From the NCBI GenBank assembly GCA_022560615.1, contig JADFSR010000004.1, positions 62,001-126,000 of the forward strand: a stretch of 64,000 bases of DNA, read 5' to 3'. Each line of letters starts with the position of its first letter. Within the stretch, counting starts at the first letter, position 1. The stretch is from Gemmatimonadota bacterium. Its GTDB lineage: Bacteria > Gemmatimonadota > Gemmatimonadetes > Longimicrobiales > Gaopeijiaceae. The notes under the pieces were generated by a model. That model was not told where the DNA came from. It was given only the letters and a program-made list of their open reading frames with translations, and made no database searches. Made by a program: the position numbers and the translations under genes. Below, piece after piece: positions 1 to 64,000 of this stretch.

Positions 1-1
1 G

Positions 2-229
2 ACGGCGACCAATACCGGCATCAACACGGGGTCGGGCTTCTGTCGCCTCTACGGCTCCAACGAACCGTTCAGCGCGGCCACGCTCGCGACGCTTTATCCG
101 ACGCATGCGGAGTACGTCACCGCGGTGAGGGCTGCCGTGGCGGCCAACCTCGAGCGTGGCTACATCTTGGACTACGACGCAAAGGCCACGATCCGAGAGG
201 CGGAGGCGGCGGACATCGGACGGCGCTGA
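2..229 (+). CDS. C-terminal fragment, probable alpha/beta-hydrolase-domain protein
   Basis: The last 75 codons of a gene that starts before the window. The frame is open from base 2 and stops with TGA at 227-229. The end contains the string YPTHAEYVTAVRAAV followed by an acidic/alanine helix ending EAEAADIGRR. I recognise this style of ending from the large secreted 'alpha/beta hydrolase domain' family, but no catalytic residue lies in the visible part, so the assignment rests on tail resemblance only. It is convergent with the GMC gene downstream, with 40 bp between them. Confidence 0.45.
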   Translation, partial: TATNTGINTGSGFCRLYGSNEPFSAATLATLYPTHAEYVTAVRAAVAANLERGYILDYDAKATIREAEAADIGRR

Positions 230-269
230 TCGAGGGAACCCGGCCCGCTGTACTTCATACCACGGGCTG

Positions 270-1928
270 CTAGATTTCGCCCGCCCGCGCGGCCTCCGTC
301 ATGTAGTCAGCCGCGCGGAACGCCAGCGCTTGGATCGTCATCGTGGGTTGGCCCCGGCCCGACGTTACCATGCTGCTCCCGTCGCATATGAAGAGGTTCG
401 CCACGTCGTGAGCCCGGTGGTAGCGGTCGACCACTGACGACCGGGGGTCGTTACCCATTCGGCAGGTCCCCAAGAGGTGAGCGGTCCCCGCCGAGGGAGC
501 GAGTGGGAGGGGCGTGACTTGCTCGGCGCCTGCCGCCTCCATGATCTCCCCCATTCTCTCCTGCAGGAAACCGGCGAACGCCAGATCGTCCGCGTGGTCC
601 GCGTACGTCATGCGGATGCCCGGACGACCCCAAGCGTCGACCAGGTCCGGGTCCGGCTCGATCATATTCGTCTCCTGGGGCAGCGAGGTGCCGTGCCCTA
701 CGATGGCCATCGTGTAGTTGTAGTAGCGTAGCTGCTTCTTGAACTCCGGCCCCCAGGACGGCATCCCCGGCATCGGGTTGTCGAACATGGCCCAGAAGAG
801 CGGACCGATGGTGGCGCGCCCGTCGATGCCCCCGCCGCCGTAGAACCCGCGCTTGGGGTCCGACTCGTAGAAGTCCATGACGACCCGGGTCGCGACGACG
901 CTCTTGTACTCGTTGAGGGGCTCAGGGAATCGGGCCCAAGTTATCGGGTTGTAGTTGAACATCAGGTTCTTTCCCACCAGCCCGCTGGAGTTTGCCAGTC
1001 CGTGAGGGTGCTGGCTCGACTCGGAGAGAAAGAGCAGTCGCGGCGTTTCCGCACCATTGGCGCACAGCACGACCGCCTTGGCGGGCTGGGCCTGCTCGAC
1101 GCCGTCCGGATCCAGATAGATCACCCGGGTGACGCGGCCGGCCGCGTTGGTCTCGACGCGTGTCACAACGCTGCGGTCTCGGATCTCGCAGCGACCGGTC
1201 CGTTCGGCGACCGGGATCATCGACGCAAGCGTCGACGACTTGGCTCCCACCTCGCAGGCTTGGCCCCAACAAAAGCCACAATGGACGCACGCGGCGCGCC
1301 CGTTGTAGGGCTGGGACAAAATCGCCAGGGGTGCGGGCTTCGACGTGTAGCCCATGCGCTCGGCCCCGTCACGGAGCAGCACGCCGGAGGACTTGATGGG
1401 CATGGGCGGGACTGGGTAGCCACGCGACCTCCGCGGGTCTCCCGGGCCCGGCTCGCCGGACACGCCTACTTCCCAGTCCACCTTCGTGTAGTACGGCTCG
1501 AGTTCGTCGTACGTGAGCGGCCAGTCGGCGAAGGTCGTGCCCGAGATCGGCCCGAGTAGGCTGCGCTCGTGGAAGTCGACGGGTCGGAGGCGCCAATAGT
1601 TGGCGGCGAAGTGGAGCGTGCTCCCACCCACGGCCTTCGCGTAGAAGAGGCTCGGCATGAAAGACGCCGGCACCGCGTCTTGGTCCGCGCTGGCTCGGAA
1701 CGAGTGGGGATGGTCCTCCAGCTTTCCGTCTAAGCCCTCGCCAAAAAAAGTGTCCACTTCGTCGTGACCGAACTGGAAGGGGCGGAGGTAGGGACCCTGC
1801 TCCATCACCACGACGGAGAAGCCGTTTGTGGACAACTCCTTCGCGATAACGCCTCCGGCCGCGCCCGACCCGATGATGACGAAGTCGACCTCTTCGCTCG
1901 TCGGGTAGCGCACCATCTCCTGGATCAT
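270..1928 (-). CDS. GMC-family FAD dehydrogenase (catalytic subunit)
   Basis: A 552-residue flavoprotein of the glucose-methanol-choline oxidoreductase family, probably oxidising a sugar or alcohol. The N-terminus has the FAD dinucleotide motif GSGAAGG (about residues 20-26) followed by the conserved acidic strand end MEQGP. The C-terminal half has the family active-site histidine in HLLGTCRMG and the late segment GRGQPTMTIQALA that closes the FAD domain. A cysteine-rich stretch CVHCGFCWGQAC in the middle is typical of the gluconate/sorbitol dehydrogenase-like branch. The start ATG overlaps the TGA of the upstream gene (ATGA at 1925-1928), so the two are translationally coupled and probably form one complex. 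The substrate cannot be read from sequence. Confidence 0.88.
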   Translation of the reverse strand: MIQEMVRYPTSEEVDFVIIGSGAAGGVIAKELSTNGFSVVVMEQGPYLRPFQFGHDEVDTFFGEGLDGKLEDHPHSFRASADQDAVPASFMPSLFYAKAVGGSTLHFAANYWRLRPVDFHERSLLGPISGTTFADWPLTYDELEPYYTKVDWEVGVSGEPGPGDPRRSRGYPVPPMPIKSSGVLLRDGAERMGYTSKPAPLAILSQPYNGRAACVHCGFCWGQACEVGAKSSTLASMIPVAERTGRCEIRDRSVVTRVETNAAGRVTRVIYLDPDGVEQAQPAKAVVLCANGAETPRLLFLSESSQHPHGLANSSGLVGKNLMFNYNPITWARFPEPLNEYKSVVATRVVMDFYESDPKRGFYGGGGIDGRATIGPLFWAMFDNPMPGMPSWGPEFKKQLRYYNYTMAIVGHGTSLPQETNMIEPDPDLVDAWGRPGIRMTYADHADDLAFAGFLQERMGEIMEAAGAEQVTPLPLAPSAGTAHLLGTCRMGNDPRSSVVDRYHRAHDVANLFICDGSSMVTSGRGQPTMTIQALAFRAADYMTEAARAGEI

Positions 1929-2533
1929 TGGTCCGCCCCCCCCGCCGGCGGCTCACCGTGCTCGTCTCGATCATAAAAGCCGAACGGTGGTTGGAAGACG
2001 GCCTCGTTCCCGCGCCCGATGAGCTGCCACCCGACCCTGTCCACGTTCCCAGCGTACTCCGGTTCCGCCATCAGACTCATGATCACGAGGATGCGCGCGA
2101 AGGAAAAGAAAATCGGGTCCTCCTGCTCGACGGCCGTGATGATCTCGTCCTGCTGGTCCTCGGAAAGGTCCGCGAACGCCCCGATTCCCCCGAATGTGTC
2201 GGCGACCCGCCTATTCATGCTCGAGAGCCCGTCTCGCACGATGGGAAGCAGCTCGTCCAGAAAGGTCTGCAACGCGCGGTCGGCGAAGTGGACCGCACCC
2301 GCCTCGCGCGCGCCGGGCGTATCGTCCGTCGGCACGATGCGTGCCGCGAACGCGTCGAAGTCCGCGCCCTCGCGCTCGCTCAAGGTCGTGAAGGGAAGAC
2401 CGGAGCGCATAGCGTCCGACGCGCACGCCTGCGTCACCGCGATGAGCGGCGCGAAGCGAAGGAGCCATGCACCACCCATCGCGGAGCCGGAGGTGGTGAG
2501 GAACTCTCTGCGGGTGCGTTCGTCGTGATCCAT
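1925..2533 (-). CDS. Gluconate 2-dehydrogenase subunit 3-like protein, Tat-exported
   Basis: A 202-residue small subunit that typically accompanies GMC dehydrogenases and helps export them. I start it at the ATG at 2533 rather than at a longer upstream frame, because the protein then begins MDHDERTRREFLTT, a twin-arginine signal (RRxFL) followed by a hydrophobic stretch and a cysteine-containing cleavage region. The body (FTTLSEREGADFDAFAARIVP) matches the subunit-3 family fold, which starts with a helix preceding the 'P-T/D' turn. It has no cofactor motif of its own, so it probably acts as a chaperone/escort and structural subunit. It lies directly upstream of, and overlaps, the flavoprotein gene. 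Confidence 0.8.
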   Translation of the reverse strand: MDHDERTRREFLTTSGSAMGGAWLLRFAPLIAVTQACASDAMRSGLPFTTLSEREGADFDAFAARIVPTDDTPGAREAGAVHFADRALQTFLDELLPIVRDGLSSMNRRVADTFGGIGAFADLSEDQQDEIITAVEQEDPIFFSFARILVIMSLMAEPEYAGNVDRVGWQLIGRGNEAVFQPPFGFYDRDEHGEPPAGGADQ

Positions 2534-2750
2534 AGAAAATCGGACTCGAGTGTCGGACTGGAGCCAGGGTAGAGTGGGCTCTTGCGGTGAGCAAGGACAG
2601 GACGGGTGGGGCTCCTCACGCTTGCGCATGGTCACCGCCAGCCACTACCCTCGGCGTGGGTTGATGTGTGCTCGGGCGTCCGGTGCTTCCGCGAGCTCGG
2701 TCCTGGTTTGAGGCAGTGCGGGCGGTGTCACATCCGGGGGGATTCTATGA

Positions 2751-3719
2751 TTGGCCTGCCACCAGCCAGATGGACCGAAGGTCGGCGGAATCACGGCGCC
2801 GATGTCGCTGATGACCTATGAGGAGGCACGCCGGTGGGCGCCCCGAATCAAGCGGGCGATCGAAACCGGATATATGCCCCCATGGGGAGCACACGAGCAG
2901 CACCAGGGCACGTTCAAGGACGAGCGCTATCTCTCGGCAGATGAGAAGCAAACGCTCATTGCTTGGGTCGACGCCCGTGCACCCGCTGGGGACCCGGCGG
3001 ACGCTCCCGTGCATTCGGGCGCGGAAGTCCTAGGAGAGGGAAGAGTAGGGGGCACGACCCTGCCGCCCTCGGGCTGGTGGATCGGTGATCCAGATCTGAT
3101 CGTTGAGTTCCCGGAGCCCCTTCACGTGCCCGACAGCGTCGTCGACTGGCAGCCGACGGTCTATCTGCCCGTTCCGGAAGGCCAGCACACGGAGGCGAAG
3201 TGGATCTCCAAGGCCGAGCTACGCCCCGGTGGTCCTTGGGTGCACCACATCGTATCCAGTCATCTGGGTGTCGGTGTCCCGGGCCGAGGGCCGTTTACCT
3301 ATCCCGAGGGCTGGGGCGTTCTTCTGCCCGAGGATCCGTTCATCACCCTCAACATGCACTATCACAAGACCGCCGGGCCGGGAACGGGCGTAGAGGATCT
3401 TACCCAAGGGGCTTTTGTCTTTTACGAGGCGGGCGACGTGATCGACTACGTGGTCGACACCGAGGAGGACACCTACCTGCTCTCGATGGGGCCGCACATG
3501 CATTTTCGCGGCAAAGCCGTGAAGTACGAACTTGAGTATCCGGACGGGAAGTGGGAGACCCTACTATGGGTCCCGCACTATGACTTCAACTGGCAGTTCC
3601 TGTACGAGTACGAGGAACCACTCTTCGTCCCGGCGGGGTCGAAGCTCCACATGACTTGGTGGTTCGACAACTCGGCGGACAACCCGGCGGTAGCTTCCGT
3701 TCGCTTGCTTCGCGCCGGC
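2751..3719 (+). pseudogene. Remnant of cytochrome c/copper type II monooxygenase-like protein
   Basis: The frame encodes a recognisable core. It starts with a heme-c site remnant (ACHQPDG, then APMSLMTYEEARRWAPRI and MPPWG). A copper type II ascorbate-dependent monooxygenase-like region follows, with histidine motifs VHHIV, MHYHK and PHMHFRG and the family segment WFDNSADNP near 3660-3690. Both ends are wrong. Upstream, TGA occupies 2748-2750, exactly where the first Cys codon of CxxCH should be; there is a second TGA at 2709, and no signal peptide is visible. Downstream, after NSADNP, family resemblance stops and the frame runs antisense into merA. I treat it as a gene cut by whatever brought in the mercury cluster. 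A sequencing error or a recoded UGA at the 5' end remains possible. Confidence 0.65.
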
Positions 3720-5135
3720 TCAGACCGCGCAGCACGAAAGCGTCGCGACATCCTTCTCGAAGGTCAGCGCCGCGAGCTTGATCCCTTCCGACAAGGTCAG
3801 ATAGGGGTGAAGCGTCGAGGTCAGGTCGTCGATCGTGAGGCCGAATCTCACCGCCAGCGTGGGTTCCATGATCATCTCACCGGCTTCCGCGGCCACGATG
3901 TGCGCACCCACGATGCGCCGCGTCGCGGCGTCGGCCACGAGCTTCACGAAGCCGCGCGTATCACGGGCGGCTAGGGCCCTCGGCACCTGTTCCAGGGGGA
4001 GCTTCGAGACGAGCGGTTCCATCCCGGACTCTCGGGCCTCTTGCTCGGTGAGGCCGACCGAAGCGACCGCTGGACTCGTGAACGTCACCCTCGGAAGCAC
4101 AGAGAGGTCGAGCTTCTTCGTTCCGCCCAAGGCGTTCTCCGCGGCCAGGCTCGCCGCGCGGGCGGCCACGTACACGTGCATCGGCCCGCCCGTGACGTCG
4201 CCCCCTGCGAAAACCCGTGGGTTGCTGGTCCGTAGCTCCGCGTCGACCACGATCTCGAGCGAAGGCCCGAGCTCCACGCCCGCGGTCTCGAGGCCTATGG
4301 CGTCCGTGTTGGGCCTGCGTCCGGCGGCCACCAGGATCTGGTCCGCCTCGAGCGATGTGGCTTCCGCATCTCCGGCACGGTAGTGGATCAGGCGTCCCGA
4401 GGCAGTCCTTTCGACGGACTCTAGCGTCACGTGGGTGGCCACTCCGATGCCCTCGTCGCGCAGGTGGCGCGTCAGCTCTGCGCTGACGTCCGGGTCCTCC
4501 GTCGACAAAACGCGCGAGCGAGCCAGGATCGTCACTCGTACGCCGAGGCGCGCGTACGCCTGCGCCAGCTCGACTCCGACCGACCCGGCGCCCAAGACGG
4601 CAAGCGAGCCGGGCAGCTCACCCAGGTCGAGCAGTGCGGTGCTGTCCAAATATCCCGCCCCGGCCAACCCCGGGACGTCGGGTGCCCACGGAGAGGAGCC
4701 GGTCGCGACGACAACGCGCTCGCCGGGCACCGGCGTGCCGTGCGACAGACGGACCCGGCCCTCCTCGTCCAGAACCCCTCGGCCTTCGATGAGTGTGATC
4801 TCCGGGTAGCCGCGCAGGACGTTCTCGTACTTCGCGGTTCGGAGCGCGGTCACCAGGTCGTCCTTTCCGGCCCGAATTCGCGCCCAGTCGACTGGCTCCT
4901 CAGATCGCGCCACACCGTCGAAGCCGTGATGGCTCTGCACGTGCCGTGCCTCGGCCGCGCGGATCACCGTCTTGGACGGGATGCAGCCGACGTTCACACA
5001 CGTACCGCCGATCGTTCCTTCGTTCACCATCGCCACGCGGGCACCGAGCTCAACCGCGCGAATGGCCGCTGCGAAGCCGGCCGAGCCACCGCCGAGCACG
5101 GCCAGGTCGTAGCTTCCCTGCGTGTCGGAGCTCAT
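3720..5135 (-). CDS. merA: Mercuric reductase MerA (no N-terminal HMA domain)
   Basis: A 471-residue flavoprotein disulfide reductase that reduces Hg(II) to Hg(0) with NADPH in the cytoplasm. It has the FAD motif GGGSAGFAAA, the redox-active pair C46/C51 in GTCVNVGCIPSK, the NAD(P) motif GAGSVGVELA, the FAD motif VFAGGDVTG, and the diagnostic C-terminal vicinal cysteines (C468-C469, SCCAV), which separate MerA from lipoamide dehydrogenases. The NmerA metal-binding domain of many MerA proteins is absent; the adjacent HMA gene may supply that function. I start at the ATG at 5135, which overlaps the upstream stop by one base (TGATG), rather than at the TTG one codon earlier. It is the last gene of the mercury operon and is convergent with the monooxygenase remnant. 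Confidence 0.95.
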   Translation of the reverse strand: MSSDTQGSYDLAVLGGGSAGFAAAIRAVELGARVAMVNEGTIGGTCVNVGCIPSKTVIRAAEARHVQSHHGFDGVARSEEPVDWARIRAGKDDLVTALRTAKYENVLRGYPEITLIEGRGVLDEEGRVRLSHGTPVPGERVVVATGSSPWAPDVPGLAGAGYLDSTALLDLGELPGSLAVLGAGSVGVELAQAYARLGVRVTILARSRVLSTEDPDVSAELTRHLRDEGIGVATHVTLESVERTASGRLIHYRAGDAEATSLEADQILVAAGRRPNTDAIGLETAGVELGPSLEIVVDAELRTSNPRVFAGGDVTGGPMHVYVAARAASLAAENALGGTKKLDLSVLPRVTFTSPAVASVGLTEQEARESGMEPLVSKLPLEQVPRALAARDTRGFVKLVADAATRRIVGAHIVAAEAGEMIMEPTLAVRFGLTIDDLTSTLHPYLTLSEGIKLAALTFEKDVATLSCCAV

Positions 5136-5575
5136 CAACTCGTTCCGCCGTTTCCACTCCCGCTCGGGTGCTCGTCGGCCTCTTCGTGCGACGTCGCATT
5201 CGAGTCCGCGTCGGCTCGAACCGTCCCACTGAAGTCCGTCATTCGATCGAGCTCGGCGAGAAACTCCTCCGGGGACGTCATCGTCGTGTCGAAGGTGACG
5301 AACCCCTCCGCACGGTCGTAAGAGAACACCGCTTCACGGACTCCCTCTACTCGTTCCACGGCCACCCGGGCCGCTGAGGCACAACCGTCTCAGGTCATGC
5401 CGGTGACGTCGAGCGCCACCGTGCGGTAGAGGCCCGTTGCCGCGGCCATTTCCGCGGGCATCTCTCCGTGGCCCAAAGCCTCGTGGTCCGTCGCCACGTC
5501 GCCGTGGCTGGGGATCTGCATCACGATCCCGACGCCGATCACGACGCCGACGGCTGTCCATTCCTTCCAACTCAT
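5135..5575 (-). CDS. Membrane-anchored MerP-like HMA protein, predicted selenoprotein (UxxC)
   Basis: The frame from ATG 5575 to TGA 5137-5135 is a 146-residue protein if the internal UGA at 5392-5390 is read through. Residues 5-21 form a membrane anchor. A His/acid-rich linker follows (SHGDVATDHEALGHGEM), then an HMA domain whose metal loop reads GMT-U62-DGC65-ASAARVAVERVEGV. In ordinary HMA proteins this is GMTCxxC, so UGA replaces the first cysteine only, and both flanks keep family sequence. A good Shine-Dalgarno (AGGAGAAG) precedes the ATG. The C-terminal tail is His/Glu/Gly-rich. It lies between merT and merA, the usual merP position, and overlaps merA. Inferred role: take Hg(II) in the periplasm with a selenol/thiol pair and pass it to MerT. 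A conventional call would give only a 76-residue fragment. Confidence 0.85.
5355..5392 (-). promoter_or_regulatory. UGA codon plus candidate bacterial SECIS hairpin
   Basis: On the minus strand the UGA (5392-5390) is followed by a stem-loop. Five perfect pairs (CGGCC with GGCCG) enclose the loop CGGGU at 5368-5364, and the stem extends by a G-U pair, one mismatch, and C-G and U-A pairs. The loop starts 21 nt after the UGA and its second base is G, within the spacing and loop pattern described for bacterial SECIS elements. GC-rich DNA forms such hairpins easily, so this is supportive rather than decisive. Confidence 0.55.
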
Positions 5576-5593
5576 GCTCGGCTTCTCCTGGGT

Positions 5594-5953
5594 CTAAAAA
5601 ACGAGTGTCTGCCAACGCGGAAACGTGGCCAAGACCACTGCCGCACCGGTCGCGATCCAAAGCACCACTTTCATGCGGCGGCGTACGTCGGGGTCTGCGC
5701 ACGGCTTGCCCGGGACGCAGGCGCTCTTCTCCTCTCGGTCGAGAAGCACGAAGCCCAGCACCAGGCACAGAGCGGTCGCGCCCAGGAAGTAGGGGCGTAA
5801 CGGCTCGAAGGCGGAGAGCCCAGCGCCCGAAACGCCGACGGTCACCGCGAGCACGGGCCCGGCACAGCAAAGCGCGGAGCCGGCTGCCGCGACGACCCCG
5901 CTTACTCCGGGCAACGCTGCCTTCATTGAATCCTTCAACTCGTCCTCCGGCAC
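5594..5953 (-). CDS. merT: Mercuric ion transporter MerT
   Basis: A 119-residue inner-membrane protein that moves Hg(II) from a periplasmic carrier to MerA. It has three hydrophobic segments (about 17-37, 54-72, 92-110). The first contains the vicinal cysteines C29-C30 (SALCCAGP), as in MerT. The loop after the second carries another pair, C79 and C85 (SACVPGKPC), matching the cytoplasmic cysteine pair of the family. The frame opens with GTG at 5953; an internal ATG at 5926 is an alternative start. It is the first gene after the GTAC-dyad promoter and is followed 18 bp later by the UGA-containing HMA gene. Confidence 0.92.
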   Translation of the reverse strand: MPEDELKDSMKAALPGVSGVVAAAGSALCCAGPVLAVTVGVSGAGLSAFEPLRPYFLGATALCLVLGFVLLDREEKSACVPGKPCADPDVRRRMKVVLWIATGAAVVLATFPRWQTLVF

Positions 5954-6002
5954 GTCTTCGTATCAGCCGGGACCGACTCGCCCGATCCGGCTCCACACCA
6001 TC

Positions 6003-6034
6003 AACCTACACCCGGTACCCTAGTACAGGGTCAA
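6003..6034 (-). promoter_or_regulatory. mer promoter/operator for merT-HMA-merA
   Basis: Read on the minus strand: a -35 TTGACC (6034-6029), a 20-bp spacer and a -10 TAGGTT (6008-6003). The long spacer is the hallmark of MerR-activated promoters. The spacer carries the dyad GTAC-TAGG-GTAC (6026-6015), the same GTAC-N4-GTAC arrangement as the classical mer operator. The merR stop codon TGA lies inside the -35 hexamer. Confidence 0.85.
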
Positions 6035-6471
6035 GGGGAGGTTCGTTGCTCGGCGGACGCTTGGCGCTCTTCGAGCTCCTCGAGGATCGGGCAGTCGCTC
6101 GTGGGCTCGCGCGACTGGCATGCATCGACCAGGCGCTCCAGGGCCTTCTTCATGCGGCGCAGCTCAGTCAGCTTGTCGGCGACACTCGCGAGTTTCTCAC
6201 GGGCCCGGGCTTCCACGGTGCCGCACGCGGCGACTTCGTCGACGCGAAGCGCCAGTAGGTCCGCGATCTCGTCGAGAGTGAAGCCCAACCCCTGGGCTCG
6301 GCGGATGAACCGCAGCCGTCCTACCGACTCGAGCGGATAGTCCCGATACCCGGACGTGGTGCGCGGTGGCTCTGGAAGAAGACCCTTCCGCTCGTAAAAG
6401 CGCACGGTCTCGCGACCGACACCCGCGGCTTCGGCGAGCGCTCCTGTGGTAAGACCAGATTCAGCCGGCAT
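6031..6471 (-). CDS. merR: Mercury-responsive regulator MerR
   Basis: A 146-residue MerR-family activator. The N-terminus is the winged helix-turn-helix (LTTGALAEAAGVGRETVRFYERKGLL), followed by the wing GYRDYP and a long dimerisation helix. The three cysteines that bind Hg(II) in characterised MerR proteins (82, 117 and 126 in Tn501 MerR) are present at 83, 118 and 127, which argues for mercury rather than copper or zinc sensing. It sits co-directionally inside the cluster: it starts 3 bp after the secreted HMA gene, and its stop overlaps the -35 of the merT promoter. Both the upstream read-through promoter and its own target are therefore adjacent. Confidence 0.93.
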   Translation of the reverse strand: MPAESGLTTGALAEAAGVGRETVRFYERKGLLPEPPRTTSGYRDYPLESVGRLRFIRRAQGLGFTLDEIADLLALRVDEVAACGTVEARAREKLASVADKLTELRRMKKALERLVDACQSREPTSDCPILEELEERQASAEQRTSP

Positions 6472-6474
6472 GCC

Positions 6475-6978
6475 TCACGACTGACCGCCAACCACCGCAG
6501 TCACTTCGATCCGCTCCGGCGTCAGGTCGTCCTCATCGATCGCGACCTCTCCTTCGAGGATCACCGTGCCGCCCGCGCTATTGGACAGCCGCCGGTGGAC
6601 CTCACCGTCAGCCGTGACGGCGTAGGTAACTCCCGATCCAGGCACGATCGCCACCAGCGCTCCGGCCTGGATCTCGATGCGCGCCGAGAGCGTGAGCTTC
6701 GCTTCTCTCGGTGTGAAGCCCTGATGGCGGATCGTGCGACGCAGCTCTGCGATCGTCACCGTGTTCCCCGGTGCGAACCGGACACGAACCCGACCGTCGT
6801 TGAGACTCACTTCCGCGTTGTCGACGCCGTCCAGCTTCTCCACGGCCACGCGCACGGCGTGGGCGCACACGCTTCAGTCCATTCCGTAGATCGTCTGATC
6901 GACAGATCGAAGCTGAGCCTCGGCCGAGCCTATCGTCACCGCGGCGGCGACCAGCGCCAGGAGGGTAGATCTGAGCAT
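6475..6978 (-). CDS. Secreted MerP-like HMA protein, predicted selenoprotein (UxxC)
   Basis: With the UGA at 6876-6874 read through, the frame from ATG 6978 gives 167 residues. A Sec-type signal peptide (MLRSTLLALVAAAVTIGSAEA) is followed by an HMA domain with the metal loop GMD-U35-SV-C38-AHAVRVAVEKLDGV, a clear match to periplasmic MerP except that UGA stands for the first cysteine. The signal peptide lies upstream of the UGA and the domain core downstream, in one frame 34 codons apart, so a chance stop is unlikely. After the HMA domain (to about residue 75) comes an extra beta-rich region of about 85 residues that I do not recognise. An AGAGGA ribosome-binding site precedes the ATG. It lies 25 bp after the outer-membrane protein gene. 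A conventional call would give only a 131-residue leaderless fragment starting at GTG 6870. Confidence 0.87.
6841..6876 (-). promoter_or_regulatory. UGA codon plus candidate bacterial SECIS hairpin
   Basis: After the UGA (6876-6874) the minus strand folds into six perfect pairs (CCACGC with GCGTGG). The loop is CGUGC at 6856-6852, starting 17 nt after the UGA, with G as its second base. Beyond one C-C mismatch the stem extends by four further pairs, two of them G-U. Spacing and loop fit the bacterial SECIS pattern, and the loop resembles the one in the second HMA gene (both begin CG). Confidence 0.58.
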
Positions 6979-7003
6979 GAGGCTGTCCTCTGAGGATTCA
7001 GGA

Positions 7004-7873
7004 TCAGAACCAGAAGCTGGCGTTCACCGCCAAGCGGACTCCGTCGTCGCGTTGGTTTCCGTTCAACGACTGATAGAGCGGGAAAGCGGGGCCTCCCGCA
7101 AGCCCCCATGAGCCGTAGAGGCCCAGCAGCGTGAGTGCCACATAGAGCTGACGGCCTCCGCTATCGGAACGTCGAATGCCACCCACGGAGTCGCGGCCGA
7201 CGCGCTCCCCGACGACTTCCACGAACATGCGCCAGTCCGGGTGGGGATAGTCGGCTCGGAACGACGGCGGTCGGTAGCCGACTACCAGGCTCCCCATGGT
7301 CACGTCTCCCGCCCGGTGCTGGTCGCTTCCGGCGGATAAGGAGCGCCGATACGCACCGCCGAGCCAGACGTAGACCGCTCGGGACGCGTATCCGGTCACG
7401 ACCGAGCCGAAGAGCCCGGGCGCCGTCTCGAGGCCGTCGCGACGTGCGTCGGTGGGAACGTCCACCGCGAACCAAAGTGTCGTTTCCTGTCGGGTCCCCA
7501 CGCCTGTACCGCGCCGCTGAACCCGCCAGCCAACCATAATTTCAGCGTCCTGCGAAGCCGGCATCCGGATGAAGGCCCGCACCGCGGGGGCGTCGTCGTC
7601 GCGTGCCACGGGCAGGGGCAGCGACGCCGAGAGCTGAAGGTCTTCGGTGACCCCATAGCTGAGCATTGGGCGGAGCATGGCGGTCTGACCACCGTCGAAG
7701 AAGCGCCCCATTCCAGCGACGTCGAGGCTCCAGCCACCGCGTCCGAGCGTTGGAGTCGAGAGCCCGTATACGGGCCCGTGCCCTTGGGCCGTTAGAGGGG
7801 CCGCCACAGGGGCCGCTACAGGGAGAATGCTGACGGCCAGGCCGAAGCCGATCCCGACGACTGCCCTCGTCAC
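7004..7873 (-). CDS. Outer-membrane beta-barrel protein of the mercury cluster
   Basis: A 289-residue exported protein. It has a long hydrophobic signal region (residues 5-28) and then alternating amphipathic strands with many aromatic/glycine turns, ending in the C-terminal NASFWF, a phenylalanine-terminated beta-signal as recognised by the BAM machinery. No enzymatic motif is visible. It starts with GTG at 7873, about 55 bp after the -10 of the upstream promoter, and is followed by the secreted HMA gene, so it belongs to the mercury cluster. It could be a channel for mercury or another outer-membrane component; function is unknown. Confidence 0.7.
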   Translation of the reverse strand: MTRAVVGIGFGLAVSILPVAAPVAAPLTAQGHGPVYGLSTPTLGRGGWSLDVAGMGRFFDGGQTAMLRPMLSYGVTEDLQLSASLPLPVARDDDAPAVRAFIRMPASQDAEIMVGWRVQRRGTGVGTRQETTLWFAVDVPTDARRDGLETAPGLFGSVVTGYASRAVYVWLGGAYRRSLSAGSDQHRAGDVTMGSLVVGYRPPSFRADYPHPDWRMFVEVVGERVGRDSVGGIRRSDSGGRQLYVALTLLGLYGSWGLAGGPAFPLYQSLNGNQRDDGVRLAVNASFWF

Positions 7874-7927
7874 GACCGGACGCCTGCTCGTGCGTCAGTC
7901 AACCTGCTTCTGCTCCAGCATGGAATC

Positions 7928-7959
7928 AAGGTAAGGGTTGGAGTGGGCTCCAATGTCAA
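7928..7959 (-). promoter_or_regulatory. MerR-family-type promoter upstream of the outer-membrane protein gene
   Basis: On the minus strand: -35 TTGACA (7959-7954), a 20-bp spacer, -10 TACCTT (7933-7928). The spacer contains a perfect inverted repeat TTGGAG-CCCA-CTCCAA (7953-7938) centred between the hexamers. Elongated spacers with such dyads are controlled by MerR-family activators. The dyad differs from the GTAC type at the merT promoter, so either the same MerR tolerates both or another family member acts here. Confidence 0.75.
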
Positions 7960-8200
7960 GGACCGATCCGGATTCTGGAGAAGGACGGCGAATGACTACC
8001 GCGGAAATCAAGGCGAGGCCAGTGGGCGGCACTCCGGCGCGGAGCCGTGAGCGAGGCCGGGCCGGCCGGTGACTGACCACGGGTTCGAACTTCAGCCTTG
8101 ACGGTTCTCTCGTGCCACCCAACTGTGGAGACCCCCGGGGTAGCCGGTGTACTCTTTGCCGGTGTCAGGTGTGGATCAACTGGACGAGTGGAGGAACACA
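7960..8200. other. Intergenic region between the mercury cluster and the next gene
   Basis: Together with the promoter above, 327 bp separate the divergent genes starting at 7873 and 8201. Apart from the MerR-type promoter and a ribosome-binding site (GGAGGAAC) before 8201, I see no gene, repeat or terminator. It may hold the right boundary of the imported mercury segment, but no direct or inverted repeat marks it. Confidence 0.5.
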
Positions 8201-8743
8201 ATGAAGAGCTTCATCCTTGCCGTCGTCTGTCTGCTCACGGTCTCGGTGACCGCGCACGCGCAGAGCGCGATCGAAACGGCGTTGGCGGCGGCGCCCGCGA
8301 GGGCAAGGGAAGGCGCCACAGTCATCAAGTGGAATGCCGATTACACGTACGAGACCCTCAAGGAGGGGACGAACCAGCTGGTCTGCTACGACCGGTCCGA
8401 TGAGCGTGACCGGCAGCCCTTTGCCGTGCAGTGCACGAGCAAGGCGAACCTCGACAGAGTTGCGCAAAACCGGCGCTTCCGGGTGGAGACGGCCAACGGC
8501 GCTGAAGAGCGCGCGATGATCACTGCCGCGGAGGCGGACGGCACACGCGCGTCGGTCGAGTACGGCTCGATGTGGTTGGCCATGTCTGGCGCGGATCAGG
8601 CGAGTGCCGGGATGCATACCACCATTGCCGTGCCAGGCGCGACCGCGGAATCCACTGGCTTTCCGGTCACCCGCGAGGCAGGTGGCGCCTACCTCATGGC
8701 GGCAGGCACGGGCGGCGCCCATATCATGGTACCGGGTCGTTAG
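8201..8743 (+). CDS. Secreted protein of unknown function
   Basis: A 180-residue protein with a clear Sec signal peptide (MKSFILAVVCLLTVSVTAHAQ). I chose the ATG at 8201 over an in-frame one 18 codons upstream because it is preceded by GGAGGAAC at good distance and begins the signal peptide. The mature part is alanine/threonine/glutamate-rich with two cysteines and ends in a glycine-rich segment (GGAYLMAAGTGGAHIMV). I do not recognise the family. It stands alone and is followed by a strong terminator. Confidence 0.65.
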   Translation: MKSFILAVVCLLTVSVTAHAQSAIETALAAAPARAREGATVIKWNADYTYETLKEGTNQLVCYDRSDERDRQPFAVQCTSKANLDRVAQNRRFRVETANGAEERAMITAAEADGTRASVEYGSMWLAMSGADQASAGMHTTIAVPGATAESTGFPVTREAGGAYLMAAGTGGAHIMVPGR

Positions 8744-8761
8744 CCCGAGGACCCGAGCAGG

Positions 8762-8797
8762 GGCCCCGCGGCGGATTTCGACGCCGCGGGGCCTTTC
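8762..8797 (+). terminator. Rho-independent terminator
   Basis: A perfect 12-bp stem (GGCCCCGCGGCG pairs with CGCCGCGGGGCC), an 8-nt loop, then TTTCT. It lies 18 bp after the stop of the secreted-protein gene. Confidence 0.9.
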
Positions 8798-8836
8798 TGT
8801 GTGCCAGGGATGGCGTGTGTGCCGGCTCTCTGCTCC

Positions 8837-10267
8837 TCAATCCCGCCGGGCCGAGATCAGCGGTCCCGCAGCCTCGAAGTTCTGTTCGAGGCATGTCGCT
8901 AGGTCTCGCGCCGCAAGTCCGTAGCTGCCGTGGGCGTTGGTCCGCACCGGCACTGGCGCTACCCTGGCGCTCCCGCTGCCGATCGTCCCCCTGGAAGGGG
9001 CCGACACGCCCGCGGCCGCTCCGCCCCACAGCGTCGTCACTGATTGCCCTTCAGTAGGCAGTGCGTCCCCCAAAACCTCGATAGGCCGCCGTCTGTCGTT
9101 TCCGGGCCGGGCCGGGTACGCGTTGGCCAGCTTGAAGGCCATGATCTCGGCCTCTGCTACTTCGTCGGGGCTCTCATGGTAGAAGCGCCCGTGCGTCAGA
9201 ATGGTCAGATGCGGCGGAACGGCCATGGGCGCGGTTCCTGTCAGCCCCACGCACCGCGCTGCTACCTTCGCCAGGATCTTGTCCAACAGTTCAACGGAGA
9301 GTCGCTTCGTCATGAAGATGCTACCGAACGCCCCTCGCAGCTCTCCCTGGAATTCGCTCTCGATGGCGGTCTCGATGGGAATGACGGAGGACCCGTCCGG
9401 CTGCTGCCATTGCTGCCGCTCGAGCGAAATCAAGAAATACCCCGGATCGATCTCGTACACGCCCTCCGCGTTTAAGCGCACGCCACCGGTGCGCCCAATC
9501 TTATCGATCACCACTTCCAGATTGGGAACGAACTTGCGGAGATTCCGTGCGAGCTGGCTCACCACGTGCTCGCGCTCGCCGAGGTCAGCCAACGGAAAGC
9601 CCTTGAAGCTGATCTCGGGGATGAACAGCTTGAACTGGTCGCGTATCTCGGGCATGAAGGGCCTCAGGTAGGTACCGGAGACGTCCGTCACCATGCCGTC
9701 CTTGACCGAGAACTGAAAGGCATGGGTCACGCCCAGACCATCCTCTCCCACCGGGTCCAAGTTCTGGAGGTAATTCGTGAACAGGCTCGGGTCGAACCCC
9801 TCAGGAATCTGGTCCTTGCGTAGGACCTTGAACCGGAGCGGCCCGACGAATTCTTCGTCTTGAGAGAAGTCGATGAGCGGCGTGAAGCTCACGACATTCG
9901 TCACCGCCGTGACACCGCTGGAGATCACGCCTGCGAGAAGGATCTTCGAGTACTGGTCGTGGATTGGAATCCGCTCGAAGTACCCGTCCTCGCCCACCCG
10001 CCTGCCGTCGATGAAATGGACGACGTCGTCCTTGACCCCGTAAACGTAGATGCTTCCCGGCGCGGGGTTCCCGTGGATGTCCTGCAGCTGCTCCGTCGCT
10101 AGGTACGAAACGGCTCCCTGGTAGTCGGAAGCGTCCGCCGGCTCGGCTCCCCCCTCCACGATCGGAGCGAGCGGGCCCGAGTCCCCATCCCCCTCGGGCG
10201 AACAGCCGAAAACCGCGCCCGCCGCGAGCACCTTGAGTGCGGCCCTGCGTGACATCCGGTCTTCCAT
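8837..10267 (-). CDS. Exported protein of unknown function, probable Tat/lipoprotein
   Basis: A 476-residue protein starting MEDRMSRRAALKVL: two adjacent arginines, a hydrophobic stretch and a lipobox-like VFGC, so probably a Tat- or Sec-exported lipoprotein. The ATG at 10255 is an alternative start. The mature part opens with a glycine/acid linker, then has a domain with SIYVYGVKDDVVHFIDG and a long region rich in aromatic and acidic residues. It ends with a conserved-looking segment (HLTILTHGRFYHES, EIMAFKLANAYP). I found no catalytic motif I can name. It lies tail-to-tail with the preceding terminator and is followed upstream by the S9 peptidase in the same direction. Confidence 0.6.
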   Translation of the reverse strand: MEDRMSRRAALKVLAAGAVFGCSPEGDGDSGPLAPIVEGGAEPADASDYQGAVSYLATEQLQDIHGNPAPGSIYVYGVKDDVVHFIDGRRVGEDGYFERIPIHDQYSKILLAGVISSGVTAVTNVVSFTPLIDFSQDEEFVGPLRFKVLRKDQIPEGFDPSLFTNYLQNLDPVGEDGLGVTHAFQFSVKDGMVTDVSGTYLRPFMPEIRDQFKLFIPEISFKGFPLADLGEREHVVSQLARNLRKFVPNLEVVIDKIGRTGGVRLNAEGVYEIDPGYFLISLERQQWQQPDGSSVIPIETAIESEFQGELRGAFGSIFMTKRLSVELLDKILAKVAARCVGLTGTAPMAVPPHLTILTHGRFYHESPDEVAEAEIMAFKLANAYPARPGNDRRRPIEVLGDALPTEGQSVTTLWGGAAAGVSAPSRGTIGSGSARVAPVPVRTNAHGSYGLAARDLATCLEQNFEAAGPLISARRD

Positions 10268-10392
10268 GTCGAGCCCTCGTCTTCGGTTTTCTGGGCGTAA
10301 GGCGGTCTTCACCGCAGGCGCCCTAGTCCAAATCCTAGCCCGAGCACGTCGTTGCGCAAGGATTTCGACAACCGTCGTGCGTCCCCGTGCCG

Positions 10393-12993
10393 CTACCGCG
10401 TTTTCGGACTGTCCACCTGAAGCGGGATGATGTCCGCGTCCCACTCGTCGTCCCCCAGGAGATGCTTCACGAAGTACTCGGCCCTGAGCCAGTACCAGTA
10501 GTCGCCCATGTCGCCGTAGCCGTGCCGCTGGCCGGGGAATACGAAGAAGTCGAAGCGCTTGTTCGCCTTTATCAACGCCTCGGCCATCCGGAACGTGCCC
10601 GCGTGGTGCACGTTGTTGTCGATGTCACCGGTCGTGAGCAGCAGGTGCCCCTTCAGGTTCGCGGCGAGGTCCGAGTTCTTCTCGATGTCGTACTCGAAGG
10701 TGACTTCGCCCTCGTCGTCGACGACTTCCTTCACGCCGTGGTGGGTCTCGGACCAGTTGCGGTTGTACACGTCGTTGTTGTGGTTGCCGGACGACGACAC
10801 GGCGACCTTGAAGAAGTCGGGGTAGACGAGCATCGCCGCGGTGGACATGAAGCCGCCGCCCGAGTGCCCGTAGATGCCGACGCGGTCCAGGTCGATGAAG
10901 TCGTGGCGGTCCGCGAGCTGCTCGAGCACGGCCTTCTTGTCATCGAGGCCGTAGTCGCGAAGGTCGCCATACCCATAGTTGTGATACCACTTCGAGCGAT
11001 CCGGATTGCCTCCCCGGTTACCGAGCGTGACGACGATCATGCCGAACTGCGACAGCGCCTGCTCGGACGCGTTCGTGCTGAAGAACTTCGAGACCGACTC
11101 GGTCTGCGGACCGGGATACACGTACGCGACGATGGGGTACTTCTTGTTCGGGTCGAAGTCGTACGGCTTGTACATCACCCCGTACATGTCGGTGACGCCA
11201 TCCGCCGACTCCGCCTTGAACGGCTCCGGGAACTGGTATCCAGCCTCCGTGAGCGCGCTGAAGTCCGCTTCTTCCAGGTCGAGAACCTTCTGTCCTTGCG
11301 CGTTGTAAAGCGCAGAAGCCGGGGTCGTGTTCACGCGCGAGTAGTTATCCACGAAGAAGCGGCGCGACTCGCCGCTGCTGAAGCGGTGCTCGAAATCCCC
11401 AGGGTTGAGCAGCGTGACGCCGGAGCCGTCGAGGTTCACTCGGTACAGGTGCTGATAGTATGGATCCTCGCCGTCTTCCCGACCCTGGCCGGTCACGAAC
11501 AGGTAGCCGCGTGCCTCGTCCACCCCGACCATTCCGTCGACGTGCCAGGGGCCCTCGGTCAGACGCCGGACGAGCGTCCCGTCCGAGCCGTACCGATAGA
11601 CGTGCGCCCAGCCATCCCGCTCGGACCACCAGAGTAGGTCGCCGTCGTCGAGTTGGATCGGTGTGCGCGTCTCCATATAGGTGTTGAGTCGATCCTCGAT
11701 CACGGTGCGGACCTCACCCGTGGACGTATTGGCGATCATCACGTCGGTACGCTTGCGGTCTCGAGAGATCCGCGTGAACCAGAGTTCGTCCGAGTTGTCG
11801 GAGAGCCACAGGGACCGGCGTGGCTCGTCCGAGTCCGTGTAGACGAACTGCTGATCGTTGATGATCGACATGAGCTGATCCTTCCACGGATCGTCGTCCA
11901 CCTTCACCATCACGCGCGCAGCTAGATCGTAGACGAGGATCTCGCTCAGTGTGACGTCCTCCTCTCCGGGCATGTCGTACTTGTACGTCTCGAGCTCGGG
12001 CCGCTCGTTGCCCGTGACGTGCACCACCCAGAGGTCGCCCACCTCGCGCCGGTCCCGGCGGACGAGCGCGAACCGCTGCGAGTCCTTGGACCACGAGATG
12101 CCGGCGCGCTTCCGGTCCTCCATGTTTTCTTCGCGCGAGACATTGGTTTCGCCGCGACCGCTCGAGTTCGCCGCGTAGCTGTAATACTGCTCACCGTCCG
12201 TAGTGAGCTGGACCTCCTCGACCTCGATGTCTTCCTCGGCATCGTCGGCATCGTCGCCGCTCTTGCCGCGGCGGGCGTCGAGGATGCGCTCATAGTCCTC
12301 ACCGGTCATCATCCAGAGGTTGTGGAGCTTCGCGAAGACAACGGTCTGGCCGTCGGGGGAGACGCTCGCCCAGGAGGGGTGATCGTTCGGGGACTCGTAC
12401 TCCTCGAGCTGGCGCAGGGTCTGGGTCGACACCGTGTACTCGAAGTGATGGACCTTCTTCTTCGTCTGCGGACCGCGGGAGCTGTCCTCCTCCTGATCTT
12501 CCTCGTCCTCTTCGTCCTCTTCGTCTTCCTCTCCGTCTTCGACCTCCTCGTCCTGGGACGACTCGACATCGAATTGGAAGGTGTCGTCGTTGATGAAGCG
12601 GATGCTGGTGATCGGCAGGTGCTGCCCATCCCACGGATCGAGTGTGATGCGGGTCAGTTCGGCGGCGATGCGATCGTTGTCGAAGAGTTGACTCTTCGTG
12701 CCGCGGACCGGATCGACGATGTAGTAGAAGGTCCCGTCGGCGTTTTCCCACTCGTACCAGAACTTCTCGCTGCCCTCGATCCAGCGAGGTGAGACGGTCG
12801 TACTGTGAACCAGATCGCGGATCTTGTACGGGGCGAACCGGGCTGCGAGATCGAAGTTCGCCGATCCGGGGCCACCGACGTACATCGATCCGCCTTCCTG
12901 GGCCGATGCGGGTAGCGCGGGCACCAGGATGAGTGCGAGGGCGAACGGAACCAGCTTCAGGTGCGCCCGGGCGGTGCGCAGCGTTGCGTGCAT
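10393..12993 (-). CDS. Secreted prolyl-oligopeptidase-family peptidase (S9, DPP IV-like)
   Basis: An 866-residue enzyme with a signal peptide (LVPFALALILVPALPASAQ), a beta-propeller-like region of WD-type blades, and a C-terminal alpha/beta-hydrolase domain. The catalytic triad is visible: Ser in GHSGGGFMS, Asp in GDIDNNVH, and His in RHGYGD. The family cleaves dipeptides or oligopeptides, often after proline. A strongly acidic low-complexity run of about 25 Glu/Asp residues (around 149-173) interrupts the propeller and is followed by a basic TKKK patch. The gene is well separated from its neighbours. Likely role is nutrient peptide degradation in the periplasm or outside the cell. Confidence 0.9.
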   Translation of the reverse strand: MHATLRTARAHLKLVPFALALILVPALPASAQEGGSMYVGGPGSANFDLAARFAPYKIRDLVHSTTVSPRWIEGSEKFWYEWENADGTFYYIVDPVRGTKSQLFDNDRIAAELTRITLDPWDGQHLPITSIRFINDDTFQFDVESSQDEEVEDGEEDEEDEEDEEDQEEDSSRGPQTKKKVHHFEYTVSTQTLRQLEEYESPNDHPSWASVSPDGQTVVFAKLHNLWMMTGEDYERILDARRGKSGDDADDAEEDIEVEEVQLTTDGEQYYSYAANSSGRGETNVSREENMEDRKRAGISWSKDSQRFALVRRDRREVGDLWVVHVTGNERPELETYKYDMPGEEDVTLSEILVYDLAARVMVKVDDDPWKDQLMSIINDQQFVYTDSDEPRRSLWLSDNSDELWFTRISRDRKRTDVMIANTSTGEVRTVIEDRLNTYMETRTPIQLDDGDLLWWSERDGWAHVYRYGSDGTLVRRLTEGPWHVDGMVGVDEARGYLFVTGQGREDGEDPYYQHLYRVNLDGSGVTLLNPGDFEHRFSSGESRRFFVDNYSRVNTTPASALYNAQGQKVLDLEEADFSALTEAGYQFPEPFKAESADGVTDMYGVMYKPYDFDPNKKYPIVAYVYPGPQTESVSKFFSTNASEQALSQFGMIVVTLGNRGGNPDRSKWYHNYGYGDLRDYGLDDKKAVLEQLADRHDFIDLDRVGIYGHSGGGFMSTAAMLVYPDFFKVAVSSSGNHNNDVYNRNWSETHHGVKEVVDDEGEVTFEYDIEKNSDLAANLKGHLLLTTGDIDNNVHHAGTFRMAEALIKANKRFDFFVFPGQRHGYGDMGDYWYWLRAEYFVKHLLGDDEWDADIIPLQVDSPKTR

Positions 12994-13132
12994 GTATGCG
13001 AGCTCCGACGAGTGATATGCGACGAGTGATATTGGACGACCGCAAGAGGGGGCCCGCGCGCCGACCCGGCAATGGCCTCGGCAAACCCGACACCCCAGGT
13101 TGTGGCTTTCACCGGCACAATGAGGATGAGGA

Positions 13133-14347
13133 ATGAGCCTACATAAGCGATATGCAGGATATCGGTCTTTCGCCTACCTCGAGGCGGGGGCCGACTACGA
13201 GCGTTTCGAGCTCGCGGACGAGGTGGAGCGGGTGCCGCCGTATCGCTTCCCGCTCAGCGATGAAGAGGAAGCACGTGTGCGCGACCTCGCGGAGCGCTTC
13301 CCGTTCGTGTCGATGCACGAGCACCTCGGCGTCTTCCCGGACCGAATCGAGCAGACCCCGGAGTACGCCCGCCACGGGCGCATGGCCACGGCGTTCGAAG
13401 GATTGGCGCATTCATATTGGGATTGCGTCTTCGACAACTTGATGGACGGGATCTGCAGAATCCACTCGTCTTCAGGCTGGCAGTGGGACGACGTGTTGCA
13501 CGACCTGGGTATGCGCCTGTGTGACCTCGCGCATCAGGATTTCGTCTTCCACTGCACGCGGGCGGACGACGTTCAGCGGGCGCATGACGAGGGGCGCGTC
13601 GCATGGGTCGCGACGTTGGAGGGGGCGGCGATGATCGAGCACGAGCTCGACCGGATCGACCTCCTTCACGGCTTTGGACTGCGCTCGCTCGGGATCACCT
13701 ACTCCGAGTCGAACGCGCTCGGAAACGGGCTAAAAGAAGACCGTGACGGCGGACTGACCAAGTTCGGAAAGCGGGCGGTCGAGCGTATGAACAAGGTCGG
13801 TCTACTCATCGACTGCTCCCATTGCGGTGACCAGACCACGCTCGACACGGTGGAGTGGAGTGAGAAGCCCATCGTCCTCTCACATATCGGCGCGCGGGCG
13901 CTGTGGGAATCAAAACGGCTCGCGCCCGACGACGTGCTGGAGGCGGTCGCGGCCAAAGGCGGAGTGATAGGGATCGAGTGCGCGCCGCATACCACGCTCA
14001 CAAGGAGCAACCGCGTACACAATCTCGACGCGTTCATGGAGCACTTCGAGTACGTGAAGGCGCTGGTGGGCATCGACCACGTGGGCTTCGGTCCGGACAC
14101 GGTGTACGGAGATCATGTCGGGTTACACCACACATACATGGCGGCGCTCTCGATCGAGGAGTCCAAGGGCAAGGGCCAGCCGGGGCAGGAATACGACGAG
14201 GTCGAGTACGTCGAGGGGCTGGAGAATCCGACCGAGGGTTCGCACAACACAGTGCGCTGGCTCGTGAGGAACCGGTATTCGGACGAGGACATCGAGAGGG
14301 TCATGGGTGGAAACGCGCTGCGCGTGATGAGAGACGCGTGGGCCTGA
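13133..14347 (+). CDS. Membrane dipeptidase-like metallohydrolase (M19 family)
   Basis: A 404-residue zinc hydrolase of the renal-dipeptidase family. Recognisable features are the N-terminal metal motif (here MHEHLG, with His at the place of the usual Asp of HxD), the bridging Glu in TLEGAAMIEHE, His in IDCSHCGDQT, His in LSHIGARALW, and a C-terminal Asp in IDHVGFGPDTV. No signal peptide is evident, so it may be cytoplasmic. It begins an operon whose members overlap: an exported beta protein, a 33-residue membrane peptide and a sodium/solute symporter. This suggests that a substrate is imported and then hydrolysed. The true substrate could be a dipeptide or another amide. Confidence 0.85.
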   Translation: MSLHKRYAGYRSFAYLEAGADYERFELADEVERVPPYRFPLSDEEEARVRDLAERFPFVSMHEHLGVFPDRIEQTPEYARHGRMATAFEGLAHSYWDCVFDNLMDGICRIHSSSGWQWDDVLHDLGMRLCDLAHQDFVFHCTRADDVQRAHDEGRVAWVATLEGAAMIEHELDRIDLLHGFGLRSLGITYSESNALGNGLKEDRDGGLTKFGKRAVERMNKVGLLIDCSHCGDQTTLDTVEWSEKPIVLSHIGARALWESKRLAPDDVLEAVAAKGGVIGIECAPHTTLTRSNRVHNLDAFMEHFEYVKALVGIDHVGFGPDTVYGDHVGLHHTYMAALSIEESKGKGQPGQEYDEVEYVEGLENPTEGSHNTVRWLVRNRYSDEDIERVMGGNALRVMRDAWA

Positions 14348-15027
14348 GCACGCCTCTGCTCGCGGTGCTCATCGTCGCAGTGGCGATTCCCGCCTCGGCG
14401 CAGACTACCGTCCGGTCGGTGCGCCTCTACGCGGATCTGAGCCCGGACGACGGCGGGGCCGAAGTCCGCGTCGAGTACGTGCTCGACGTACGAGGGACGC
14501 CAGAGCTGCGATTCGAGTTGCTCGGTTTCGGTTCCGCGACCACCGACTTGTTCTGGCTTGGTGAAGAGCGCACGGGAACCCGGATCCAGCTCGATACCGA
14601 GACCGGCTCGATGCGGGCGGCAAGCTTTACGCTGAGTTTCGCCGAGACCGGCGAGCCGTATCACCTCGTCGGAGTGTATCGGATCGCGGAGGCCGTGCAG
14701 CGCGATGGAGAAGATGTCCGCGTGCGCGTCCCGGTGCTCTCCGTCGCGTTCCCGCCGACCGACGGCGTTCCCGACCTGTTCCGCGCGGAGCTCAGGCTCC
14801 CGCCTGCCTGGTCGGTCGCCGAGGGCTTCCCGACGGGGCTCGAGGCCGACGGTGAGGGTCTGTACGTAGTCGATCTGCCCGTGGTGCCGTCCGTCATCAG
14901 CCTACGGGGACGCGCCGACGGCGCGTGGCGTCCTGGGCTACCTCTCCTGATCGACGTGCTGATCGGTGCGATCCTGCTCGCGTTCGGCTTCATGGGTTGG
15001 CGCCACGTCAAGAGAGCTGCGTCGTGA
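14338..15027 (+). CDS. Exported, C-terminally anchored protein of unknown function
   Basis: A 229-residue protein starting at GTG 14338, ten bases inside the M19 gene. A signal peptide (STPLLAVLIVAVAIPASAQ) is followed by a beta-strand-rich ectodomain and a C-terminal membrane helix (LPLLIDVLIGAILLAFGFM) with a short basic tail (WRHVKRAAS). Topology: ectodomain outside, tail in the cytoplasm. I do not recognise the family. The overlapping genes on both sides place it in the dipeptidase/symporter operon. Confidence 0.65.
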   Translation: MGLSTPLLAVLIVAVAIPASAQTTVRSVRLYADLSPDDGGAEVRVEYVLDVRGTPELRFELLGFGSATTDLFWLGEERTGTRIQLDTETGSMRAASFTLSFAETGEPYHLVGVYRIAEAVQRDGEDVRVRVPVLSVAFPPTDGVPDLFRAELRLPPAWSVAEGFPTGLEADGEGLYVVDLPVVPSVISLRGRADGAWRPGLPLLIDVLIGAILLAFGFMGWRHVKRAAS

Positions 15028-15125
15028 CCGGGCGACCCGGCTTGATCTTCTACGGACTCTTCCTGGTCTGTGGCGCGATCGTCGTCGCCTACGCGCTGTG
15101 GATGATCTGGGAAGAGCGCAGGTGA
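15024..15125 (+). CDS. Small single-pass membrane protein (33 residues)
   Basis: GTG at 15024 overlaps the preceding stop (GTGA), and the TGA at 15123-15125 overlaps the next GTG start. The 33-residue product is one membrane helix (residues 8-27) followed by WEERR, so positive charge is predicted on the inside. The exact stop/start coupling on both sides argues that it is translated. By analogy with other symporters that have tiny partners, it may stabilise or regulate the SSS transporter encoded next. Confidence 0.6.
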   Translation: MTGRPGLIFYGLFLVCGAIVVAYALWMIWEERR

Positions 15126-16540
15126 CTCCCCAGATCTGGGTCTTCGTCGGCTACTTCTTCGTCTTGTTCGCGATCGGCTGGTACAGTCTTCGCGCGACCC
15201 GCAACGAAGAGGACTACTGGATCGCGGGTGGCAATCTCGGCTGGTTCACGGGGGGCGCCACGATGGCGGCGACCCATACGTCGGCGGGCACGTTCGTTGG
15301 TACGATCGGCGTCATGTACACGGCTGGCTGGTCATTTGCCTGGGTGCTGCTCGCGATTCCGCTCTCCTATTGGTTCATGGTCGCGGTGCTCGCTCCGCGC
15401 TTCACGAAGCAGAAGGAGCTGACGCTCCCCGCCTTCATCGAGACGAGGTACTACGGCAAGGGCATTCGAGGGCTGGCCGGCGGCATCATCCTCGTTGCCA
15501 CCGTCGTCTACATCCAGGCGCAGATCGTCGCCGCGGGGCTCATCGCGCACACGGTGTTCGGGATCCCGGCAGCCTGGGGCATGGTGGGATTCACGGTCAT
15601 CCTGCTGGCGTACACGGTGGTCGGCGGAATGATCGCCGTGGTCTACACAGATGCGTTCCAGCTCATCGTCATGAGCCTCGGTGCGCTCTTTGCCGTCCCT
15701 CTCGCGCTCAGGCAGGTGGGCGGCTTCGGCGAGCTGCTCTCGCTTGTCGAATCGGCCCATCCCCTCGTCTTTACGTGGGAGACGATGCCCGCGACGCTCC
15801 TGCTCACGATGGGACTTTCGTTCTTCCTGGGTGGCATTGCGACACCTGAAAAGTTGATCCGGCTCTACGCGATGAAGGACATGCACACGATCCGGCGAGG
15901 GATCCTCTTCGCGATCATCATGATCCTCTCGCTGAACCTGCTGGTCTTCATGCTCGCGTTGTGCGCGATCGTTCTCTTCCCGGAGCTTCCGACCGGGGAC
16001 CTCGCGATGCCGATGGTGGCGACGGCGGTGCTCCCGGTCACGCTGGGCGCGATCATGCTCGCGGCGATCACCGCGGCGATGATGTCCACCGTCGACTCGC
16101 TCTTGATCGTCGCGGGCTCCGCGCTGTCGGTCGACATATACCAGAACCTGGTCGATCCGGACGTCACACCCGAGCGTCGGATGTGGATCGGTCGCGTTGG
16201 GATCCTCGTCGTCGGATCGGTTCCCGTGATCCTGTTGCTGAGCGGCGTCGGGGAAGGCGAGCTCGTGCAGTTCATCGTCTTGCTCTTCACGGCCTTGATG
16301 GCCGCGGCGTTCGTCATGCCGGTCGTTGGGGGCGTGGTGTGGCGAAGGGCCACCAAGGAGGGCGCCGCCGCTGCCATGGTCGGAGGTGTAGTCGCGACGT
16401 TCCTGTGGGAGATCTTCGGCGCCTCTTCCGTTGAACCGGTGCTCTTGGGCTTCCTCGTGTCGGCGGCCTTGTTCATCGGCGTGAGTCTGGTGACTGCACC
16501 GCCCCCGGAACGCGCGTTGGAGCCGTATTTCGACGCTTGA
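15122..16540 (+). CDS. Sodium:solute symporter (SSS family)
   Basis: A 472-residue inner-membrane transporter with about 13 predicted helices. It starts with GTG at 15122, overlapping the small upstream gene. Family features include YWIAGGNLGWFTGGATMAAT early in the protein (the region of the unwound first helix) and the later conserved segment AAITAAMMSTVDSLLIVAGSA, which contains the serine/threonine Na2-site residues. The overall look is like pantothenate/proline-type symporters, but the substrate cannot be assigned. It ends the dipeptidase operon, and a cytoplasmic substrate for the M19 enzyme is a reasonable guess. Confidence 0.88.
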   Translation: MTPQIWVFVGYFFVLFAIGWYSLRATRNEEDYWIAGGNLGWFTGGATMAATHTSAGTFVGTIGVMYTAGWSFAWVLLAIPLSYWFMVAVLAPRFTKQKELTLPAFIETRYYGKGIRGLAGGIILVATVVYIQAQIVAAGLIAHTVFGIPAAWGMVGFTVILLAYTVVGGMIAVVYTDAFQLIVMSLGALFAVPLALRQVGGFGELLSLVESAHPLVFTWETMPATLLLTMGLSFFLGGIATPEKLIRLYAMKDMHTIRRGILFAIIMILSLNLLVFMLALCAIVLFPELPTGDLAMPMVATAVLPVTLGAIMLAAITAAMMSTVDSLLIVAGSALSVDIYQNLVDPDVTPERRMWIGRVGILVVGSVPVILLLSGVGEGELVQFIVLLFTALMAAAFVMPVVGGVVWRRATKEGAAAAMVGGVVATFLWEIFGASSVEPVLLGFLVSAALFIGVSLVTAPPPERALEPYFDA

Positions 16541-16725
16541 CACATGGCTTGACACGTGCGAAGAGCGGGGCGAGGGTGCGTGCTCGCAGACTCCGACACC
16601 ATCGCCGGAGTGGTTGCCTCGATAGCTTTTTCTTGGGGCGTGGGGAATGCTCCTGGCGGGTGCCCTTTTGATTCGGCAGACTCTACCACGGGCTGCTAGG
16701 CACACCCTTCTGCGGGAGTACTGAC

Positions 16726-17223
16726 ATGACCGAGGCGACGAGCTCTTTTGTCGAGCGGATGGTTGGGGCGACGTTCCTCAGCGTCGACACGTTCGAAGAA
16801 GTCGAGCACGATCAGAATGCGACCGGTCAGGCGGCGATGGTGGTCGCGATCGTTGCGGTCGCGCGCGGGATCGGAGCGTCGGGCAGCGGGCTGATGGCCG
16901 CTTCGCTCGCTGCGGTGGGCGCCCTCGTCATCTGGGGGGTGTGGGCCGGCATCTGTTACCTGGTCGGGGTCCACATCTTCGGCGGAAATGCGACCTGGGG
17001 CGAGCTCCTGAGGACGCTTGGTTTCGCGCAGGCCCCGGGAATCCTGTGGATCTTTGCGTTCATTCCGATCCTTGGTTGGCCGCTTTACGCATTGCTCCCC
17101 CTGTGGGTGGCTGTGGCGGGCTTCATCGCGATTCGTCAGGCGCTCGATATCGGCAACATCAAGACCGTGCTGACGATCTTGGTCGGCCTCGGTGTGAGCG
17201 GTTTTCTCGAGCGTCTCCTCTAG
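16726..17223 (+). CDS. Yip1-domain membrane protein
   Basis: A 165-residue protein with an amphipathic N-terminus ([22 protein letters not shown]) and four or five hydrophobic helices. Its motif pattern ([42 protein letters not shown]) is typical of bacterial Yip1-like proteins. Function in bacteria is poorly known. It stands alone between the symporter and the molybdenum enzyme. Its start ATG at 16726 is preceded by CGGGAGT. Confidence 0.75.
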
Positions 17224-17270
17224 CTACTCATAGCTACTCGCCTCCGCCGCCACAGCGAAAAGCGCCCCAT

Positions 17271-19520
17271 ATGGAATTCGGCTGGAATCCGTCGACGTGG
17301 GTCTCTCCTATACCGTTCGGTCTCGGGCAGCAGAAACCGAAACACTTCCGCGACATGGCTCGCGTCTGGTGGAAGAACCGGGACCAGCTCGAGTACGCGA
17401 CCAGGATCTTGAAGGACGGCGTGTGCGACGGTTGTGCGCTTGGCACCACCGGCATCCACGACTTCACGCTGGACGGGATCCACCTCTGCTCGGTTCGCCT
17501 CGAGCTGCTCCGACTGAACACGATGCCCGCGCTCGATCCGGCGACGCTGAGCGATGTGGACTCAGTCGCAGGACTCGACGGCGAAGGCCTGAGGAATCTG
17601 GGGCGGATTCCGGTCCCGATGATGCGGCGGAGGGGAGAGCCCGGCTTCCAACGCCTCTCGTGGGACGCCGCGCTCGCACTGATCGCGGATCGCGTTCGCG
17701 GCATGGACCCCAGACGCCTCGCTTTCTACCTGACCTCTCGCGGCATCACCAATGAGGTGTACTACGGAGTGCAGAAGGTCGCGCGTTTCCTGGGCACCAA
17801 CAACGTCGACAACTCCGCCCGCGTCTGTCACGCGCCGAGCACCACCGCCTTGAAGCGCTCGATCGGGTACGCCGCCTCGACGTGCTCCTACAGCGATTGG
17901 ATCGGGACCGATCTGCTCGTGTTCTTCGGCTCGCATGTCGCCAACAATCAACCGGTTGCGACGAAGTACATGTACCGCGCCAAGGAAAAGGGCACACGCA
18001 TCGTCGTCGTGAACCCGTACCGTGAGCCTGCGATGGAGCGGTATTGGATTCCGTCGATCCTCGACAGCGCGCTCTTCGGCACCAAGCTGGCCGACGACTT
18101 CGTGCAGGTGCACCAGGGTGGCGACGTCGCGTTTCTCAACGGCGTGCTCAAGCACCTCATCGCCACGGACGGAGTCGACCGCGAATTCATCGACCGACAC
18201 ACCGAGGGTTTCACGGAGCTCGAGGGCGAGCTGGCGGGGCAGTCGTGGTCGGAGCTCGAGCGCTTCAGCGGTGTGACACGGGAAGGCATGACCGACTTCG
18301 CCGAGACCGTGGCGAAGGCGCGGAGCGCGGTGTTCATCTGGAGCATGGGCATTACGCAGCACCGCTTTGGAGTCGACAACGTACAGGCCATCATCAACCT
18401 CGCCTTGGCTCGCGGCTTCCTCGGGAGGGAGAAGTGTGGGCTCATGCCGATCCGAGGCCACAGCGGGGTGCAGGGCGGCGCCGAGGTCGGGGCGGTACCG
18501 TGGTCGTTCCCGGGTGGTCGAGCCGTCACCGCACAGAGCGCCGCGGAGATGTCCGAGCTGTGGGGCTTCGACGTGCCCGAGTGGCGCGGCCTCACTGCCG
18601 TCGAGACGGTGCACGCGGCGCACCGGCGCGAGATCGACGTGCTGTGGGCGATCGGTGGTGACTATCTGCATACGCTGCCGGACCCCGCGTACTGCAGGGA
18701 GGCGCTGCGGCGAGTTCCCCTGCGCGTGCACCAGGACATCGTTCTCGCACACCAGATGTTCGTCGAGCCCGAAGACGTCGTCGTTCTGCTGCCTGCCACG
18801 ACGCGCTACGAGCAGCCGGGTGGCGGAACCGCGACGGCTACCGAGCGTCGGATCTACTTCTCTCCGGAAATCCCCGGTCCCCGCATCGAGGAGGCCCGCT
18901 CCGAGTGGGAGGTGCTCGTGGATCTGGCCGCCCGAGTCGACCCGGATCGCGCGTACCTTCTCGGACTGACGGATGCGTCCGCGGTGCGGCATGACATCGC
19001 GCGGGCGGTGCCGTTCTACCGGGGCATCGAGCGGCTGTCCGCAGCCGGCGATGCGATCCAGTGGGGCGGCCCACGCCTCTGTGAAGGCGGACGCTCCGCG
19101 CTCCCGGGCGGCCGTTCCCGATTCCACCCGGTGCATCCCGCGGAGCTGGATATCCCGGAGGGCTGGTTCCATTTGAGCACGCGGCGCGGCAAGCAGTTCA
19201 ACTCGATGATCCAGGCGCGGCTCGATCCGCTCACTGGCGGAGCGCGGGACGACGTCTTCATGGCCGCTGCCGACGCCGCACGCCTCGGACTGGAGGACGG
19301 TGACGCGGTTACTCTGCGGTCCGATGTGGGCTCGTTCTCCGGCCGCTGCCGCATCGCCCCCATGAAGGAGCGCAACCTCCAGGTCTACTGGCCCGAGGCG
19401 AACCCCATGATCCGGCGTGACGTCGTGGAGCCCGAGTGTGGGATCCCGGACTTTACGGCGATCGTGGAGGTCGTGCGGGCTGAGGCGGCGCGTGGGGCGG
19501 CACGCGAGGCAGCGGACTGA
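17271..19520 (+). CDS. FdhF/YdeP-type molybdopterin oxidoreductase
   Basis: A 749-residue member of the DMSO-reductase superfamily, in the formate-dehydrogenase-like 'alpha subunit' branch. Near the N-terminus C52, C55 and C73 look like iron-sulfur ligands. The molybdenum ligand position is a cysteine (about C186 in [11 protein letters not shown]), where relatives may have selenocysteine. Cofactor-binding segments include [22 protein letters not shown] and the C-terminal MoCo-binding domain ([12 protein letters not shown]). I start it at the ATG 17271. No small iron-sulfur or membrane subunit is adjacent, as is usual for this branch. fdhD and mobA follow directly and supply sulfuration and cofactor maturation. 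The substrate is uncertain; formate is plausible. Confidence 0.85.
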
Positions 19521-19521
19521 C

Positions 19522-20364
19522 GTGATTGGACGGAGGAGCCCCACCTGCTCCGTACGCGTCGCGCGGCACCGTGACGGGCGCGTGGTTCGGCAAAAGGACA
19601 CACTCACCGTAGAAGAGCCGCTCGAGATCCGAGTCTCGTGGACGGAAGGCGAGCTTCGTCGCGTCGAGCCCGTCGCGGTCACTATGCGCACGCCGGGCGA
19701 TGACTTCGAGCTCGTCGCCGGGTTCCTCCACGGCGAGGGCGTCGTCCCGACGACTGACGACCTCCACGAACTGACGTATTGTCGTGGCGACGAGGCTCAG
19801 GAGTACAACATCGTCGAGGCCCGTCTGCGCGCTGGGGTCCCGTTCGACGTTGACAGCATGCGTCGCAACGTCTTCACATCGTCGAGTTGTGGCATCTGCG
19901 GCAAGGCATCGATCGAAGCCGTGCAAGCGACCGGTTGCTCGATTCTGCCCACGGGATTCCAAGTCTCCGGCGCGCTTTTGCCCAAGCTGCCCGATCGGCT
20001 GCTGGCAGGGCAGCGCGTCTTCGCTCGCACGGGAGGGATTCACGCCGCGGGTCTCTTTCAGGCGGACGGATCCTCGGACGTACTTCGCGAAGACGTCGGC
20101 CGTCACAATGCGGTGGACAAGGTGCTCGGGCACACGCTGCTCGCCAGGGCACTCCCGTGCCACGACCGAGTGCTGGTCGTGAGCGGGCGCGCCTCGTTCG
20201 AGATCGTGCAAAAGGCGCTCATGGCCGAGGTCCCGGTACTCGTCGCGGTAGGGGCGCCGTCGAGCCTGGCCGTCGATCTCGCGAGCCGGTTCCACCAAAC
20301 CCTCGTCGGCTTCGCGCGCGATGGCGGCTTCAACGTGTACTGTGGGGCCGAGCGCGTCAGGTGA
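19522..20364 (+). CDS. fdhD: Formate dehydrogenase accessory sulfurtransferase FdhD
   Basis: A 280-residue protein that transfers sulfur to the molybdenum cofactor of FDH-type enzymes. The active cysteine loop is present as SSCGICGK (C123 and C126). Other family segments are TPGDDFELVAGFLHGEGV, ARTGGIHAAGLF and EDVGRHNAVDKVLG. The start is GTG at 19522, two bases after the oxidoreductase stop, so the genes are coupled. Its stop overlaps the GTG of mobA. Confidence 0.93.
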   Translation: MIGRRSPTCSVRVARHRDGRVVRQKDTLTVEEPLEIRVSWTEGELRRVEPVAVTMRTPGDDFELVAGFLHGEGVVPTTDDLHELTYCRGDEAQEYNIVEARLRAGVPFDVDSMRRNVFTSSSCGICGKASIEAVQATGCSILPTGFQVSGALLPKLPDRLLAGQRVFARTGGIHAAGLFQADGSSDVLREDVGRHNAVDKVLGHTLLARALPCHDRVLVVSGRASFEIVQKALMAEVPVLVAVGAPSSLAVDLASRFHQTLVGFARDGGFNVYCGAERVR

Positions 20365-20951
20365 GGCTCCTGGGTGCCGTACTCGCGGGTGGGCAAAGCC
20401 GCCGCTACGGACGCGACAAGGCGATGGAGCTCGTGTGCGGGGTGCCGATGCTGCACCGCGCGATTCATGCGCTCGAGGCCGTGACGGATGAAGTCGTAGT
20501 CATCTCGTCCAACCACGCTGAGCTCCCCAAGGGGATCAGGGCACTCCCTGACGTGAGGCCCGGGCACGGGCCTTTGGGTGGGCTACACACTGCGTTGTTG
20601 GAGGCCGAGGCGTGCCAGTTGCACGCCGTGCTGCTCCTCGCGTGTGATCTCCCTCTCGTAAGTGAGCGGGTCATCGCTCGGATTGCGGCACACGCCGAGA
20701 CGTCGTTGGCGGCTGCGCCGAGCCGACCCGGTGGCGTCGAGCCACTCTGTGCCGTCTATGGCTGCGCTGCGCTGCCATTGGTGTCGGAACGACTCGATGG
20801 TCCCGACCTTTCGTTGCACTCGCTCTTCCGCGCGCTCGAGGGTCGGGAGCTGGACCTGGCGTCGCTCGGCCTGGAGACCGGCGCGACCTTTTTGAACGTG
20901 AACACACCGGACGACCTCGTGAGGGCGCATCTCCACGACGATTTGGAGTGA
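20361..20951 (+). CDS. mobA: Molybdenum cofactor guanylyltransferase MobA
   Basis: A 196-residue nucleotidyltransferase that adds GMP to molybdopterin to form the bis-guanine cofactor needed by DMSO-reductase-family enzymes. The N-terminal signature LAGGQSRRYGRDKA, the metal-binding LLLACDLPLVS and the late FLNVNTPDDL are all present. It starts with GTG at 20361, overlapping fdhD. The three-gene order oxidoreductase-fdhD-mobA makes a self-contained maturation unit. Confidence 0.93.
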   Translation: MRLLGAVLAGGQSRRYGRDKAMELVCGVPMLHRAIHALEAVTDEVVVISSNHAELPKGIRALPDVRPGHGPLGGLHTALLEAEACQLHAVLLLACDLPLVSERVIARIAAHAETSLAAAPSRPGGVEPLCAVYGCAALPLVSERLDGPDLSLHSLFRALEGRELDLASLGLETGATFLNVNTPDDLVRAHLHDDLE

Positions 20952-20953
20952 GC

Positions 20954-22114
20954 ATGGCCGAGAGTGCGACCCTCGACGCAAGCGCCACGCCGCCTGCGTC
21001 GGCGTCGCTGCCGTCGTCCGCCCGCTTGGTCTCCCTCGACGCGTTCCGCGGCCTGACGATCGCGGGCATGATCCTCGTCAACAATCCAGGGAGCTGGGCG
21101 TATGTGTACCCCCCGCTCGCGCACGCCGAGTGGCACGGGTGGACCCCTACCGACCTGATTTTCCCGTACTTCCTTTTCATCGTCGGCGTGGCGATCCCGC
21201 TCTCTTTCCGACGCCGACTCGCGGAGGGCGTGCCGCGGACCGTCCTTCTTCGTCACGTCGCGCGCAGATCGCTACTACTCATCGCGATCGGTTTGCTGAT
21301 GCGAGCGGTGCCCAGCTTCGACTTCACCGAAATGCGGTGGGCCGGCGTTCTTCAGCGCATCGGACTCGTATACTTGGCCGCCGCCGGCCTTTATCTGTGG
21401 TTGAAGCCGAGCGGGCGCTGGGTCGCCACGGGGGGCCTGCTGCTGCTCTACTGGGGCTTGATGGCGCTGGTGCCCGTTCCTGGGTACGGCGCCGGGGACC
21501 TCTCGGCCGACGGCAATCTCGCAGCCTACCTGGACCGGATGCTCATGGGTGGGCATCTGTGGCAGGAGAGCTGGGATCCCGAGGGACTTCTGTCAACGAT
21601 GCCCGCTGTCGTGACCTCCCTGCTCGGCATCTTCACGGGAGAGTGGCTACTGCGGGACCAAAAAGGTTTGGTGCAAACCCGCGGCATGTTGGTCGCCGGC
21701 GCCGGGTTTGTGGCTCTGGGGCTCGTGTGGGATCTCGTCTTCCCGATCAACAAGAACCTTTGGACGAGCTCGTACGTGCTCTTCACGGCCGGCACCGCGC
21801 TGCTCCTCTTCGGGATCATGTATTGGGCGATCGACGTAAAACGGTGGCGGGGATGGTGGCTTGTTCCACTCGTGGTGTATGGCATGAACTCGATCGCCGT
21901 GTACGTGGCGTCCGGCATGGTCACCAAGATGATGGTTCGAGTCCGGGTCGGGGGCGACGGTGGCACCTCGTTGTACGCATGGATTTACGAGAACGTCTTC
22001 CGCTCCTGGGCAGGGGACTACAACGGATCATTGTCCTTTGCCGTCTCCTATGTGATCCTCTGGTTGGCCCTGATGTGGATCCTCCATCGGCGCCGGATCT
22101 ACATCAAGATCTGA
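20954..22114 (+). CDS. Polytopic membrane acyltransferase-like protein (HGSNAT/DUF5009 type)
   Basis: A 386-residue protein with about ten membrane helices. It opens with the family motif RLVSLDAFRGLTIAGMILVNN and continues with WTPTDLIFPYFLFIVGVAIPLS, where the polar residues mark the active-site helix of heparan-alpha-glucosaminide N-acetyltransferase-like proteins. In bacteria these are thought to transfer acyl groups to envelope sugars across the membrane. The ATG at 20954 follows mobA by two bases; a GTG at 20948 is an alternative. Confidence 0.85.
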   Translation: MAESATLDASATPPASASLPSSARLVSLDAFRGLTIAGMILVNNPGSWAYVYPPLAHAEWHGWTPTDLIFPYFLFIVGVAIPLSFRRRLAEGVPRTVLLRHVARRSLLLIAIGLLMRAVPSFDFTEMRWAGVLQRIGLVYLAAAGLYLWLKPSGRWVATGGLLLLYWGLMALVPVPGYGAGDLSADGNLAAYLDRMLMGGHLWQESWDPEGLLSTMPAVVTSLLGIFTGEWLLRDQKGLVQTRGMLVAGAGFVALGLVWDLVFPINKNLWTSSYVLFTAGTALLLFGIMYWAIDVKRWRGWWLVPLVVYGMNSIAVYVASGMVTKMMVRVRVGGDGGTSLYAWIYENVFRSWAGDYNGSLSFAVSYVILWLALMWILHRRRIYIKI

Positions 22115-22201
22115 CCGTCTCGGACCTTCATCCTCGGCTTGCCGGTTCGGCCCGCACCGCCTCATCTTGCAACCTTCCCTCTCACTCAATGGCAGAGCAC
22201 G

Positions 22202-22693
22202 ATGATTCCGTCCAAACATCTGACGTTCGTAACATTGCTGGCTCTCGCGGGTTGCGCGGGCAGCACGACTGTCGCGCAGGGACCCTCCCCCGCCGGCGAC
22301 TCCCCCGGGGCCGCTGCGGTCACCGCGGATAGCGGCGGCGGCGCAGCAACCGGCGCGGACGCCGCTCCCGCCACGTCGGCGCTCGGTTTTTCGACGGCTC
22401 AGGCCGACCGAGGCCGAAACGTCTTTCGTTCGACCTGTACCGAGTGCCACTACTCGAGCGAGTTCAACGACCGCCAGTTCAAGTTCAAGTGGCGGCGGCG
22501 CACGGCGGGTGACCTCTTCGAGATGGTGTCGACCCAGATGCCCGAAGATGCGCCCGGAAGCCTGGAGCTCCAGCAATACGCCGACATCGTGGCCTTCGTG
22601 CTACGCCTGAACGGCTTCGAAGCGGGCAGCGGCGAGTTGCCACCCGACGCAGCGGCGCTCGAAACGATCAGTCTGGCGCCTTTCGGCAACTAG
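22202..22693 (+). CDS. Lipoprotein cytochrome c
   Basis: A 163-residue periplasmic protein with a lipoprotein signal (LLALAGC, lipidated C18), an Ala/Gly/Pro-rich linker and one class I cytochrome c domain with the heme site C79-T-E-C82-H83. Methionine in MVSTQMPEDAP probably supplies the sixth ligand. It is 7 bp upstream of the Tat-exported flavoprotein, which suggests that it accepts electrons from that enzyme. Confidence 0.85.
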   Translation: MIPSKHLTFVTLLALAGCAGSTTVAQGPSPAGDSPGAAAVTADSGGGAATGADAAPATSALGFSTAQADRGRNVFRSTCTECHYSSEFNDRQFKFKWRRRTAGDLFEMVSTQMPEDAPGSLELQQYADIVAFVLRLNGFEAGSGELPPDAAALETISLAPFGN

Positions 22694-22700
22694 ACGCCGT

Positions 22701-24023
22701 ATGGGCATCGATAGACGCGACTTCCTGAAGGTCGCGACCGCCGGTGCTGGGCTGGCGATTACGGGTACGTCGGCGGTAGCGCAGGAGCTCCGCGCCGGAT
22801 CCGTGCGCTCACCGCTCGTCCGCTCCGGCCAGGCTCCCGATATCGTAGTCGTAGGGGCCGGGAACTTCGGGAACTGGACGGCGCTCCATCTGCAGAGGAT
22901 GGGAGCGAAGGTCACGCTGCTCGACCAGTACGGCCCGGGGAATTCGCGCTCGGCGTCGGGCGGAGAGACCCGCGGTGTGCGCTCGAGCTACGGTGATGTC
23001 CCGCATGGTCTGCAGTGGGGCGGTTGGGCAGTGCGCGCGATGGAGAAGTGGAAGGCGTGGGACGAGCAGTACGCCGACGCGATGCTGCCCAAGCTCTTCT
23101 ACACGACGGGCGACATCATCATGCGGGACCAGATGACGCCATTCCTCGAACAGACTGTAGCCAACTGGGACGTGCTCGGGCGCGACTATGAGGTCCTGAC
23201 CGCGGACGAGGTGCGGTACCGCTGGCCGGTCCTCCACACACCGGACGTCAACGTCGCGATCTACGAGCCCGATGCGGGCGTCGTTCGGGCGAGGCGAGCG
23301 ATGGAGTCTGTCGCTCAGGTCTTCCAGCAGGAGGGGGGAGAGATCCGGATTGGGCGTGTCTCGCTGGGGCGGATCGAGGGCCGCCGCGTCTCGGACGTAC
23401 AGCTCGAAGGCGGCGACCGCATCAGCGGGGGTATTTTCGTATTCGCGCTCGGTCCGTGGTTCCCGAAGTTCTTCCCCGCGCTCATGGGCAAGCGCTTGAA
23501 CGTGAGCACGCTCGGGCATGTCTATTACTTCTCGACGCCTCCGGGCGACGAGTCGTATCGGCACCCCAACTGTCCGAGCTACAACTTCCCGGGCGTAACC
23601 GGATGGCCGGCCTTACCCAGCGACTCCCGCGGATTCCGCATTCGCACCGGCGGTCACAGCGGCGATGACCCGGATACGAGCATCCGGTGGGTCGACGCAG
23701 AATCACACGCCAGGCCACGGCAAATCCTCGCCAAGTACTTTCCGGCGCTCGCAGAGCGCTCGATCAACGAGACCCGGGCGTGTCACTACACCCAGACGGT
23801 GAGCAGGAACTTCATCATCGACGAGCACCCGGACTACGACAATGGATGGCTCGCGGGCGGCGGCTCGGCGGAGTCGTTCAAGCAAGGTCCCGTTCTGGGC
23901 GAGTACATCGCGGGTCGTATCATGGGTACGGAGAACGACCAGGAGCTCAACGACAGTTTCCGCCTTCTCGAAGAGGAGTTCTCGGAGGACGCAGGCCGCC
24001 GGCGGCGGGGACGTCTTGGATGA
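22701..24023 (+). CDS. Tat-exported FAD-dependent oxidoreductase (DAO family)
   Basis: A 440-residue flavoprotein resembling sarcosine-oxidase/amino-acid-oxidase-type enzymes. The twin-arginine signal DRRDFLKVATAGAG is followed by the FAD motif VVGAGNFGNWTA and then the segment ASGGETRGVRSSYG, which lies close to the flavin in this family. The C-terminal GWLAGGGSAESFKQGP closes the FAD site. Export plus the adjacent cytochrome c suggests a dehydrogenase feeding the respiratory chain rather than an oxygen-using oxidase. The amine substrate is unknown. Its stop overlaps the kinase start (ATGA). Confidence 0.85.
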   Translation: MGIDRRDFLKVATAGAGLAITGTSAVAQELRAGSVRSPLVRSGQAPDIVVVGAGNFGNWTALHLQRMGAKVTLLDQYGPGNSRSASGGETRGVRSSYGDVPHGLQWGGWAVRAMEKWKAWDEQYADAMLPKLFYTTGDIIMRDQMTPFLEQTVANWDVLGRDYEVLTADEVRYRWPVLHTPDVNVAIYEPDAGVVRARRAMESVAQVFQQEGGEIRIGRVSLGRIEGRRVSDVQLEGGDRISGGIFVFALGPWFPKFFPALMGKRLNVSTLGHVYYFSTPPGDESYRHPNCPSYNFPGVTGWPALPSDSRGFRIRTGGHSGDDPDTSIRWVDAESHARPRQILAKYFPALAERSINETRACHYTQTVSRNFIIDEHPDYDNGWLAGGGSAESFKQGPVLGEYIAGRIMGTENDQELNDSFRLLEEEFSEDAGRRRRGRLG

Positions 24024-25804
24024 GCCCAACCCGTTCGGCGGCAGGTCACCGAAACGGTAGCCCCCAGAAGACGCGCGCCCGCATGGCACTCGCTTTTGTC
24101 GCGGTCGCGCTCATCGCGCTGGCGATTGTGCCGATCTATCTCGGGCAACGCGCCGCGCGGGCGCAGGAACAGATCACCGAGCACCTCCAGCCGGCGCTGC
24201 TGGCGAGCGCGGAGCTGTCGCTCGCCCAAGCTCGCCTGGTGGACCTCCTTCAGCGATTCCTGCCAGCCGGCGAAGGATCGTATCGAACGCAGTACAACGC
24301 TGCGGTAGTGCGTGAGGACAGCCTCTACGTCGACCTGGCCGATAGGGTTCGTGCCATGGATTTCGATGTCCGTGAGCGCCTGGCCCAACTCTCGGCGGAG
24401 TCGGCGCGTTGGCACTTCGAGAACCGTAGGGTCTTCGACGCGCCGGACGACGCCGTTGTCCGCCGGGCGCTCGCCGCGGAGAGTCTGGCCGCTTTCGACA
24501 ATCTCCGGCGCGCTACACGAGTGCTAGAACGCGCCATCGAGAGCCAAGTCAACGAGGGCAGACGCAAGACTGCCCGCACGATACGCCTCCAGTTTTGGAT
24601 CACGCTCGGTCTGGCCCTCGTCGCCCTCGCTTCGACGCTCGTGATCGGACTCGTGAGTCGACGGCTTCGGGGCCTCATGGCGGAAGGCGAAGAGCGTCGC
24701 TCGGAGGCAGTGCGAGCTCGGCGCGAGATCGACGCGCTGCTCGAGGCGACGGGAGATGGTGTTCTGGGAATCGACCTCGACGGGAAGTGCACGTCGCTGA
24801 ACCGGGTAGGGTGTGCGCTTCTGGGCTTCACCGAACGCGAGATCCGGGGTCGCGATATGCACGACCTGGTCCATCACTCCACCGCCGACGGAGAGCCCCG
24901 AGACCGCACGGATTCGCCGATCCTTGCGGCGCTTCACGCGGGAGGCCGTGTGGATTCCGACGACAACGACGTGCTGTGGCGCTGCGAGGGGACGTCGTTC
25001 CCGGCCCGTTGGTCGTTGCATCCGCTGGTCGATGGCGTGGAGCTGCGCGGCGCGGTCCTGACTTTCGCGGACGTCAGCGAGATTCGGGAGAAGGAGGCCG
25101 CTCTTCGCCGCGCCATTCAGCAGCGCGAGGAGGTCGTCTCGATCGTCTCGCACGACCTCCGCAACCCCTTGGGTGTCGTAGCGGCCGCCGCCGACCTGCT
25201 CGTAGATCTGCCGTTGGATGAGGACGAGCGTCGCAAGCAAGCGCAGATCATCGCGCGATCCGCCGGCCGCATGGGTCGGCTCATCGAGGCGCTGCTCGAT
25301 GTAGCGCGTATCGAAGCGGGAGCGTTCGTCGTGCGTCCTTCCGCCGAGCACGTGCGCCCGATCCTGGATGAGGCCAGAGAGCTTTTCGAGGCTCAGGCTA
25401 AGCTCGCCGGCATCGAGCTGCTGGTGGAGGTCGCTTCGCAGGTGCCCCAGGCCAGAATGGACCGGGACCGCATGCTCCAGGCGCTCGCGAACCTGCTCGA
25501 CAACGCGCTCCGGTTCACACCGCCCGGCGGCTCCGTGACGCTCGGGGGCACGGAGCATGACGGGCGGGTGGTGCTCTCGGTGTCCGACACCGGTGAAGGG
25601 ATCGCGCCCGAAGCACTCGACCGGCTCTTCGACCGCTTCTGGCAGACCGCCGGACACGGTGGAGCCGGCCTCGGTCTCGCGATCGTCCGGGGCATCGTGG
25701 AGGCGCACGGCGGTGTCGTCGAAGTGGACTCGGAGCCGGGGACGGGGACCACGTTCCGGCTGTTGCTACCGGTGGCTCATGTCTCGGCCGAGACGAACGC
25801 TTAG
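24020..25804 (+). CDS. Membrane sensor histidine kinase with PAS domain
   Basis: A 594-residue kinase with two membrane helices (about 23-42 and 195-217) flanking a helical periplasmic sensor region. A PAS domain (about 235-345) follows, then HisKA with the phosphorylated H378 in VSHDLRNPLG and an ATPase domain with NLLDNALRF, DTGEGI and GGAGLGLAIV. No response regulator is encoded next to it. Translational coupling to the flavoprotein (ATGA at 24020) may be positional rather than functional. It is convergent with glpD, and the two stops overlap by 4 bp. Confidence 0.9.
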   Translation: MSPTRSAAGHRNGSPQKTRARMALAFVAVALIALAIVPIYLGQRAARAQEQITEHLQPALLASAELSLAQARLVDLLQRFLPAGEGSYRTQYNAAVVREDSLYVDLADRVRAMDFDVRERLAQLSAESARWHFENRRVFDAPDDAVVRRALAAESLAAFDNLRRATRVLERAIESQVNEGRRKTARTIRLQFWITLGLALVALASTLVIGLVSRRLRGLMAEGEERRSEAVRARREIDALLEATGDGVLGIDLDGKCTSLNRVGCALLGFTEREIRGRDMHDLVHHSTADGEPRDRTDSPILAALHAGGRVDSDDNDVLWRCEGTSFPARWSLHPLVDGVELRGAVLTFADVSEIREKEAALRRAIQQREEVVSIVSHDLRNPLGVVAAAADLLVDLPLDEDERRKQAQIIARSAGRMGRLIEALLDVARIEAGAFVVRPSAEHVRPILDEARELFEAQAKLAGIELLVEVASQVPQARMDRDRMLQALANLLDNALRFTPPGGSVTLGGTEHDGRVVLSVSDTGEGIAPEALDRLFDRFWQTAGHGGAGLGLAIVRGIVEAHGGVVEVDSEPGTGTTFRLLLPVAHVSAETNA

Positions 25805-27456
25805 CCAGCAGGTACCCGGTGCTCGTCAGCGTACGCCCGGTAGCGCTCTACCTCAGCGCTTCTTCGCGCCTCGTCCCAGCCCAACAGGGACCCCATGATC
25901 TCAGCAGCTTCACCGGCCCCGGCGAGTCCGAAGTCGGGGGAAAAGAGGAGCAGGGCACTGCGCCGGTCCATGAAGTCGATGAGAGTCGAGGCCATCTCTC
26001 GTTCCACCGCGAGTTTCACCTCGCCCCGCACGGCCGGTACCCCAGCTCCGAGCGGCTCCAGCCATCCCGGGTCGGTCTCTGCGAGGGCCAGCAGATGGTG
26101 GAGCTGACGGCCGTAGAGCCATCGTAGCCGTTGGACCGTCGTCTCGGTCAACCCTGCCGCCAAGAGACGCTCCGTTGCCTGGGACTCAAAGTCCATGATA
26201 TCGCCTTCGGGGGCTCCCGGAAGCGGGACAGTAGCCGTCCGGACCTCGTCGCGTGGCGGTGGTCCCAGCACTTCTCGCACCTCGTCGATGGCGCGCTCGG
26301 CCATGCGACGATACGTGGTGAGTTTCCCCCCCGCGATCGTCACGAGGCCGTCAGGGCCGGACCAGACTTCGTCCTCTCTCGAGGTGTCGCGGGTCGTCTT
26401 GCCTTCTTCTTCGATGAGCGGACGGATCCCGGCCCAGGTGGCGAGCACGTGCTCGATGCGTAGCGCTGCGTCGGGAAAGCAGTCCTGGACCATCTCGAGC
26501 AGCTCGAGCACCTCATCCCGGGTCGCTCGAGGAGTATCCAATGGCCCGTCGTACTTCGTGTCGCTCGTTCCGACGTACACGTAGTCCAGTCGGCGCATCA
26601 CGAGTCCCCTGCGACCCGAGGTCGACTTGAGGAAGGCCGCGCCCTCGATCGGCAATCGTTCCGCCGATAGCAACAGGTGGATGCCCTTGCTCGGTCGCAG
26701 CGGCGTTCCTACCGGCATGTCCGCGTTTCGCAGCACCTCTTCGGCCCAGGGCCCGCACGCGTTGACGACGCATCGCGCCTCGACGTCGAAGACATCCCCG
26801 GTCAGGCGGTCCTCGACGCGGGCACCTCGCACCCCTCCCGTGTCGTTCATCAGAAAGCGATCGAAGGCCGCATGATTCGCGACTAAAGCCCCGTGCTCTG
26901 CGGCCGAGATCGCGTTCTCCAGCGTTAGACGTGCGTCGTCGGTGATGTACTCCGGGTACTGGACGGCACCCCGGAGCGGTCCCCGCAATCCGGGCAGCCG
27001 GGCCCGGACCTCGTGAGGCTCGAGATTCACGTGCTTGTCCTCGTTCGACGCTCCCGCGAGCCAGTCGAACACCGATAGCCCCGCTTTGATCTTGAGCAAC
27101 GAGTCGGGTGCGAATACCGGATAGAGGAAGTCCAGACGATGGACGAGGTGAGGCGCGATCGAGCGGAGCACTGTCCGTTCTCTCGCGGACTCACGGACCA
27201 GTAGGAAGTGCCCATACTCGAGGTAGCGCACGCCGCCGTGAATGATCTTCGAGGAGCGGGAAGACGTGCCGAAGGCGAAGTCTTCCTTGTCGATGAGCGC
27301 GACCGACCAGCCCCGCAGCGCAGCGTCCCGGGCGATGCCGCACCCGGTAATGCCGCCACCCAGCACCAGGACGTCGACGCCTTCCGAGCGCATCCGGCGC
27401 AATGCGTCAACGCGACCGAGGGGCGAGAAAGGGTGGGGCAACCCACCTTGGCTCAC
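25801..27456 (-). CDS. glpD: Glycerol-3-phosphate dehydrogenase GlpD
   Basis: A 551-residue membrane-associated flavoenzyme that oxidises sn-glycerol 3-phosphate to dihydroxyacetone phosphate and passes electrons to quinones. The FAD motif GGGITGCGIARDAALRG, the segment TSSRSSKIIHGGVRYL and the C-terminal substrate region GGKLTTYRRMAE are diagnostic. I start it at GTG 27456, which overlaps the stop of the phosphodiesterase gene (GTGA); an earlier frame extension lacks family sequence. With the upstream gene it forms a glycerophosphodiester-use operon. Confidence 0.95.
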   Translation of the reverse strand: MSQGGLPHPFSPLGRVDALRRMRSEGVDVLVLGGGITGCGIARDAALRGWSVALIDKEDFAFGTSSRSSKIIHGGVRYLEYGHFLLVRESARERTVLRSIAPHLVHRLDFLYPVFAPDSLLKIKAGLSVFDWLAGASNEDKHVNLEPHEVRARLPGLRGPLRGAVQYPEYITDDARLTLENAISAAEHGALVANHAAFDRFLMNDTGGVRGARVEDRLTGDVFDVEARCVVNACGPWAEEVLRNADMPVGTPLRPSKGIHLLLSAERLPIEGAAFLKSTSGRRGLVMRRLDYVYVGTSDTKYDGPLDTPRATRDEVLELLEMVQDCFPDAALRIEHVLATWAGIRPLIEEEGKTTRDTSREDEVWSGPDGLVTIAGGKLTTYRRMAERAIDEVREVLGPPPRDEVRTATVPLPGAPEGDIMDFESQATERLLAAGLTETTVQRLRWLYGRQLHHLLALAETDPGWLEPLGAGVPAVRGEVKLAVEREMASTLIDFMDRRSALLLFSPDFGLAGAGEAAEIMGSLLGWDEARRSAEVERYRAYADEHRVPAG

Positions 27457-28211
27457 AGCGTGCGCTTCCAATCGAGCAGTGCTTCGACCTCGTTCGTCGT
27501 GATGCGCGGAACGCCCATCTGCAGCAGCCTTGAAGCGTCCGACGGATCGTCCACCGTCCATGCCGCCAACGCGATGCCGGCGTCGCGGGCCCGGGAGGCC
27601 AGCGACGGGTCGTCGAGCAGAAGCTCAGCCTTGAAGTCGATCAGGGCCGAACGGTCGCCAGTCGCTCTGCGCAAGGCTTCCTCTGCGGACTCGGCGTCGT
27701 CGACGATGTACCCAATGCGGAGGGACGCGTCCTGCGAGCGCATCCGGTCGAGCAACGTCCAGTTCAGGGCGATGAAGATCGTACGCTCCTTCTGGCCGGT
27801 CTCGGCCGCGAAGCGCACCATCCGGTCCAGGTCCTCCAGTTCGCGGAAACCCTTCACCTCGGCGTATATGCGGGCGACACGGTCCCCGACGTGCTCGAGA
27901 GCGTCCCGGAACGCCGGAATCTTTTCCCCTGCGAACTCGGCACCGAACCAACTGCCCGCGTCGAGCCTCTTGAGCTGCTCGACGGTTCGCCGCCGCACGG
28001 GACCGACGCCGCTCGTGGTGCGGCTGAGCATCGGGTCGTGGAAGAGCACCGGGTTGCCGTCGCCGGCCGTATGCAGATCGAACTCGATGGCGTCGGCGCC
28101 GGCCTCGATCGCGAGGTCGATCGCCGCGAGTGTGTTCTCCGGCGCGCGCGCGCTGTAGCCACGGTGTGCGATCACTTCGGCGGAGCCGTCGAACGCGAAG
28201 TCTTCGGTCAC
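27453..28211 (-). CDS. Glycerophosphodiester phosphodiesterase
   Basis: A 252-residue cytoplasmic (leaderless) enzyme of the GDPD family, releasing glycerol 3-phosphate from phospholipid head-group diesters. Catalytic motifs: HRGYSARAPENT (His and Arg), EFDLHTAGDGNPVLFHD (the E-x-D and the second His) and EVKGF for the metal-bound Glu. The start is GTG at 28211. It is directly coupled to glpD, which uses its product. Confidence 0.92.
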   Translation of the reverse strand: MTEDFAFDGSAEVIAHRGYSARAPENTLAAIDLAIEAGADAIEFDLHTAGDGNPVLFHDPMLSRTTSGVGPVRRRTVEQLKRLDAGSWFGAEFAGEKIPAFRDALEHVGDRVARIYAEVKGFRELEDLDRMVRFAAETGQKERTIFIALNWTLLDRMRSQDASLRIGYIVDDAESAEEALRRATGDRSALIDFKAELLLDDPSLASRARDAGIALAAWTVDDPSDASRLLQMGVPRITTNEVEALLDWKRTL

Positions 28212-28382
28212 GGTCGGCTGAGGTCGAAGGAGTCTATCTGCATGCTGAAACGGCTAGGGTGGAGTAGACTCGGGTGATGGTGTCGGCACGGGACTCCGAA
28301 CGCAAACACGGTCTCTCCGCGACGTTCCGGCTTCCAACCTAAGGCGTGAGCTTGTTGTCCAACCCTAATGAATAGATGAAGC

Positions 28383-28950
28383 GTGGATCGAACCGACCGA
28401 GGAACCTTGGCCCAACCTGTGCCAGCAGAGCGTGAATCCGCCGACGCACTGCGCGCCGCGGACGGCGATCACGAGGCCTTCGAACGCCTCTATCGCAGTC
28501 ATGTGGACAGGATCTACTCGTTGGCACTTCGCATGACGGGCGAAGACCTCGCGGAGGACCTGACGCAGGAGGTGTTCATTCGCGCTTGGAAGAAGCTGGG
28601 CTCGTTCCGTGGAGATGCGAGGTTCGGGACGTGGCTGCACCGCCTTGCGGTGAACCACATTCTCAGTCGCAGAGAGAGAGACTGTACGGAAGAGAGAGGC
28701 CCGGCACGTGACCGGGCAGGGAATCATGGAGCGCATGATCGCGCCACGACGACGTGCCTCGGCAGAGGGGCTGGACATCGAGTCTGCGCTCCAGACGCTG
28801 CCGAGCAGGGCGAAGGAGGTGTTCGTGCTATACGACGTCGAAGGCTACGCACACGAAGAGATCGCGGAGATGACAGGGGTGTCGGTGGGCACGTCGAAGT
28901 CGCAGTTGCACCGGGCCCGCAAGCTACTTCGGGAGCAGTTGCGCGGATGA
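28383..28950 (+). pseudogene. ECF RNA polymerase sigma factor broken by a frameshift in an AG repeat
   Basis: Two frames together encode one sigma-70-family ECF factor. From GTG 28383 the frame has region 2 ([50 protein letters not shown]). Region 4 ([42 protein letters not shown]) lies in the +1 frame and stops at 28950. The switch point is the run AGAGAGAGAGA at 28671-28681. Adding one AG unit there restores a continuous protein. This may be an assembly error, a loss-of-function allele or a phase-variable switch. The anti-sigma gene overlaps its end (ATGA), as in an intact ECF/anti-sigma pair. Confidence 0.8.
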
Positions 28951-29669
28951 GCGAGATACACAACAAATTGGAGGGCCGGCTGTCCGAGTTCCTGGACGGG
29001 ACGCTCGAGGCGGCCGAGCGGGAAGCTGTCGCCGAGCATCTCGAACAGTGCGGACGGTGTCGGGCCGACTTGGAGGGTCTGCGCGCCGTCTTGGAGCAAG
29101 CCCAAGGCCTCCGCACGATGTCCCCGCCGCGTGACCTGTGGCCGGGGATCGCTGCCGCGACCCAGGCGCCGCTCGGACTCGGGACCGTTGAGAGCCAGGT
29201 GATCAAGCTGCCGACCGCTCGATGGGGCGCGGCGCGGAAGCCGGTGAGCGCGCTCACCGTCACGCGGCTCCAGCTGGCCGCGGCTGCGACGATCCTGATG
29301 GTGTTTTCCGCCGCCATCACTTGGTGGGTCGGTCCGGGCGTTCCGGAGCGCGGCGCGATCGCGGCTGGAGGGGTTCCCACCACCGCCGTGATGGCGAGCG
29401 CTGATCTGCCGGGGGCAAGCGAAGGGCTGTCCGCTGAACTGGAGGCGCTGGAAGAGCTGCTGGCTGACGTGAGCGTATCGCTCGATCCGGAGACGGTGCG
29501 TGTCCTGAAGAAGAATTTGGGGGTTATCGAGCGTGCCATCGAGGACCTGCGTCGCGCGCTGGCACAGGATCCGGCGAACGAATTCCTGGGCGCGCACCTA
29601 GAGCGCGAATACCGACGAAAGCTCAGCTACCTGAGGGAAGCCACCGAGATTGCGCGGTGGTCGAGCTGA
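28947..29669 (+). CDS. Zinc-finger anti-sigma factor
   Basis: A 240-residue membrane protein. The N-terminal anti-sigma zinc finger has the ligand pattern H-x3-C-x2-C ([14 protein letters not shown]). A linker and one membrane helix (about 110-128, [18 protein letters not shown]) follow, then an extracytoplasmic part that is mostly alpha-helical ([25 protein letters not shown]). It would hold the co-encoded ECF factor at the membrane until signalled. It overlaps the sigma gene by ATGA and is followed one base later by the DUF4097 genes, which may be part of the regulon or of the sensing apparatus. Confidence 0.85.
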
Positions 29670-29670
29670 C

Positions 29671-30519
29671 ATGATCCCGATCCTTCTCGCCTCGGCCGTC
29701 CTGGCGACCACTCCCATGGCTGCGGACACGGTCGTCGATCTGTCCCGCGGTGACCGGGTCGTGCTCGAGAATATCGTCGGAGAGGTCCGGGTGGTGACGT
29801 GGGACAGGGACCAACTTCAGGTCCGGACTACGGACGACAGCCGGGCGGCACTGGCGGTGCGGCGTTCGGGATCGCGCTTGGAGCTGCGGCCGGACGACAG
29901 CAAGGGGCGGCGCCGAGGGGTCGAGGTGGAGATCCGAATTCCCTCCTGGGTCGGCGTCACGATCAGTGGACGCTCGCTCGATGTGCGTGTGAGCGGTGTC
30001 GGTGGGGCGTTGGTAATAGCGACGGTGCGGGGGGACGTAAGGGTGGAGAACACGACGGGGAGCGTGACGGTGACGTCGGTGCAGGGCGAGATCGACATCG
30101 TCGACGCGAGCGGTGTGATTTCCGCCTCGTCCCAGGGGGATGATGTGCGACTGCGACGGGTGAGCGGTGCCGTACAGGTCCACTCCGGCGGCGGCGATCT
30201 GACGCTGACGGACATGGAGGCGCACTCGGTACGCGCCGAGACCCAGGACGGTGACATCACCTTCAGTGGGTCACTGATGAGCGGGGGCGAATACGGCTTC
30301 TTTGTGCACGACGGTGATGCGATGATCGCGATCCCGGAGGGCACGGGGGCACGTGTGAAGGCGTCGATCTTCGATGGGGAATTCGTCTCGGACTTTCCCG
30401 TGCTGGTCGAACGCTTCAGGGGAGGACGGGAATTCGAGTTCGTGCTGGGTGACGGTGGGGCTCGGCTCGAGATCTCGGTATTCGATGGGGAAATCCGGCT
30501 GCGGCGCCAGGGGCGCTGA
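29671..30519 (+). CDS. Exported DUF4097-type beta-helical protein
   Basis: A 282-residue exported protein with a short signal peptide (MIPILLASAVLATTPMAA), followed by repeats of short beta-strands (GEVRVVTWD, GDVRVENTTGSVTVTSVQGEIDI, DGDITFSG) typical of the adhesin-like DUF4097 right-handed beta-helix. The start ATG at 29671 comes one base after the anti-sigma stop. Such proteins frequently accompany ECF/anti-sigma pairs; their role is unknown. Confidence 0.75.
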   Translation: MIPILLASAVLATTPMAADTVVDLSRGDRVVLENIVGEVRVVTWDRDQLQVRTTDDSRAALAVRRSGSRLELRPDDSKGRRRGVEVEIRIPSWVGVTISGRSLDVRVSGVGGALVIATVRGDVRVENTTGSVTVTSVQGEIDIVDASGVISASSQGDDVRLRRVSGAVQVHSGGGDLTLTDMEAHSVRAETQDGDITFSGSLMSGGEYGFFVHDGDAMIAIPEGTGARVKASIFDGEFVSDFPVLVERFRGGREFEFVLGDGGARLEISVFDGEIRLRRQGR

Positions 30520-30551
30520 ACAGGGAGGGGAATCACGATGAGAGGAATACG

Positions 30552-31610
30552 ATGAAGATGAAAGAGAGAGGATTGATCGCGCTCGCCGCGATTCTCGCGA
30601 CTGCCCCGATCTCCGCGCAGGAGGTGCAGCGGGTATCGGGCAGGTCGGTAGCCATATACAACATTGCGGGGCACGTGGAGATGGTGGCCGGGAGCGGCTC
30701 CGAGGTCGTAGTGCGAATCGCCCGCCACGGCGACGATGCCGATCGCTTGCGCGTCGAGACGGGAGAGATCCGCGGGAGGGAGACCGTGCGCATCGTCTAT
30801 CCGGCGCGTGAGGTGGTGTATCCCGAGATGGGCCGCGGGTCCAGCACGACGACGCGCGTTCGCGACGATGGCACGTTCTCCGACAGTGGTCTGCGCAGAG
30901 GCGACCAGGTCCGGGTGCGCGGCTCGGGCCGCGGCCTCGAGGCGTGGGCCGACCTCGTGATCGAAGTGCCTCGCGGGCAAGAGATCCACGTTTACCTCGC
31001 CGTCGGCACGGTAGAGGCGCGGGACGTGGATGGCGAGATCGATATAGATACGGGTAGCGGAGCGGTGTCCGCAGAGGACATGTCTGGGTCGCTCTCGATC
31101 GATACCGGTTCGGGGGCGGTCGCGGTGACGGGCATGGATGGCGACCTGACCGTCGACACGGGCTCGGGCAGCATCAGCGTCTCGGACGTCGTTGCGGGCG
31201 AAGTCGACCTCGACACCGGTTCGGGTCGGGTCGTCGGGCGCGGTATCGAGGCTCGCTCACTCGGCGTCGACACCGGTTCGGGTAGCGTGGACCTCGAGCG
31301 GATCCGATCCGCCGACGTGACGGTCGATACTGGCTCGGGTTCAGTCGAACTGGAGTTGTTGACGGACATTGAGTCCTTGGACATCGACACGGGTTCGGGC
31401 TCGGTCACCGTCTGGGCTCCGTCGAACCTCGGTGCGTCACTCGAGATCGACACAGGCAGCGGCGGAATCGATGTCGACTTTCCGGTCGAGTTGCGGTCGG
31501 CCCGGCGTGACAGCATGCGTGGCCGGCTCGGGGACGGTCGTGGGAGGATCGTGATCGACACGGGCTCGGGTTCGATCCGGTTGCTCCGCACGAGAGGCGT
31601 GCTGCGCTAG
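30552..31610 (+). CDS. Exported DUF4097-type protein with DTGSG repeats
   Basis: A 352-residue exported protein (signal peptide GLIALAAILATAPISAQ). After an N-terminal region of about 140 residues (GHVEMVAGSGSEVVVRI) it is built from nine copies of a short unit with the core (I/V/L)DTGSG(A/S/G/R)(V/I), spaced about 18-21 residues and predicted to stack as beta-helix coils. Position and signal peptide suggest a periplasmic or surface protein co-transcribed with the anti-sigma factor. Function is unknown. Confidence 0.75.
   Translation: MKMKERGLIALAAILATAPISAQEVQRVSGRSVAIYNIAGHVEMVAGSGSEVVVRIARHGDDADRLRVETGEIRGRETVRIVYPAREVVYPEMGRGSSTTTRVRDDGTFSDSGLRRGDQVRVRGSGRGLEAWADLVIEVPRGQEIHVYLAVGTVEARDVDGEIDIDTGSGAVSAEDMSGSLSIDTGSGAVAVTGMDGDLTVDTGSGSISVSDVVAGEVDLDTGSGRVVGRGIEARSLGVDTGSGSVDLERIRSADVTVDTGSGSVELELLTDIESLDIDTGSGSVTVWAPSNLGASLEIDTGSGGIDVDFPVELRSARRDSMRGRLGDGRGRIVIDTGSGSIRLLRTRGVLR
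31041..31577 (+). repeat. Nine DTGSG coding repeats
   Basis: Within the second DUF4097 gene, nine in-frame units share the nucleotide core GA(C/T)AC(G/C)GG(T/C)TC(G)GG with a period of mostly 54-63 bases; the last gap is longer. Conservation is highest in the five-residue core DTGSG and low elsewhere, so it reflects structural repetition rather than recent tandem duplication. Confidence 0.8.
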
Positions 31611-31930
31611 CATGACCACGGCCCGAGTGGACCTAACTATGGCGCGATCGCCAAGGAACATGTAAGGTCTGCGGCTGATAGAGGTAGAGGGATATGGTGC
31701 GTGACTCTGCGCTCGGGGCTTCGGAGAGTCGGTGCCGTGGGTCGGGAGCGTTGACCCTACGCATCCATTGTGCATAAAATATCAGGTCCTATACTCTGGC
31801 GGTCACGGGGACCCGGACGGTCCAGCCCGCAACCAGCTTGTAGTTCCAGTTCAACAGCGTCCGGTCCCGGTCCGGGCGAGTCCGCTTCGGCGGACAGAAT
31901 AGTTGGGGGAGACCCCGAGGAGAACGAAGC
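31611..31930 (+). promoter_or_regulatory. 320-bp intergenic region with a candidate sigma-70 promoter
   Basis: No gene is visible. The best promoter-like sequence is TTGTGC (31768-31773), a 16-bp AT-rich spacer and TATACT (31790-31795), about 135 bp before the TPR gene. A TTGACC at 31751 is also present. A ribosome-binding site lies in the sequence GAGGAGAACGAAGC just before the ATG at 31931. Confidence 0.5.
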
Positions 31931-33664
31931 ATGGTCGGACCCCTGAAGCTGTCGCTCAACCTCGTCCTCGTGGCCCTCGTCCTGAGCCCGGCAGCCCTTC
32001 ACGCTCAGGGCCGCTTCCGCGTCCTCATCCCGTACTTCCTCCCGCTGGGGGATGCGGATGATGATTTCGGCAAGGACGCCTCGAAGGAGCTCCGCAAGCT
32101 CATCAACACGCTTGCGACGCACGAGCCCATCGAAGAGAAGGAGATCAAGGATCAGGCCAAGCGCTTCGATCTCAAGATCGAAGACTTGAACTGTATCATG
32201 ACGCGTCAGCTCGCCTCGCAGATCGACGCGCAGGTTGCGCTGTGTGCCGAGTACAACGAGTTGGCCGACAAGTCCTGGGAGTTGCAGAACGTGGTCTTCT
32301 GGGACATCGCCTCGAGCGAGCAGTTCGCGGTCTCGGACATCACGGTGGCAGAGAAGGACGATGAGGTTGCGGCGCAGCACATCTTCAACGAGTTCGACCG
32401 CTACGTGCAGCAGATCCGTGCTCATACCTTCTGCTCCGACTACTTCGCGAGTCGGCAATGGGAGAATGCGCTGCGAAACTGCGACCAGGCGCTCGACCTC
32501 AACCCCGATGGCATCGGCACTCGGTATTTGCGCGGGCGCATCCTCTATGAGATGGAGAACTACACGGAATCGCTCGGGGAAATGGAGAAGGTGCTGGCAC
32601 TGGAGCCTTTGCATCAGGAAGCGCTCGAGCTGGCCGGATACATGTCGGCTCTGCGGGATGACGATGATCGGGCTCGTGAGTATTACGGACGCTACCTCGA
32701 GTTGAACCCGGCGAACGCGGCGATTCGCATGAGGATCGCCTACGACCTCGCAAGGGCCGGCGACCCTGTGGGCGGCATGCAGGTCATCGAGATCGGCCTC
32801 GAGGTCGACCGCGAAAACATCGACCTCTGGGAGCAGTACGGTGGCTTCGCGTTCTCAGCGGCGCTCGATGCCGAGCAGGACGCGGCGCTCGATGCGCAAA
32901 ACGGGGGTGGCGTTTCGCCGGAGGCCCAGGGTTACTACCGAGAGGCGATCCAGGCGTATGAGAAGGTGTTCGAGGGCAAGGGCGCGGAGACGCCCGTAGG
33001 GCACCTTCGGAACATCATCGCGGCCTACATCCAGCTCGACGAGATCACCAATGCGGTCGAGGTCGGTGCTCGGGTTCTCCAGACGCACGCGCAGGAAGAC
33101 GTGCTGTGGTCGATCTACGCGGACGCGCTGCAGCGTAACGATCAGCTCACCGATGCGATCGCCGCGCTCGACCGTGTCCGTGAGATCAACCCTTCGCATC
33201 CGAGCGCCAGGCTTCGGCAAGGCAACTGGTTGATCCAGGCCGGTCGCATTGAGGATGCGGTCGCGATCTTGAAGGAGGCTGCCGCCAACGACCCGCAGCG
33301 AGCGGAGCAGGCGGCCCGTTTGATCTTCAATGACGCATACCAAAAGGGTTACCAGCAGGATAACTTCCAGTACGCGATCACGGGGATGGCGGCGGCGAAG
33401 GAGCTGCCCGACCTCAGTGAAACGATGGTCAGCCAGCTCAACTTCTGGCACGGCTTCAGCGTGTACAAGGCCGCCGTTGAGGAGCAAGCGCCCCAGACGC
33501 TTGCGACTGCGGAGGCTACGCTGCCGAAGTTCCGGGCCGCCATGGACCTGTTCAACCAGTCTGGAGCCTACCCGGCGTCGGTGAATGTGAACCTCGGGGA
33601 GCTGCTCGCGAACGCGAACACGTATGTGGAGATTCAGGACGCGATCATCAAGCGGGGTCGCTGA
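31931..33664 (+). CDS. Exported tetratricopeptide-repeat protein
   Basis: A 577-residue protein with a signal peptide (LSLNLVLVALVLSPAALHAQ), an N-terminal domain of about 150 residues, and then at least five TPR-like helix pairs. Recognisable examples are NALRNCDQALDLNPDG, SLGEMEKVLALEPLHQEAL, EYYGRYLELNPANA, AIAALDRVREINPSHPSARL and DAVAILKEAAANDPQ. Such proteins usually scaffold envelope complexes. It is a single-gene unit between its own promoter region and a strong terminator, just before the dcw cluster. Confidence 0.8.
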   Translation: MVGPLKLSLNLVLVALVLSPAALHAQGRFRVLIPYFLPLGDADDDFGKDASKELRKLINTLATHEPIEEKEIKDQAKRFDLKIEDLNCIMTRQLASQIDAQVALCAEYNELADKSWELQNVVFWDIASSEQFAVSDITVAEKDDEVAAQHIFNEFDRYVQQIRAHTFCSDYFASRQWENALRNCDQALDLNPDGIGTRYLRGRILYEMENYTESLGEMEKVLALEPLHQEALELAGYMSALRDDDDRAREYYGRYLELNPANAAIRMRIAYDLARAGDPVGGMQVIEIGLEVDRENIDLWEQYGGFAFSAALDAEQDAALDAQNGGGVSPEAQGYYREAIQAYEKVFEGKGAETPVGHLRNIIAAYIQLDEITNAVEVGARVLQTHAQEDVLWSIYADALQRNDQLTDAIAALDRVREINPSHPSARLRQGNWLIQAGRIEDAVAILKEAAANDPQRAEQAARLIFNDAYQKGYQQDNFQYAITGMAAAKELPDLSETMVSQLNFWHGFSVYKAAVEEQAPQTLATAEATLPKFRAAMDLFNQSGAYPASVNVNLGELLANANTYVEIQDAIIKRGR

Positions 33665-33691
33665 CCTACTAGCAACAACCGACCGGGCTTG

Positions 33692-33725
33692 AGCGCCCCG
33701 GGGCTTCGGCTCCGGGGCGCTTTTT
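33692..33725 (+). terminator. Rho-independent terminator after the TPR gene
   Basis: A 10-bp stem (AGCGCCCCGG with CCGGGGCGCT) around the loop GGCTTCGGCT, followed by TTTT. It isolates the TPR gene from the dcw cluster. Confidence 0.92.
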
Positions 33726-33946
33726 CATTGCGCATGTATGTGGGCGCGGGGCCTCCCCGTGCTCACCGCCGGTTGTGCCGACCCCCCCCCCACTTCGACC
33801 CACCGCCCCGCGAGGGCACCTTCGGTGTTTCTTCGTAAAATCGAAAATTGGGGAAAACGCTGATTCGGTGATCGTGCCCGTCCTGAGCGCGCATTCCCAT
33901 CATCCGGCACTGCCTCACGACCCCAAATATTTGTAATAAAGCACCC

Positions 33947-33976
33947 TTGACGCCCTGAGCCACCGGGGCGTATACT
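33947..33976 (+). promoter_or_regulatory. Promoter of the dcw cluster
   Basis: TTGACG (33947-33952), an 18-bp spacer and TATACT (33971-33976), about 50 bp before mraZ. This is the best sigma-70-type promoter in the 300 bp between the terminator and mraZ. The rest of that gap holds a run of ten C (33782-33791), an AT-richer stretch and no gene. Confidence 0.8.
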
Positions 33977-33988
33977 GACACCATGATA

Positions 33989-34014
33989 TCCCACTTAATC
34001 CCACTTCTTACCAC
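33989..34014. promoter_or_regulatory. Probable MraZ operator: three boxes at 10-bp period
   Basis: TCCCAC at 33989-33994, TCCCAC at 33999-34004 and TACCAC at 34009-34014. On the opposite strand these are GTGGGA, GTGGGA and GTGGTA with exactly 10-bp spacing. MraZ is known to bind tandem TGGGN boxes of this period near its own gene. They lie between the -10 and the mraZ start, a position suited to autorepression. Confidence 0.75.
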
Positions 34015-34026
34015 GAAGGGCGGTTG

Positions 34027-34458
34027 GTGAACGGATTCGTCGGGCAATACGAGCATCAGATGGACGAGAAGGGGCGGGTCAGCCTTCCCTCGGCGTTTCG
34101 TCGAGAGGCTGACTCAGGCCGCTTCGTGCTCCTCCAATGGGAGAAGCCGTACCTGACGCTCTTTCCAGAATCCAAGTGGGTAGGCGTGCAGGAGCGACTT
34201 CTCGAATACCGCCGCAACGATCCGCAGGCTTGGAACCAGGTCAGGCTCATCGTTTCGAACGCGGTGGAGGTTGTGCCCGACAAACAGGGGCGGATCCTCG
34301 TGCCCGCAGGCCTCCAGGAGGCCGCAGGGCTCTCGGGCACGGTGCTGCTCAGCGGCAACCTCGACCGCGTGGAGCTTTGGAACCCCTCGACGTATGGGGA
34401 GGCCGTCCAGGAGGACGCGGGCGCCCTGGAACAATTTGCGCACCGGCTGTTCGGATGA
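34027..34458 (+). CDS. mraZ: Transcriptional regulator MraZ
   Basis: A 143-residue DNA-binding protein of the AbrB-like fold, first gene of the dcw cluster and its autoregulator. Two copies of the fold are seen: YEHQMDEKGRVSLPSAFRR near the N-terminus and VVPDKQGRILVPAGLQEAAG in the second half. I start at GTG 34027 (TTG 34024 is one codon earlier). It overlaps rsmH by ATGA. Confidence 0.93.
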   Translation: MNGFVGQYEHQMDEKGRVSLPSAFRREADSGRFVLLQWEKPYLTLFPESKWVGVQERLLEYRRNDPQAWNQVRLIVSNAVEVVPDKQGRILVPAGLQEAAGLSGTVLLSGNLDRVELWNPSTYGEAVQEDAGALEQFAHRLFG

Positions 34459-35384
34459 CCGACTTCGGCTACCACGAGCCTGTGCTCAGCGACGCAGTAG
34501 TGGAGTTCCTAAGTCCCGGGGGCGAGCGGCTCTACTTGGATGGCACGGTCGGTGGGGGAGGGCACGCGCGGCGGATCCTCGAGGAGTGTCGCGGCTGCCG
34601 GGTTCTGGCCGTGGACCGCGATCCGGAGGCACTCGAGGAGGCGCGGGCAGCGCTCGGCGAGTACGGCGACCGAGTGCGCTTTCTGCACAGCCGCTTCGAC
34701 CGCGCGCCGGCGGACATCGAGGTCCGCGACCGTGGCCTGGACGGTGCCTTGCTCGACCTCGGCGTGAGTTCCCATCAGCTCGATGAAGAAGACCGGGGAT
34801 TCGCCTTCCGACGCGGTGTGGCACTGGATATGCGAATGGATACGACGGAGGGGAACGACGCCGCTTTCTTGCTGGCCTCGGCCAGTGAGGACCGGCTCGT
34901 GTCGGTGTTCCGTGACTATGCCGAGGAGCCTAGGGCACGGCGACTGGCGCGGGAGATCCTGAAGCGTCGTGCGTCTGCTCCGCTGGAGACGAGTGACGAT
35001 CTGGTCGCAGCGCTGTCCGTGACGTTGCGGCGCTCGCCCTCTCGGCAGGACAAGGCACGGATTTTCCAGGCTGTCCGGATTGCCGTAAACGAGGAGCTGG
35101 AGTTGTTGGAGATGGGGCTACCCGCCATCCGGGAAGCGTTGAACGATCGAGGCATCTTGGTCGTGATCGCGTACCACTCAATCGAGGACCGGGTTGTGAA
35201 GAACGCGTTCCGCGAGTGGAGCAAGGCGTGCGTCTGCCCCCCAGAGCTTCCCCTGTGCAGTTGCCGAGGCGTGCCGTTGGGTGAGACACTCACGCGCAAG
35301 CCGGTACGTCCGGACCGAGACGAAATCGGGCGGAACCCGCGCGCACGCAGCGCTCGGCTGCGAGCCTGGCGGAGGGCCGCCTGA
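34455..35384 (+). CDS. rsmH: 16S rRNA (cytosine1402-N4)-methyltransferase RsmH
   Basis: A 309-residue SAM-dependent methyltransferase modifying C1402 of 16S rRNA. It starts with YHEPVLSDAVVEFL, has the SAM-binding segment DGTVGGGGHARRIL and the conserved GALLDLGVSSHQLDEEDRGFAFR, and ends with the RsmH region (VIAYHSIEDRVVKNAFREW). The usual C-terminal tail of the family is present (RKPVRPDRDEIGRNPRARSARLRAW). Coupled to mraZ and ftsL. Confidence 0.96.
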   Translation: MTDFGYHEPVLSDAVVEFLSPGGERLYLDGTVGGGGHARRILEECRGCRVLAVDRDPEALEEARAALGEYGDRVRFLHSRFDRAPADIEVRDRGLDGALLDLGVSSHQLDEEDRGFAFRRGVALDMRMDTTEGNDAAFLLASASEDRLVSVFRDYAEEPRARRLAREILKRRASAPLETSDDLVAALSVTLRRSPSRQDKARIFQAVRIAVNEELELLEMGLPAIREALNDRGILVVIAYHSIEDRVVKNAFREWSKACVCPPELPLCSCRGVPLGETLTRKPVRPDRDEIGRNPRARSARLRAWRRAA

Positions 35385-35668
35385 TGGGACCGGCCACCCT
35401 TGCTCGTGGCGCGGTGGTCTTCGTCGTCCTGCTCGGTGCGCTCGGAATGGTTACGTGGCGGCAGAGCCGGGCACTGGAATCACTCGCCTCGCTCGACGAG
35501 CTACACCGCCAGATGTCGGTAGCCGCGGCGGAGCGGGTCGAGCTGGAGCGGGAGATCCTGGTGCTCGAGTCCCGGGCGCGTGTGGTGCCCGAGGCGCGAG
35601 AACGCCTTGGAATGCATATCCCGGAGGGGGTGGAGTTGGTCACGCTTCCGGGAGACTCGAGACCATGA
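35384..35668 (+). CDS. ftsL: FtsL-like divisome protein
   Basis: A 94-residue bitopic protein: one membrane helix (about 7-25) and then a periplasmic coiled coil (LESLASLDELHRQMSVAAAERVELEREILVLESRARV) ending in the pattern ARERLGMHIPEGVELVTLP, as in FtsL. Sequence conservation in FtsL is low, so position between rsmH and ftsI is the main support. The ATG overlaps the rsmH stop by one base; its stop overlaps the ftsI ATG. Confidence 0.82.
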   Translation: MGPATLARGAVVFVVLLGALGMVTWRQSRALESLASLDELHRQMSVAAAERVELEREILVLESRARVVPEARERLGMHIPEGVELVTLPGDSRP

Positions 35669-37638
35669 CCCCGCAAGACGCGATCGGGCGGCCCAGTCCT
35701 TGGCGGCGAAGAGTTCTGCTCGGCGCCTGGCTCACCGCGGCGGCAATCATCTGTCTGCGCGCGGGCCAGATCCAGGGGGTGCAGGCTGCGCAGTGGCGCG
35801 CTCTCGCGGAAGCTCAGCACCGAAAGGACGAAGAAGTCATCGCGGCGCGCGGGAGCGTGCTGGACCGCGACGGCACGCCACTCGCGGTGTCGCGCGAGCG
35901 CTTCAGCGTCGGCATCGCTCCGAACGAACTCATGAACGTAGAGGCGGCACGTGCTCTCCTCGTCGACGCGCTTGGGATTTCGTCCCGCAAGGCACGGCAG
36001 CTCACGTCTCTGGAACGGCGCTGGAGCGTCGTCCTGGGTCGCTACCCGCCCGCAGTGCGTGAGCAGCTGAATGGTGTCCGCGGGATCTATGTCACGCGCG
36101 AGCTGCAGCGCTACCACCCGCACGGAGACCTCGCGGACGGCGTACTCGGTGTCGTCCTCGACGACACGGGGCGTGGCGGAGTGGAGCAGGCCTTCGAGGA
36201 CTTGCTGAGCGGCCGCCCCGGCCAGGCAGTCGTGGCGCGGGACAACCTCGGCCGAGAGATCCCCGGCGAGCGCGTTCTCGTCGAGCCGCCACATCCGGGC
36301 GGTGAGGTTGTGCTCACTCTCGATATGGATCTGCAGGAGATCGCACGCGAGGCTCTGCAGGAAGCGATCGACGATACGGAAGCTCGTGGCGGAGACCTAC
36401 TGATCACCGATCCGTATACCGGTGAGATCCTCGCGTTCGTCTCGATCCGCGACGGTCAGACCGCTTCGCTCTCTGCGATCAACACGCCGTTCGAGCCCGG
36501 CTCCACGCTCAAGCCGTTCACGGTTGCCGGCCTCCTCGAGCATGGAATAGTCTCGCTGCACGACACGATCGACGTCGGAGATGGAAGCTGGACTGTCGCC
36601 GGGCGCACACTCGACGAGCACCACTCGGGCCGCATGACCGTTGCCGACGCGCTGCGCGTCTCCTCCAACGTGGGGATCGCGAAAGCTGCCCAGCCGATGC
36701 CACCGGGGCGGCAGTACGAGAACCTGCGCGACTTCGGATTCGGCGGTCTCACGGGCATCGAGATTCCGGGTGAGGTACGGGGCACGCTTCGCCGACCCGA
36801 ACGGTGGACGGAACAATCTCCGGTGTCGCTCGCGATCGGGTATGAGATCTCCGTCACGTCGCTGCAGATGGTGATGGCGTACGGGGCGCTGGCGAACGGC
36901 GGCCGGCTCATGCAGCCCCACCTGGTCCGCGAGATCCGCGACAGCGATGGCACGGTGCTTCAGCGCTTCGAGCCGCGGGTGATCCGCCAGGTCGTCTCCC
37001 CGCAGGTTGCCCGCTCGGTGAGCCGCGTGCTCGTGGACGTGGTCGAAAACGGGACCGGGAAGTCAGCGCGCCTCGGCACCTTCCGTGTCGCGGGCAAGAG
37101 CGGAACGAGCCGTCTCTACTCTCCCAACGTCGGCTATGAGCCCGGGGCGTATTCCTCGTCCTTCGTCGGCTTTTTCCCGGCGGAGGACCCGCAGCTCGTG
37201 GTCTTCGTGAAGCTCGAGCGCCCCCAAGGCGCGTACTACGGCGGCGCAGTGGCGGCGCCGGTGACACGTGCCACGATGGAGGCCGCGCTCGCCGCCCGAG
37301 CGACCCACCTCGATCGCGCCGCGTTGCTGCGCGCGGCGCAGGCGTTCACCACTCCGCCTGCGCGTCCAGCCACCCATTTCGCTTCTCTACCGATCGATCC
37401 CCCCGTGCCGCCGGCTCAGAAGGCGCCGTTGGAGTCGCCCTCGTTGGGGTCCACCGTGCCCGTACCGGACGTCTCCGGGCTCCCTTCACGGATCGCGGTC
37501 CGCCGACTGCACGCGTTGGGGCTGAGGGTTTCCCGAGCGCAGGCCGGAGAGATTATCGGGACCGAACCCGCGGCGGGCACCCGCGTGGTCCGAGGCGACA
37601 CGATCCTGCTGAAGATACGAAGGAAGAGTGATGATTGA
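35665..37638 (+). CDS. ftsI: Penicillin-binding protein FtsI/PBP2-type transpeptidase with PASTA domain
   Basis: A 657-residue class B PBP, the septal peptidoglycan transpeptidase. One N-terminal membrane helix (about 17-35) is followed by the dimerisation region (AARGSVLDRDGTPLAVS). The transpeptidase domain has the catalytic motif S280-T-L-K283, the SSN motif (RVSSNVGIAK) and KSGTS. A single C-terminal PASTA domain (VPDVSGLPSRIAVRRLHALGL onwards) ends the protein, as in SpoVD/PBP2x-like proteins rather than in E. coli FtsI. It overlaps murE by 8 bases. Confidence 0.95.
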   Translation: MTPQDAIGRPSPWRRRVLLGAWLTAAAIICLRAGQIQGVQAAQWRALAEAQHRKDEEVIAARGSVLDRDGTPLAVSRERFSVGIAPNELMNVEAARALLVDALGISSRKARQLTSLERRWSVVLGRYPPAVREQLNGVRGIYVTRELQRYHPHGDLADGVLGVVLDDTGRGGVEQAFEDLLSGRPGQAVVARDNLGREIPGERVLVEPPHPGGEVVLTLDMDLQEIAREALQEAIDDTEARGGDLLITDPYTGEILAFVSIRDGQTASLSAINTPFEPGSTLKPFTVAGLLEHGIVSLHDTIDVGDGSWTVAGRTLDEHHSGRMTVADALRVSSNVGIAKAAQPMPPGRQYENLRDFGFGGLTGIEIPGEVRGTLRRPERWTEQSPVSLAIGYEISVTSLQMVMAYGALANGGRLMQPHLVREIRDSDGTVLQRFEPRVIRQVVSPQVARSVSRVLVDVVENGTGKSARLGTFRVAGKSGTSRLYSPNVGYEPGAYSSSFVGFFPAEDPQLVVFVKLERPQGAYYGGAVAAPVTRATMEAALAARATHLDRAALLRAAQAFTTPPARPATHFASLPIDPPVPPAQKAPLESPSLGSTVPVPDVSGLPSRIAVRRLHALGLRVSRAQAGEIIGTEPAAGTRVVRGDTILLKIRRKSDD

Positions 37639-39106
37639 GCCCGCGCGGACCCTGGACGCGGTAGGCGATGTCCTCCGGTCGGCCGACCTCCTTGGGGAGC
37701 TGCGCGGCCCGAGGGACGTCACCATTCTGGGGGTATGTCAGGACTCCCGTGACGCCCAGCCCGGTGACCTGTTCCTCGCATGGAAGGGCGCCTCCTCGGA
37801 CGGGCATGATTTCGTGGCGGACGCTGTCGCGAACGGGGCCGTCGCGGTCGTGGTCGAGCGTCCGGTGGACGTAGACGTTCCACAGCTCGTGGTGGCTGAC
37901 GGTCGTCGCGCGGCGGCGCTGGCGGCGCGTGCGGTCATCGGTACTCCCGACGAGGGCATGTTCATGGTCGGCGTGACCGGCACGAACGGAAAGACGACCA
38001 CAGCGCTGCTCGTGCGTCATCTGATGGCGGGTCGAGGGCCTGCTGCTGCGGTCGGTACGCTGGGCGTCGTCGACGACGAGGGCGTGTGGCCGGGCACCGA
38101 GGGTCTTACGACGCCTGGCCCGGTTCAGGTCGCCGTGTGGCTTTGGAAGCTCGCCAACGGAGGGATAGAGGCCGTGGTGATGGAGGCATCCTCCCACGCA
38201 CTCGATCAACATCGACTGGACGGCGTCGAGTTCGATGTCGGTGTCTTCACCAACCTCACGCAGGACCACCTCGACTACCACGCCGGCATGGCCGAGTACT
38301 TCGGCGCGAAGGCCCGTCTCGTGGAGCTCGTCGCGCCGGACGGGACCCTGGTCGTCAACGGCGACGATCCCGCGTGGGAGGAGCTCGATGCCGGTGGTCG
38401 CGCGCTGCGCACCTTCGCATTGGATGCCGAGGCCGACGTGAGGGCAGAGTCGATTCGGTTGGGCCCCGACGGATCGAAGTTCACGCTCGTGATCGATGGG
38501 GACCGACGTGAGGTGCGCCTGCCCTTGCTCGCGCGTTACAACATCGAAAACTCGCTTGCGGCGGCGGCGGTCGGTGCCGCTGCGGGGCTCTCGATCGACG
38601 AGATCGCCGCCGGACTCGATACGGTCCCGCCGGTGTCGGGCCGCCTCGAGACAGTGGTGACGGAGCCCTTCTCGGTACTCATCGACTTCGCGCACACTCC
38701 GAACGCGCTCGACGGGGCACTCTCGGCGGTGCGCACGCTCACGAGGGGTCGCCTCATCGTCGTATTCGGCGCCGGCGGCGACCGCGACGTCAGCAAGCGT
38801 CGTCCGATGGCGGAGGCGGTCGCACGCGTGGCCGACGTGATCGTTCTGACGTCGGACAATCCGCGGACCGAGGATCCTGAGCGGATCCTCGACGATCTCG
38901 CCGAGGGGCTGGCAGATGGGGCATACGAGCGCTTCGTCGACCGACGCGCTGCCATTCGCTTCGCGCTCGAAACGGCGCAAGACGGGGACACCGTCGTGCT
39001 CGCCGGGAAGGGGCACGAGACGTACCAGGTGATTGGGACCGAGACGATCCCGTTCGACGAGAAGGTCGTGGTGCGAGAGTGCCTGGAGGAACTGGGCGTC
39101 GCATGA
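37631..39106 (+). CDS. murE: UDP-MurNAc-tripeptide ligase MurE (meso-diaminopimelate type)
   Basis: A 491-residue Mur ligase adding the third amino acid of the stem peptide. ATP site GVTGTNGKTTT, carbamoyl-lysine region and EASSHALDQHR are present. The selectivity motif reads DNPR in TSDNPRTEDPE, which in this family indicates meso-diaminopimelate rather than lysine. The ATG at 37631 is chosen over GTG 37628. It overlaps the neighbours on both sides. Confidence 0.95.
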   Translation: MIEPARTLDAVGDVLRSADLLGELRGPRDVTILGVCQDSRDAQPGDLFLAWKGASSDGHDFVADAVANGAVAVVVERPVDVDVPQLVVADGRRAAALAARAVIGTPDEGMFMVGVTGTNGKTTTALLVRHLMAGRGPAAAVGTLGVVDDEGVWPGTEGLTTPGPVQVAVWLWKLANGGIEAVVMEASSHALDQHRLDGVEFDVGVFTNLTQDHLDYHAGMAEYFGAKARLVELVAPDGTLVVNGDDPAWEELDAGGRALRTFALDAEADVRAESIRLGPDGSKFTLVIDGDRREVRLPLLARYNIENSLAAAAVGAAAGLSIDEIAAGLDTVPPVSGRLETVVTEPFSVLIDFAHTPNALDGALSAVRTLTRGRLIVVFGAGGDRDVSKRRPMAEAVARVADVIVLTSDNPRTEDPERILDDLAEGLADGAYERFVDRRAAIRFALETAQDGDTVVLAGKGHETYQVIGTETIPFDEKVVVRECLEELGVA

Positions 39107-40500
39107 GCCGCTTCGTTTGGACCGATGGCGCGGTGCGCGAAGCGCTCGGCCTGCCGGCGGAGCTCGCGGACGATGGCGTTGCGTACTCCGGCGTTTCGAC
39201 CGACTCGCGCTTGATCGCCGCAGGAGACCTCTACGTCGCGCTCAGTGGTGAGCATTTCGACGGGCACGACTTCGTTGCCGACGCGCTCGCGGGTGGGGCC
39301 ATCGGCGCGGTGGTGTCCCGGCCGGTAGAGGCTGCGCCGCGCGAGCAACTGTACGCGGTCGAGGACACGCTCATCGCGCTCGGCGCCTTGGCAGCTTTCC
39401 GGCGCCAGGCGCTCGACGTTCCGGTAGTCGCGATCACAGGCTCCACTGGCAAGACGAGCACGAAGGACCTCGCGCGTGCCGCGATCGAAGGCGGAGCCCG
39501 AGTTCATGCGACGTCCGGCAACTTCAACAACCGGATCGGCATGCCGCTCACGCTGCTCGCGACGCCGAGCGAGGTCGACGTGGTGATTCTCGAGCTCGGC
39601 AGCAACGAGCCGGGCGAGATCGCGACGCTCGCGGCGATCGCCCAGCCGGACATCGGCGTCGTCACGACGGTCGGCGAGAGTCACCTGGAGAAGCTCGGGT
39701 CGTTTGAGGGCGTGCTGACCGAGAAGCTCGACCTCCTACGCGCGGTCGCCGGCCGCGGTACCTGCTTGGTTGGCGATGAGCCGGCGGCGCTGGTCGATGG
39801 CGCGCGCTCGATCTGCCCCTCGGTGCGGGTCGCCGGGTGGGGTGAGCGCGCCGACCCTGCGCTTCGCCCCGAACAGGTCGAGGTGGACGTATTCGGGGGC
39901 CATCGCTTCCATTGGCACGGCGAGAGCCTCGCCCTCGCATTGCCCGGACGGCATTCGGTCGCGAACGCCATGATCGCCCTGGCGATTGCGGAGCTGGTTG
40001 GCATCGCTCCGAAGGACGCAGTGCAGGGTATCGCTAGCGCCGAGCCCGGATCGTTGCGGGGTGAGGTCCGACGGATCGGGGGCCTGACCGTCCTCGTCGA
40101 CTGCTACAACGCCAATCCACAGAGCGTTCGGGCGGCGCTTGACCTGTTGCGGGGCCAGTCAGCGGCATCCCGAACCGTCGCGGTGCTCGGCACCATGCTG
40201 GAGTTGGGAAAGGCCACGGCGCGGCTCCACGAAGAGCTACTCACGTTCGCGCTCGGACTCGACATCGATCTGATCGTGGCGACCGGTGCGTTCGCGGATA
40301 CCGCCGCGGCCACCACCGACGCTGACCGTGTGTTGCGCGCCGACGACTGGCGGAGCGCCTATCCGTCCCTGCGGGAGCGCTTGGAGGGTGACGAAGTCGT
40401 GCTCCTGAAGGCGTCCCGTGGCGTCGCGCTCGAGGGCATCTTGCCCTCGCTCGAGCAGGACTTTGGTGCCGAGACGCCGTCGGCTACGGCGGAGGCCTGA
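39103..40500 (+). CDS. murF: UDP-MurNAc-tripeptide:D-Ala-D-Ala ligase MurF
   Basis: A 465-residue ligase adding D-Ala-D-Ala to the UDP-muramyl tripeptide. It has the ATP motif AITGSTGKTSTKDL, the segment TSGNFNNRIGMPLTLL characteristic of MurF, ELGSNEPGEI, and the late motif VDCYNANPQSVRAAL. It starts by ATGA overlap with murE and its stop overlaps mraY (TGATG). Confidence 0.95.
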   Translation: MSRFVWTDGAVREALGLPAELADDGVAYSGVSTDSRLIAAGDLYVALSGEHFDGHDFVADALAGGAIGAVVSRPVEAAPREQLYAVEDTLIALGALAAFRRQALDVPVVAITGSTGKTSTKDLARAAIEGGARVHATSGNFNNRIGMPLTLLATPSEVDVVILELGSNEPGEIATLAAIAQPDIGVVTTVGESHLEKLGSFEGVLTEKLDLLRAVAGRGTCLVGDEPAALVDGARSICPSVRVAGWGERADPALRPEQVEVDVFGGHRFHWHGESLALALPGRHSVANAMIALAIAELVGIAPKDAVQGIASAEPGSLRGEVRRIGGLTVLVDCYNANPQSVRAALDLLRGQSAASRTVAVLGTMLELGKATARLHEELLTFALGLDIDLIVATGAFADTAAATTDADRVLRADDWRSAYPSLRERLEGDEVVLLKASRGVALEGILPSLEQDFGAETPSATAEA

Positions 40501-41606
40501 TGCTCTACCACTTCCTACCGGGCCTCTCCGACGTGCACATCGTCTTCAACGTCTTCCGCTATCTGACGTTCCGAGCCGCGGGGGCCGTGGTGACGTCGTT
40601 GCTGATCGCATTCGTCTTCGGTCCCATGGTGATTCGCCGCCTTCGGCTCGCGAGTGTCGGCCAGGTCGTGCGTGACATCGGGCCCGAGGCGCACCTCTCG
40701 AAGGCCGGAACCCCTACCATGGGCGGGGTCCTGATTATCCTGGCGGCGGTCGCTTCAACGCTGCTGTGGGCAGACCTGACCAACGTGTACGTCCTGATCG
40801 CGCTCGTCTCGCTCCTGTGGATGGGCGCCATCGGCTTCCTGGACGACTACCTCAAAGTGGTTCAGGGGAAGTCGAGGGGTCTGATCGCCCGGTACAAGAT
40901 GGTCGGGCAGTGGACGTTCGGGCTTGGACTCGGCGTCTTCCTGATCCTGAACCCGATCTCGCCTCATCCATCGACCGCGACCTCGGTGCCGTTTTTCTCG
41001 GATGTGCAGGCGAACTTCTTTCCGTTCGCCTTCATCGTCTTTTCGGGGTTCGTCGTCTCGGGTACGTCGAACGCGGTGAACTTCACGGATGGCCTCGACG
41101 GGCTCGCGGCGGGACTCGCTGCGATTTCGGCCGTGACGTTCGGGATCTTCGCCTACATCGCGGGCCGTTCCGATTGGGCGAACTACCTGGGCTTCTTCGC
41201 GCTACCCGGCGCGGGTGAGCTCGCGATCTTCGCGGTCGCGCTCGCAGGTGCCGCGATCGGATTCCTGTGGTTCAACGCTCACCCAGCCGAGGTCTTCATG
41301 GGTGACACCGGTTCCCTTGCGTTGGGCGGCGCGATCGGGGTCATGGCGATCCTACTCAAGGCTGAGTTCCTGCTGGTGATCGTCGGCGGCGTCTTCGTCA
41401 TGGAGATCCTCTCGGTGATCGTGCAGACAAGCTACTTCCGATACACGCGCGCCCGGTTCGGGGAGGGCAGACGCGTCTTCAGGATGGCCCCCATCCATCA
41501 CCACTTCGAGAAGCTCGGTTGGCCCGAGCCGAAGGTGGTAACGCGCTTTTGGATCCTCGGAATCCTGTTCGCGATGCTCGCGTTCGGAACCCTCAAGATC
41601 AGGTGA
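40500..41606 (+). CDS. mraY: Phospho-MurNAc-pentapeptide translocase MraY
   Basis: A 368-residue membrane enzyme with about ten helices that makes lipid I from undecaprenyl phosphate. Catalytic and conserved motifs: GTPTMGGV, FLDDYLKVVQGKSRGL (the adjacent Asp pair), NFTDGLDGLAAG, and PAEVFMGDTGSLALGG followed by the histidine cluster APIHHHFEKLGWPE. The first membrane helix is preceded by MLYHFLPGL, as usual. A 37-bp gap separates it from murD. Confidence 0.96.
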   Translation: MLYHFLPGLSDVHIVFNVFRYLTFRAAGAVVTSLLIAFVFGPMVIRRLRLASVGQVVRDIGPEAHLSKAGTPTMGGVLIILAAVASTLLWADLTNVYVLIALVSLLWMGAIGFLDDYLKVVQGKSRGLIARYKMVGQWTFGLGLGVFLILNPISPHPSTATSVPFFSDVQANFFPFAFIVFSGFVVSGTSNAVNFTDGLDGLAAGLAAISAVTFGIFAYIAGRSDWANYLGFFALPGAGELAIFAVALAGAAIGFLWFNAHPAEVFMGDTGSLALGGAIGVMAILLKAEFLLVIVGGVFVMEILSVIVQTSYFRYTRARFGEGRRVFRMAPIHHHFEKLGWPEPKVVTRFWILGILFAMLAFGTLKIR

Positions 41607-41643
41607 GCGAGTATGCTGTGATCAGGCGAAGTGGAAATGGGTA

Positions 41644-42999
41644 ATGAGCGAATTGAGTGGAGTGAGTGTGGCGATCATCGGCCTCGGAGCCAGCGGCATC
41701 GCCGCGGCCCGATTGGCCCTCGATAGAGGAGCAGACGTCTATGTCTCGGATTTGTGTACTGAACCCGCAGTTGCAGCTGGTGGAGCCGACCTGCGAACAG
41801 CAGGCGCCAGGGTCGAGATGGGAGGACACGACCTCGAGCGATTGGCGGGAGCCGATCTCGTCGTTGTCAGTCCCGGAATACTCCCCGCCGCTCCGGTGCT
41901 TCGAGCGCTCTCGGATCGTGGTGTTGGGTGGATCTCCGAGCCTGAGTTCGCCGTTCGGTTCTTCTCTGCACCACTGATCGCGGTCACGGGAACCAATGGG
42001 AAGACGACGACGACGCTCTTGGTGGGGCACCTGCTCCAGGCGGCCGGGCTCCGCGCGGCTGTGGGCGGCAATGTGGGCGGCGGGCTCGCGCCAGCGGCCT
42101 CGGAGCTCGCTCTGCTCGAGGAGTCTCCAGATTGGTACGTACTGGAAATGAGCTCCTTCCAGCTCGCCGACGTCGACACGTTTCGGCCGGACATCGGAGT
42201 GATCACGAACCTGTCACCCGACCACCTCGACCGGTACTCGAGTCTCGACGCATACTATTCCGACAAAGCACGGATCTTCAACCGTGCCGACGCGGACAGC
42301 GTCTGGGTGTTACCGGCGGGGGACGCCGCTGTCGTGTCTCTGATGGCGGAGACCCCGGGCACTCGCTTCTTCTTCGGTGAGTTGGAGAACCCGGGAACGC
42401 ACGCCTTCGTCTCCCGGAGCGCGCTGACGCTTCGCACCGAAGGCCAGGCCGATGCCCTGATCCCAACGGAGGAGCTGCCGCTGCTCGGTCGTCACAACCT
42501 GGGCAACGCGCTCGCGGCAGCGATCACGGCACGGCTCGCGGGGGCGAATGCGGAGGGATTGAGGAGTGGTCTGCGGACGGCACGCCCGCTCCCCCACCGG
42601 CTCGAGCCGGTGGCCGACCGCGATGGCGTGCTCTGGGTCAACGACTCCAAGGCGACCAACGTCGCGGCGACCCGCTCCGCGCTCCAGAGCCTGGATCGGC
42701 CGGTCGTGCTGCTGGTGGGCGGCAAGGACAAGGGAGAGGACTTCTCCCGACTCGTGCCGGACGGCGCGGGCGTGCGCGCGGTCATCGCCTACGGCGCCGC
42801 CGGGTCGCGGCTCGTAAGTGAACTGTCGGGAAGCGACCTGGTCGCGGGCGGGCTCGAGAGCGCCGTGCGCCGCGCCGCCGCCATCGCACAGCCTGGCGAT
42901 GTCGTCCTGCTCTCACCGGCGTGCTCGAGCTTCGACATGTTCGAGAACTACGAAGAACGAGGGCGCCTCTTCACAGCGCTCGCGAGGGGAGCTGCGTGA
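41644..42999 (+). CDS. murD: UDP-MurNAc-L-Ala:D-Glu ligase MurD
   Basis: A 451-residue ligase adding D-glutamate. It opens with the Rossmann-like VAIIGLGASGIAAARLAL, then the ATP site VTGTNGKTTTTLLVGHLL, the SSFQL segment, NLSPDHLDRY, HNLGNALAA and the late VNDSKATNVAATRSAL, all typical of MurD. The ATG at 41644 is preceded by only a weak GGAAA. It overlaps ftsW by GTGA. Confidence 0.95.
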   Translation: MSELSGVSVAIIGLGASGIAAARLALDRGADVYVSDLCTEPAVAAGGADLRTAGARVEMGGHDLERLAGADLVVVSPGILPAAPVLRALSDRGVGWISEPEFAVRFFSAPLIAVTGTNGKTTTTLLVGHLLQAAGLRAAVGGNVGGGLAPAASELALLEESPDWYVLEMSSFQLADVDTFRPDIGVITNLSPDHLDRYSSLDAYYSDKARIFNRADADSVWVLPAGDAAVVSLMAETPGTRFFFGELENPGTHAFVSRSALTLRTEGQADALIPTEELPLLGRHNLGNALAAAITARLAGANAEGLRSGLRTARPLPHRLEPVADRDGVLWVNDSKATNVAATRSALQSLDRPVVLLVGGKDKGEDFSRLVPDGAGVRAVIAYGAAGSRLVSELSGSDLVAGGLESAVRRAAAIAQPGDVVLLSPACSSFDMFENYEERGRLFTALARGAA

Positions 43000-44174
43000 C
43001 GGCCCGCCCCATGGACGTCGCGCCCGCCGGGCCTATCCTCCTGCCCGACTCCGGGCTCGGGCGCGGTTGGGAAGGTGTGGCGGTGATGGGGCTCACGGTG
43101 TTGCTGCTTTCCTTCGGGCTCGTGACGCTCTACAGCGCCTCATCGGTGCTGGCGATGCGACAGGGCCTACCCGACACCTACTACCTATTGAGGCAGGCTA
43201 CCGGCGCGGGCGCAGGGCTTCTGGTCCTGACCGCGTGCGCGCTGACGCCCTACCGTTGGTGGCAACGTCTGTCCTGGCCGTTGCTGTGGGTGAGCGTCGC
43301 GACACTCGTCGTGCTCGTTCTCCCCGGAACCGAAGCGATTGCGCCGGAGATCAAGGGCTCGCGTCGCTGGCTGCAGGTCGGTGTTGTATCGGGGCAGCCC
43401 TCGGAGTTTGCGAAGATCGCCGTCATCGTGTGGACCGCCGCGATGGCGGTGAAGAAGGCACCGCACTTTCGGTCGCTGCGGAAGGGACTCGCGCCCTTTC
43501 TCGTGATCTGGTCGCTGGTGCTGGTCCCGATAGCGCTGCAGCCCGATCTCTCCACAGCGGTGTTGATCGGGCTGCTCGGCGTCATGATCGTCTTCGCGGC
43601 CGGAGTACGGGTCTCGCACTTTTTGCTCCTCGGGCTACTGATCGTGCCCTTCCTTCAGAAGCAACTCGCCGTGGGCTTCCGCGGCGACCGGATCGAGGCC
43701 TTCCTGAACCCGGCGGTGGATCCCTCCGGCGCGGGCTTCCAGGTCCGTCAGTCGCTCGTTGCACTTGGTTCCGGCGGCTTGACGGGCGTGGGAATAGGGG
43801 AGGGGCGGCAGAAGTTCGGATTCCTGCCAGAGGCCCACAACGACTTCATCTTCGCCATGATCGGGGAGGAGTGGGGCCTGCTCGGGGTCCTCTTCCTGGT
43901 CGCGCTCTACATGAGCATCGTGCTCGTCGGGTTCCGGATCGCGAGCCGGGCGCAGGATCTTTTCGGCGAGCTGCTGGCGCTCGGCTTCACCAACCTGATC
44001 GCGCTCCAGGCCGTGCTGCACATGTCGGTCGGCCTCGGCTTGCTGCCACCGACTGGGCTCTCGTTGCCGCTGGTCTCATGGGGACGCTCGAACTTGGTGG
44101 TTACGCTGGCCGCGATGGGCGTCCTCATTTCTGTGGCCCGTGCAGCTCCGGGCGGAAAGGCGGCCCGTGCATGA
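42996..44174 (+). CDS. ftsW: Septal peptidoglycan polymerase FtsW (SEDS family)
   Basis: A 392-residue polytopic membrane protein, glycan polymerase partner of FtsI. It has about ten helices and the family segments RRWLQVG, QPSEFAKIA (the GS-W/QPSE region), PDLSTAVLIG and the extracytoplasmic stretch around HNDFIFAMIGEEWGLLG, including the catalytic Asp of the SEDS family. The late SLPLVSWGRSNLVVTLAAMG is also typical. The start is GTG 42996 (ATG 43011 is possible). It overlaps murG by 8 bases. Confidence 0.95.
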   Translation: MTARPMDVAPAGPILLPDSGLGRGWEGVAVMGLTVLLLSFGLVTLYSASSVLAMRQGLPDTYYLLRQATGAGAGLLVLTACALTPYRWWQRLSWPLLWVSVATLVVLVLPGTEAIAPEIKGSRRWLQVGVVSGQPSEFAKIAVIVWTAAMAVKKAPHFRSLRKGLAPFLVIWSLVLVPIALQPDLSTAVLIGLLGVMIVFAAGVRVSHFLLLGLLIVPFLQKQLAVGFRGDRIEAFLNPAVDPSGAGFQVRQSLVALGSGGLTGVGIGEGRQKFGFLPEAHNDFIFAMIGEEWGLLGVLFLVALYMSIVLVGFRIASRAQDLFGELLALGFTNLIALQAVLHMSVGLGLLPPTGLSLPLVSWGRSNLVVTLAAMGVLISVARAAPGGKAARA

Positions 44175-45312
44175 GGGCCCCGTGGTCGTCTTCTCGGGCG
44201 GCGGGACTGGGGGGCATCTCTACCCTGCGTTGGCGATCGCAGATGCGCTCAGGGCACGACGACGCGATGTCCGCGCGGTCTTCATCGGTGCCACCCGGGG
44301 CCTGGAGGCTCGAATCCTCCCGGAGCGGGGCGAACAGCACTATCTGCTCCCGGTCCGGGGAATCGATCGCACGAGGCCCATGTCGAGCTGGCGTGCCGTC
44401 CCGGCCCTGTGCTCGTCGCTCTATACCGTCACGCGGCTCTTTCGCAGCCTACGGCCGGAGGCCGTCGTGGTGACCGGTGGGTACGCGGGAACCCCTGCGG
44501 GGCTCGTCGCAGGCATGTTGGGCGTGCCGCTGGTGCTGCAAGAGCAGAACGCCGTGCCCGGCTTGGTGACGCGCGTTCTCAGCCGCTTCGCGGTCACGAT
44601 CCACGTTGCCTTCCCCGAAGCGATTGGGCGGTTGCCGAGACGTGTGCAGGGCCGGGTGCGTCAGAGTGGCAACCCGGTGCGGGCTACTTCACCTCGCAGT
44701 CGAGCGGAGGCACGCAGCCTCTTCGAACTGCCCGCCGACGCGCTCGTAGCGCTCGTAACGGGCGGGAGCCAGGGCTCGCTCGCGCTCAACGAACTGATCC
44801 TTCAGGCGATCGACGGCGTGGTCGGGAGTGTGCTCAGTCGGCCCGAGCGACTTTGGCTTCTCTGGTCCACCGGTTCGAAGCATCACGAGGCGGTGGCCGC
44901 AAGGCTCGCGCGATTGGGCGATCCGCCCTGGGTGCATGTGCTCCCCTACATCGAGGATATGCCCTCGGCGCTTGCTGCCGCGGACTTCGCTGTGAGCCGG
45001 GCGGGCGCGATGACCACGGCGGAATTGCTGAATCAGGGCTTGCCGGCGGTGCTGGTTCCACTACCGACCGCGGCCGCAAACCACCAAGCACTTAACGCCA
45101 TGGCGCTCGCCGAGGCCGGCGCGGCGGTTGTAGCACACCAGGCGGGCCTCACCGGTGAGCGCTTGTGGGCCGAGGTGGTGTGCCTGGCCGAGGACGAAGC
45201 GTCTCTCGCCAACATGCGTGGCGCAGCGCTGGGTCGCGCGCGGCCCGGCGCTGCCGGCGAGATCGCCGCCGATGTCGAGGGGCTCCTCACCACACGGGGA
45301 GACATCCGATGA
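44167..45312 (+). CDS. murG: Lipid II synthase MurG
   Basis: A 381-residue glycosyltransferase that adds GlcNAc to lipid I on the inner face of the membrane. It has the N-terminal glycine-rich SGGGTGGHLYPALAIA, the second G-loop VTGGYAGTPAG, EQNAVPGLVTR, the C-domain nucleotide motif TGGSQGSLALNE and the donor site SRAGAMTTAELL. I start it at GTG 44167, inside the ftsW end; longer frames extend further into ftsW. Confidence 0.95.
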   Translation: MHEGPVVVFSGGGTGGHLYPALAIADALRARRRDVRAVFIGATRGLEARILPERGEQHYLLPVRGIDRTRPMSSWRAVPALCSSLYTVTRLFRSLRPEAVVVTGGYAGTPAGLVAGMLGVPLVLQEQNAVPGLVTRVLSRFAVTIHVAFPEAIGRLPRRVQGRVRQSGNPVRATSPRSRAEARSLFELPADALVALVTGGSQGSLALNELILQAIDGVVGSVLSRPERLWLLWSTGSKHHEAVAARLARLGDPPWVHVLPYIEDMPSALAAADFAVSRAGAMTTAELLNQGLPAVLVPLPTAAANHQALNAMALAEAGAAVVAHQAGLTGERLWAEVVCLAEDEASLANMRGAALGRARPGAAGEIAADVEGLLTTRGDIR

Positions 45313-46721
45313 CCGGCGTGCACGTTGATCTGCGCGCGCTCGCGGCGGAGCAGCCCGTCCACTTCGTCGGGGTCGGAGGCGTGGGCATGTTCGCGCTCGC
45401 TGAACTCCTCCTGCGGCAAGGGGGGCGGGTAACCGGCTGCGATCTGAAGGAGAGTCAGGCGTTCGTCGACCTGCGTGCTCTCGGCGCGGAGATTCACTTG
45501 GGTCACGACGACTCGCACGTCGAACAGGCGTCCGCGCTGGTCGTCACATCCGCAGTGCCGGCGGGCCACCCCGAGATGCTGCGTGCACGTGAGCGCGGAA
45601 TCCCGGTGCTCAAGCGCGGGCAGGCGCTCGGTGCATGCGTGAACGCGGGGTGCGTAGTCGCGATCGCCGGCACCCACGGCAAGACGACGACGACGGCGAT
45701 GGCCACGGAGGTGCTCGCCAGAGCCGGGAAAAACCCGACGGGCCTGGTCGGTGGGCGTGTGCCGGGCTGGTCGGGCAATCTCCGCTTCGGGTCCGACGAC
45801 CTCTTCGTCGTGGAGGCCGACGAGTACGATCGCTCGTTCCACGCGCTCACGCCCGACGTGGCCGTGGTCACCAATCTCGAGGCGGATCACCTCGACATCT
45901 ACGGCAACCTCGAAGGTGTGCGCGAGGGCTTCCTGACCTTTCTCCGCGGCATGCGGAACGGTGGCCGGATCGTGGCGTGCGCCGACGACCACGGCGCTGC
46001 GTCGCTACTGCCGGGCGCCGGCTCCGCGGGCTTCTCCTACGGGATGTCGGCCGGCTCGATGCTGCGAGCCATCGACGTACGAGTCACCTCGGCGACAACG
46101 AGCTGCCGGGTCGTAGAAGAGGGGGTCGGGGTTGGCGAGCTGACGCTCTCGATGGGGGGAGTACACAACCTGCGCAACGCTCTCGCGGCGGCCGCCGTGT
46201 CCAGGGCGTTGGGCGCCGAGTGGGCGGCGATCCTGGAAGCACTCGCGAGCTTCCGTGGGGTGAAACGCCGCTTCGAGCGGCTCGGAGAAGCCCACGGCGT
46301 AGTCGTGATCGACGACTATGCGCACCACCCGACCGAGATCGAAGCGACGCTCGCGGCGGCGCATTCGATGTTCCCGGCAGCCCGTATCGTGGCGGCGTTC
46401 CAGCCACACTTGTACTCACGGACGCGCGACTTTGCGGACGCCTTCGGGGTCTCGCTGGCGTCCGCCGACCTCGCCTACGTCACCGACGTGTTCCCGGCCC
46501 GAGAAGCCCCGATCCCCGGAATCACCGGGGAGACCGTAGTAGCGGCGCTGGAGCGGGCGGGTCTGAGAGAGGTGCGCTACGTGGCAGAAGTCGGCGCTCT
46601 GCCGGAAGCCCTCCTGGACGAACTTCGCCCGGGTGACGTGCTGCTAACGCTCGGGGCCGGCTCGATCGAAGACGTGGGGCAGACGGTGCTCGATGGCCTG
46701 GAGGCGAGCGTCCATGCGTAG
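45309..46721 (+). CDS. murC: UDP-MurNAc:L-Ala ligase MurC
   Basis: A 470-residue Mur ligase adding the first amino acid of the stem peptide. It starts with VHFVGVGGVGMFALAELLLR and has AGTHGKTTTTAM (ATP site; the GTHGK variant is typical of MurC), EADEYDRSF, NLEADHLDIYGN, DDYAHHPTEI and FQPHLYSRT. No fused MurB or Ddl domain is present and neither gene follows, so murB and ddl must be elsewhere. Overlaps ftsQ by 8 bases. Confidence 0.96.
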   Translation: MTGVHVDLRALAAEQPVHFVGVGGVGMFALAELLLRQGGRVTGCDLKESQAFVDLRALGAEIHLGHDDSHVEQASALVVTSAVPAGHPEMLRARERGIPVLKRGQALGACVNAGCVVAIAGTHGKTTTTAMATEVLARAGKNPTGLVGGRVPGWSGNLRFGSDDLFVVEADEYDRSFHALTPDVAVVTNLEADHLDIYGNLEGVREGFLTFLRGMRNGGRIVACADDHGAASLLPGAGSAGFSYGMSAGSMLRAIDVRVTSATTSCRVVEEGVGVGELTLSMGGVHNLRNALAAAAVSRALGAEWAAILEALASFRGVKRRFERLGEAHGVVVIDDYAHHPTEIEATLAAAHSMFPAARIVAAFQPHLYSRTRDFADAFGVSLASADLAYVTDVFPAREAPIPGITGETVVAALERAGLREVRYVAEVGALPEALLDELRPGDVLLTLGAGSIEDVGQTVLDGLEASVHA

Positions 46722-47451
46722 AGAACTCCGCATCCTGCTCGCGACCGTTCTTCTCGGCGCCGCGTGGACGTGGGGCGGGCGTGTTCCCGAAGCGCTCTCT
46801 GAGATGGAGGCGTTCCGGGTCACCGAAGTCGAGATCCGGGGAGTGCGCTACCTCACCCGCTCAGATGTGCTCGAGGCGATACGTGTCGGGCCTGACACGT
46901 CGGTTTGGGGTGACCTCGACTCATGGGCCGAAGCGCTTCGAGCCCACCCGCTGGTTCGGACAGTTGAAGTCGAGCGCAGGATTCCGAACGCGCTCGTGAT
47001 CACGATCGGTGAACGCGTACCGGTGGCCTTGGTCTCGACCCCGACGGTCGTGCCCGTCGACGAGGAAGGCATCCTACTTCCGCTCGATCCCGCTGAGCAC
47101 CGTCTCGACCTGCCGCTCGTCGACGTGGGTCGGGCTCCCGCAGCCGGCTCGAGGCTGCTTCCGGGGCAAGCGCGTGAGCTCGTGGCCGAGGTCGCTCGCC
47201 TCATGAGTATCGACACCGCGTTCTTGCAGATGGTCTCCGAGGTGCGGTGGGGGGAGCGCCGGACGATCGTCGCACGCTGGATCGAGCCCGACGTGGAGTT
47301 TCTGCTGCCCCTCGGTGTGTCGCAGGACCGCCTTCGCGAGGCCTTGAACGCGCTCGCTCACGCGGCCTCGAACACATCGGGCGAAGTGCCTGAAGTGATA
47401 GACCTGCGATTCGCGGACCAGGTGGTGGTCCGTCGCACCAGCGGAAAGTGA
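46714..47451 (+). CDS. ftsQ: Divisome protein FtsQ
   Basis: A 245-residue bitopic protein: one short N-terminal membrane helix (about 6-20), a POTRA domain (FRVTEVEIRGVRYLTRSDVLEAI, HPLVRTVEVERRIPNALVITIGER), and the FtsQ beta domain with VPVDEEGILLPLD and DLPLVDVG. The start is ATG 46714. A mobile inverted-repeat element begins ten bases after its stop. Confidence 0.9.
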   Translation: MRRELRILLATVLLGAAWTWGGRVPEALSEMEAFRVTEVEIRGVRYLTRSDVLEAIRVGPDTSVWGDLDSWAEALRAHPLVRTVEVERRIPNALVITIGERVPVALVSTPTVVPVDEEGILLPLDPAEHRLDLPLVDVGRAPAAGSRLLPGQARELVAEVARLMSIDTAFLQMVSEVRWGERRTIVARWIEPDVEFLLPLGVSQDRLREALNALAHAASNTSGEVPEVIDLRFADQVVVRRTSGK

Positions 47452-47460
47452 CGGTGACGA

Positions 47461-47740
47461 TAGTGTCCCCTCCCGGAAGTTCGCCGGCATTGATCTCGCT
47501 GCGCTCGATCGTCTCGCGGTGGGACAGGCCGGCTACGACAACCTGGACGGCCGCTCGGCTCGGGCGCCGATGCATCCACCCTGCACCCACTCGCTTTGCT
47601 GCGAGCGGGTCCCCGGTTGCTCCTCGACCCACGCCTGCGGCGCGGGTGCCCCATAGCCGTGCTATGACTCGTCGTCGCGCCTTCCCAGGGTGGCGCCTCG
47701 GCACCCTCGGTGCGCGCCCAACTTCCGGGAGGGGACACTA
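47461..47740. mobile_element. MITE-like element with perfect 21-bp inverted repeats
   Basis: A 280-bp segment bounded by perfect inverted repeats: 47461-47481 (begins TAGTGTCCCC, ends GGAAGTT) and its reverse complement at 47720-47740. The outermost TA on both sides could be a duplicated TA target, as for IS630/mariner-type elements. Inside are further perfect or near-perfect hairpins, for example CATAGC-CGT-GCTATG and a CTCGC/GCGAG stem. No transposase or convincing gene fits within 238 bp. It lies between ftsQ (stop at 47451) and ftsA (start at 47742), splitting an otherwise overlapping gene series. I saw no second copy in the window. Confidence 0.75.
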
Positions 47741-47741
47741 G

Positions 47742-48971
47742 ATGCGTTCAAACCTCATCGCGGGACTCGACATCGGGACCACGAAGACATGCGCTGTGAT
47801 CGGTGAGATCATGGGGGATCTCCGGCGGCCAGGTCTCACGATCCTCGGCGTCGGCCAGACCCGCACGAGCGGTCTGCGCGGCGACACAGTGACGAACATC
47901 GAGGAGATGACGGAGTCGGTCCGCACGTCGCTCAAGGAAGCCGAACTCATGGCCGGCGTGGCCGTCGATCGCGTGTACGCCGGGATCGGGGGTGACCACG
48001 TGCGAGCCACGAGCTCGATGGGCGTGGTCGCGGTCTCCGAAGACGACATCACGGCGGACGATGTCGACCGCGTGCACGTGGTCGCGCGCGCTGTCGCGCT
48101 GCCACCGGACCGGGAGATGCTGCACGCGATTCCGCAGGAGTACAGGGTCGACCGGCAGCGCGGGATCAAGGATCCACTCGGCATGGCCGGTGTCCGACTG
48201 GAAGCCGAGGTCTTCCTCGTCACATGCGCGATCACCGCGTCGGCGAACATCCGCAAGGCCGTCAACCGAGCGGGGTACCGCGTTCAGGAGCTCGTGCTGG
48301 AGCCCCTCGCGGGAGCTCGTGCCGTGCTCACCGAAGACGAGAAGGAAGTCGGTGTGGCGATGGTCGAGATCGGCGCTTCAACCACGGACTTAGCAGTGTA
48401 CTACGAGGGCAAGGTGCAGCACGTGGCGATCTTGCCGTTCGGCGGCAACACGCTTACCGCCGACCTCGTCCGTGGTCTGTCGGTTCCATACGCAGAAGCG
48501 CAGAAAGCCAAGGAGCACTACGGCACGGCGTTCGCGCAGTTGGTCGATCCCCGCGAAACCGTAGAAATGCCTGGACCGTCGCCAGGCCAGAGACGGGCCG
48601 TCGCGCGTGAGTTGATCGCGCACATCGTCGAGCAGCGCCTGGACGAAATGTTCAGTCTGGTGCAGGGCGAGCTCCAGGACCACGCCTTGCTGGACAAGCT
48701 CGGCGCCGGCGTCGTACTCACAGGGGGTACCGTCGCGATTCCCGGCATCCTCGAGCTGTCCCAACAGATCTTCGCCTCACCGGTGCGGTTGGGCGTGCCG
48801 AGCGAGGGCCTCAGCGGGCTCGCCGACTCCGTCGGCCGCCCTCGCTTCGCCATCGCGACTGGGCTCGCGCTCTGGGGCGCGGACCGTTTCGCAGAGACCG
48901 GGCGTGGGGCATCCACGATCACCTCTGGCATGCTCACGAAGCTCGGCACGTGGCTGAAGGAGTTCTTCTAG
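47742..48971 (+). CDS. ftsA: Cell-division actin-like protein FtsA
   Basis: A 409-residue actin-fold ATPase that tethers FtsZ to the membrane. It has the phosphate-1 motif GLDIGTTKTCAVIGE, the 1C subdomain, the phosphate-2 region VEIGASTTDLAVYYEGK, the adenosine motif GVVLTGGTVAIPGI and a C-terminal amphipathic helix (KLGTWLKEFF) for membrane binding. The ATG is one base after the right end of the inverted-repeat element, whose terminal GGGAGGGG serves as the ribosome-binding site. Confidence 0.95.
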   Translation: MRSNLIAGLDIGTTKTCAVIGEIMGDLRRPGLTILGVGQTRTSGLRGDTVTNIEEMTESVRTSLKEAELMAGVAVDRVYAGIGGDHVRATSSMGVVAVSEDDITADDVDRVHVVARAVALPPDREMLHAIPQEYRVDRQRGIKDPLGMAGVRLEAEVFLVTCAITASANIRKAVNRAGYRVQELVLEPLAGARAVLTEDEKEVGVAMVEIGASTTDLAVYYEGKVQHVAILPFGGNTLTADLVRGLSVPYAEAQKAKEHYGTAFAQLVDPRETVEMPGPSPGQRRAVARELIAHIVEQRLDEMFSLVQGELQDHALLDKLGAGVVLTGGTVAIPGILELSQQIFASPVRLGVPSEGLSGLADSVGRPRFAIATGLALWGADRFAETGRGASTITSGMLTKLGTWLKEFF

Positions 48972-49038
48972 TGGACGCTCCGGTGCCTAGAAGGCCGCTC
49001 ACACATTCGCTTTTCCAACACTCCGCTAGGGAGGAGAC

Positions 49039-50244
49039 ATGATGATCTTCGAGTTCGAGGAGACTCCAGTCCGAAACGCCCGAATGAAGGTGGTCGGGGT
49101 CGGTGGTGCGGGCGGCAACGCCGTCAATCGCATGATCGACGAAGACTTGGAGGGCGTCGAGTTCATCTCGATGAACACCGACGCCCAGGCGCTGAAGCGT
49201 TCGCGTGCCCAGGTCACGCTGCAGATCGGGAAGAAGCTGACGCGTGGTCTCGGCACCGGCGCACGCCCTGAAGTGGGGCGTCAGGCGCTCGCCGAAAGTG
49301 AAGAAGACGTGCGCAGGGCACTCGACGGAGCCGACCTGGTGTTCGTGACAGCGGGCATGGGCGGCGGTACCGGAACGGGTGCTGCTCCGATGGTCGCCGA
49401 GATTGCCCGTGAAATGGGTGCGCTCACGATCGGGGTCGTGACGAAGCCGTTCTCGTTCGAGGGCAAGAAGCGGGAGCGCCAGGCGAACCAGGGGTTGGCT
49501 GAGCTTCGTCGCAGTGTGGACACGATGATACTCGTGCCCAACGACCGGTTGCTTGCCGTCGTGCCGAAGGGGACGTCCTTCCGCGACGCGCTCAAGAAGG
49601 CGGACGAGGTGCTGCTGAATGCCACACAGGGCATCAGCGACCTCATCCGTGTGACGGGTGAGGTCAACGTCGACTTTGCGGACGTGCGCACCATCATGGC
49701 TGCACGGGGTCCGGCGCTCATGGGCTCGGGCTTCGGCGAGGGTGACAACCGGGCGCAGGAGGCGGCCCAGGAGGCGATCTCCTCTCCGCTGCTCGACGAC
49801 GTGTCCATCGCCGGTGCGAAAGGTGTTTTGATCAACATCACCGGGGGCCTGGACCTCGCCATTGACGAGGTTACACAGATCTCTTCGATTATCCAGGAGG
49901 AGGCGGGAGACGAGGCGGAGATCATCTTTGGTGCCGTCCACGACCCGGATCTAGAGGGCAAGATCCGCGTGACGGTGATCGCCACAGGCTTCGATACCGC
50001 CGAAGACGAAAAGGTGATTCCGGGCGACTTCCGGCGATCCCGGCCGCAGACCCAGCCCAGGGCGGTGCCGGCCCAGACGCCGGTCGTTCAAGAGGTGGCT
50101 CAGTTCGAGACGGTTCGCATGGCAGTGGGTGGTGGAGGTGTGGAGGAGGTTCTTCCTCTGAACAGGTTCCCGGAGCAGACGGTCTCGCGCGCGCAGCTCG
50201 TGGAGCTCGATATTCCGACGTTCATCCGTCGCCAAATGGATTAG
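49039..50244 (+). CDS. ftsZ: Cell-division tubulin homologue FtsZ
   Basis: A 401-residue GTPase that forms the Z ring. Motifs: [23 protein letters not shown], the tubulin signature [10 protein letters not shown], the T7 loop [11 protein letters not shown], and the C-terminal peptide [11 protein letters not shown] that binds FtsA and other partners. The linker (about 330-385) is Pro/Gln/Val-rich and short. Preceded by GGGAGGAGAC, an excellent ribosome-binding site. Closes the dcw cluster. Confidence 0.97.
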
Positions 50245-50310
50245 GCCGGTGCCCTAGCACCGGCTGATTCTGAGGCGACGGGCCGCCCGGTGGAGACGTC
50301 CGCCGGGCGG
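50245..50310 (+). terminator. Two consecutive hairpins after ftsZ
   Basis: GCCGGTGC (50245-50252) pairs with GCACCGGC (50257-50264), directly after the ftsZ stop. A second stem CCGCCCGG (50283-50290) pairs with CCGGGCGG (50303-50310). Neither has a good U tract, so they may slow or stabilise the transcript rather than act as classic terminators. Confidence 0.6.
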
Positions 50311-50328
50311 TCGTAGTACTTTGGAGGC

Positions 50329-51642
50329 ATGTACTTGGTGAAAACTGGGAAGCACACCCGCTGGAAGTGGTTCATGGTGACGCTTGGCGTTGCCGCGCCT
50401 GCGTCGTGCTACCAGGTGCCGCCCGATGTGGGGACGCTGAGTGCGGTCTACGCCGAGCCCGCGGAGCACATCCGGATCTTGGCGCTCCGCCGGGGGCAGA
50501 CGCTCGGGCAGCTGCTGGAGGGCTCCCTCAGCTACAACCAACAAGCGTCGCTCTTCCTCGCGCTGCAGGAGCACGCCGATCCCCGGCGAATGCGAGCCGG
50601 GACCGAGGTCACGCTTCGCTTCAGCAAGGGCGACGAGTCGTTGCGCGGCGTCGACGTGGAGGTGAGCCGCGACGTGACCGTGCGACTTTCCCTGGTCAGC
50701 GGCGCCTGGTCCTCCGAGCTCGTGCCAACACCCGTTTATGTCGACACGATGACCGCCACGGGCGAGATCGAGACCAACCTTTGGGCGGCGGTGGTCGGGA
50801 ACCCTGCGCTCAATCGCATGACGGCTGGCGACGCGGCCCGTCTCATCGATGCGCTCGACAACGTCTTCAAGTGGCAGGTCGACTTCTCTCGTCAGACCCG
50901 TGTCGGAGACACGTACCGCTTCGCGTTCCAGCGCGAGGTCCGGCCGGATGGCTCCATGCGAGCGGGTCGCTTGCTCGCGGCAGAGTTCGTCAACTCGGGC
51001 ACGGCGTACCACGCGATCTGGTTCGACCCGAACGATGACGGCGACGGCTCTTACTTCGACCTGAACGGGGAGTCGGTCCGGCGGGCCTTCTTGCTGAAAC
51101 CGCTGACGTACCGGCGCATCTCTGGGCGCTTCACAAACTCGCGTTTCCACCCGATCCTCAAGACGTGGCGCGCGCACCGCGGCGTGGACTACGCCGCGGC
51201 CCGCGGCACGGAGATCATGGCTACGTCCGACGGTGTTGTGGTCCACCGTGGTGCAAAGGGGTCATTCGGCAACATGATCGAGATTCGGCACCCCAACGGT
51301 TTCATCACCCGCTATGCCCATATGAGTCGCTTCCGCCCTGGTGTGAACCTCGGCACTCGTGTCCGACAGAGCGACATCATCGGATACGTCGGCATGACGG
51401 GCCTCGCGGGAGGTCCGCACCTCCACTACGAGATTCTCAGCGACGGGCGGCAGATCGATCCGCTGTTGATGGACCTCCCGGCCGGGGACCCGGTGCCGTC
51501 GGAGGATCGCTTGCGTTGGCTGGAAGAGATGACCACTCGCGTCTCGCTGCTCGAAGCGATCCCGGGTGCCGGGCCGGTTCGTGTATTTGCCGCGGACGAA
51601 GAGCCCGACCTGCCCGAGGACGACCCCGGGGGCGCGCGGTAG
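50329..51642 (+). CDS. M23-family peptidoglycan endopeptidase (LytM type)
   Basis: A 437-residue envelope protein. An N-terminal hydrophobic segment with a cysteine (VAAPASC) may be a lipoprotein signal, with the internal ATG at residue 16 a possible true start. A region containing an SLSYNQQASLFLALQ-type OapA/LysM-like fold follows (about 50-240). The C-terminal M23 domain has zinc ligands in FHPILKTWRAHRGVDYAA (H-x6-D pattern) and GGPHLHYEI, with YAHMSRF between. All ligands are present, so it is likely active in peptidoglycan cleavage during division, in keeping with its place next to ftsZ. Confidence 0.88.
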   Translation: MYLVKTGKHTRWKWFMVTLGVAAPASCYQVPPDVGTLSAVYAEPAEHIRILALRRGQTLGQLLEGSLSYNQQASLFLALQEHADPRRMRAGTEVTLRFSKGDESLRGVDVEVSRDVTVRLSLVSGAWSSELVPTPVYVDTMTATGEIETNLWAAVVGNPALNRMTAGDAARLIDALDNVFKWQVDFSRQTRVGDTYRFAFQREVRPDGSMRAGRLLAAEFVNSGTAYHAIWFDPNDDGDGSYFDLNGESVRRAFLLKPLTYRRISGRFTNSRFHPILKTWRAHRGVDYAAARGTEIMATSDGVVVHRGAKGSFGNMIEIRHPNGFITRYAHMSRFRPGVNLGTRVRQSDIIGYVGMTGLAGGPHLHYEILSDGRQIDPLLMDLPAGDPVPSEDRLRWLEEMTTRVSLLEAIPGAGPVRVFAADEEPDLPEDDPGGAR

Positions 51643-51658
51643 CGGCTTCGCAGCCGGC

Positions 51659-53581
51659 ATGACTCGGGGTCTACTGTTCGTCGTTCTCGCCGCAGCACTC
51701 GCCGGCTATTCGTTTTGGGTATACCTGCGCGTCGAGCTTCCCGTGCGTGGAACACGCCTCTTGGCCTCCGTTCGAGCCCTGACGCTCGTCGTGATCCTGG
51801 CGCTGCTCTTCGATCCTCGGATCCCGGGGACGGGCACGACCGCGACGTCGACCCAGTGGGTTCTCCTCGACGCCTCGCTCAGCATGACCGCCGAGGTCGA
51901 AGGGTCGAGTCCCTGGCAGGAAGCCCAGGCGAGGGCGGTCGAGCTCGCCGGCGAGGGCTGGGGCGTGGTGACGTTCGGCGCCAACACCGGTGCTCCTGAA
52001 GGACTCGACTACTCCCCCGACCAGACTCGGACCTTGTTAGCGCCGGCACTGGAGCGCGCCGCCGAGGCCGGTGTCGGTACCGTCCGAGTGCTCTCGGATC
52101 TCCGATTCGAGGACGGCGTCGCGGTGCGCGCCGCGCTCGAGGCGCTGCCTCTGGAGGTCGACTTCGAGGCGTTCGGCGCCGAACTGGTCAATGCAGGTAT
52201 CTCGGCATTCGACGTCCCGGATGCTGCCCGCCCCGAGGGCACGGTCACGGCCATGGCGGAAGTGCACGGCGTCGGCGCGGACAGCGTAACACTCGAGGTG
52301 CGGGTCGACGGAGAAATCGTGGTCTCCCAGCTCGTGGATCTACCAGACCCCGGCCTCCGCCGTCGTGTCGAGATCGAGATTCCGGTCCCCAACGGTGCTG
52401 GCCGCATCCGGTACTCGGCACGGGTGACCGCCGCGTCCGACGCTTTCGCTTCGGACGACGAGGCGATCGCCTACGCGACCGTCGGCCACGAGGAGGGAGC
52501 TTTGGTGCTCGTGTCGCTGGAGCCCGACTGGGAGCCCCGCTTCCTGCTGTCGGTGCTCGAGGACGTCACGGGCCTCCCGGGGGTCGGCTACCTGCGCGTG
52601 GGAGCGGAATGGTTTGTTTCCATCGGGCCGGCGGTGGAGCGAGCCGGTCCCGTCGACTCAGCGACGGTTGGGCGAGCGGTTCGCGATGCGGCGCTGGTCG
52701 TCGTGCACGGCCTTCACGGTGACGCCGATGAGTGGAGCCGCCGGCTCGTGGAGGGCACGTCCAGCGCGATTCTGCTCGCGGGCGATCGTGAGGGGGCCGC
52801 GCTCGCCGGCGTGCGGACGGCGACGCCGTTAGGAGGGGAGTGGTACGCCTCTGGCGACATCCCGGCTTCGCCGTTGGTCGGTGAACTTTCGGGTGCTGAG
52901 TTCCTCGGGCTTCCTCCGCTCACAGATGTCCTGGTTCCCGCGGACGCTATCACTGTGGTTTCTCCCCTGAACCTCCAGCTTCGAGGTATCGGCGCTCCCG
53001 CGGCGGCGTTCCACCTCGACACGCACGCCGGGGGACGGAGGGCGCTCGGGCTCGCCTCCGGATTTTGGCGCTGGGCGATGCGAGAGGGCGCGGGCCGCGA
53101 CGCGTATCGCCGCCTCTGGTCGGGAGTCGCCGGATGGGTGCTCGCCGGCGACTCCCTGGTTGCACCGGAGCCGCGACCGGTACGGTGGGTTTTCGACCGC
53201 GGTGATCCTGTCATTTGGTCTTTGCCGCGTGACTCCGCTGCCGTGCGAATCAACATCCTGAGGGGGGATTCCGTAGTCGCCGACACCGTGTTCCGCGGAG
53301 GAACGACGCGGTCCCTCGGCACGATGGCTCCGGGGCTGTACCACTATCGGGCGTCGAATTTAACGGGTGAAGTACTTGCGGCGGGTCGATTCGACGTATC
53401 CGCGAACTCGTCCGAGATGATTCCGACACCGACGCTACCGGAACCGATGGGTGCGAGGGCGGCGGCACTCGCTGGCGCGCGCGGTGGGCGTCCGCTGCGC
53501 ACGTCTCCCTGGCCGTACTTGCTACTCATCACGCTGCTGTGTGCGGAATGGGTCGCGCGGCGCCGAACGGGACTCCGCTGA
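51659..53581 (+). CDS. Large membrane protein with VWA-like domain
   Basis: A 640-residue protein with two N-terminal membrane helices (about 3-20 and 33-50), a von Willebrand A-like region beginning at VLLDASLSM (DxSxS metal-site pattern), long beta-rich ectodomain segments and one C-terminal membrane helix (WPYLLLITLLCAEWVARR). The arrangement matches bacterial membrane proteins of the 'VWA/glutamine-amidotransferase-like' type often linked to MoxR-type systems, but no such partners are adjacent. Overlaps ftsY by one base (TGATG). Confidence 0.65.
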   Translation: MTRGLLFVVLAAALAGYSFWVYLRVELPVRGTRLLASVRALTLVVILALLFDPRIPGTGTTATSTQWVLLDASLSMTAEVEGSSPWQEAQARAVELAGEGWGVVTFGANTGAPEGLDYSPDQTRTLLAPALERAAEAGVGTVRVLSDLRFEDGVAVRAALEALPLEVDFEAFGAELVNAGISAFDVPDAARPEGTVTAMAEVHGVGADSVTLEVRVDGEIVVSQLVDLPDPGLRRRVEIEIPVPNGAGRIRYSARVTAASDAFASDDEAIAYATVGHEEGALVLVSLEPDWEPRFLLSVLEDVTGLPGVGYLRVGAEWFVSIGPAVERAGPVDSATVGRAVRDAALVVVHGLHGDADEWSRRLVEGTSSAILLAGDREGAALAGVRTATPLGGEWYASGDIPASPLVGELSGAEFLGLPPLTDVLVPADAITVVSPLNLQLRGIGAPAAAFHLDTHAGGRRALGLASGFWRWAMREGAGRDAYRRLWSGVAGWVLAGDSLVAPEPRPVRWVFDRGDPVIWSLPRDSAAVRINILRGDSVVADTVFRGGTTRSLGTMAPGLYHYRASNLTGEVLAAGRFDVSANSSEMIPTPTLPEPMGARAAALAGARGGRPLRTSPWPYLLLITLLCAEWVARRRTGLR

Positions 53582-54504
53582 TGGCTCGGCTCTTCAAGAA
53601 CCAGCTGGAGCGGAAAAAGGGCCTGTGGCGGAGGGTCGTCGACCTGGCGCTGACCGACGTTCGCTTCGTCGCGGGAGCAAGGGACGACGTTTCGCTCGAG
53701 GCTCTCGAAGAGCGGCTCTTGGCGGCGGACTTCGGCGTATCCGCGACGATGCGCCTCGTCGCGCGGGTGGAGGAGACCCTGCGCAGGGGCCAGGCCCGGG
53801 GAGGCGCGCAGCTCGTGGAGACGCTGAAAGGAGAAATCCGGGCGATCCTGGAAGGCACCCACGATGTGTTCCTGCGCGCCGCCGACTCTGGCCCAACGGT
53901 CTACTTGATGGTGGGGGTCAACGGGGTCGGAAAGACCACTTCGGTGGCGAAGCTCGCCAACTCCTTGGTGCGGGAAGGCCGCAAGGTCATGTTGGCCGCA
54001 GCTGACACCTTCCGGGCAGGCGCGGTCGAACAGTTGGAGATATGGGCTTCCCGGATCGGTGCCGATTTCCTTCGAGGCGAGCAGGGCGGGGATCCCGCGG
54101 CGGTCGCGTTCGACGCGCTCGACGCGGCCGAAGCCCGAGGCACTGAGGTCGTGCTGATCGACACAGCTGGACGTCTCCATACGAACACGGGGCTGATGAA
54201 GGAGGTCGGGAAGATCGACCGGGTGGTGCGGCGGCGCATCGAGGGTGCTCCGCACGAAACGCTGTTGGTATTGGATGCCACCGTCGGTCAGAACGCGGTG
54301 CGCCAGCTTGCCGCGTTCAAGGAAGTGGTCGACGTGAGCGGGATCGTGCTCGCCAAGATGGACTCGTCGGCACGCGGTGGGATCGTCGTGGCACTGCGTG
54401 AGGAGTACGGCGTGCCGATCAAACTCGTTGGGACCGGCGAGGGGCTGGACGACCTCGAGAGCTTCGAGCCTCAGGCATTCGTGGAGGGAGTCTTCGAGTC
54501 ATGA
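53581..54504 (+). CDS. ftsY: Signal recognition particle receptor FtsY
   Basis: A 307-residue SRP-family GTPase, docking ribosomes at the membrane. N and G domains are complete: G1 GVNGVGKTTS, the insertion-box region DTFRAGAVEQLEIWA, G3 DTAGRLHTN, G4 as AKMDSSARGG, and the closing GTGEGLDDLESFEPQAF. The acidic A domain of E. coli FtsY is missing; the short basic start MARLFKNQLERKKGLWRRV may serve as the membrane contact. Confidence 0.95.
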   Translation: MARLFKNQLERKKGLWRRVVDLALTDVRFVAGARDDVSLEALEERLLAADFGVSATMRLVARVEETLRRGQARGGAQLVETLKGEIRAILEGTHDVFLRAADSGPTVYLMVGVNGVGKTTSVAKLANSLVREGRKVMLAAADTFRAGAVEQLEIWASRIGADFLRGEQGGDPAAVAFDALDAAEARGTEVVLIDTAGRLHTNTGLMKEVGKIDRVVRRRIEGAPHETLLVLDATVGQNAVRQLAAFKEVVDVSGIVLAKMDSSARGGIVVALREEYGVPIKLVGTGEGLDDLESFEPQAFVEGVFES

Positions 54505-54505
54505 A

Positions 54506-56596
54506 GTGGGCGTGAGCTTCTCCCAGCTCGACCGCCCGGCCCAGTTCCTCAAGGGGGTGGGGCCGAAGCGAGCGGACGCTCTGGCGAACATGGGCATTAC
54601 CTCTGCTCGAGATCTCCTGTACCACATCCCAAGGCGCTACGACGATGCGTCGACCCTCACCCCTATCGGAAGCCTCGAGGTCGGCCTGGACGCGACCGCG
54701 GTCGGTCGGGTGCGCAGCAAAGGGGTCATCCCGACCCGCCGCGGCCTGCGCATCTTCCAGGTCGTCCTGGAAGACGATACGGGCATGATCACGGTCGCTT
54801 GGCCGGGCCAGCCGTGGCTGGATCGTAAGATCCGCGCTGGCGACACGCTGCTCGTGACGGGTCCGGTGAAGTTCTTCCACGGGCGTCAGATCCACCCACG
54901 TGAGTACTCGTTGCTGTCGCGGTCCGGGGACGGCGAGCCCGACAAAGGCACGATCTTCGTCAGCTATCCCGCGAGCGAAGATGTTCCGCAGTGGCTGCTG
55001 CGAAGGATTTTGGGGAGCAACCTCGACGAGTTGCTCTCCTGGGCCGACGACGACGAATACCTCACCGAGGAGCAGCGCTCCTCGCGCGGGCTCCCGAGTC
55101 TGGGCGAGGCGCTGTCGGCGCTGCACCGTCCCGCGAGCCTCTCCGACGCCGAAGTCGGACGGCGCAGACTCGCTTTCGACGAGCTCTTCTTCCTGCAGCT
55201 CGTGCAAGCCCAAGCCCGACGGCGCGCGACCGAAGTCGAGGAGGGCATCACGCACGAGCGGACCAACGAACTGATTCGACCGCTGCACGAGGGCCTCCCC
55301 TTTGCATTGACGACTGCTCAGGCCGCGGTGCTGAGGGAGATCTACCGGGACATGAGGTCGAAGCGGCGCATGAGCCGCTTGCTGCAGGGTGACGTGGGAT
55401 CGGGCAAGACCGTCGTAGCAGTTTTTGCCATGCTGCTAGCCGCGGAGGGCGGCTATCAAGCCGCGCTCATGGCGCCAACGGAGATCCTCGCCGAGCAGCA
55501 CGCGCGTAAGCTCACGGAATGGCTCGAGCCGTTGGGCGTCGACGTCGTCCTACTCACGGGCAGCCTCACCGCCTCCGAGCGCCGTGAGGCGCTCGAGTCC
55601 ATCGAGTCTGGACAGGTTCGCATTGTTGTCGGTACGCACGCGCTCATTCAGGACACCGTGAGCTTCGCTCGGCTCGGGCTCGTCATCGTCGACGAACAGC
55701 ACCGCTTCGGCGTACGGCAACGCATGGCGTTGGTCGAGAGGGAGGGCCTCCGTCCTGATGTGCTGGTCATGTCCGCGACGCCGATCCCTCGATCGCTCGC
55801 GATGACCCTTTATGGCGATCTCGACCTCAGCGTGCTCGACGAGTTGCCGCCGGGTCGAAAGCCGGTCACGACCGTGCTGAGGACCCCCGACCGCCGGGAC
55901 GCTGTGTACGCTTTCGTCGACGAACAGCTGGCGGAAGGGAGGCAGGCATACATTGTCTATCCTCTGGTGAGCGAATCCGAGAAGGTGGATCTGCTCGCCG
56001 CAACCGAAGAATTCGAGCGCCTTCGACAGGAAGTGTTCCCCGAGCGTCGCCTCGGGCTTCTGCACGGCCAGCTCCGGCCGGCGGAAAAGGACGCGGTCAT
56101 GCGTTCGTTCTTGGCGGGGGACCTCGACCTCGTGGTCGCTACCACCGTGATAGAGGTCGGCATCGACGTGGCCAACGCCACCGTGCTGGTGATCGAACAC
56201 GCCGAGCGCTTCGGACTCTCACAGCTGCACCAACTACGGGGGCGCGTGGGTCGCGGGGCGGCCGAGAGCCACTGCATCATGATCGCAGAGCCCGTGGAGG
56301 AGGCGTCGGAGCGCCTCAAGGTATTCCGCGACACCTCAGACGGATTCGAGATCGCGCGCGCCGACCTTCGCATCCGAGGCCAAGGAGATCTCTTCGGTAG
56401 CCAGCAGCACGGGCGCGATCCGCTGCTACGATTCGCGGATCTCATGACGGATGAGGATCTCTTGATCGAGGCCCAGCGCGCGGCTCGTGAACTCGTCGCC
56501 GCGGATCCCGAGCTCCAGAAGCCCGCGCAGAGGCGGATGCGGGAACTCTTGGAGTCGCGGTATCGAGAGCGTCTGGAGATGTTTGGCGTCGGGTAG
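54506..56596 (+). CDS. recG: ATP-dependent DNA helicase RecG
   Basis: A 696-residue branch-migration helicase that rescues stalled replication forks. An N-terminal wedge/OB domain (FLKGVGPKRADALANMGI, PRRYDDAS) is followed by superfamily 2 motifs: I GDVGSGKT, Ia APTEILAEQH, II DEQHRFGVRQR, III SATPIPRSLAMT, V ATTVIEVGIDVANA, VI QLHQLRGRVGRG, and the C-terminal RecG region (LRIRGQGDLFGSQQHG). The start is GTG 54506 or 54512. The gene follows ftsY within a base or two, so they are probably co-transcribed. Confidence 0.95.
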   Translation: MGVSFSQLDRPAQFLKGVGPKRADALANMGITSARDLLYHIPRRYDDASTLTPIGSLEVGLDATAVGRVRSKGVIPTRRGLRIFQVVLEDDTGMITVAWPGQPWLDRKIRAGDTLLVTGPVKFFHGRQIHPREYSLLSRSGDGEPDKGTIFVSYPASEDVPQWLLRRILGSNLDELLSWADDDEYLTEEQRSSRGLPSLGEALSALHRPASLSDAEVGRRRLAFDELFFLQLVQAQARRRATEVEEGITHERTNELIRPLHEGLPFALTTAQAAVLREIYRDMRSKRRMSRLLQGDVGSGKTVVAVFAMLLAAEGGYQAALMAPTEILAEQHARKLTEWLEPLGVDVVLLTGSLTASERREALESIESGQVRIVVGTHALIQDTVSFARLGLVIVDEQHRFGVRQRMALVEREGLRPDVLVMSATPIPRSLAMTLYGDLDLSVLDELPPGRKPVTTVLRTPDRRDAVYAFVDEQLAEGRQAYIVYPLVSESEKVDLLAATEEFERLRQEVFPERRLGLLHGQLRPAEKDAVMRSFLAGDLDLVVATTVIEVGIDVANATVLVIEHAERFGLSQLHQLRGRVGRGAAESHCIMIAEPVEEASERLKVFRDTSDGFEIARADLRIRGQGDLFGSQQHGRDPLLRFADLMTDEDLLIEAQRAARELVAADPELQKPAQRRMRELLESRYRERLEMFGVG

Positions 56597-56717
56597 GCGT
56601 TGGCGTCGCGAGCGCTTCCCTAATGCCGCCCTCGACTCCACTCTTCATGTCTTGCGGAGCAAACAGGGACCGGGCTGGACGTCCCGCGTACGCCGGGAAT
56701 CGACGACTTCGAGCGGA

Positions 56718-58007
56718 CTAATGGTCGATATCGAACGGTTGGGTGAGCATGTCGGTGAGACCGTCACCGTGCGGGGGTGGGTGGAGACGACCCGTGGTCA
56801 CGGCAAGGTCGCGTTCCTCGTGGTCAGGGACGGCACCGGCACCGTGCAAGCCGTCCTGCTCAAGAATCAGATCGAGGAAGCCGCATGGACGCTGCACGGC
56901 GCGTTGACGCAAGAGTCGCTCGTCACCGTCACGGGTGAGGTCAAGCAGGATGCGCGGGCGCCCGGCGGATACGAGCTCGGGGTCAGGGCGTTGTCGTTGC
57001 TGTCGGGCGCGGACGAATACCCGATCCAGGCCAAGGAGCACGGGGTCGACTTCCTACTCGATCACCGACATCTCTGGCTGCGTTCCTCGCTGCAGCGGGC
57101 CAGCCTCAAGGTGCGCGCGGAGGTCTCGCAGGCGATCCACGACTTTTTCTACGGCCGCGGCTTCACCCGGATCGATACGCCTATTCTCACGGGTGTGATC
57201 GGTGAGCATGCCGGGACGCTCTTCGAGACCGAGTATTTCGGCGAGACGGCCTATCTAGCGCAGACGGGTCAGCTCTATGTCGAGGCCGCGTGCCCCGCGT
57301 TCAAAAAAGTGTACTGCTTCGGTCCGACGTTTCGGGCGGAGAAGTCGAAGACACGGCGACACCTGACCGAGTTCTGGATGATCGAGCCTGAGGTCGCATT
57401 CGCGGACTCGGACGACAACATGCGTCTGCAGGAGGAGTTCGTTTCGTATCTGGTGGAGAGAGCCCTCGAGAATTGCGCGGATGAGCTCGAAGTCCTGGAA
57501 CGGGACACCAGCAATCTCGAGCGCATCAAGACTCCGTTCCCCCGCATCAGCTACACCGAAGCGGTGGAGCTCCTGAAGCAGAAGGGATCCAAGACCGAAT
57601 GGGGGCAGGACCTGGGCGCGCCCGACGAAGCGTCGCTGATGGAGGATCAGGACCGTCCGCTCTTCGTCTACAACTATCCGAAGGGCGCCAAGGCCTTTTA
57701 CATGAAGGAGAATCCGGACGATCCACGAACGGTGCTCTGCAATGACCTGCTCGCGCCGGAAGGGTACGGTGAGATCATCGGCGGGAGTCAGCGAGAGGAT
57801 GACCACGACCGGCTCCTGGCTCGCATCCAGGAGGAGGGTCTGCCCGTAGCGGCATACCGGTGGTACCTCGATCTGCGGCGCTTTGGCACCTTCCCGCACT
57901 CGGGATTCGGACTCGGGCTCGAGCGCACTGTCGGGTGGATCACGGGCCGCCACCACATCCGCGAGATGATCCCGTTCCCGCGCCTCATGAACCGGCTGTA
58001 CCCTTAG
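56718..58007 (+). CDS. asnS: Asparaginyl-tRNA synthetase
   Basis: A 429-residue class IIb synthetase charging tRNA-Asn. The N-terminal OB-fold anticodon domain (VTVRGWVETTRGHGKVAFLVVRDG) is followed by the catalytic core: motif 2 in GPTFRAEKSKTRRHLTEFWMIEPE and motif 3 in GFGLGLERTVGWI, ending HIREMIPFPRLMNRLYP. AsnS rather than AspS is supported by the shorter length and this C-terminal ending. The 120 bp upstream show no recognisable T-box or other riboswitch. Confidence 0.94.
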   Translation, partial: LMVDIERLGEHVGETVTVRGWVETTRGHGKVAFLVVRDGTGTVQAVLLKNQIEEAAWTLHGALTQESLVTVTGEVKQDARAPGGYELGVRALSLLSGADEYPIQAKEHGVDFLLDHRHLWLRSSLQRASLKVRAEVSQAIHDFFYGRGFTRIDTPILTGVIGEHAGTLFETEYFGETAYLAQTGQLYVEAACPAFKKVYCFGPTFRAEKSKTRRHLTEFWMIEPEVAFADSDDNMRLQEEFVSYLVERALENCADELEVLERDTSNLERIKTPFPRISYTEAVELLKQKGSKTEWGQDLGAPDEASLMEDQDRPLFVYNYPKGAKAFYMKENPDDPRTVLCNDLLAPEGYGEIIGGSQREDDHDRLLARIQEEGLPVAAYRWYLDLRRFGTFPHSGFGLGLERTVGWITGRHHIREMIPFPRLMNRLYP

Positions 58008-58095
58008 CAGATTGTGGTAGAAGTACAGTGCGCCCAATACCTGAAGATGATATGACCCGACGAGTTGGTCTCTCCCACGGGCTGCTGAGTTCGTA

Positions 58096-59172
58096 GTGCC
58101 GAGGGCAGTGTTGGACATGATGGACCGGCGTCCCATTTGGGCGATGCCGCAGTGGGTCCCCGAGGAGATTCGTGCGGCGCTGCCGGGCGATTGGCAGCTC
58201 GTCGTCATCGACGAAGAGACCGACGGCTCAGGGGACGGAGGGGGGCGGGTGTCGGCGGCCGTGCTCGAGGCCATCGCCTCGGCGGAGATCTACTTCGGTT
58301 ACGGAATCGCCGCCGAGCTCATCGAAGCGGGTCGGGCGCTCCGTTGGGTCCACTCGGGTGCCGCAGGCGTCGGCAGCTCCCTGACCCCCGTGATGCTCTC
58401 GAGCGACGTGGTGTTCACGAACTCCGCCAAAGTCCACGCGGAGCCGATGGCCGAGACCGTGATCGGCATGATCCTGTTCTTCGGCCGAGGACTCGACTTA
58501 GCGGTCACCAACCAACGCACGTCCGACTGGGACACTGACCCCTACTATCGAGGTGAAGCGCCGCTCAGCGAGCTCTCCACGTCGACTCTGGGCATCGTCG
58601 GGTACGGGGGCATCGGCCGAGAGGTCGCGCGACGTGCGGCGAGCCTGGGTGCGCGCGTCATCGCTCTCAAGCGCAGTCCGCCCGGGCCCGAAGACGCGGC
58701 GCTGAAGGCTGTCGGGGGTGGAGGCTCGCTTGCCGCCAACATCGATGTCGTTCACGGTGCCGAGGGCCTGGACCGCGTACTATCCGAGAGCGACGTCCTT
58801 GTCCTGGCCGCCCCGGAAACAGAGCAGACCCGCGGCATGATCGACGCGGGCGCGCTCCGGAGGATGAAAGCCGGAGCTCTGCTGATCAATGTGGCACGCG
58901 GCGGGCTGGTCGTTGAGGACGCTCTTGTGGCGGCGCTTCGAGAGGGACGACTACGAGGCGCCGGACTCGATGTGTTTGTGAAGGAGCCGCTCGCGGCGGA
59001 TCACCCGCTGTGGGCGCTACCGAATGTGCTGATCACTCCGCACGTATCGGCGGTGACGCGCGGGTTCTGGGCGCGGGAGACGGCGCTCATCCTGCACGAC
59101 CTCGACTGCTTCCTGCGCGGCGCCGCCCCCACGGAGTGGAGGAACCGCGTGGATAAGGCCGCGGGGTACTAG
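58096..59172 (+). CDS. D-2-hydroxyacid dehydrogenase-family protein
   Basis: A 358-residue NAD(P)-dependent dehydrogenase. Nucleotide motif GIVGYGGIGREVARR, catalytic Arg in NVARGGLVVEDALV, Glu in VKEPLAADHPLW and His in TPHVSAVTRGFWARE are all present. The substrate-binding half has HSGAAGVGS. It could be a glyoxylate/hydroxypyruvate reductase-like enzyme; the exact substrate is unknown. The start is GTG 58096. It ends convergently, overlapping the mazG stop by 4 bases. Confidence 0.85.
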   Translation: MPRAVLDMMDRRPIWAMPQWVPEEIRAALPGDWQLVVIDEETDGSGDGGGRVSAAVLEAIASAEIYFGYGIAAELIEAGRALRWVHSGAAGVGSSLTPVMLSSDVVFTNSAKVHAEPMAETVIGMILFFGRGLDLAVTNQRTSDWDTDPYYRGEAPLSELSTSTLGIVGYGGIGREVARRAASLGARVIALKRSPPGPEDAALKAVGGGGSLAANIDVVHGAEGLDRVLSESDVLVLAAPETEQTRGMIDAGALRRMKAGALLINVARGGLVVEDALVAALREGRLRGAGLDVFVKEPLAADHPLWALPNVLITPHVSAVTRGFWARETALILHDLDCFLRGAAPTEWRNRVDKAAGY

Positions 59173-59966
59173 CGCCCCGGCTCCTCCCGTTTCACTTCGT
59201 CCCACAGGCCGTCAAGCACCTCGAGACCTGCGCTTTCGATCCGGATTCCGCGCTCGAGCGCGAGCTGCTCGAGCCGCTCGAAGCGAGCTTGGAACTTCGT
59301 GTTTGCTCGGCTCAAGGCGGTGGTGGGGTGGGGCCCCGCGAGCCGTGCCAGATTCACGGCCGCAAAGAGGAGGTCGCCGATCTCTTCCTGAACGGCCTCG
59401 GCGTCACCGGACTCTACAGCGCCCCGTACTTCTTCCAGCTCCTCGGCGACCTTCTGCCACGCCCCCTCGTAGCTCTCCCAATCGAACCCGACCGCGGCCA
59501 CTCGCTCCTGGATCCGGTACGACTTCGTCAGAGGATCGAGCCCCTTCGCCATGCGGGACAGCACGTTTTCGCCTGCCTTTCGCTCAGCCGCTTTTAGGAC
59601 TTCCCAGTCCTGTCGCTCACCGTCCCCGAAGACATGGGGGTGCCGCCGGATCATTTTCTCTTCGAGCCGTGCATAGACGCTATGCGAATCCATCGTGCCC
59701 GACTCTTCAGCGACGACGATCTGGAACGCGAGGTTGAGCAGCAGGTCGCCGAGCTCGCCCTCTACGTCCTGGGGGCGGCCGTCGCGGATCGCGTCGACGA
59801 CCTCGTGTGTTTCCTCTAGCAGATGCGGGATCAATGACTCGGCGGTCTGCTCCGCGTCCCAGGGGCAGTTCTCCCTCAGGAAGCGGACCAGCTTGACCGC
59901 CCGATCGAGCGTCCCGGGCCCTGGAAAGTGGTGCCGCTCGGCTGCGTTGTCGGGGGTGTGGGTCAT
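59169..59966 (-). CDS. mazG: Nucleoside triphosphate pyrophosphohydrolase MazG
   Basis: A 265-residue all-alpha NTP pyrophosphohydrolase that cleans up non-canonical or excess NTPs. It has two MazG domains: the first with CPWDAEQTAESLIPHLLEETHEVVDAI and GELGDLLLNLAFQ, the second with VAEELEEVRGAV and EEIGDLLFAAVNLARL, giving both EExxE...ExxD metal sites. I start at ATG 59966, where the domain-like sequence begins; the frame extends 19 codons further. It is divergent from alr, with 50 bp between starts. Confidence 0.92.
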   Translation of the reverse strand: MTHTPDNAAERHHFPGPGTLDRAVKLVRFLRENCPWDAEQTAESLIPHLLEETHEVVDAIRDGRPQDVEGELGDLLLNLAFQIVVAEESGTMDSHSVYARLEEKMIRRHPHVFGDGERQDWEVLKAAERKAGENVLSRMAKGLDPLTKSYRIQERVAAVGFDWESYEGAWQKVAEELEEVRGAVESGDAEAVQEEIGDLLFAAVNLARLAGPHPTTALSRANTKFQARFERLEQLALERGIRIESAGLEVLDGLWDEVKREEPGR

Positions 59967-60016
59967 GAAGCCCAGGGGTCGTAAGTGAGGGTAGTTCTTG
60001 GCATCTTTCTCGGCGC

Positions 60017-61144
60017 ATGTCAACGAATCCGACCTCCCGAGCCTGGGCCGAAATCGACGCCGCGGCGCTCCTGCGAAACGCCAAGACCGTCCAGTCGTCC
60101 GTCGGTCCCCATGCGCGCCTGCTTCCGATGGTGAAGGCCGACGCGTACGGCTTGGGTGTCGCTGAGGCGGTGCGGGCGCTCGAGCCTACTGACCCCTGGG
60201 GATTCGGGGTAGCGACCGCCGAAGAGGGCGCCCAACTGCGCGCGCTCGGCATCACACGGCCGGTCGTCGTGTTGAGCCCGGTGCCCGAAGGCTCGCTGCG
60301 TACCGCCCTGGGGTCCGACCTGCAGATCGGGATCTCGAGCCTCGACGCTTTGCGAATGACCGAAGACACGGCTCGCGCTCTCGGACTGCCCGCTGGTATA
60401 CACCTCGAGATCGATACGGGGATGGGCCGGTCCGGCCTCGATTGGCGTGACGTAGACAGCTGGGGTCCGGCGGTGTCACGGGCGGCCGCAGAGGCGCTTC
60501 GCTGGGTAGGGTGCTACACACACCTGCACTCCGCTAACGAGGGTCCTGAATCGGTGCACGAACAGTGGCGTCGGCTCCAAGTCACCCTCGAGCGCCTCGA
60601 ACCACCTGATGGCGTCGTGGTTCACGTACTCAACAGTGCGGGCGCAATGCGGCTCCCCGAGTACGCGGTGGCGGTGGTGCGGCCGGGTATCTTCCTGTAC
60701 GGCGGTGAGGTGGGCGCGGGCCTCCCGGCTCCGGAACCCGTGGCAGAGCTTCGAGCGCGCGTCGTGCATCTCAAGCAGGCGGGACCCGGGGACACCGTCG
60801 GATATGGCGCTACGTACCGCGCGCAAGAGTCGGAGCGGTGGGCCACGCTGTCGATCGGATACGGAGACGGACTCCCGCGGGCGCTCGGCAATCGGGGACA
60901 TGCGCTGCTACGGGGAGTTCGCGTACCGATCATCGGGCGGATCTCCATGGACGTGACGGTGGTAGACATCACCGGCGTTCCGGACGTTGGGCTCGGCGAT
61001 ACCGCGACGCTGATCGGCAGCGACGGCAACCGTCGCATCACTTTGGACGAGGTAGCGGGACTGGCTGGCACGATCAGCTACGAAGTGCTGACCGGCCTCA
61101 CGGCGCGGATTCCCCGGATTTGGAAGGGTCTCGATGGATCTTGA
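60017..61144 (+). CDS. alr: Alanine racemase
   Basis: A 375-residue PLP enzyme making D-alanine for peptidoglycan. It has the PLP lysine in LPMVKADAYGLG, the barrel segment EIDTGMGRSGL, and the catalytic tyrosine in LSIGYGDGLPRALGNRG in the C-terminal domain, with GRISMDVTVVD near it. The D-alanine feeds MurF, encoded in the dcw cluster of this window. Overlaps cdd by 11 bases. Confidence 0.95.
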   Translation: MSTNPTSRAWAEIDAAALLRNAKTVQSSVGPHARLLPMVKADAYGLGVAEAVRALEPTDPWGFGVATAEEGAQLRALGITRPVVVLSPVPEGSLRTALGSDLQIGISSLDALRMTEDTARALGLPAGIHLEIDTGMGRSGLDWRDVDSWGPAVSRAAAEALRWVGCYTHLHSANEGPESVHEQWRRLQVTLERLEPPDGVVVHVLNSAGAMRLPEYAVAVVRPGIFLYGGEVGAGLPAPEPVAELRARVVHLKQAGPGDTVGYGATYRAQESERWATLSIGYGDGLPRALGNRGHALLRGVRVPIIGRISMDVTVVDITGVPDVGLGDTATLIGSDGNRRITLDEVAGLAGTISYEVLTGLTARIPRIWKGLDGS

Positions 61145-61541
61145 GAGTTTGATCGACGAGGCTCGGGCCGTGTCGGAAAAGGCGTACGCGCCGTACTCGG
61201 CGTTCCACGTGGGTGCGGCGCTGCTCGCGGAAGACGGGTCCGTGCATGTGGGATGCAACGTCGAGAACGCATCGTACGGTCTTACGGTGTGTGCGGAACG
61301 GTCAGCGGTGGCGAGTGCAGTTGCCCAGGGGGTGAAGCGCTTTCGCGCCGTGGCGATCGTCACCGACGGTGAGCGGCCGATCGGCCCGTGCGGCGCATGC
61401 CGTCAGGTCCTTGCGGAGTTCGCGCCGGACCTGGTCGTGGTGTCGGAGGCGGGTGGTCTTCGAAAACAGTGGACATTGGGCGAACTTCTGCCCGAGCCCT
61501 TCGAGGGCCTGCCGGAATGGCCCGGCAGGCGACAGGATTGA
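61134..61541 (+). CDS. cdd: Cytidine deaminase
   Basis: A 135-residue zinc enzyme deaminating cytidine and deoxycytidine. The substrate strand GCNVENASYGLTVCAERSAV has the zinc Cys and catalytic Glu (CAE), and PCGACRQVLAEF has the other two zinc cysteines: the small tetrameric type. The start ATG 61134 lies inside alr. Confidence 0.95.
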   Translation: MDLESLIDEARAVSEKAYAPYSAFHVGAALLAEDGSVHVGCNVENASYGLTVCAERSAVASAVAQGVKRFRAVAIVTDGERPIGPCGACRQVLAEFAPDLVVVSEAGGLRKQWTLGELLPEPFEGLPEWPGRRQD

Positions 61542-62860
61542 AACGAGACAACGTGCGTAGGAACCTTGCCGGATCATTGCTCGGCTTGACAGCGCTCGGC
61601 GTCGTCGCATGCGAGGAACAGACGCCGACGTCGCTCGACGATGCCCTGCTCCCCGAAGAGCCGATCACGTTGGAGCTGCACGTCCCATGGGAGGACTTCG
61701 CGTCCAACCTCGAGGTGATCGGTGGTTATGGATCCCCTTCAGAGTTGGGCACCGGCGTGCTCGCCAATTCCTTCGCGGGCACACTCGACGCCCGGACTCT
61801 GTTGCGCTTCGCGGCGTATCCCACGTCGGTCGCCGTGAGGGATACTACGGGAACGACCCGTACCGATTCGTCGCTCACGTACATCGGTGGTCGCCTGGTC
61901 GCCTTCCTGGACACGATCGCGAGCACCAATGAGGGGCCTGTGCTGCTGAGTCTGGGAGCGATTCAGCACGAGTGGGACGTGAGCACGGTCACCTGGACTA
62001 CAGCGGTCGACACGATCAACGATCGGCGGCTGTGGCCGGAGGAAGGCGCCGGGCCCGTTGTGCCTCTGGGCACCGCCGAGTGGGACCCGGCGACGGGTGA
62101 TTCCGTCTGGTTCGAGCTAGACTCGGCACAGATCGCCGCGTGGGCCGATACCCTGGACGCCAGCCGGGGTGCGCGAATCGATCTGCTCACGGAAGGCGCG
62201 CGGATCCAGATCGCGACGGCCGTGCTACGACTCAATACGCGTCCGAGTCTGAACCCCGACTCGACGTTCTTCCTCGTGGCGCCGCGTGAGGAGATCAGCT
62301 TCGTCTACAACCCGTTCCCCGAGCCTCCGCCGGACGGCATTCGGGTCGGTGGGGCGCCGGCTTGGCGTACGGTTCTCGACGTGCGCATGCCGATGCAACT
62401 CAATGGCCCGGAGGCGCTGTGTGCTGTGGTCTCTTGCCCCGTGACACTCCATGCCTCCGAGCTCAACTACGCGGCGCTGGTATTCCGGACCCGACGAACT
62501 CAAGAGGCGTTCCAGCCGACCGACACCGTGGCGATCGACGTGCGGCCGGTGCTCAGTCGGGCGGCGTTGCCGAAGGCGCCGCTGGGGAACTCACTGGTCG
62601 GCTTTGTGGGGCGCCTCATCGGACCTGAGTTCTTCGGCGAGCAGGCTGGTCAGGACGTCGAGATTCCGATCACGATCTTCGCGCAGAATCTCATCTCAGG
62701 GACGGATGCGGCGGGGTTCGAGCCCCCGCAGACGCTCGCGTTGCTCTCGGTTTTCGAGCCAGTTTCGATCGCGTTCGCGTCGTTCCATGGCCCGGGTGAC
62801 GAAAACGCCCCGTTCCTCAGGTTGATCGTAACCATCGGCCGATCAGTGGAGCTACCGTGA
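61538..62860 (+). CDS. Exported lipoprotein of unknown function
   Basis: A 440-residue protein with a lipoprotein signal (LAGSLLGLTALGVVAC). The TTG start at 61538 overlaps the cdd stop (TTGA); GTG 61553 and ATG 61517 are alternatives. The mature part is beta-rich with many Thr/Asp/Trp residues (VTWTTAVDTIND, GTAEWDPATGDSVWFELD) and one possible disulfide (CAVVSC). I recognise no family. Its stop overlaps the following outer-membrane protein gene (GTGA), so the two may work together at the outer membrane. Confidence 0.6.
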   Translation: MKRDNVRRNLAGSLLGLTALGVVACEEQTPTSLDDALLPEEPITLELHVPWEDFASNLEVIGGYGSPSELGTGVLANSFAGTLDARTLLRFAAYPTSVAVRDTTGTTRTDSSLTYIGGRLVAFLDTIASTNEGPVLLSLGAIQHEWDVSTVTWTTAVDTINDRRLWPEEGAGPVVPLGTAEWDPATGDSVWFELDSAQIAAWADTLDASRGARIDLLTEGARIQIATAVLRLNTRPSLNPDSTFFLVAPREEISFVYNPFPEPPPDGIRVGGAPAWRTVLDVRMPMQLNGPEALCAVVSCPVTLHASELNYAALVFRTRRTQEAFQPTDTVAIDVRPVLSRAALPKAPLGNSLVGFVGRLIGPEFFGEQAGQDVEIPITIFAQNLISGTDAAGFEPPQTLALLSVFEPVSIAFASFHGPGDENAPFLRLIVTIGRSVELP

Positions 62861-64000
62861 GGTACGTACCTGTGCGCGTGCGCGTCTTCGTGCTGACCGC
62901 GGCGCTGTCGTTGAGCGCGGCATCGCTGTCTGCGCAGTCGCTCTACAACGCGGCGGGGCTCGGCCTCCCAGGCGAGCCGATCGATGGGCGCGGAAGGGCG
63001 TTGGGCAACCTCGGCATCGGTCTGTGGGGACACTCGATTCTACCGGGTGATCCAGGTGCGGCCGGCTTGCTCGTCATCCCCTCGGCGGTGCTCGTGGCGC
63101 AGCCGTCCTGGGTCGAATACCAGCGTGGAGCGGACGAGAGCGGGAGCTTTCAGGGCAACCGCTTCCCATTGCTCGGCATCGGGTACCCGCTCTTTTCAGG
63201 CATGTTTACGGCAAGTTCCGGCTCATTCCTCGACCAGCGCTTTGACGGCCAACGTGATGTGACGGTCGAACTGATCGACGGTCCCACCGATGCTACGGAC
63301 TTCTTCGAGCAGGACGGCGCCATCTCCCACGTCAACTTCGGCTACTCGAGGCGGCTCAGCGAGCGGCTGGGCGTAGGCGTCACAGTGGGTCGGTACGCGG
63401 GCTCCGTGTCGCGCCGGTTGATTCGCGACTTCAGCGTGGCGACCGCGACCGAGAACCTCGACGTGTACGAGGTGGGCGGCCGGTGGAGCTATTCTGGCTC
63501 GTCCGTGACGGCGGGCTTCGCTGCCGACGTGGGCACTGTCGCCCGTGTCGCAGGTAGCGCGACTTGGTCCGGCTCCCTCAACGCCACTGCATCGGAGGGG
63601 ACGGAAGGGAGCGACCGCGCCTTCGACCTTCCCTTTCAGTACCGGTTGGGTACGAGCGTCTTGCTGGCACCCGGACTACTCGTGACAGCAAGCGTGATTC
63701 GCGCCGATTGGGCAGACGTCGCTGACGACTTGATGACTCCCACCACCGTGGGAAGCACGAACGGATTCGGTGTGGGTCTCGAGTTGTCGCGTGCGCGGCT
63801 GTTGGGTCTTACCGCACCGCTTCGGTTTGGATACCGGAAGAGTAGTCTCCCGTTCTCGTTCGGGAGCTCGGGCGCGACCGAGACGGCCTTCGCCGGCGGC
63901 TTCGGCTTCATCTTGAATGAGACGAACGGGATCACTCTGGCCGGCGCGGATTTTGCGCTCGAGAGGGGTGAGCGCTCCGACTCCTCGCTCACGGAGCGGT
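62857..64000 (+). CDS. Outer-membrane beta-barrel protein, 3' end outside the window
   Basis: The frame is open from GTG 62857 to the window end (381 codons seen). A signal peptide (VFVLTAALSLSAASLSAQ) is followed by NAAGLGLPGEPIDGRGRALGNLG and then alternating amphipathic strands with frequent glycines (VNFGYSRRLSERLGVGVTVG, VGGRWSYSGSSVTAGFAADV, FAGGFGFILNETNGITLAG). This N-terminal pattern resembles OmpP1/FadL/PorV-like barrels. No specific substrate can be assigned. Confidence 0.65.
   Translation, partial: MRYVPVRVRVFVLTAALSLSAASLSAQSLYNAAGLGLPGEPIDGRGRALGNLGIGLWGHSILPGDPGAAGLLVIPSAVLVAQPSWVEYQRGADESGSFQGNRFPLLGIGYPLFSGMFTASSGSFLDQRFDGQRDVTVELIDGPTDATDFFEQDGAISHVNFGYSRRLSERLGVGVTVGRYAGSVSRRLIRDFSVATATENLDVYEVGGRWSYSGSSVTAGFAADVGTVARVAGSATWSGSLNATASEGTEGSDRAFDLPFQYRLGTSVLLAPGLLVTASVIRADWADVADDLMTPTTVGSTNGFGVGLELSRARLLGLTAPLRFGYRKSSLPFSFGSSGATETAFAGGFGFILNETNGITLAGADFALERGERSDSSLTER

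Follow-up and report, generated by a model that had tools for sequence, protein, structure and literature searches.

Two HMA-domain genes interrupted by UGA, predicted to encode selenoproteins, in a mer operon of a Gemmatimonadota bacterium

A close described counterpart of the proteins reported here is MerP (TIGR02052; 1afi and 1osd), a periplasmic HMA domain with a GMxCxxC loop that is encoded together with merT and merA. Mer and HMA proteins containing selenocysteine (Sec) are as such already known from surveys, as the initial annotation of this DNA had thought possible. The GOS survey lists a Sec-containing 'Mercuric transport protein MerP' (2 sequences from 1 sample, with 0 Cys homologues), in a table without motif, operon or organism, and it also has a 'Putative mercuric transport protein' among its selenoproteins (PMC2398784). 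Two curated families are comparable: NF041115 (UxxU_metal_bind metal-binding (seleno)protein), a small HMA-type selenoprotein, and NF045683 (MerT/CopZ fusion-like heavy metal transport selenoprotein), a selenoprotein of Mer type that combines MerT and HMA parts. Among the proteins listed in a 2026 review are the UxxU metal-binding NF041115, a selenoprotein of MerT type and a cation ATPase with Sec; for some Sec proteins the review considers that Sec may bind metal, and it calls for study of functions in detoxification (PMC13188914; see also PMC9312934). We found no report of the arrangement described below among open-access titles and abstracts on Sec together with a mer operon or with Gemmatimonadota; subscription papers lay outside this search.

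The locus lies within a 64,000-nucleotide stretch of Gemmatimonadota DNA (the window) and is read from the minus strand in the order omp (barrel)–merP1(Sec)–merR–merT–merP2(Sec)–merA. Its features are as follows.

7928–7959, minus: MerR-family-type promoter 5' of the barrel gene, TTGACA with GGAG-N4-CTCC in the spacer (consensus match only)
7004–7873, minus: gene for an outer-membrane 12-stranded beta-barrel, directly upstream of merP1 in 7 of 7 genomes examined
6475–6978, minus: merP1, signal peptide, HMA domain (GMD-Sec-SVC) and C-terminal five-stranded domain with a helix (OB-like order)
6874–6876, minus: in-frame UGA of merP1, residue 35, predicted Sec codon
6842–6866, minus: SECIS-like hairpin of merP1, 3 bp, internal loop, CCACGC-[CGUGC]-GCGUGG
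6031–6471, minus: merR, mercury-type, with Cys83, Cys118 and Cys127 (spacing 35 and 9)
6003–6034, minus: merO-like promoter/operator 5' of merT, TTGACC-CTGTACTAGGGTACCGGGTG-TAGGTT, with a GTAC-N4-GTAC dyad (consensus match only)
5594–5953, minus: merT, mercuric ion transporter with a Cys29-Cys30 pair
5135–5575, minus: merP2, N-terminal hydrophobic anchor and HMA domain (GMT-Sec-DGC)
5390–5392, minus: in-frame UGA of merP2, residue 62, predicted Sec codon
5358–5374, minus: SECIS-like hairpin of merP2, GCGGCC-[CGGGU]-GGCCGU
3720–5135, minus: merA, mercuric reductase without an N-terminal HMA domain, with C46xxxxC51 and a C-terminal CC

The two HMA proteins differ from MerP in the predicted Sec that takes the place of the first Cys, and MerP1 further has an additional domain at its C terminus and is linked to an outer-membrane barrel. 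Neither reaches the TIGR02052 cut-off of 92.55 (MerP1 35.2 bits, MerP2 37.3 bits). NF041115 has two Sec (UxxU), whereas MerP1 and MerP2 have one each (UxxC) and score 50.4 and 61.5 bits against a cut-off of 95. NF045683 is a fusion, whereas the MerT of the window is a separate gene product with Cys-Cys; against a cut-off of 375, MerP1 and MerP2 score 20–31 bits and MerT 55 bits. Because MerP1 and MerP2 both fall under the NCBIfam curated cut-offs, standard annotation probably truncates or skips such genes in Gemmatimonadota.

With the UGA taken as a residue, the merP1 frame encodes 167 amino acids, MLRSTLLALVAAAVTIGSAEAQLRSVDQTIYGMD-U-SVCAHAVRVAVEKL...VVGGQS, and is closed by a normal TGA. The UGA (6876-6874, residue 35) replaces the first Cys of CxxC in the HMA GMxCxxC motif, exactly as the initial annotation had claimed, and the core of the domain reads TIYGMD-U-SVCAHAVRVAVEKLDGV. 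At the N terminus, MLRSTLLALVAAAVTIGSAEA-Q, a hydrophobic stretch is followed by AEA-Q, by eye an apparent signal peptide. The Pfam HMA match covers residues 30–88 and spans the UGA (E = 1e-11). The gathering cut-off of HMA (PF00403), 24.8 bits, is exceeded by both MerP1 (45.3 bits) and MerP2 (36 bits). A ribosome-binding site, which had been called good, is indeed present 8–13 nt 5' of the ATG, but its sequence, AGAGGA, is only fair and not outstanding. The AlphaFold2 model of MerP1 has a mean pLDDT of 87. In this model, the HMA half resembles CopZ, ATP7B domains and MerP (1osd, 1afi), and the C-terminal ~75 residues form five strands and a helix in OB-fold order; structure comparison of the model returned no separate match for this C-terminal half.

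The operon had been thought to hold one HMA selenoprotein. This is supported for merP1, but the count was wrong: merP2, 1.5 kb downstream of merP1, is a second such gene, with its UGA at the same position of the motif. The product consists of a hydrophobic N terminus, a linker and VTGMT-U-DGCASAARVAVERVEGV, and the Pfam HMA match covers residues 55–110. Pairwise dN/dS values for MerP2 are 0.10–0.24 upstream of the UGA, apart from a single value of 0.55, and 0.10–0.21 downstream of it; purifying selection thus acts on both sides of the codon, indicating that both are kept as protein. No other frame in the window stood out convincingly as interrupted by TGA in a crude scan based on third-position G+C alone, whose thresholds also missed both known cases.

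In relatives, the codon at exactly this position is either UGA or one for Cys, which answers the check by homologue alignment proposed at the outset. Six MerP1 orthologues, the window included, have UGA at the same codon, five of them from Gemmatimonadota and one from Planctomycetota. Besides the window, these are L092 (WGEM01000585), L093 (JACQVF010000115), L095 (JACQHC010000131), L096 (bacterium HR33) and L094 (Planctomycetota KatS3mg102); the L092, L093 and L096 sequences are identical with the genome-search matches in G072, G055 and G133, and each is therefore counted once. The Opitutales orthologue (L097) reads GMD-C-APC, its Cys being coded by TGC. For merP2, UGA is found in 20 copies from 18 genomes of the phylum Gemmatimonadota, and four genomes (G065, G212, G133 and G055) have Cys at that codon. 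TGA matches in G082, G067 and G070 were considered as Sec codons and rejected, as they are ordinary end stops.

The genome to which the window belongs is 4.5 Mb in size and 99% complete. A search for sel genes, also suggested initially, found the following components, all over their curated cut-offs.

Contig C36: selA, 541 bits
Contig C38: selB, 333 bits
Contig C1 (L010 1501-2427): selD, 386 bits
Contig C15: tRNA-Sec, 66 bits, anticodon region CTTCAAAA

Absence of this machinery from a complete genome, which would have refuted the selenoprotein assignment, is thus not observed: the full set is present. The selD gene has a TGA in frame at the usual active site (GAG-U-ACK), from which SelD is predicted to be, in all probability, a selenoprotein itself. 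Across the relatives, selA is over its cut-off in all UGA-bearing genomes searched, the window's own included (G119 lay outside this search), and was not found in two Cys-only genomes, G065 (99% complete) and that of the Opitutales; G212, with a Cys-type MerP2, nevertheless has selA. selB is over its cut-off in most of the UGA-bearing genomes searched, the exceptions being three draft metagenome-assembled genomes (G060, G422 and G425).

Bacterial SECIS elements are hairpins just 3' of the UGA, with a G among the first two loop nucleotides and the loop 16–37 nt from the UGA. Both hairpins observed here fit this description, with loops at 17 nt (MerP1, CGUGC) and 21 nt (MerP2, CGGGU), in the absence of SelB-binding data. 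The merP1 hairpin begins 7 nt past the UGA and has its G at loop position 2. All of its cells (36/36) pair in four sequences, with one compensated pair, C-G to U-A in L092, where CAC to TAC (His to Tyr) is matched by GTG to GTA. This covariation alone, one compensated pair in four sequences, is not significant (117/500 shuffles). Synonymous sites within the hairpin are unusually conserved: among codons of invariant residues, 4/7 inside the hairpin are identical across six genomes, versus 2/15 outside. The Cys-type Opitutales MerP1 orthologue does not form this hairpin at the corresponding place. The merP2 hairpin, with loop CGGGU or CGUGU, has two compensated pairs in 16 distinct sequences, a value reached in 1/500 shuffles, and 95.8% of its cells are paired versus 27–71% in slid versions. 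Relatedness is not fully corrected for in these covariation controls. The merP2 stem overlaps a conserved protein stretch, and hairpin stems are partly constrained by protein sequence; both hairpins are also short, and their single-sequence folding energies are not exceptional.

The criteria for a mer operon are met by a merA equivalog, merT and a MerR with three Hg-type cysteines. MerA is over the TIGR02053 cut-off (561 bits versus 454), and MerR, at 141 bits, is ~10 bits under that of TIGR02051 (150.85). The 35/9 spacing of the MerR cysteines is the same as in Tn501 MerR (Cys82, 117 and 126), and the GTAC-N4-GTAC core is that of the Tn501 operator. The whole operon order is repeated in L095 (JACQHC010000131), where merA is in pieces in the assembly. 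The GGAG-N4-CTCC dyad 5' of the barrel gene has counterparts in MerR-type promoters at L092 7827-7853 and at L061 ~16188 minus.

The barrel protein ends in WF, a type of ending typical of outer-membrane proteins. It has no Pfam match in a profile search and no match in a plasmid search. Its model contains ~12 strands and is closest to FapF (5o68) and a COG4313 channel (4rl8), with TM about 0.6–0.7; the 12-stranded fold is shared with these channels, but identity is 10–14% and, unlike theirs, the barrel gene is linked to that of a metal-binding protein. Passage of Hg(II) or some other ligand through the barrel is a guess made from gene linkage only. In Planctomycetota KatS3mg102 (L094 6352-8890), a heavy-metal P-type ATPase gene is found just upstream of the barrel–merP1 pair. 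It is frameshifted in the assembly at ~8150, and its early end was for this reason rejected as that of another Sec gene.

Could the merP1 UGA be a true stop, leaving a broken gene or one restarted at GTG 6870, whose product would lack the signal peptide and keep only half of the metal site? UGA does serve as a stop elsewhere in this genome, including at the end of merP1 itself, and a GTG is the second codon past it. However, in six orthologues the same UGA is flanked on both sides by the preserved signal peptide and HMA domain, relatives have Cys there, the genome has the Sec machinery and the hairpin is conserved. A stop or pseudogene was therefore rejected on the conservation of the UGA and the flanking protein, and we regard it as barely tenable. 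Sequencing or assembly error for TGC or TGT, conceivable in a draft assembly, deserves next to no credence: it is contradicted by relatives, since assemblies made independently by several projects, and spanning two phyla, show the identical codon, as does a second gene family. The same codon in six orthologues thus rules out chance or error as its source. The original proposal that merP1 is likely to encode a selenoprotein is strongly supported by UGA conservation, Cys counterparts, Sec machinery and hairpin. From sequence, without proteomic or selenium-labelling evidence, we infer that UGA almost certainly codes for Sec in both merP1 and merP2.

The specificity of MerP1 for Hg is less certain than its Sec, given the P-type ATPase beside the barrel–merP1 pair in the Planctomycetota relative, and judging by such neighbours MerP1 may not serve Hg in every genome. 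Both proteins could thus be selenoproteins while MerP1 and the barrel handle other soft metals (copper, silver or cadmium), standing beside mer by chance or as part of a general soft-metal defence. Many metals are bound by HMA domains, the MerR near the pair in L093 is without the first Hg cysteine, and the GGAG-N4-CTCC dyad of the barrel promoter differs from the GTAC-N4-GTAC before merT. What makes this unlikely, though it retains some weight, is that merR–merT–merP2–merA, with a three-cysteine MerR, directly follow the pair in the window and in L095, and that the MerR adjoining it in L092 has three cysteines and 69% identity to that of the window. Alternatively, Sec-x-x-Cys might be mainly a redox centre of the thioredoxin type (UxxC) that acts on disulfides or mercury–thiol adducts and is not a carrier, as known UxxC selenoproteins are mostly oxidoreductases (PMC2398784). 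This we consider improbable: the fold is HMA and not thioredoxin, the site is the MerP/CopZ metal loop GMxCxxC, and the operon is one for metal transport.

We favour, as very probable, the reading in which merP1 encodes a selenoprotein, exported and with a soft-metal Sec-x-x-Cys site on an HMA domain, and MerP2 is made likewise; most likely, the two lie on a route for Hg to MerT and MerA. According to this model, the UGA at 6876-6874 would be decoded as Sec by SelB and tRNA-Sec, guided by the downstream hairpin, and MerP1 would be exported; MerP2, made in the same way, would probably be anchored in the inner membrane and face the periplasm. Hg(II) would reach the periplasm, perhaps via the adjacent outer-membrane barrel, and would be captured by the Sec/Cys site of MerP1 and next by MerP2, which would pass it to MerT. 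MerA would reduce it to Hg(0), with MerR in control. The sequence itself shows the UGA codons, how they are conserved, their Cys counterparts, the Sec machinery, the hairpins and the operon; that the protein as made contains Sec, that Hg is passed on in this order and that the barrel is its entry channel are all inferred here. So is the metal: the mer genes fit the Hg(II) named by the initial annotation, but it is deduced from neighbours and has not been shown. In the absence of metal data, binding of Hg(II) in transport to MerT and MerA is likely for MerP2 and fairly likely for MerP1 in this operon. Selenols have a lower pKa and a higher affinity for Hg than thiols, which offers a plain reason for Sec at an HMA metal site.

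Selenium and mercury bind very tightly, and selenoproteins are usually said to fall victim to mercury. In the present case a single resistance operon appears to have evolved two mercury carriers with Sec at the metal site, in many genera, suggesting that cells use selenium purposefully to catch mercury. If true, this would be among the few cases of Sec as a metal ligand rather than a redox catalyst. We raise only as a tentative conjecture, one we would not yet rely on, that barrel, MerP1 (Sec-HMA and C-terminal domain) and anchored MerP2 form a dedicated selenium-based mercury capture line, which hands Hg(II) along selenol/thiol sites and on to MerT and MerA and in which selenium supply sets resistance. 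The system is testable, in that mercury resistance would be expected to depend on selB and selenium.

Two further loci were observed. A more distant HMA protein with UGA, KMT-U-AGC, is encoded in G054 (L056 8843-9112, contig C368), adjoining merT- and merA-like genes; its codon suggests that there may be further Sec-HMA subfamilies. The window's genome holds a second cassette on contig C46 (L068 ~6022-7539, minus), in which a distantly related barrel (30% identity) is accompanied by an HMA protein of Cys type (CPFC). By its sequence this cassette is a putative Cys paralogue of the barrel–MerP1 pair; a merR (L068 8889-9203, plus) lies near it.
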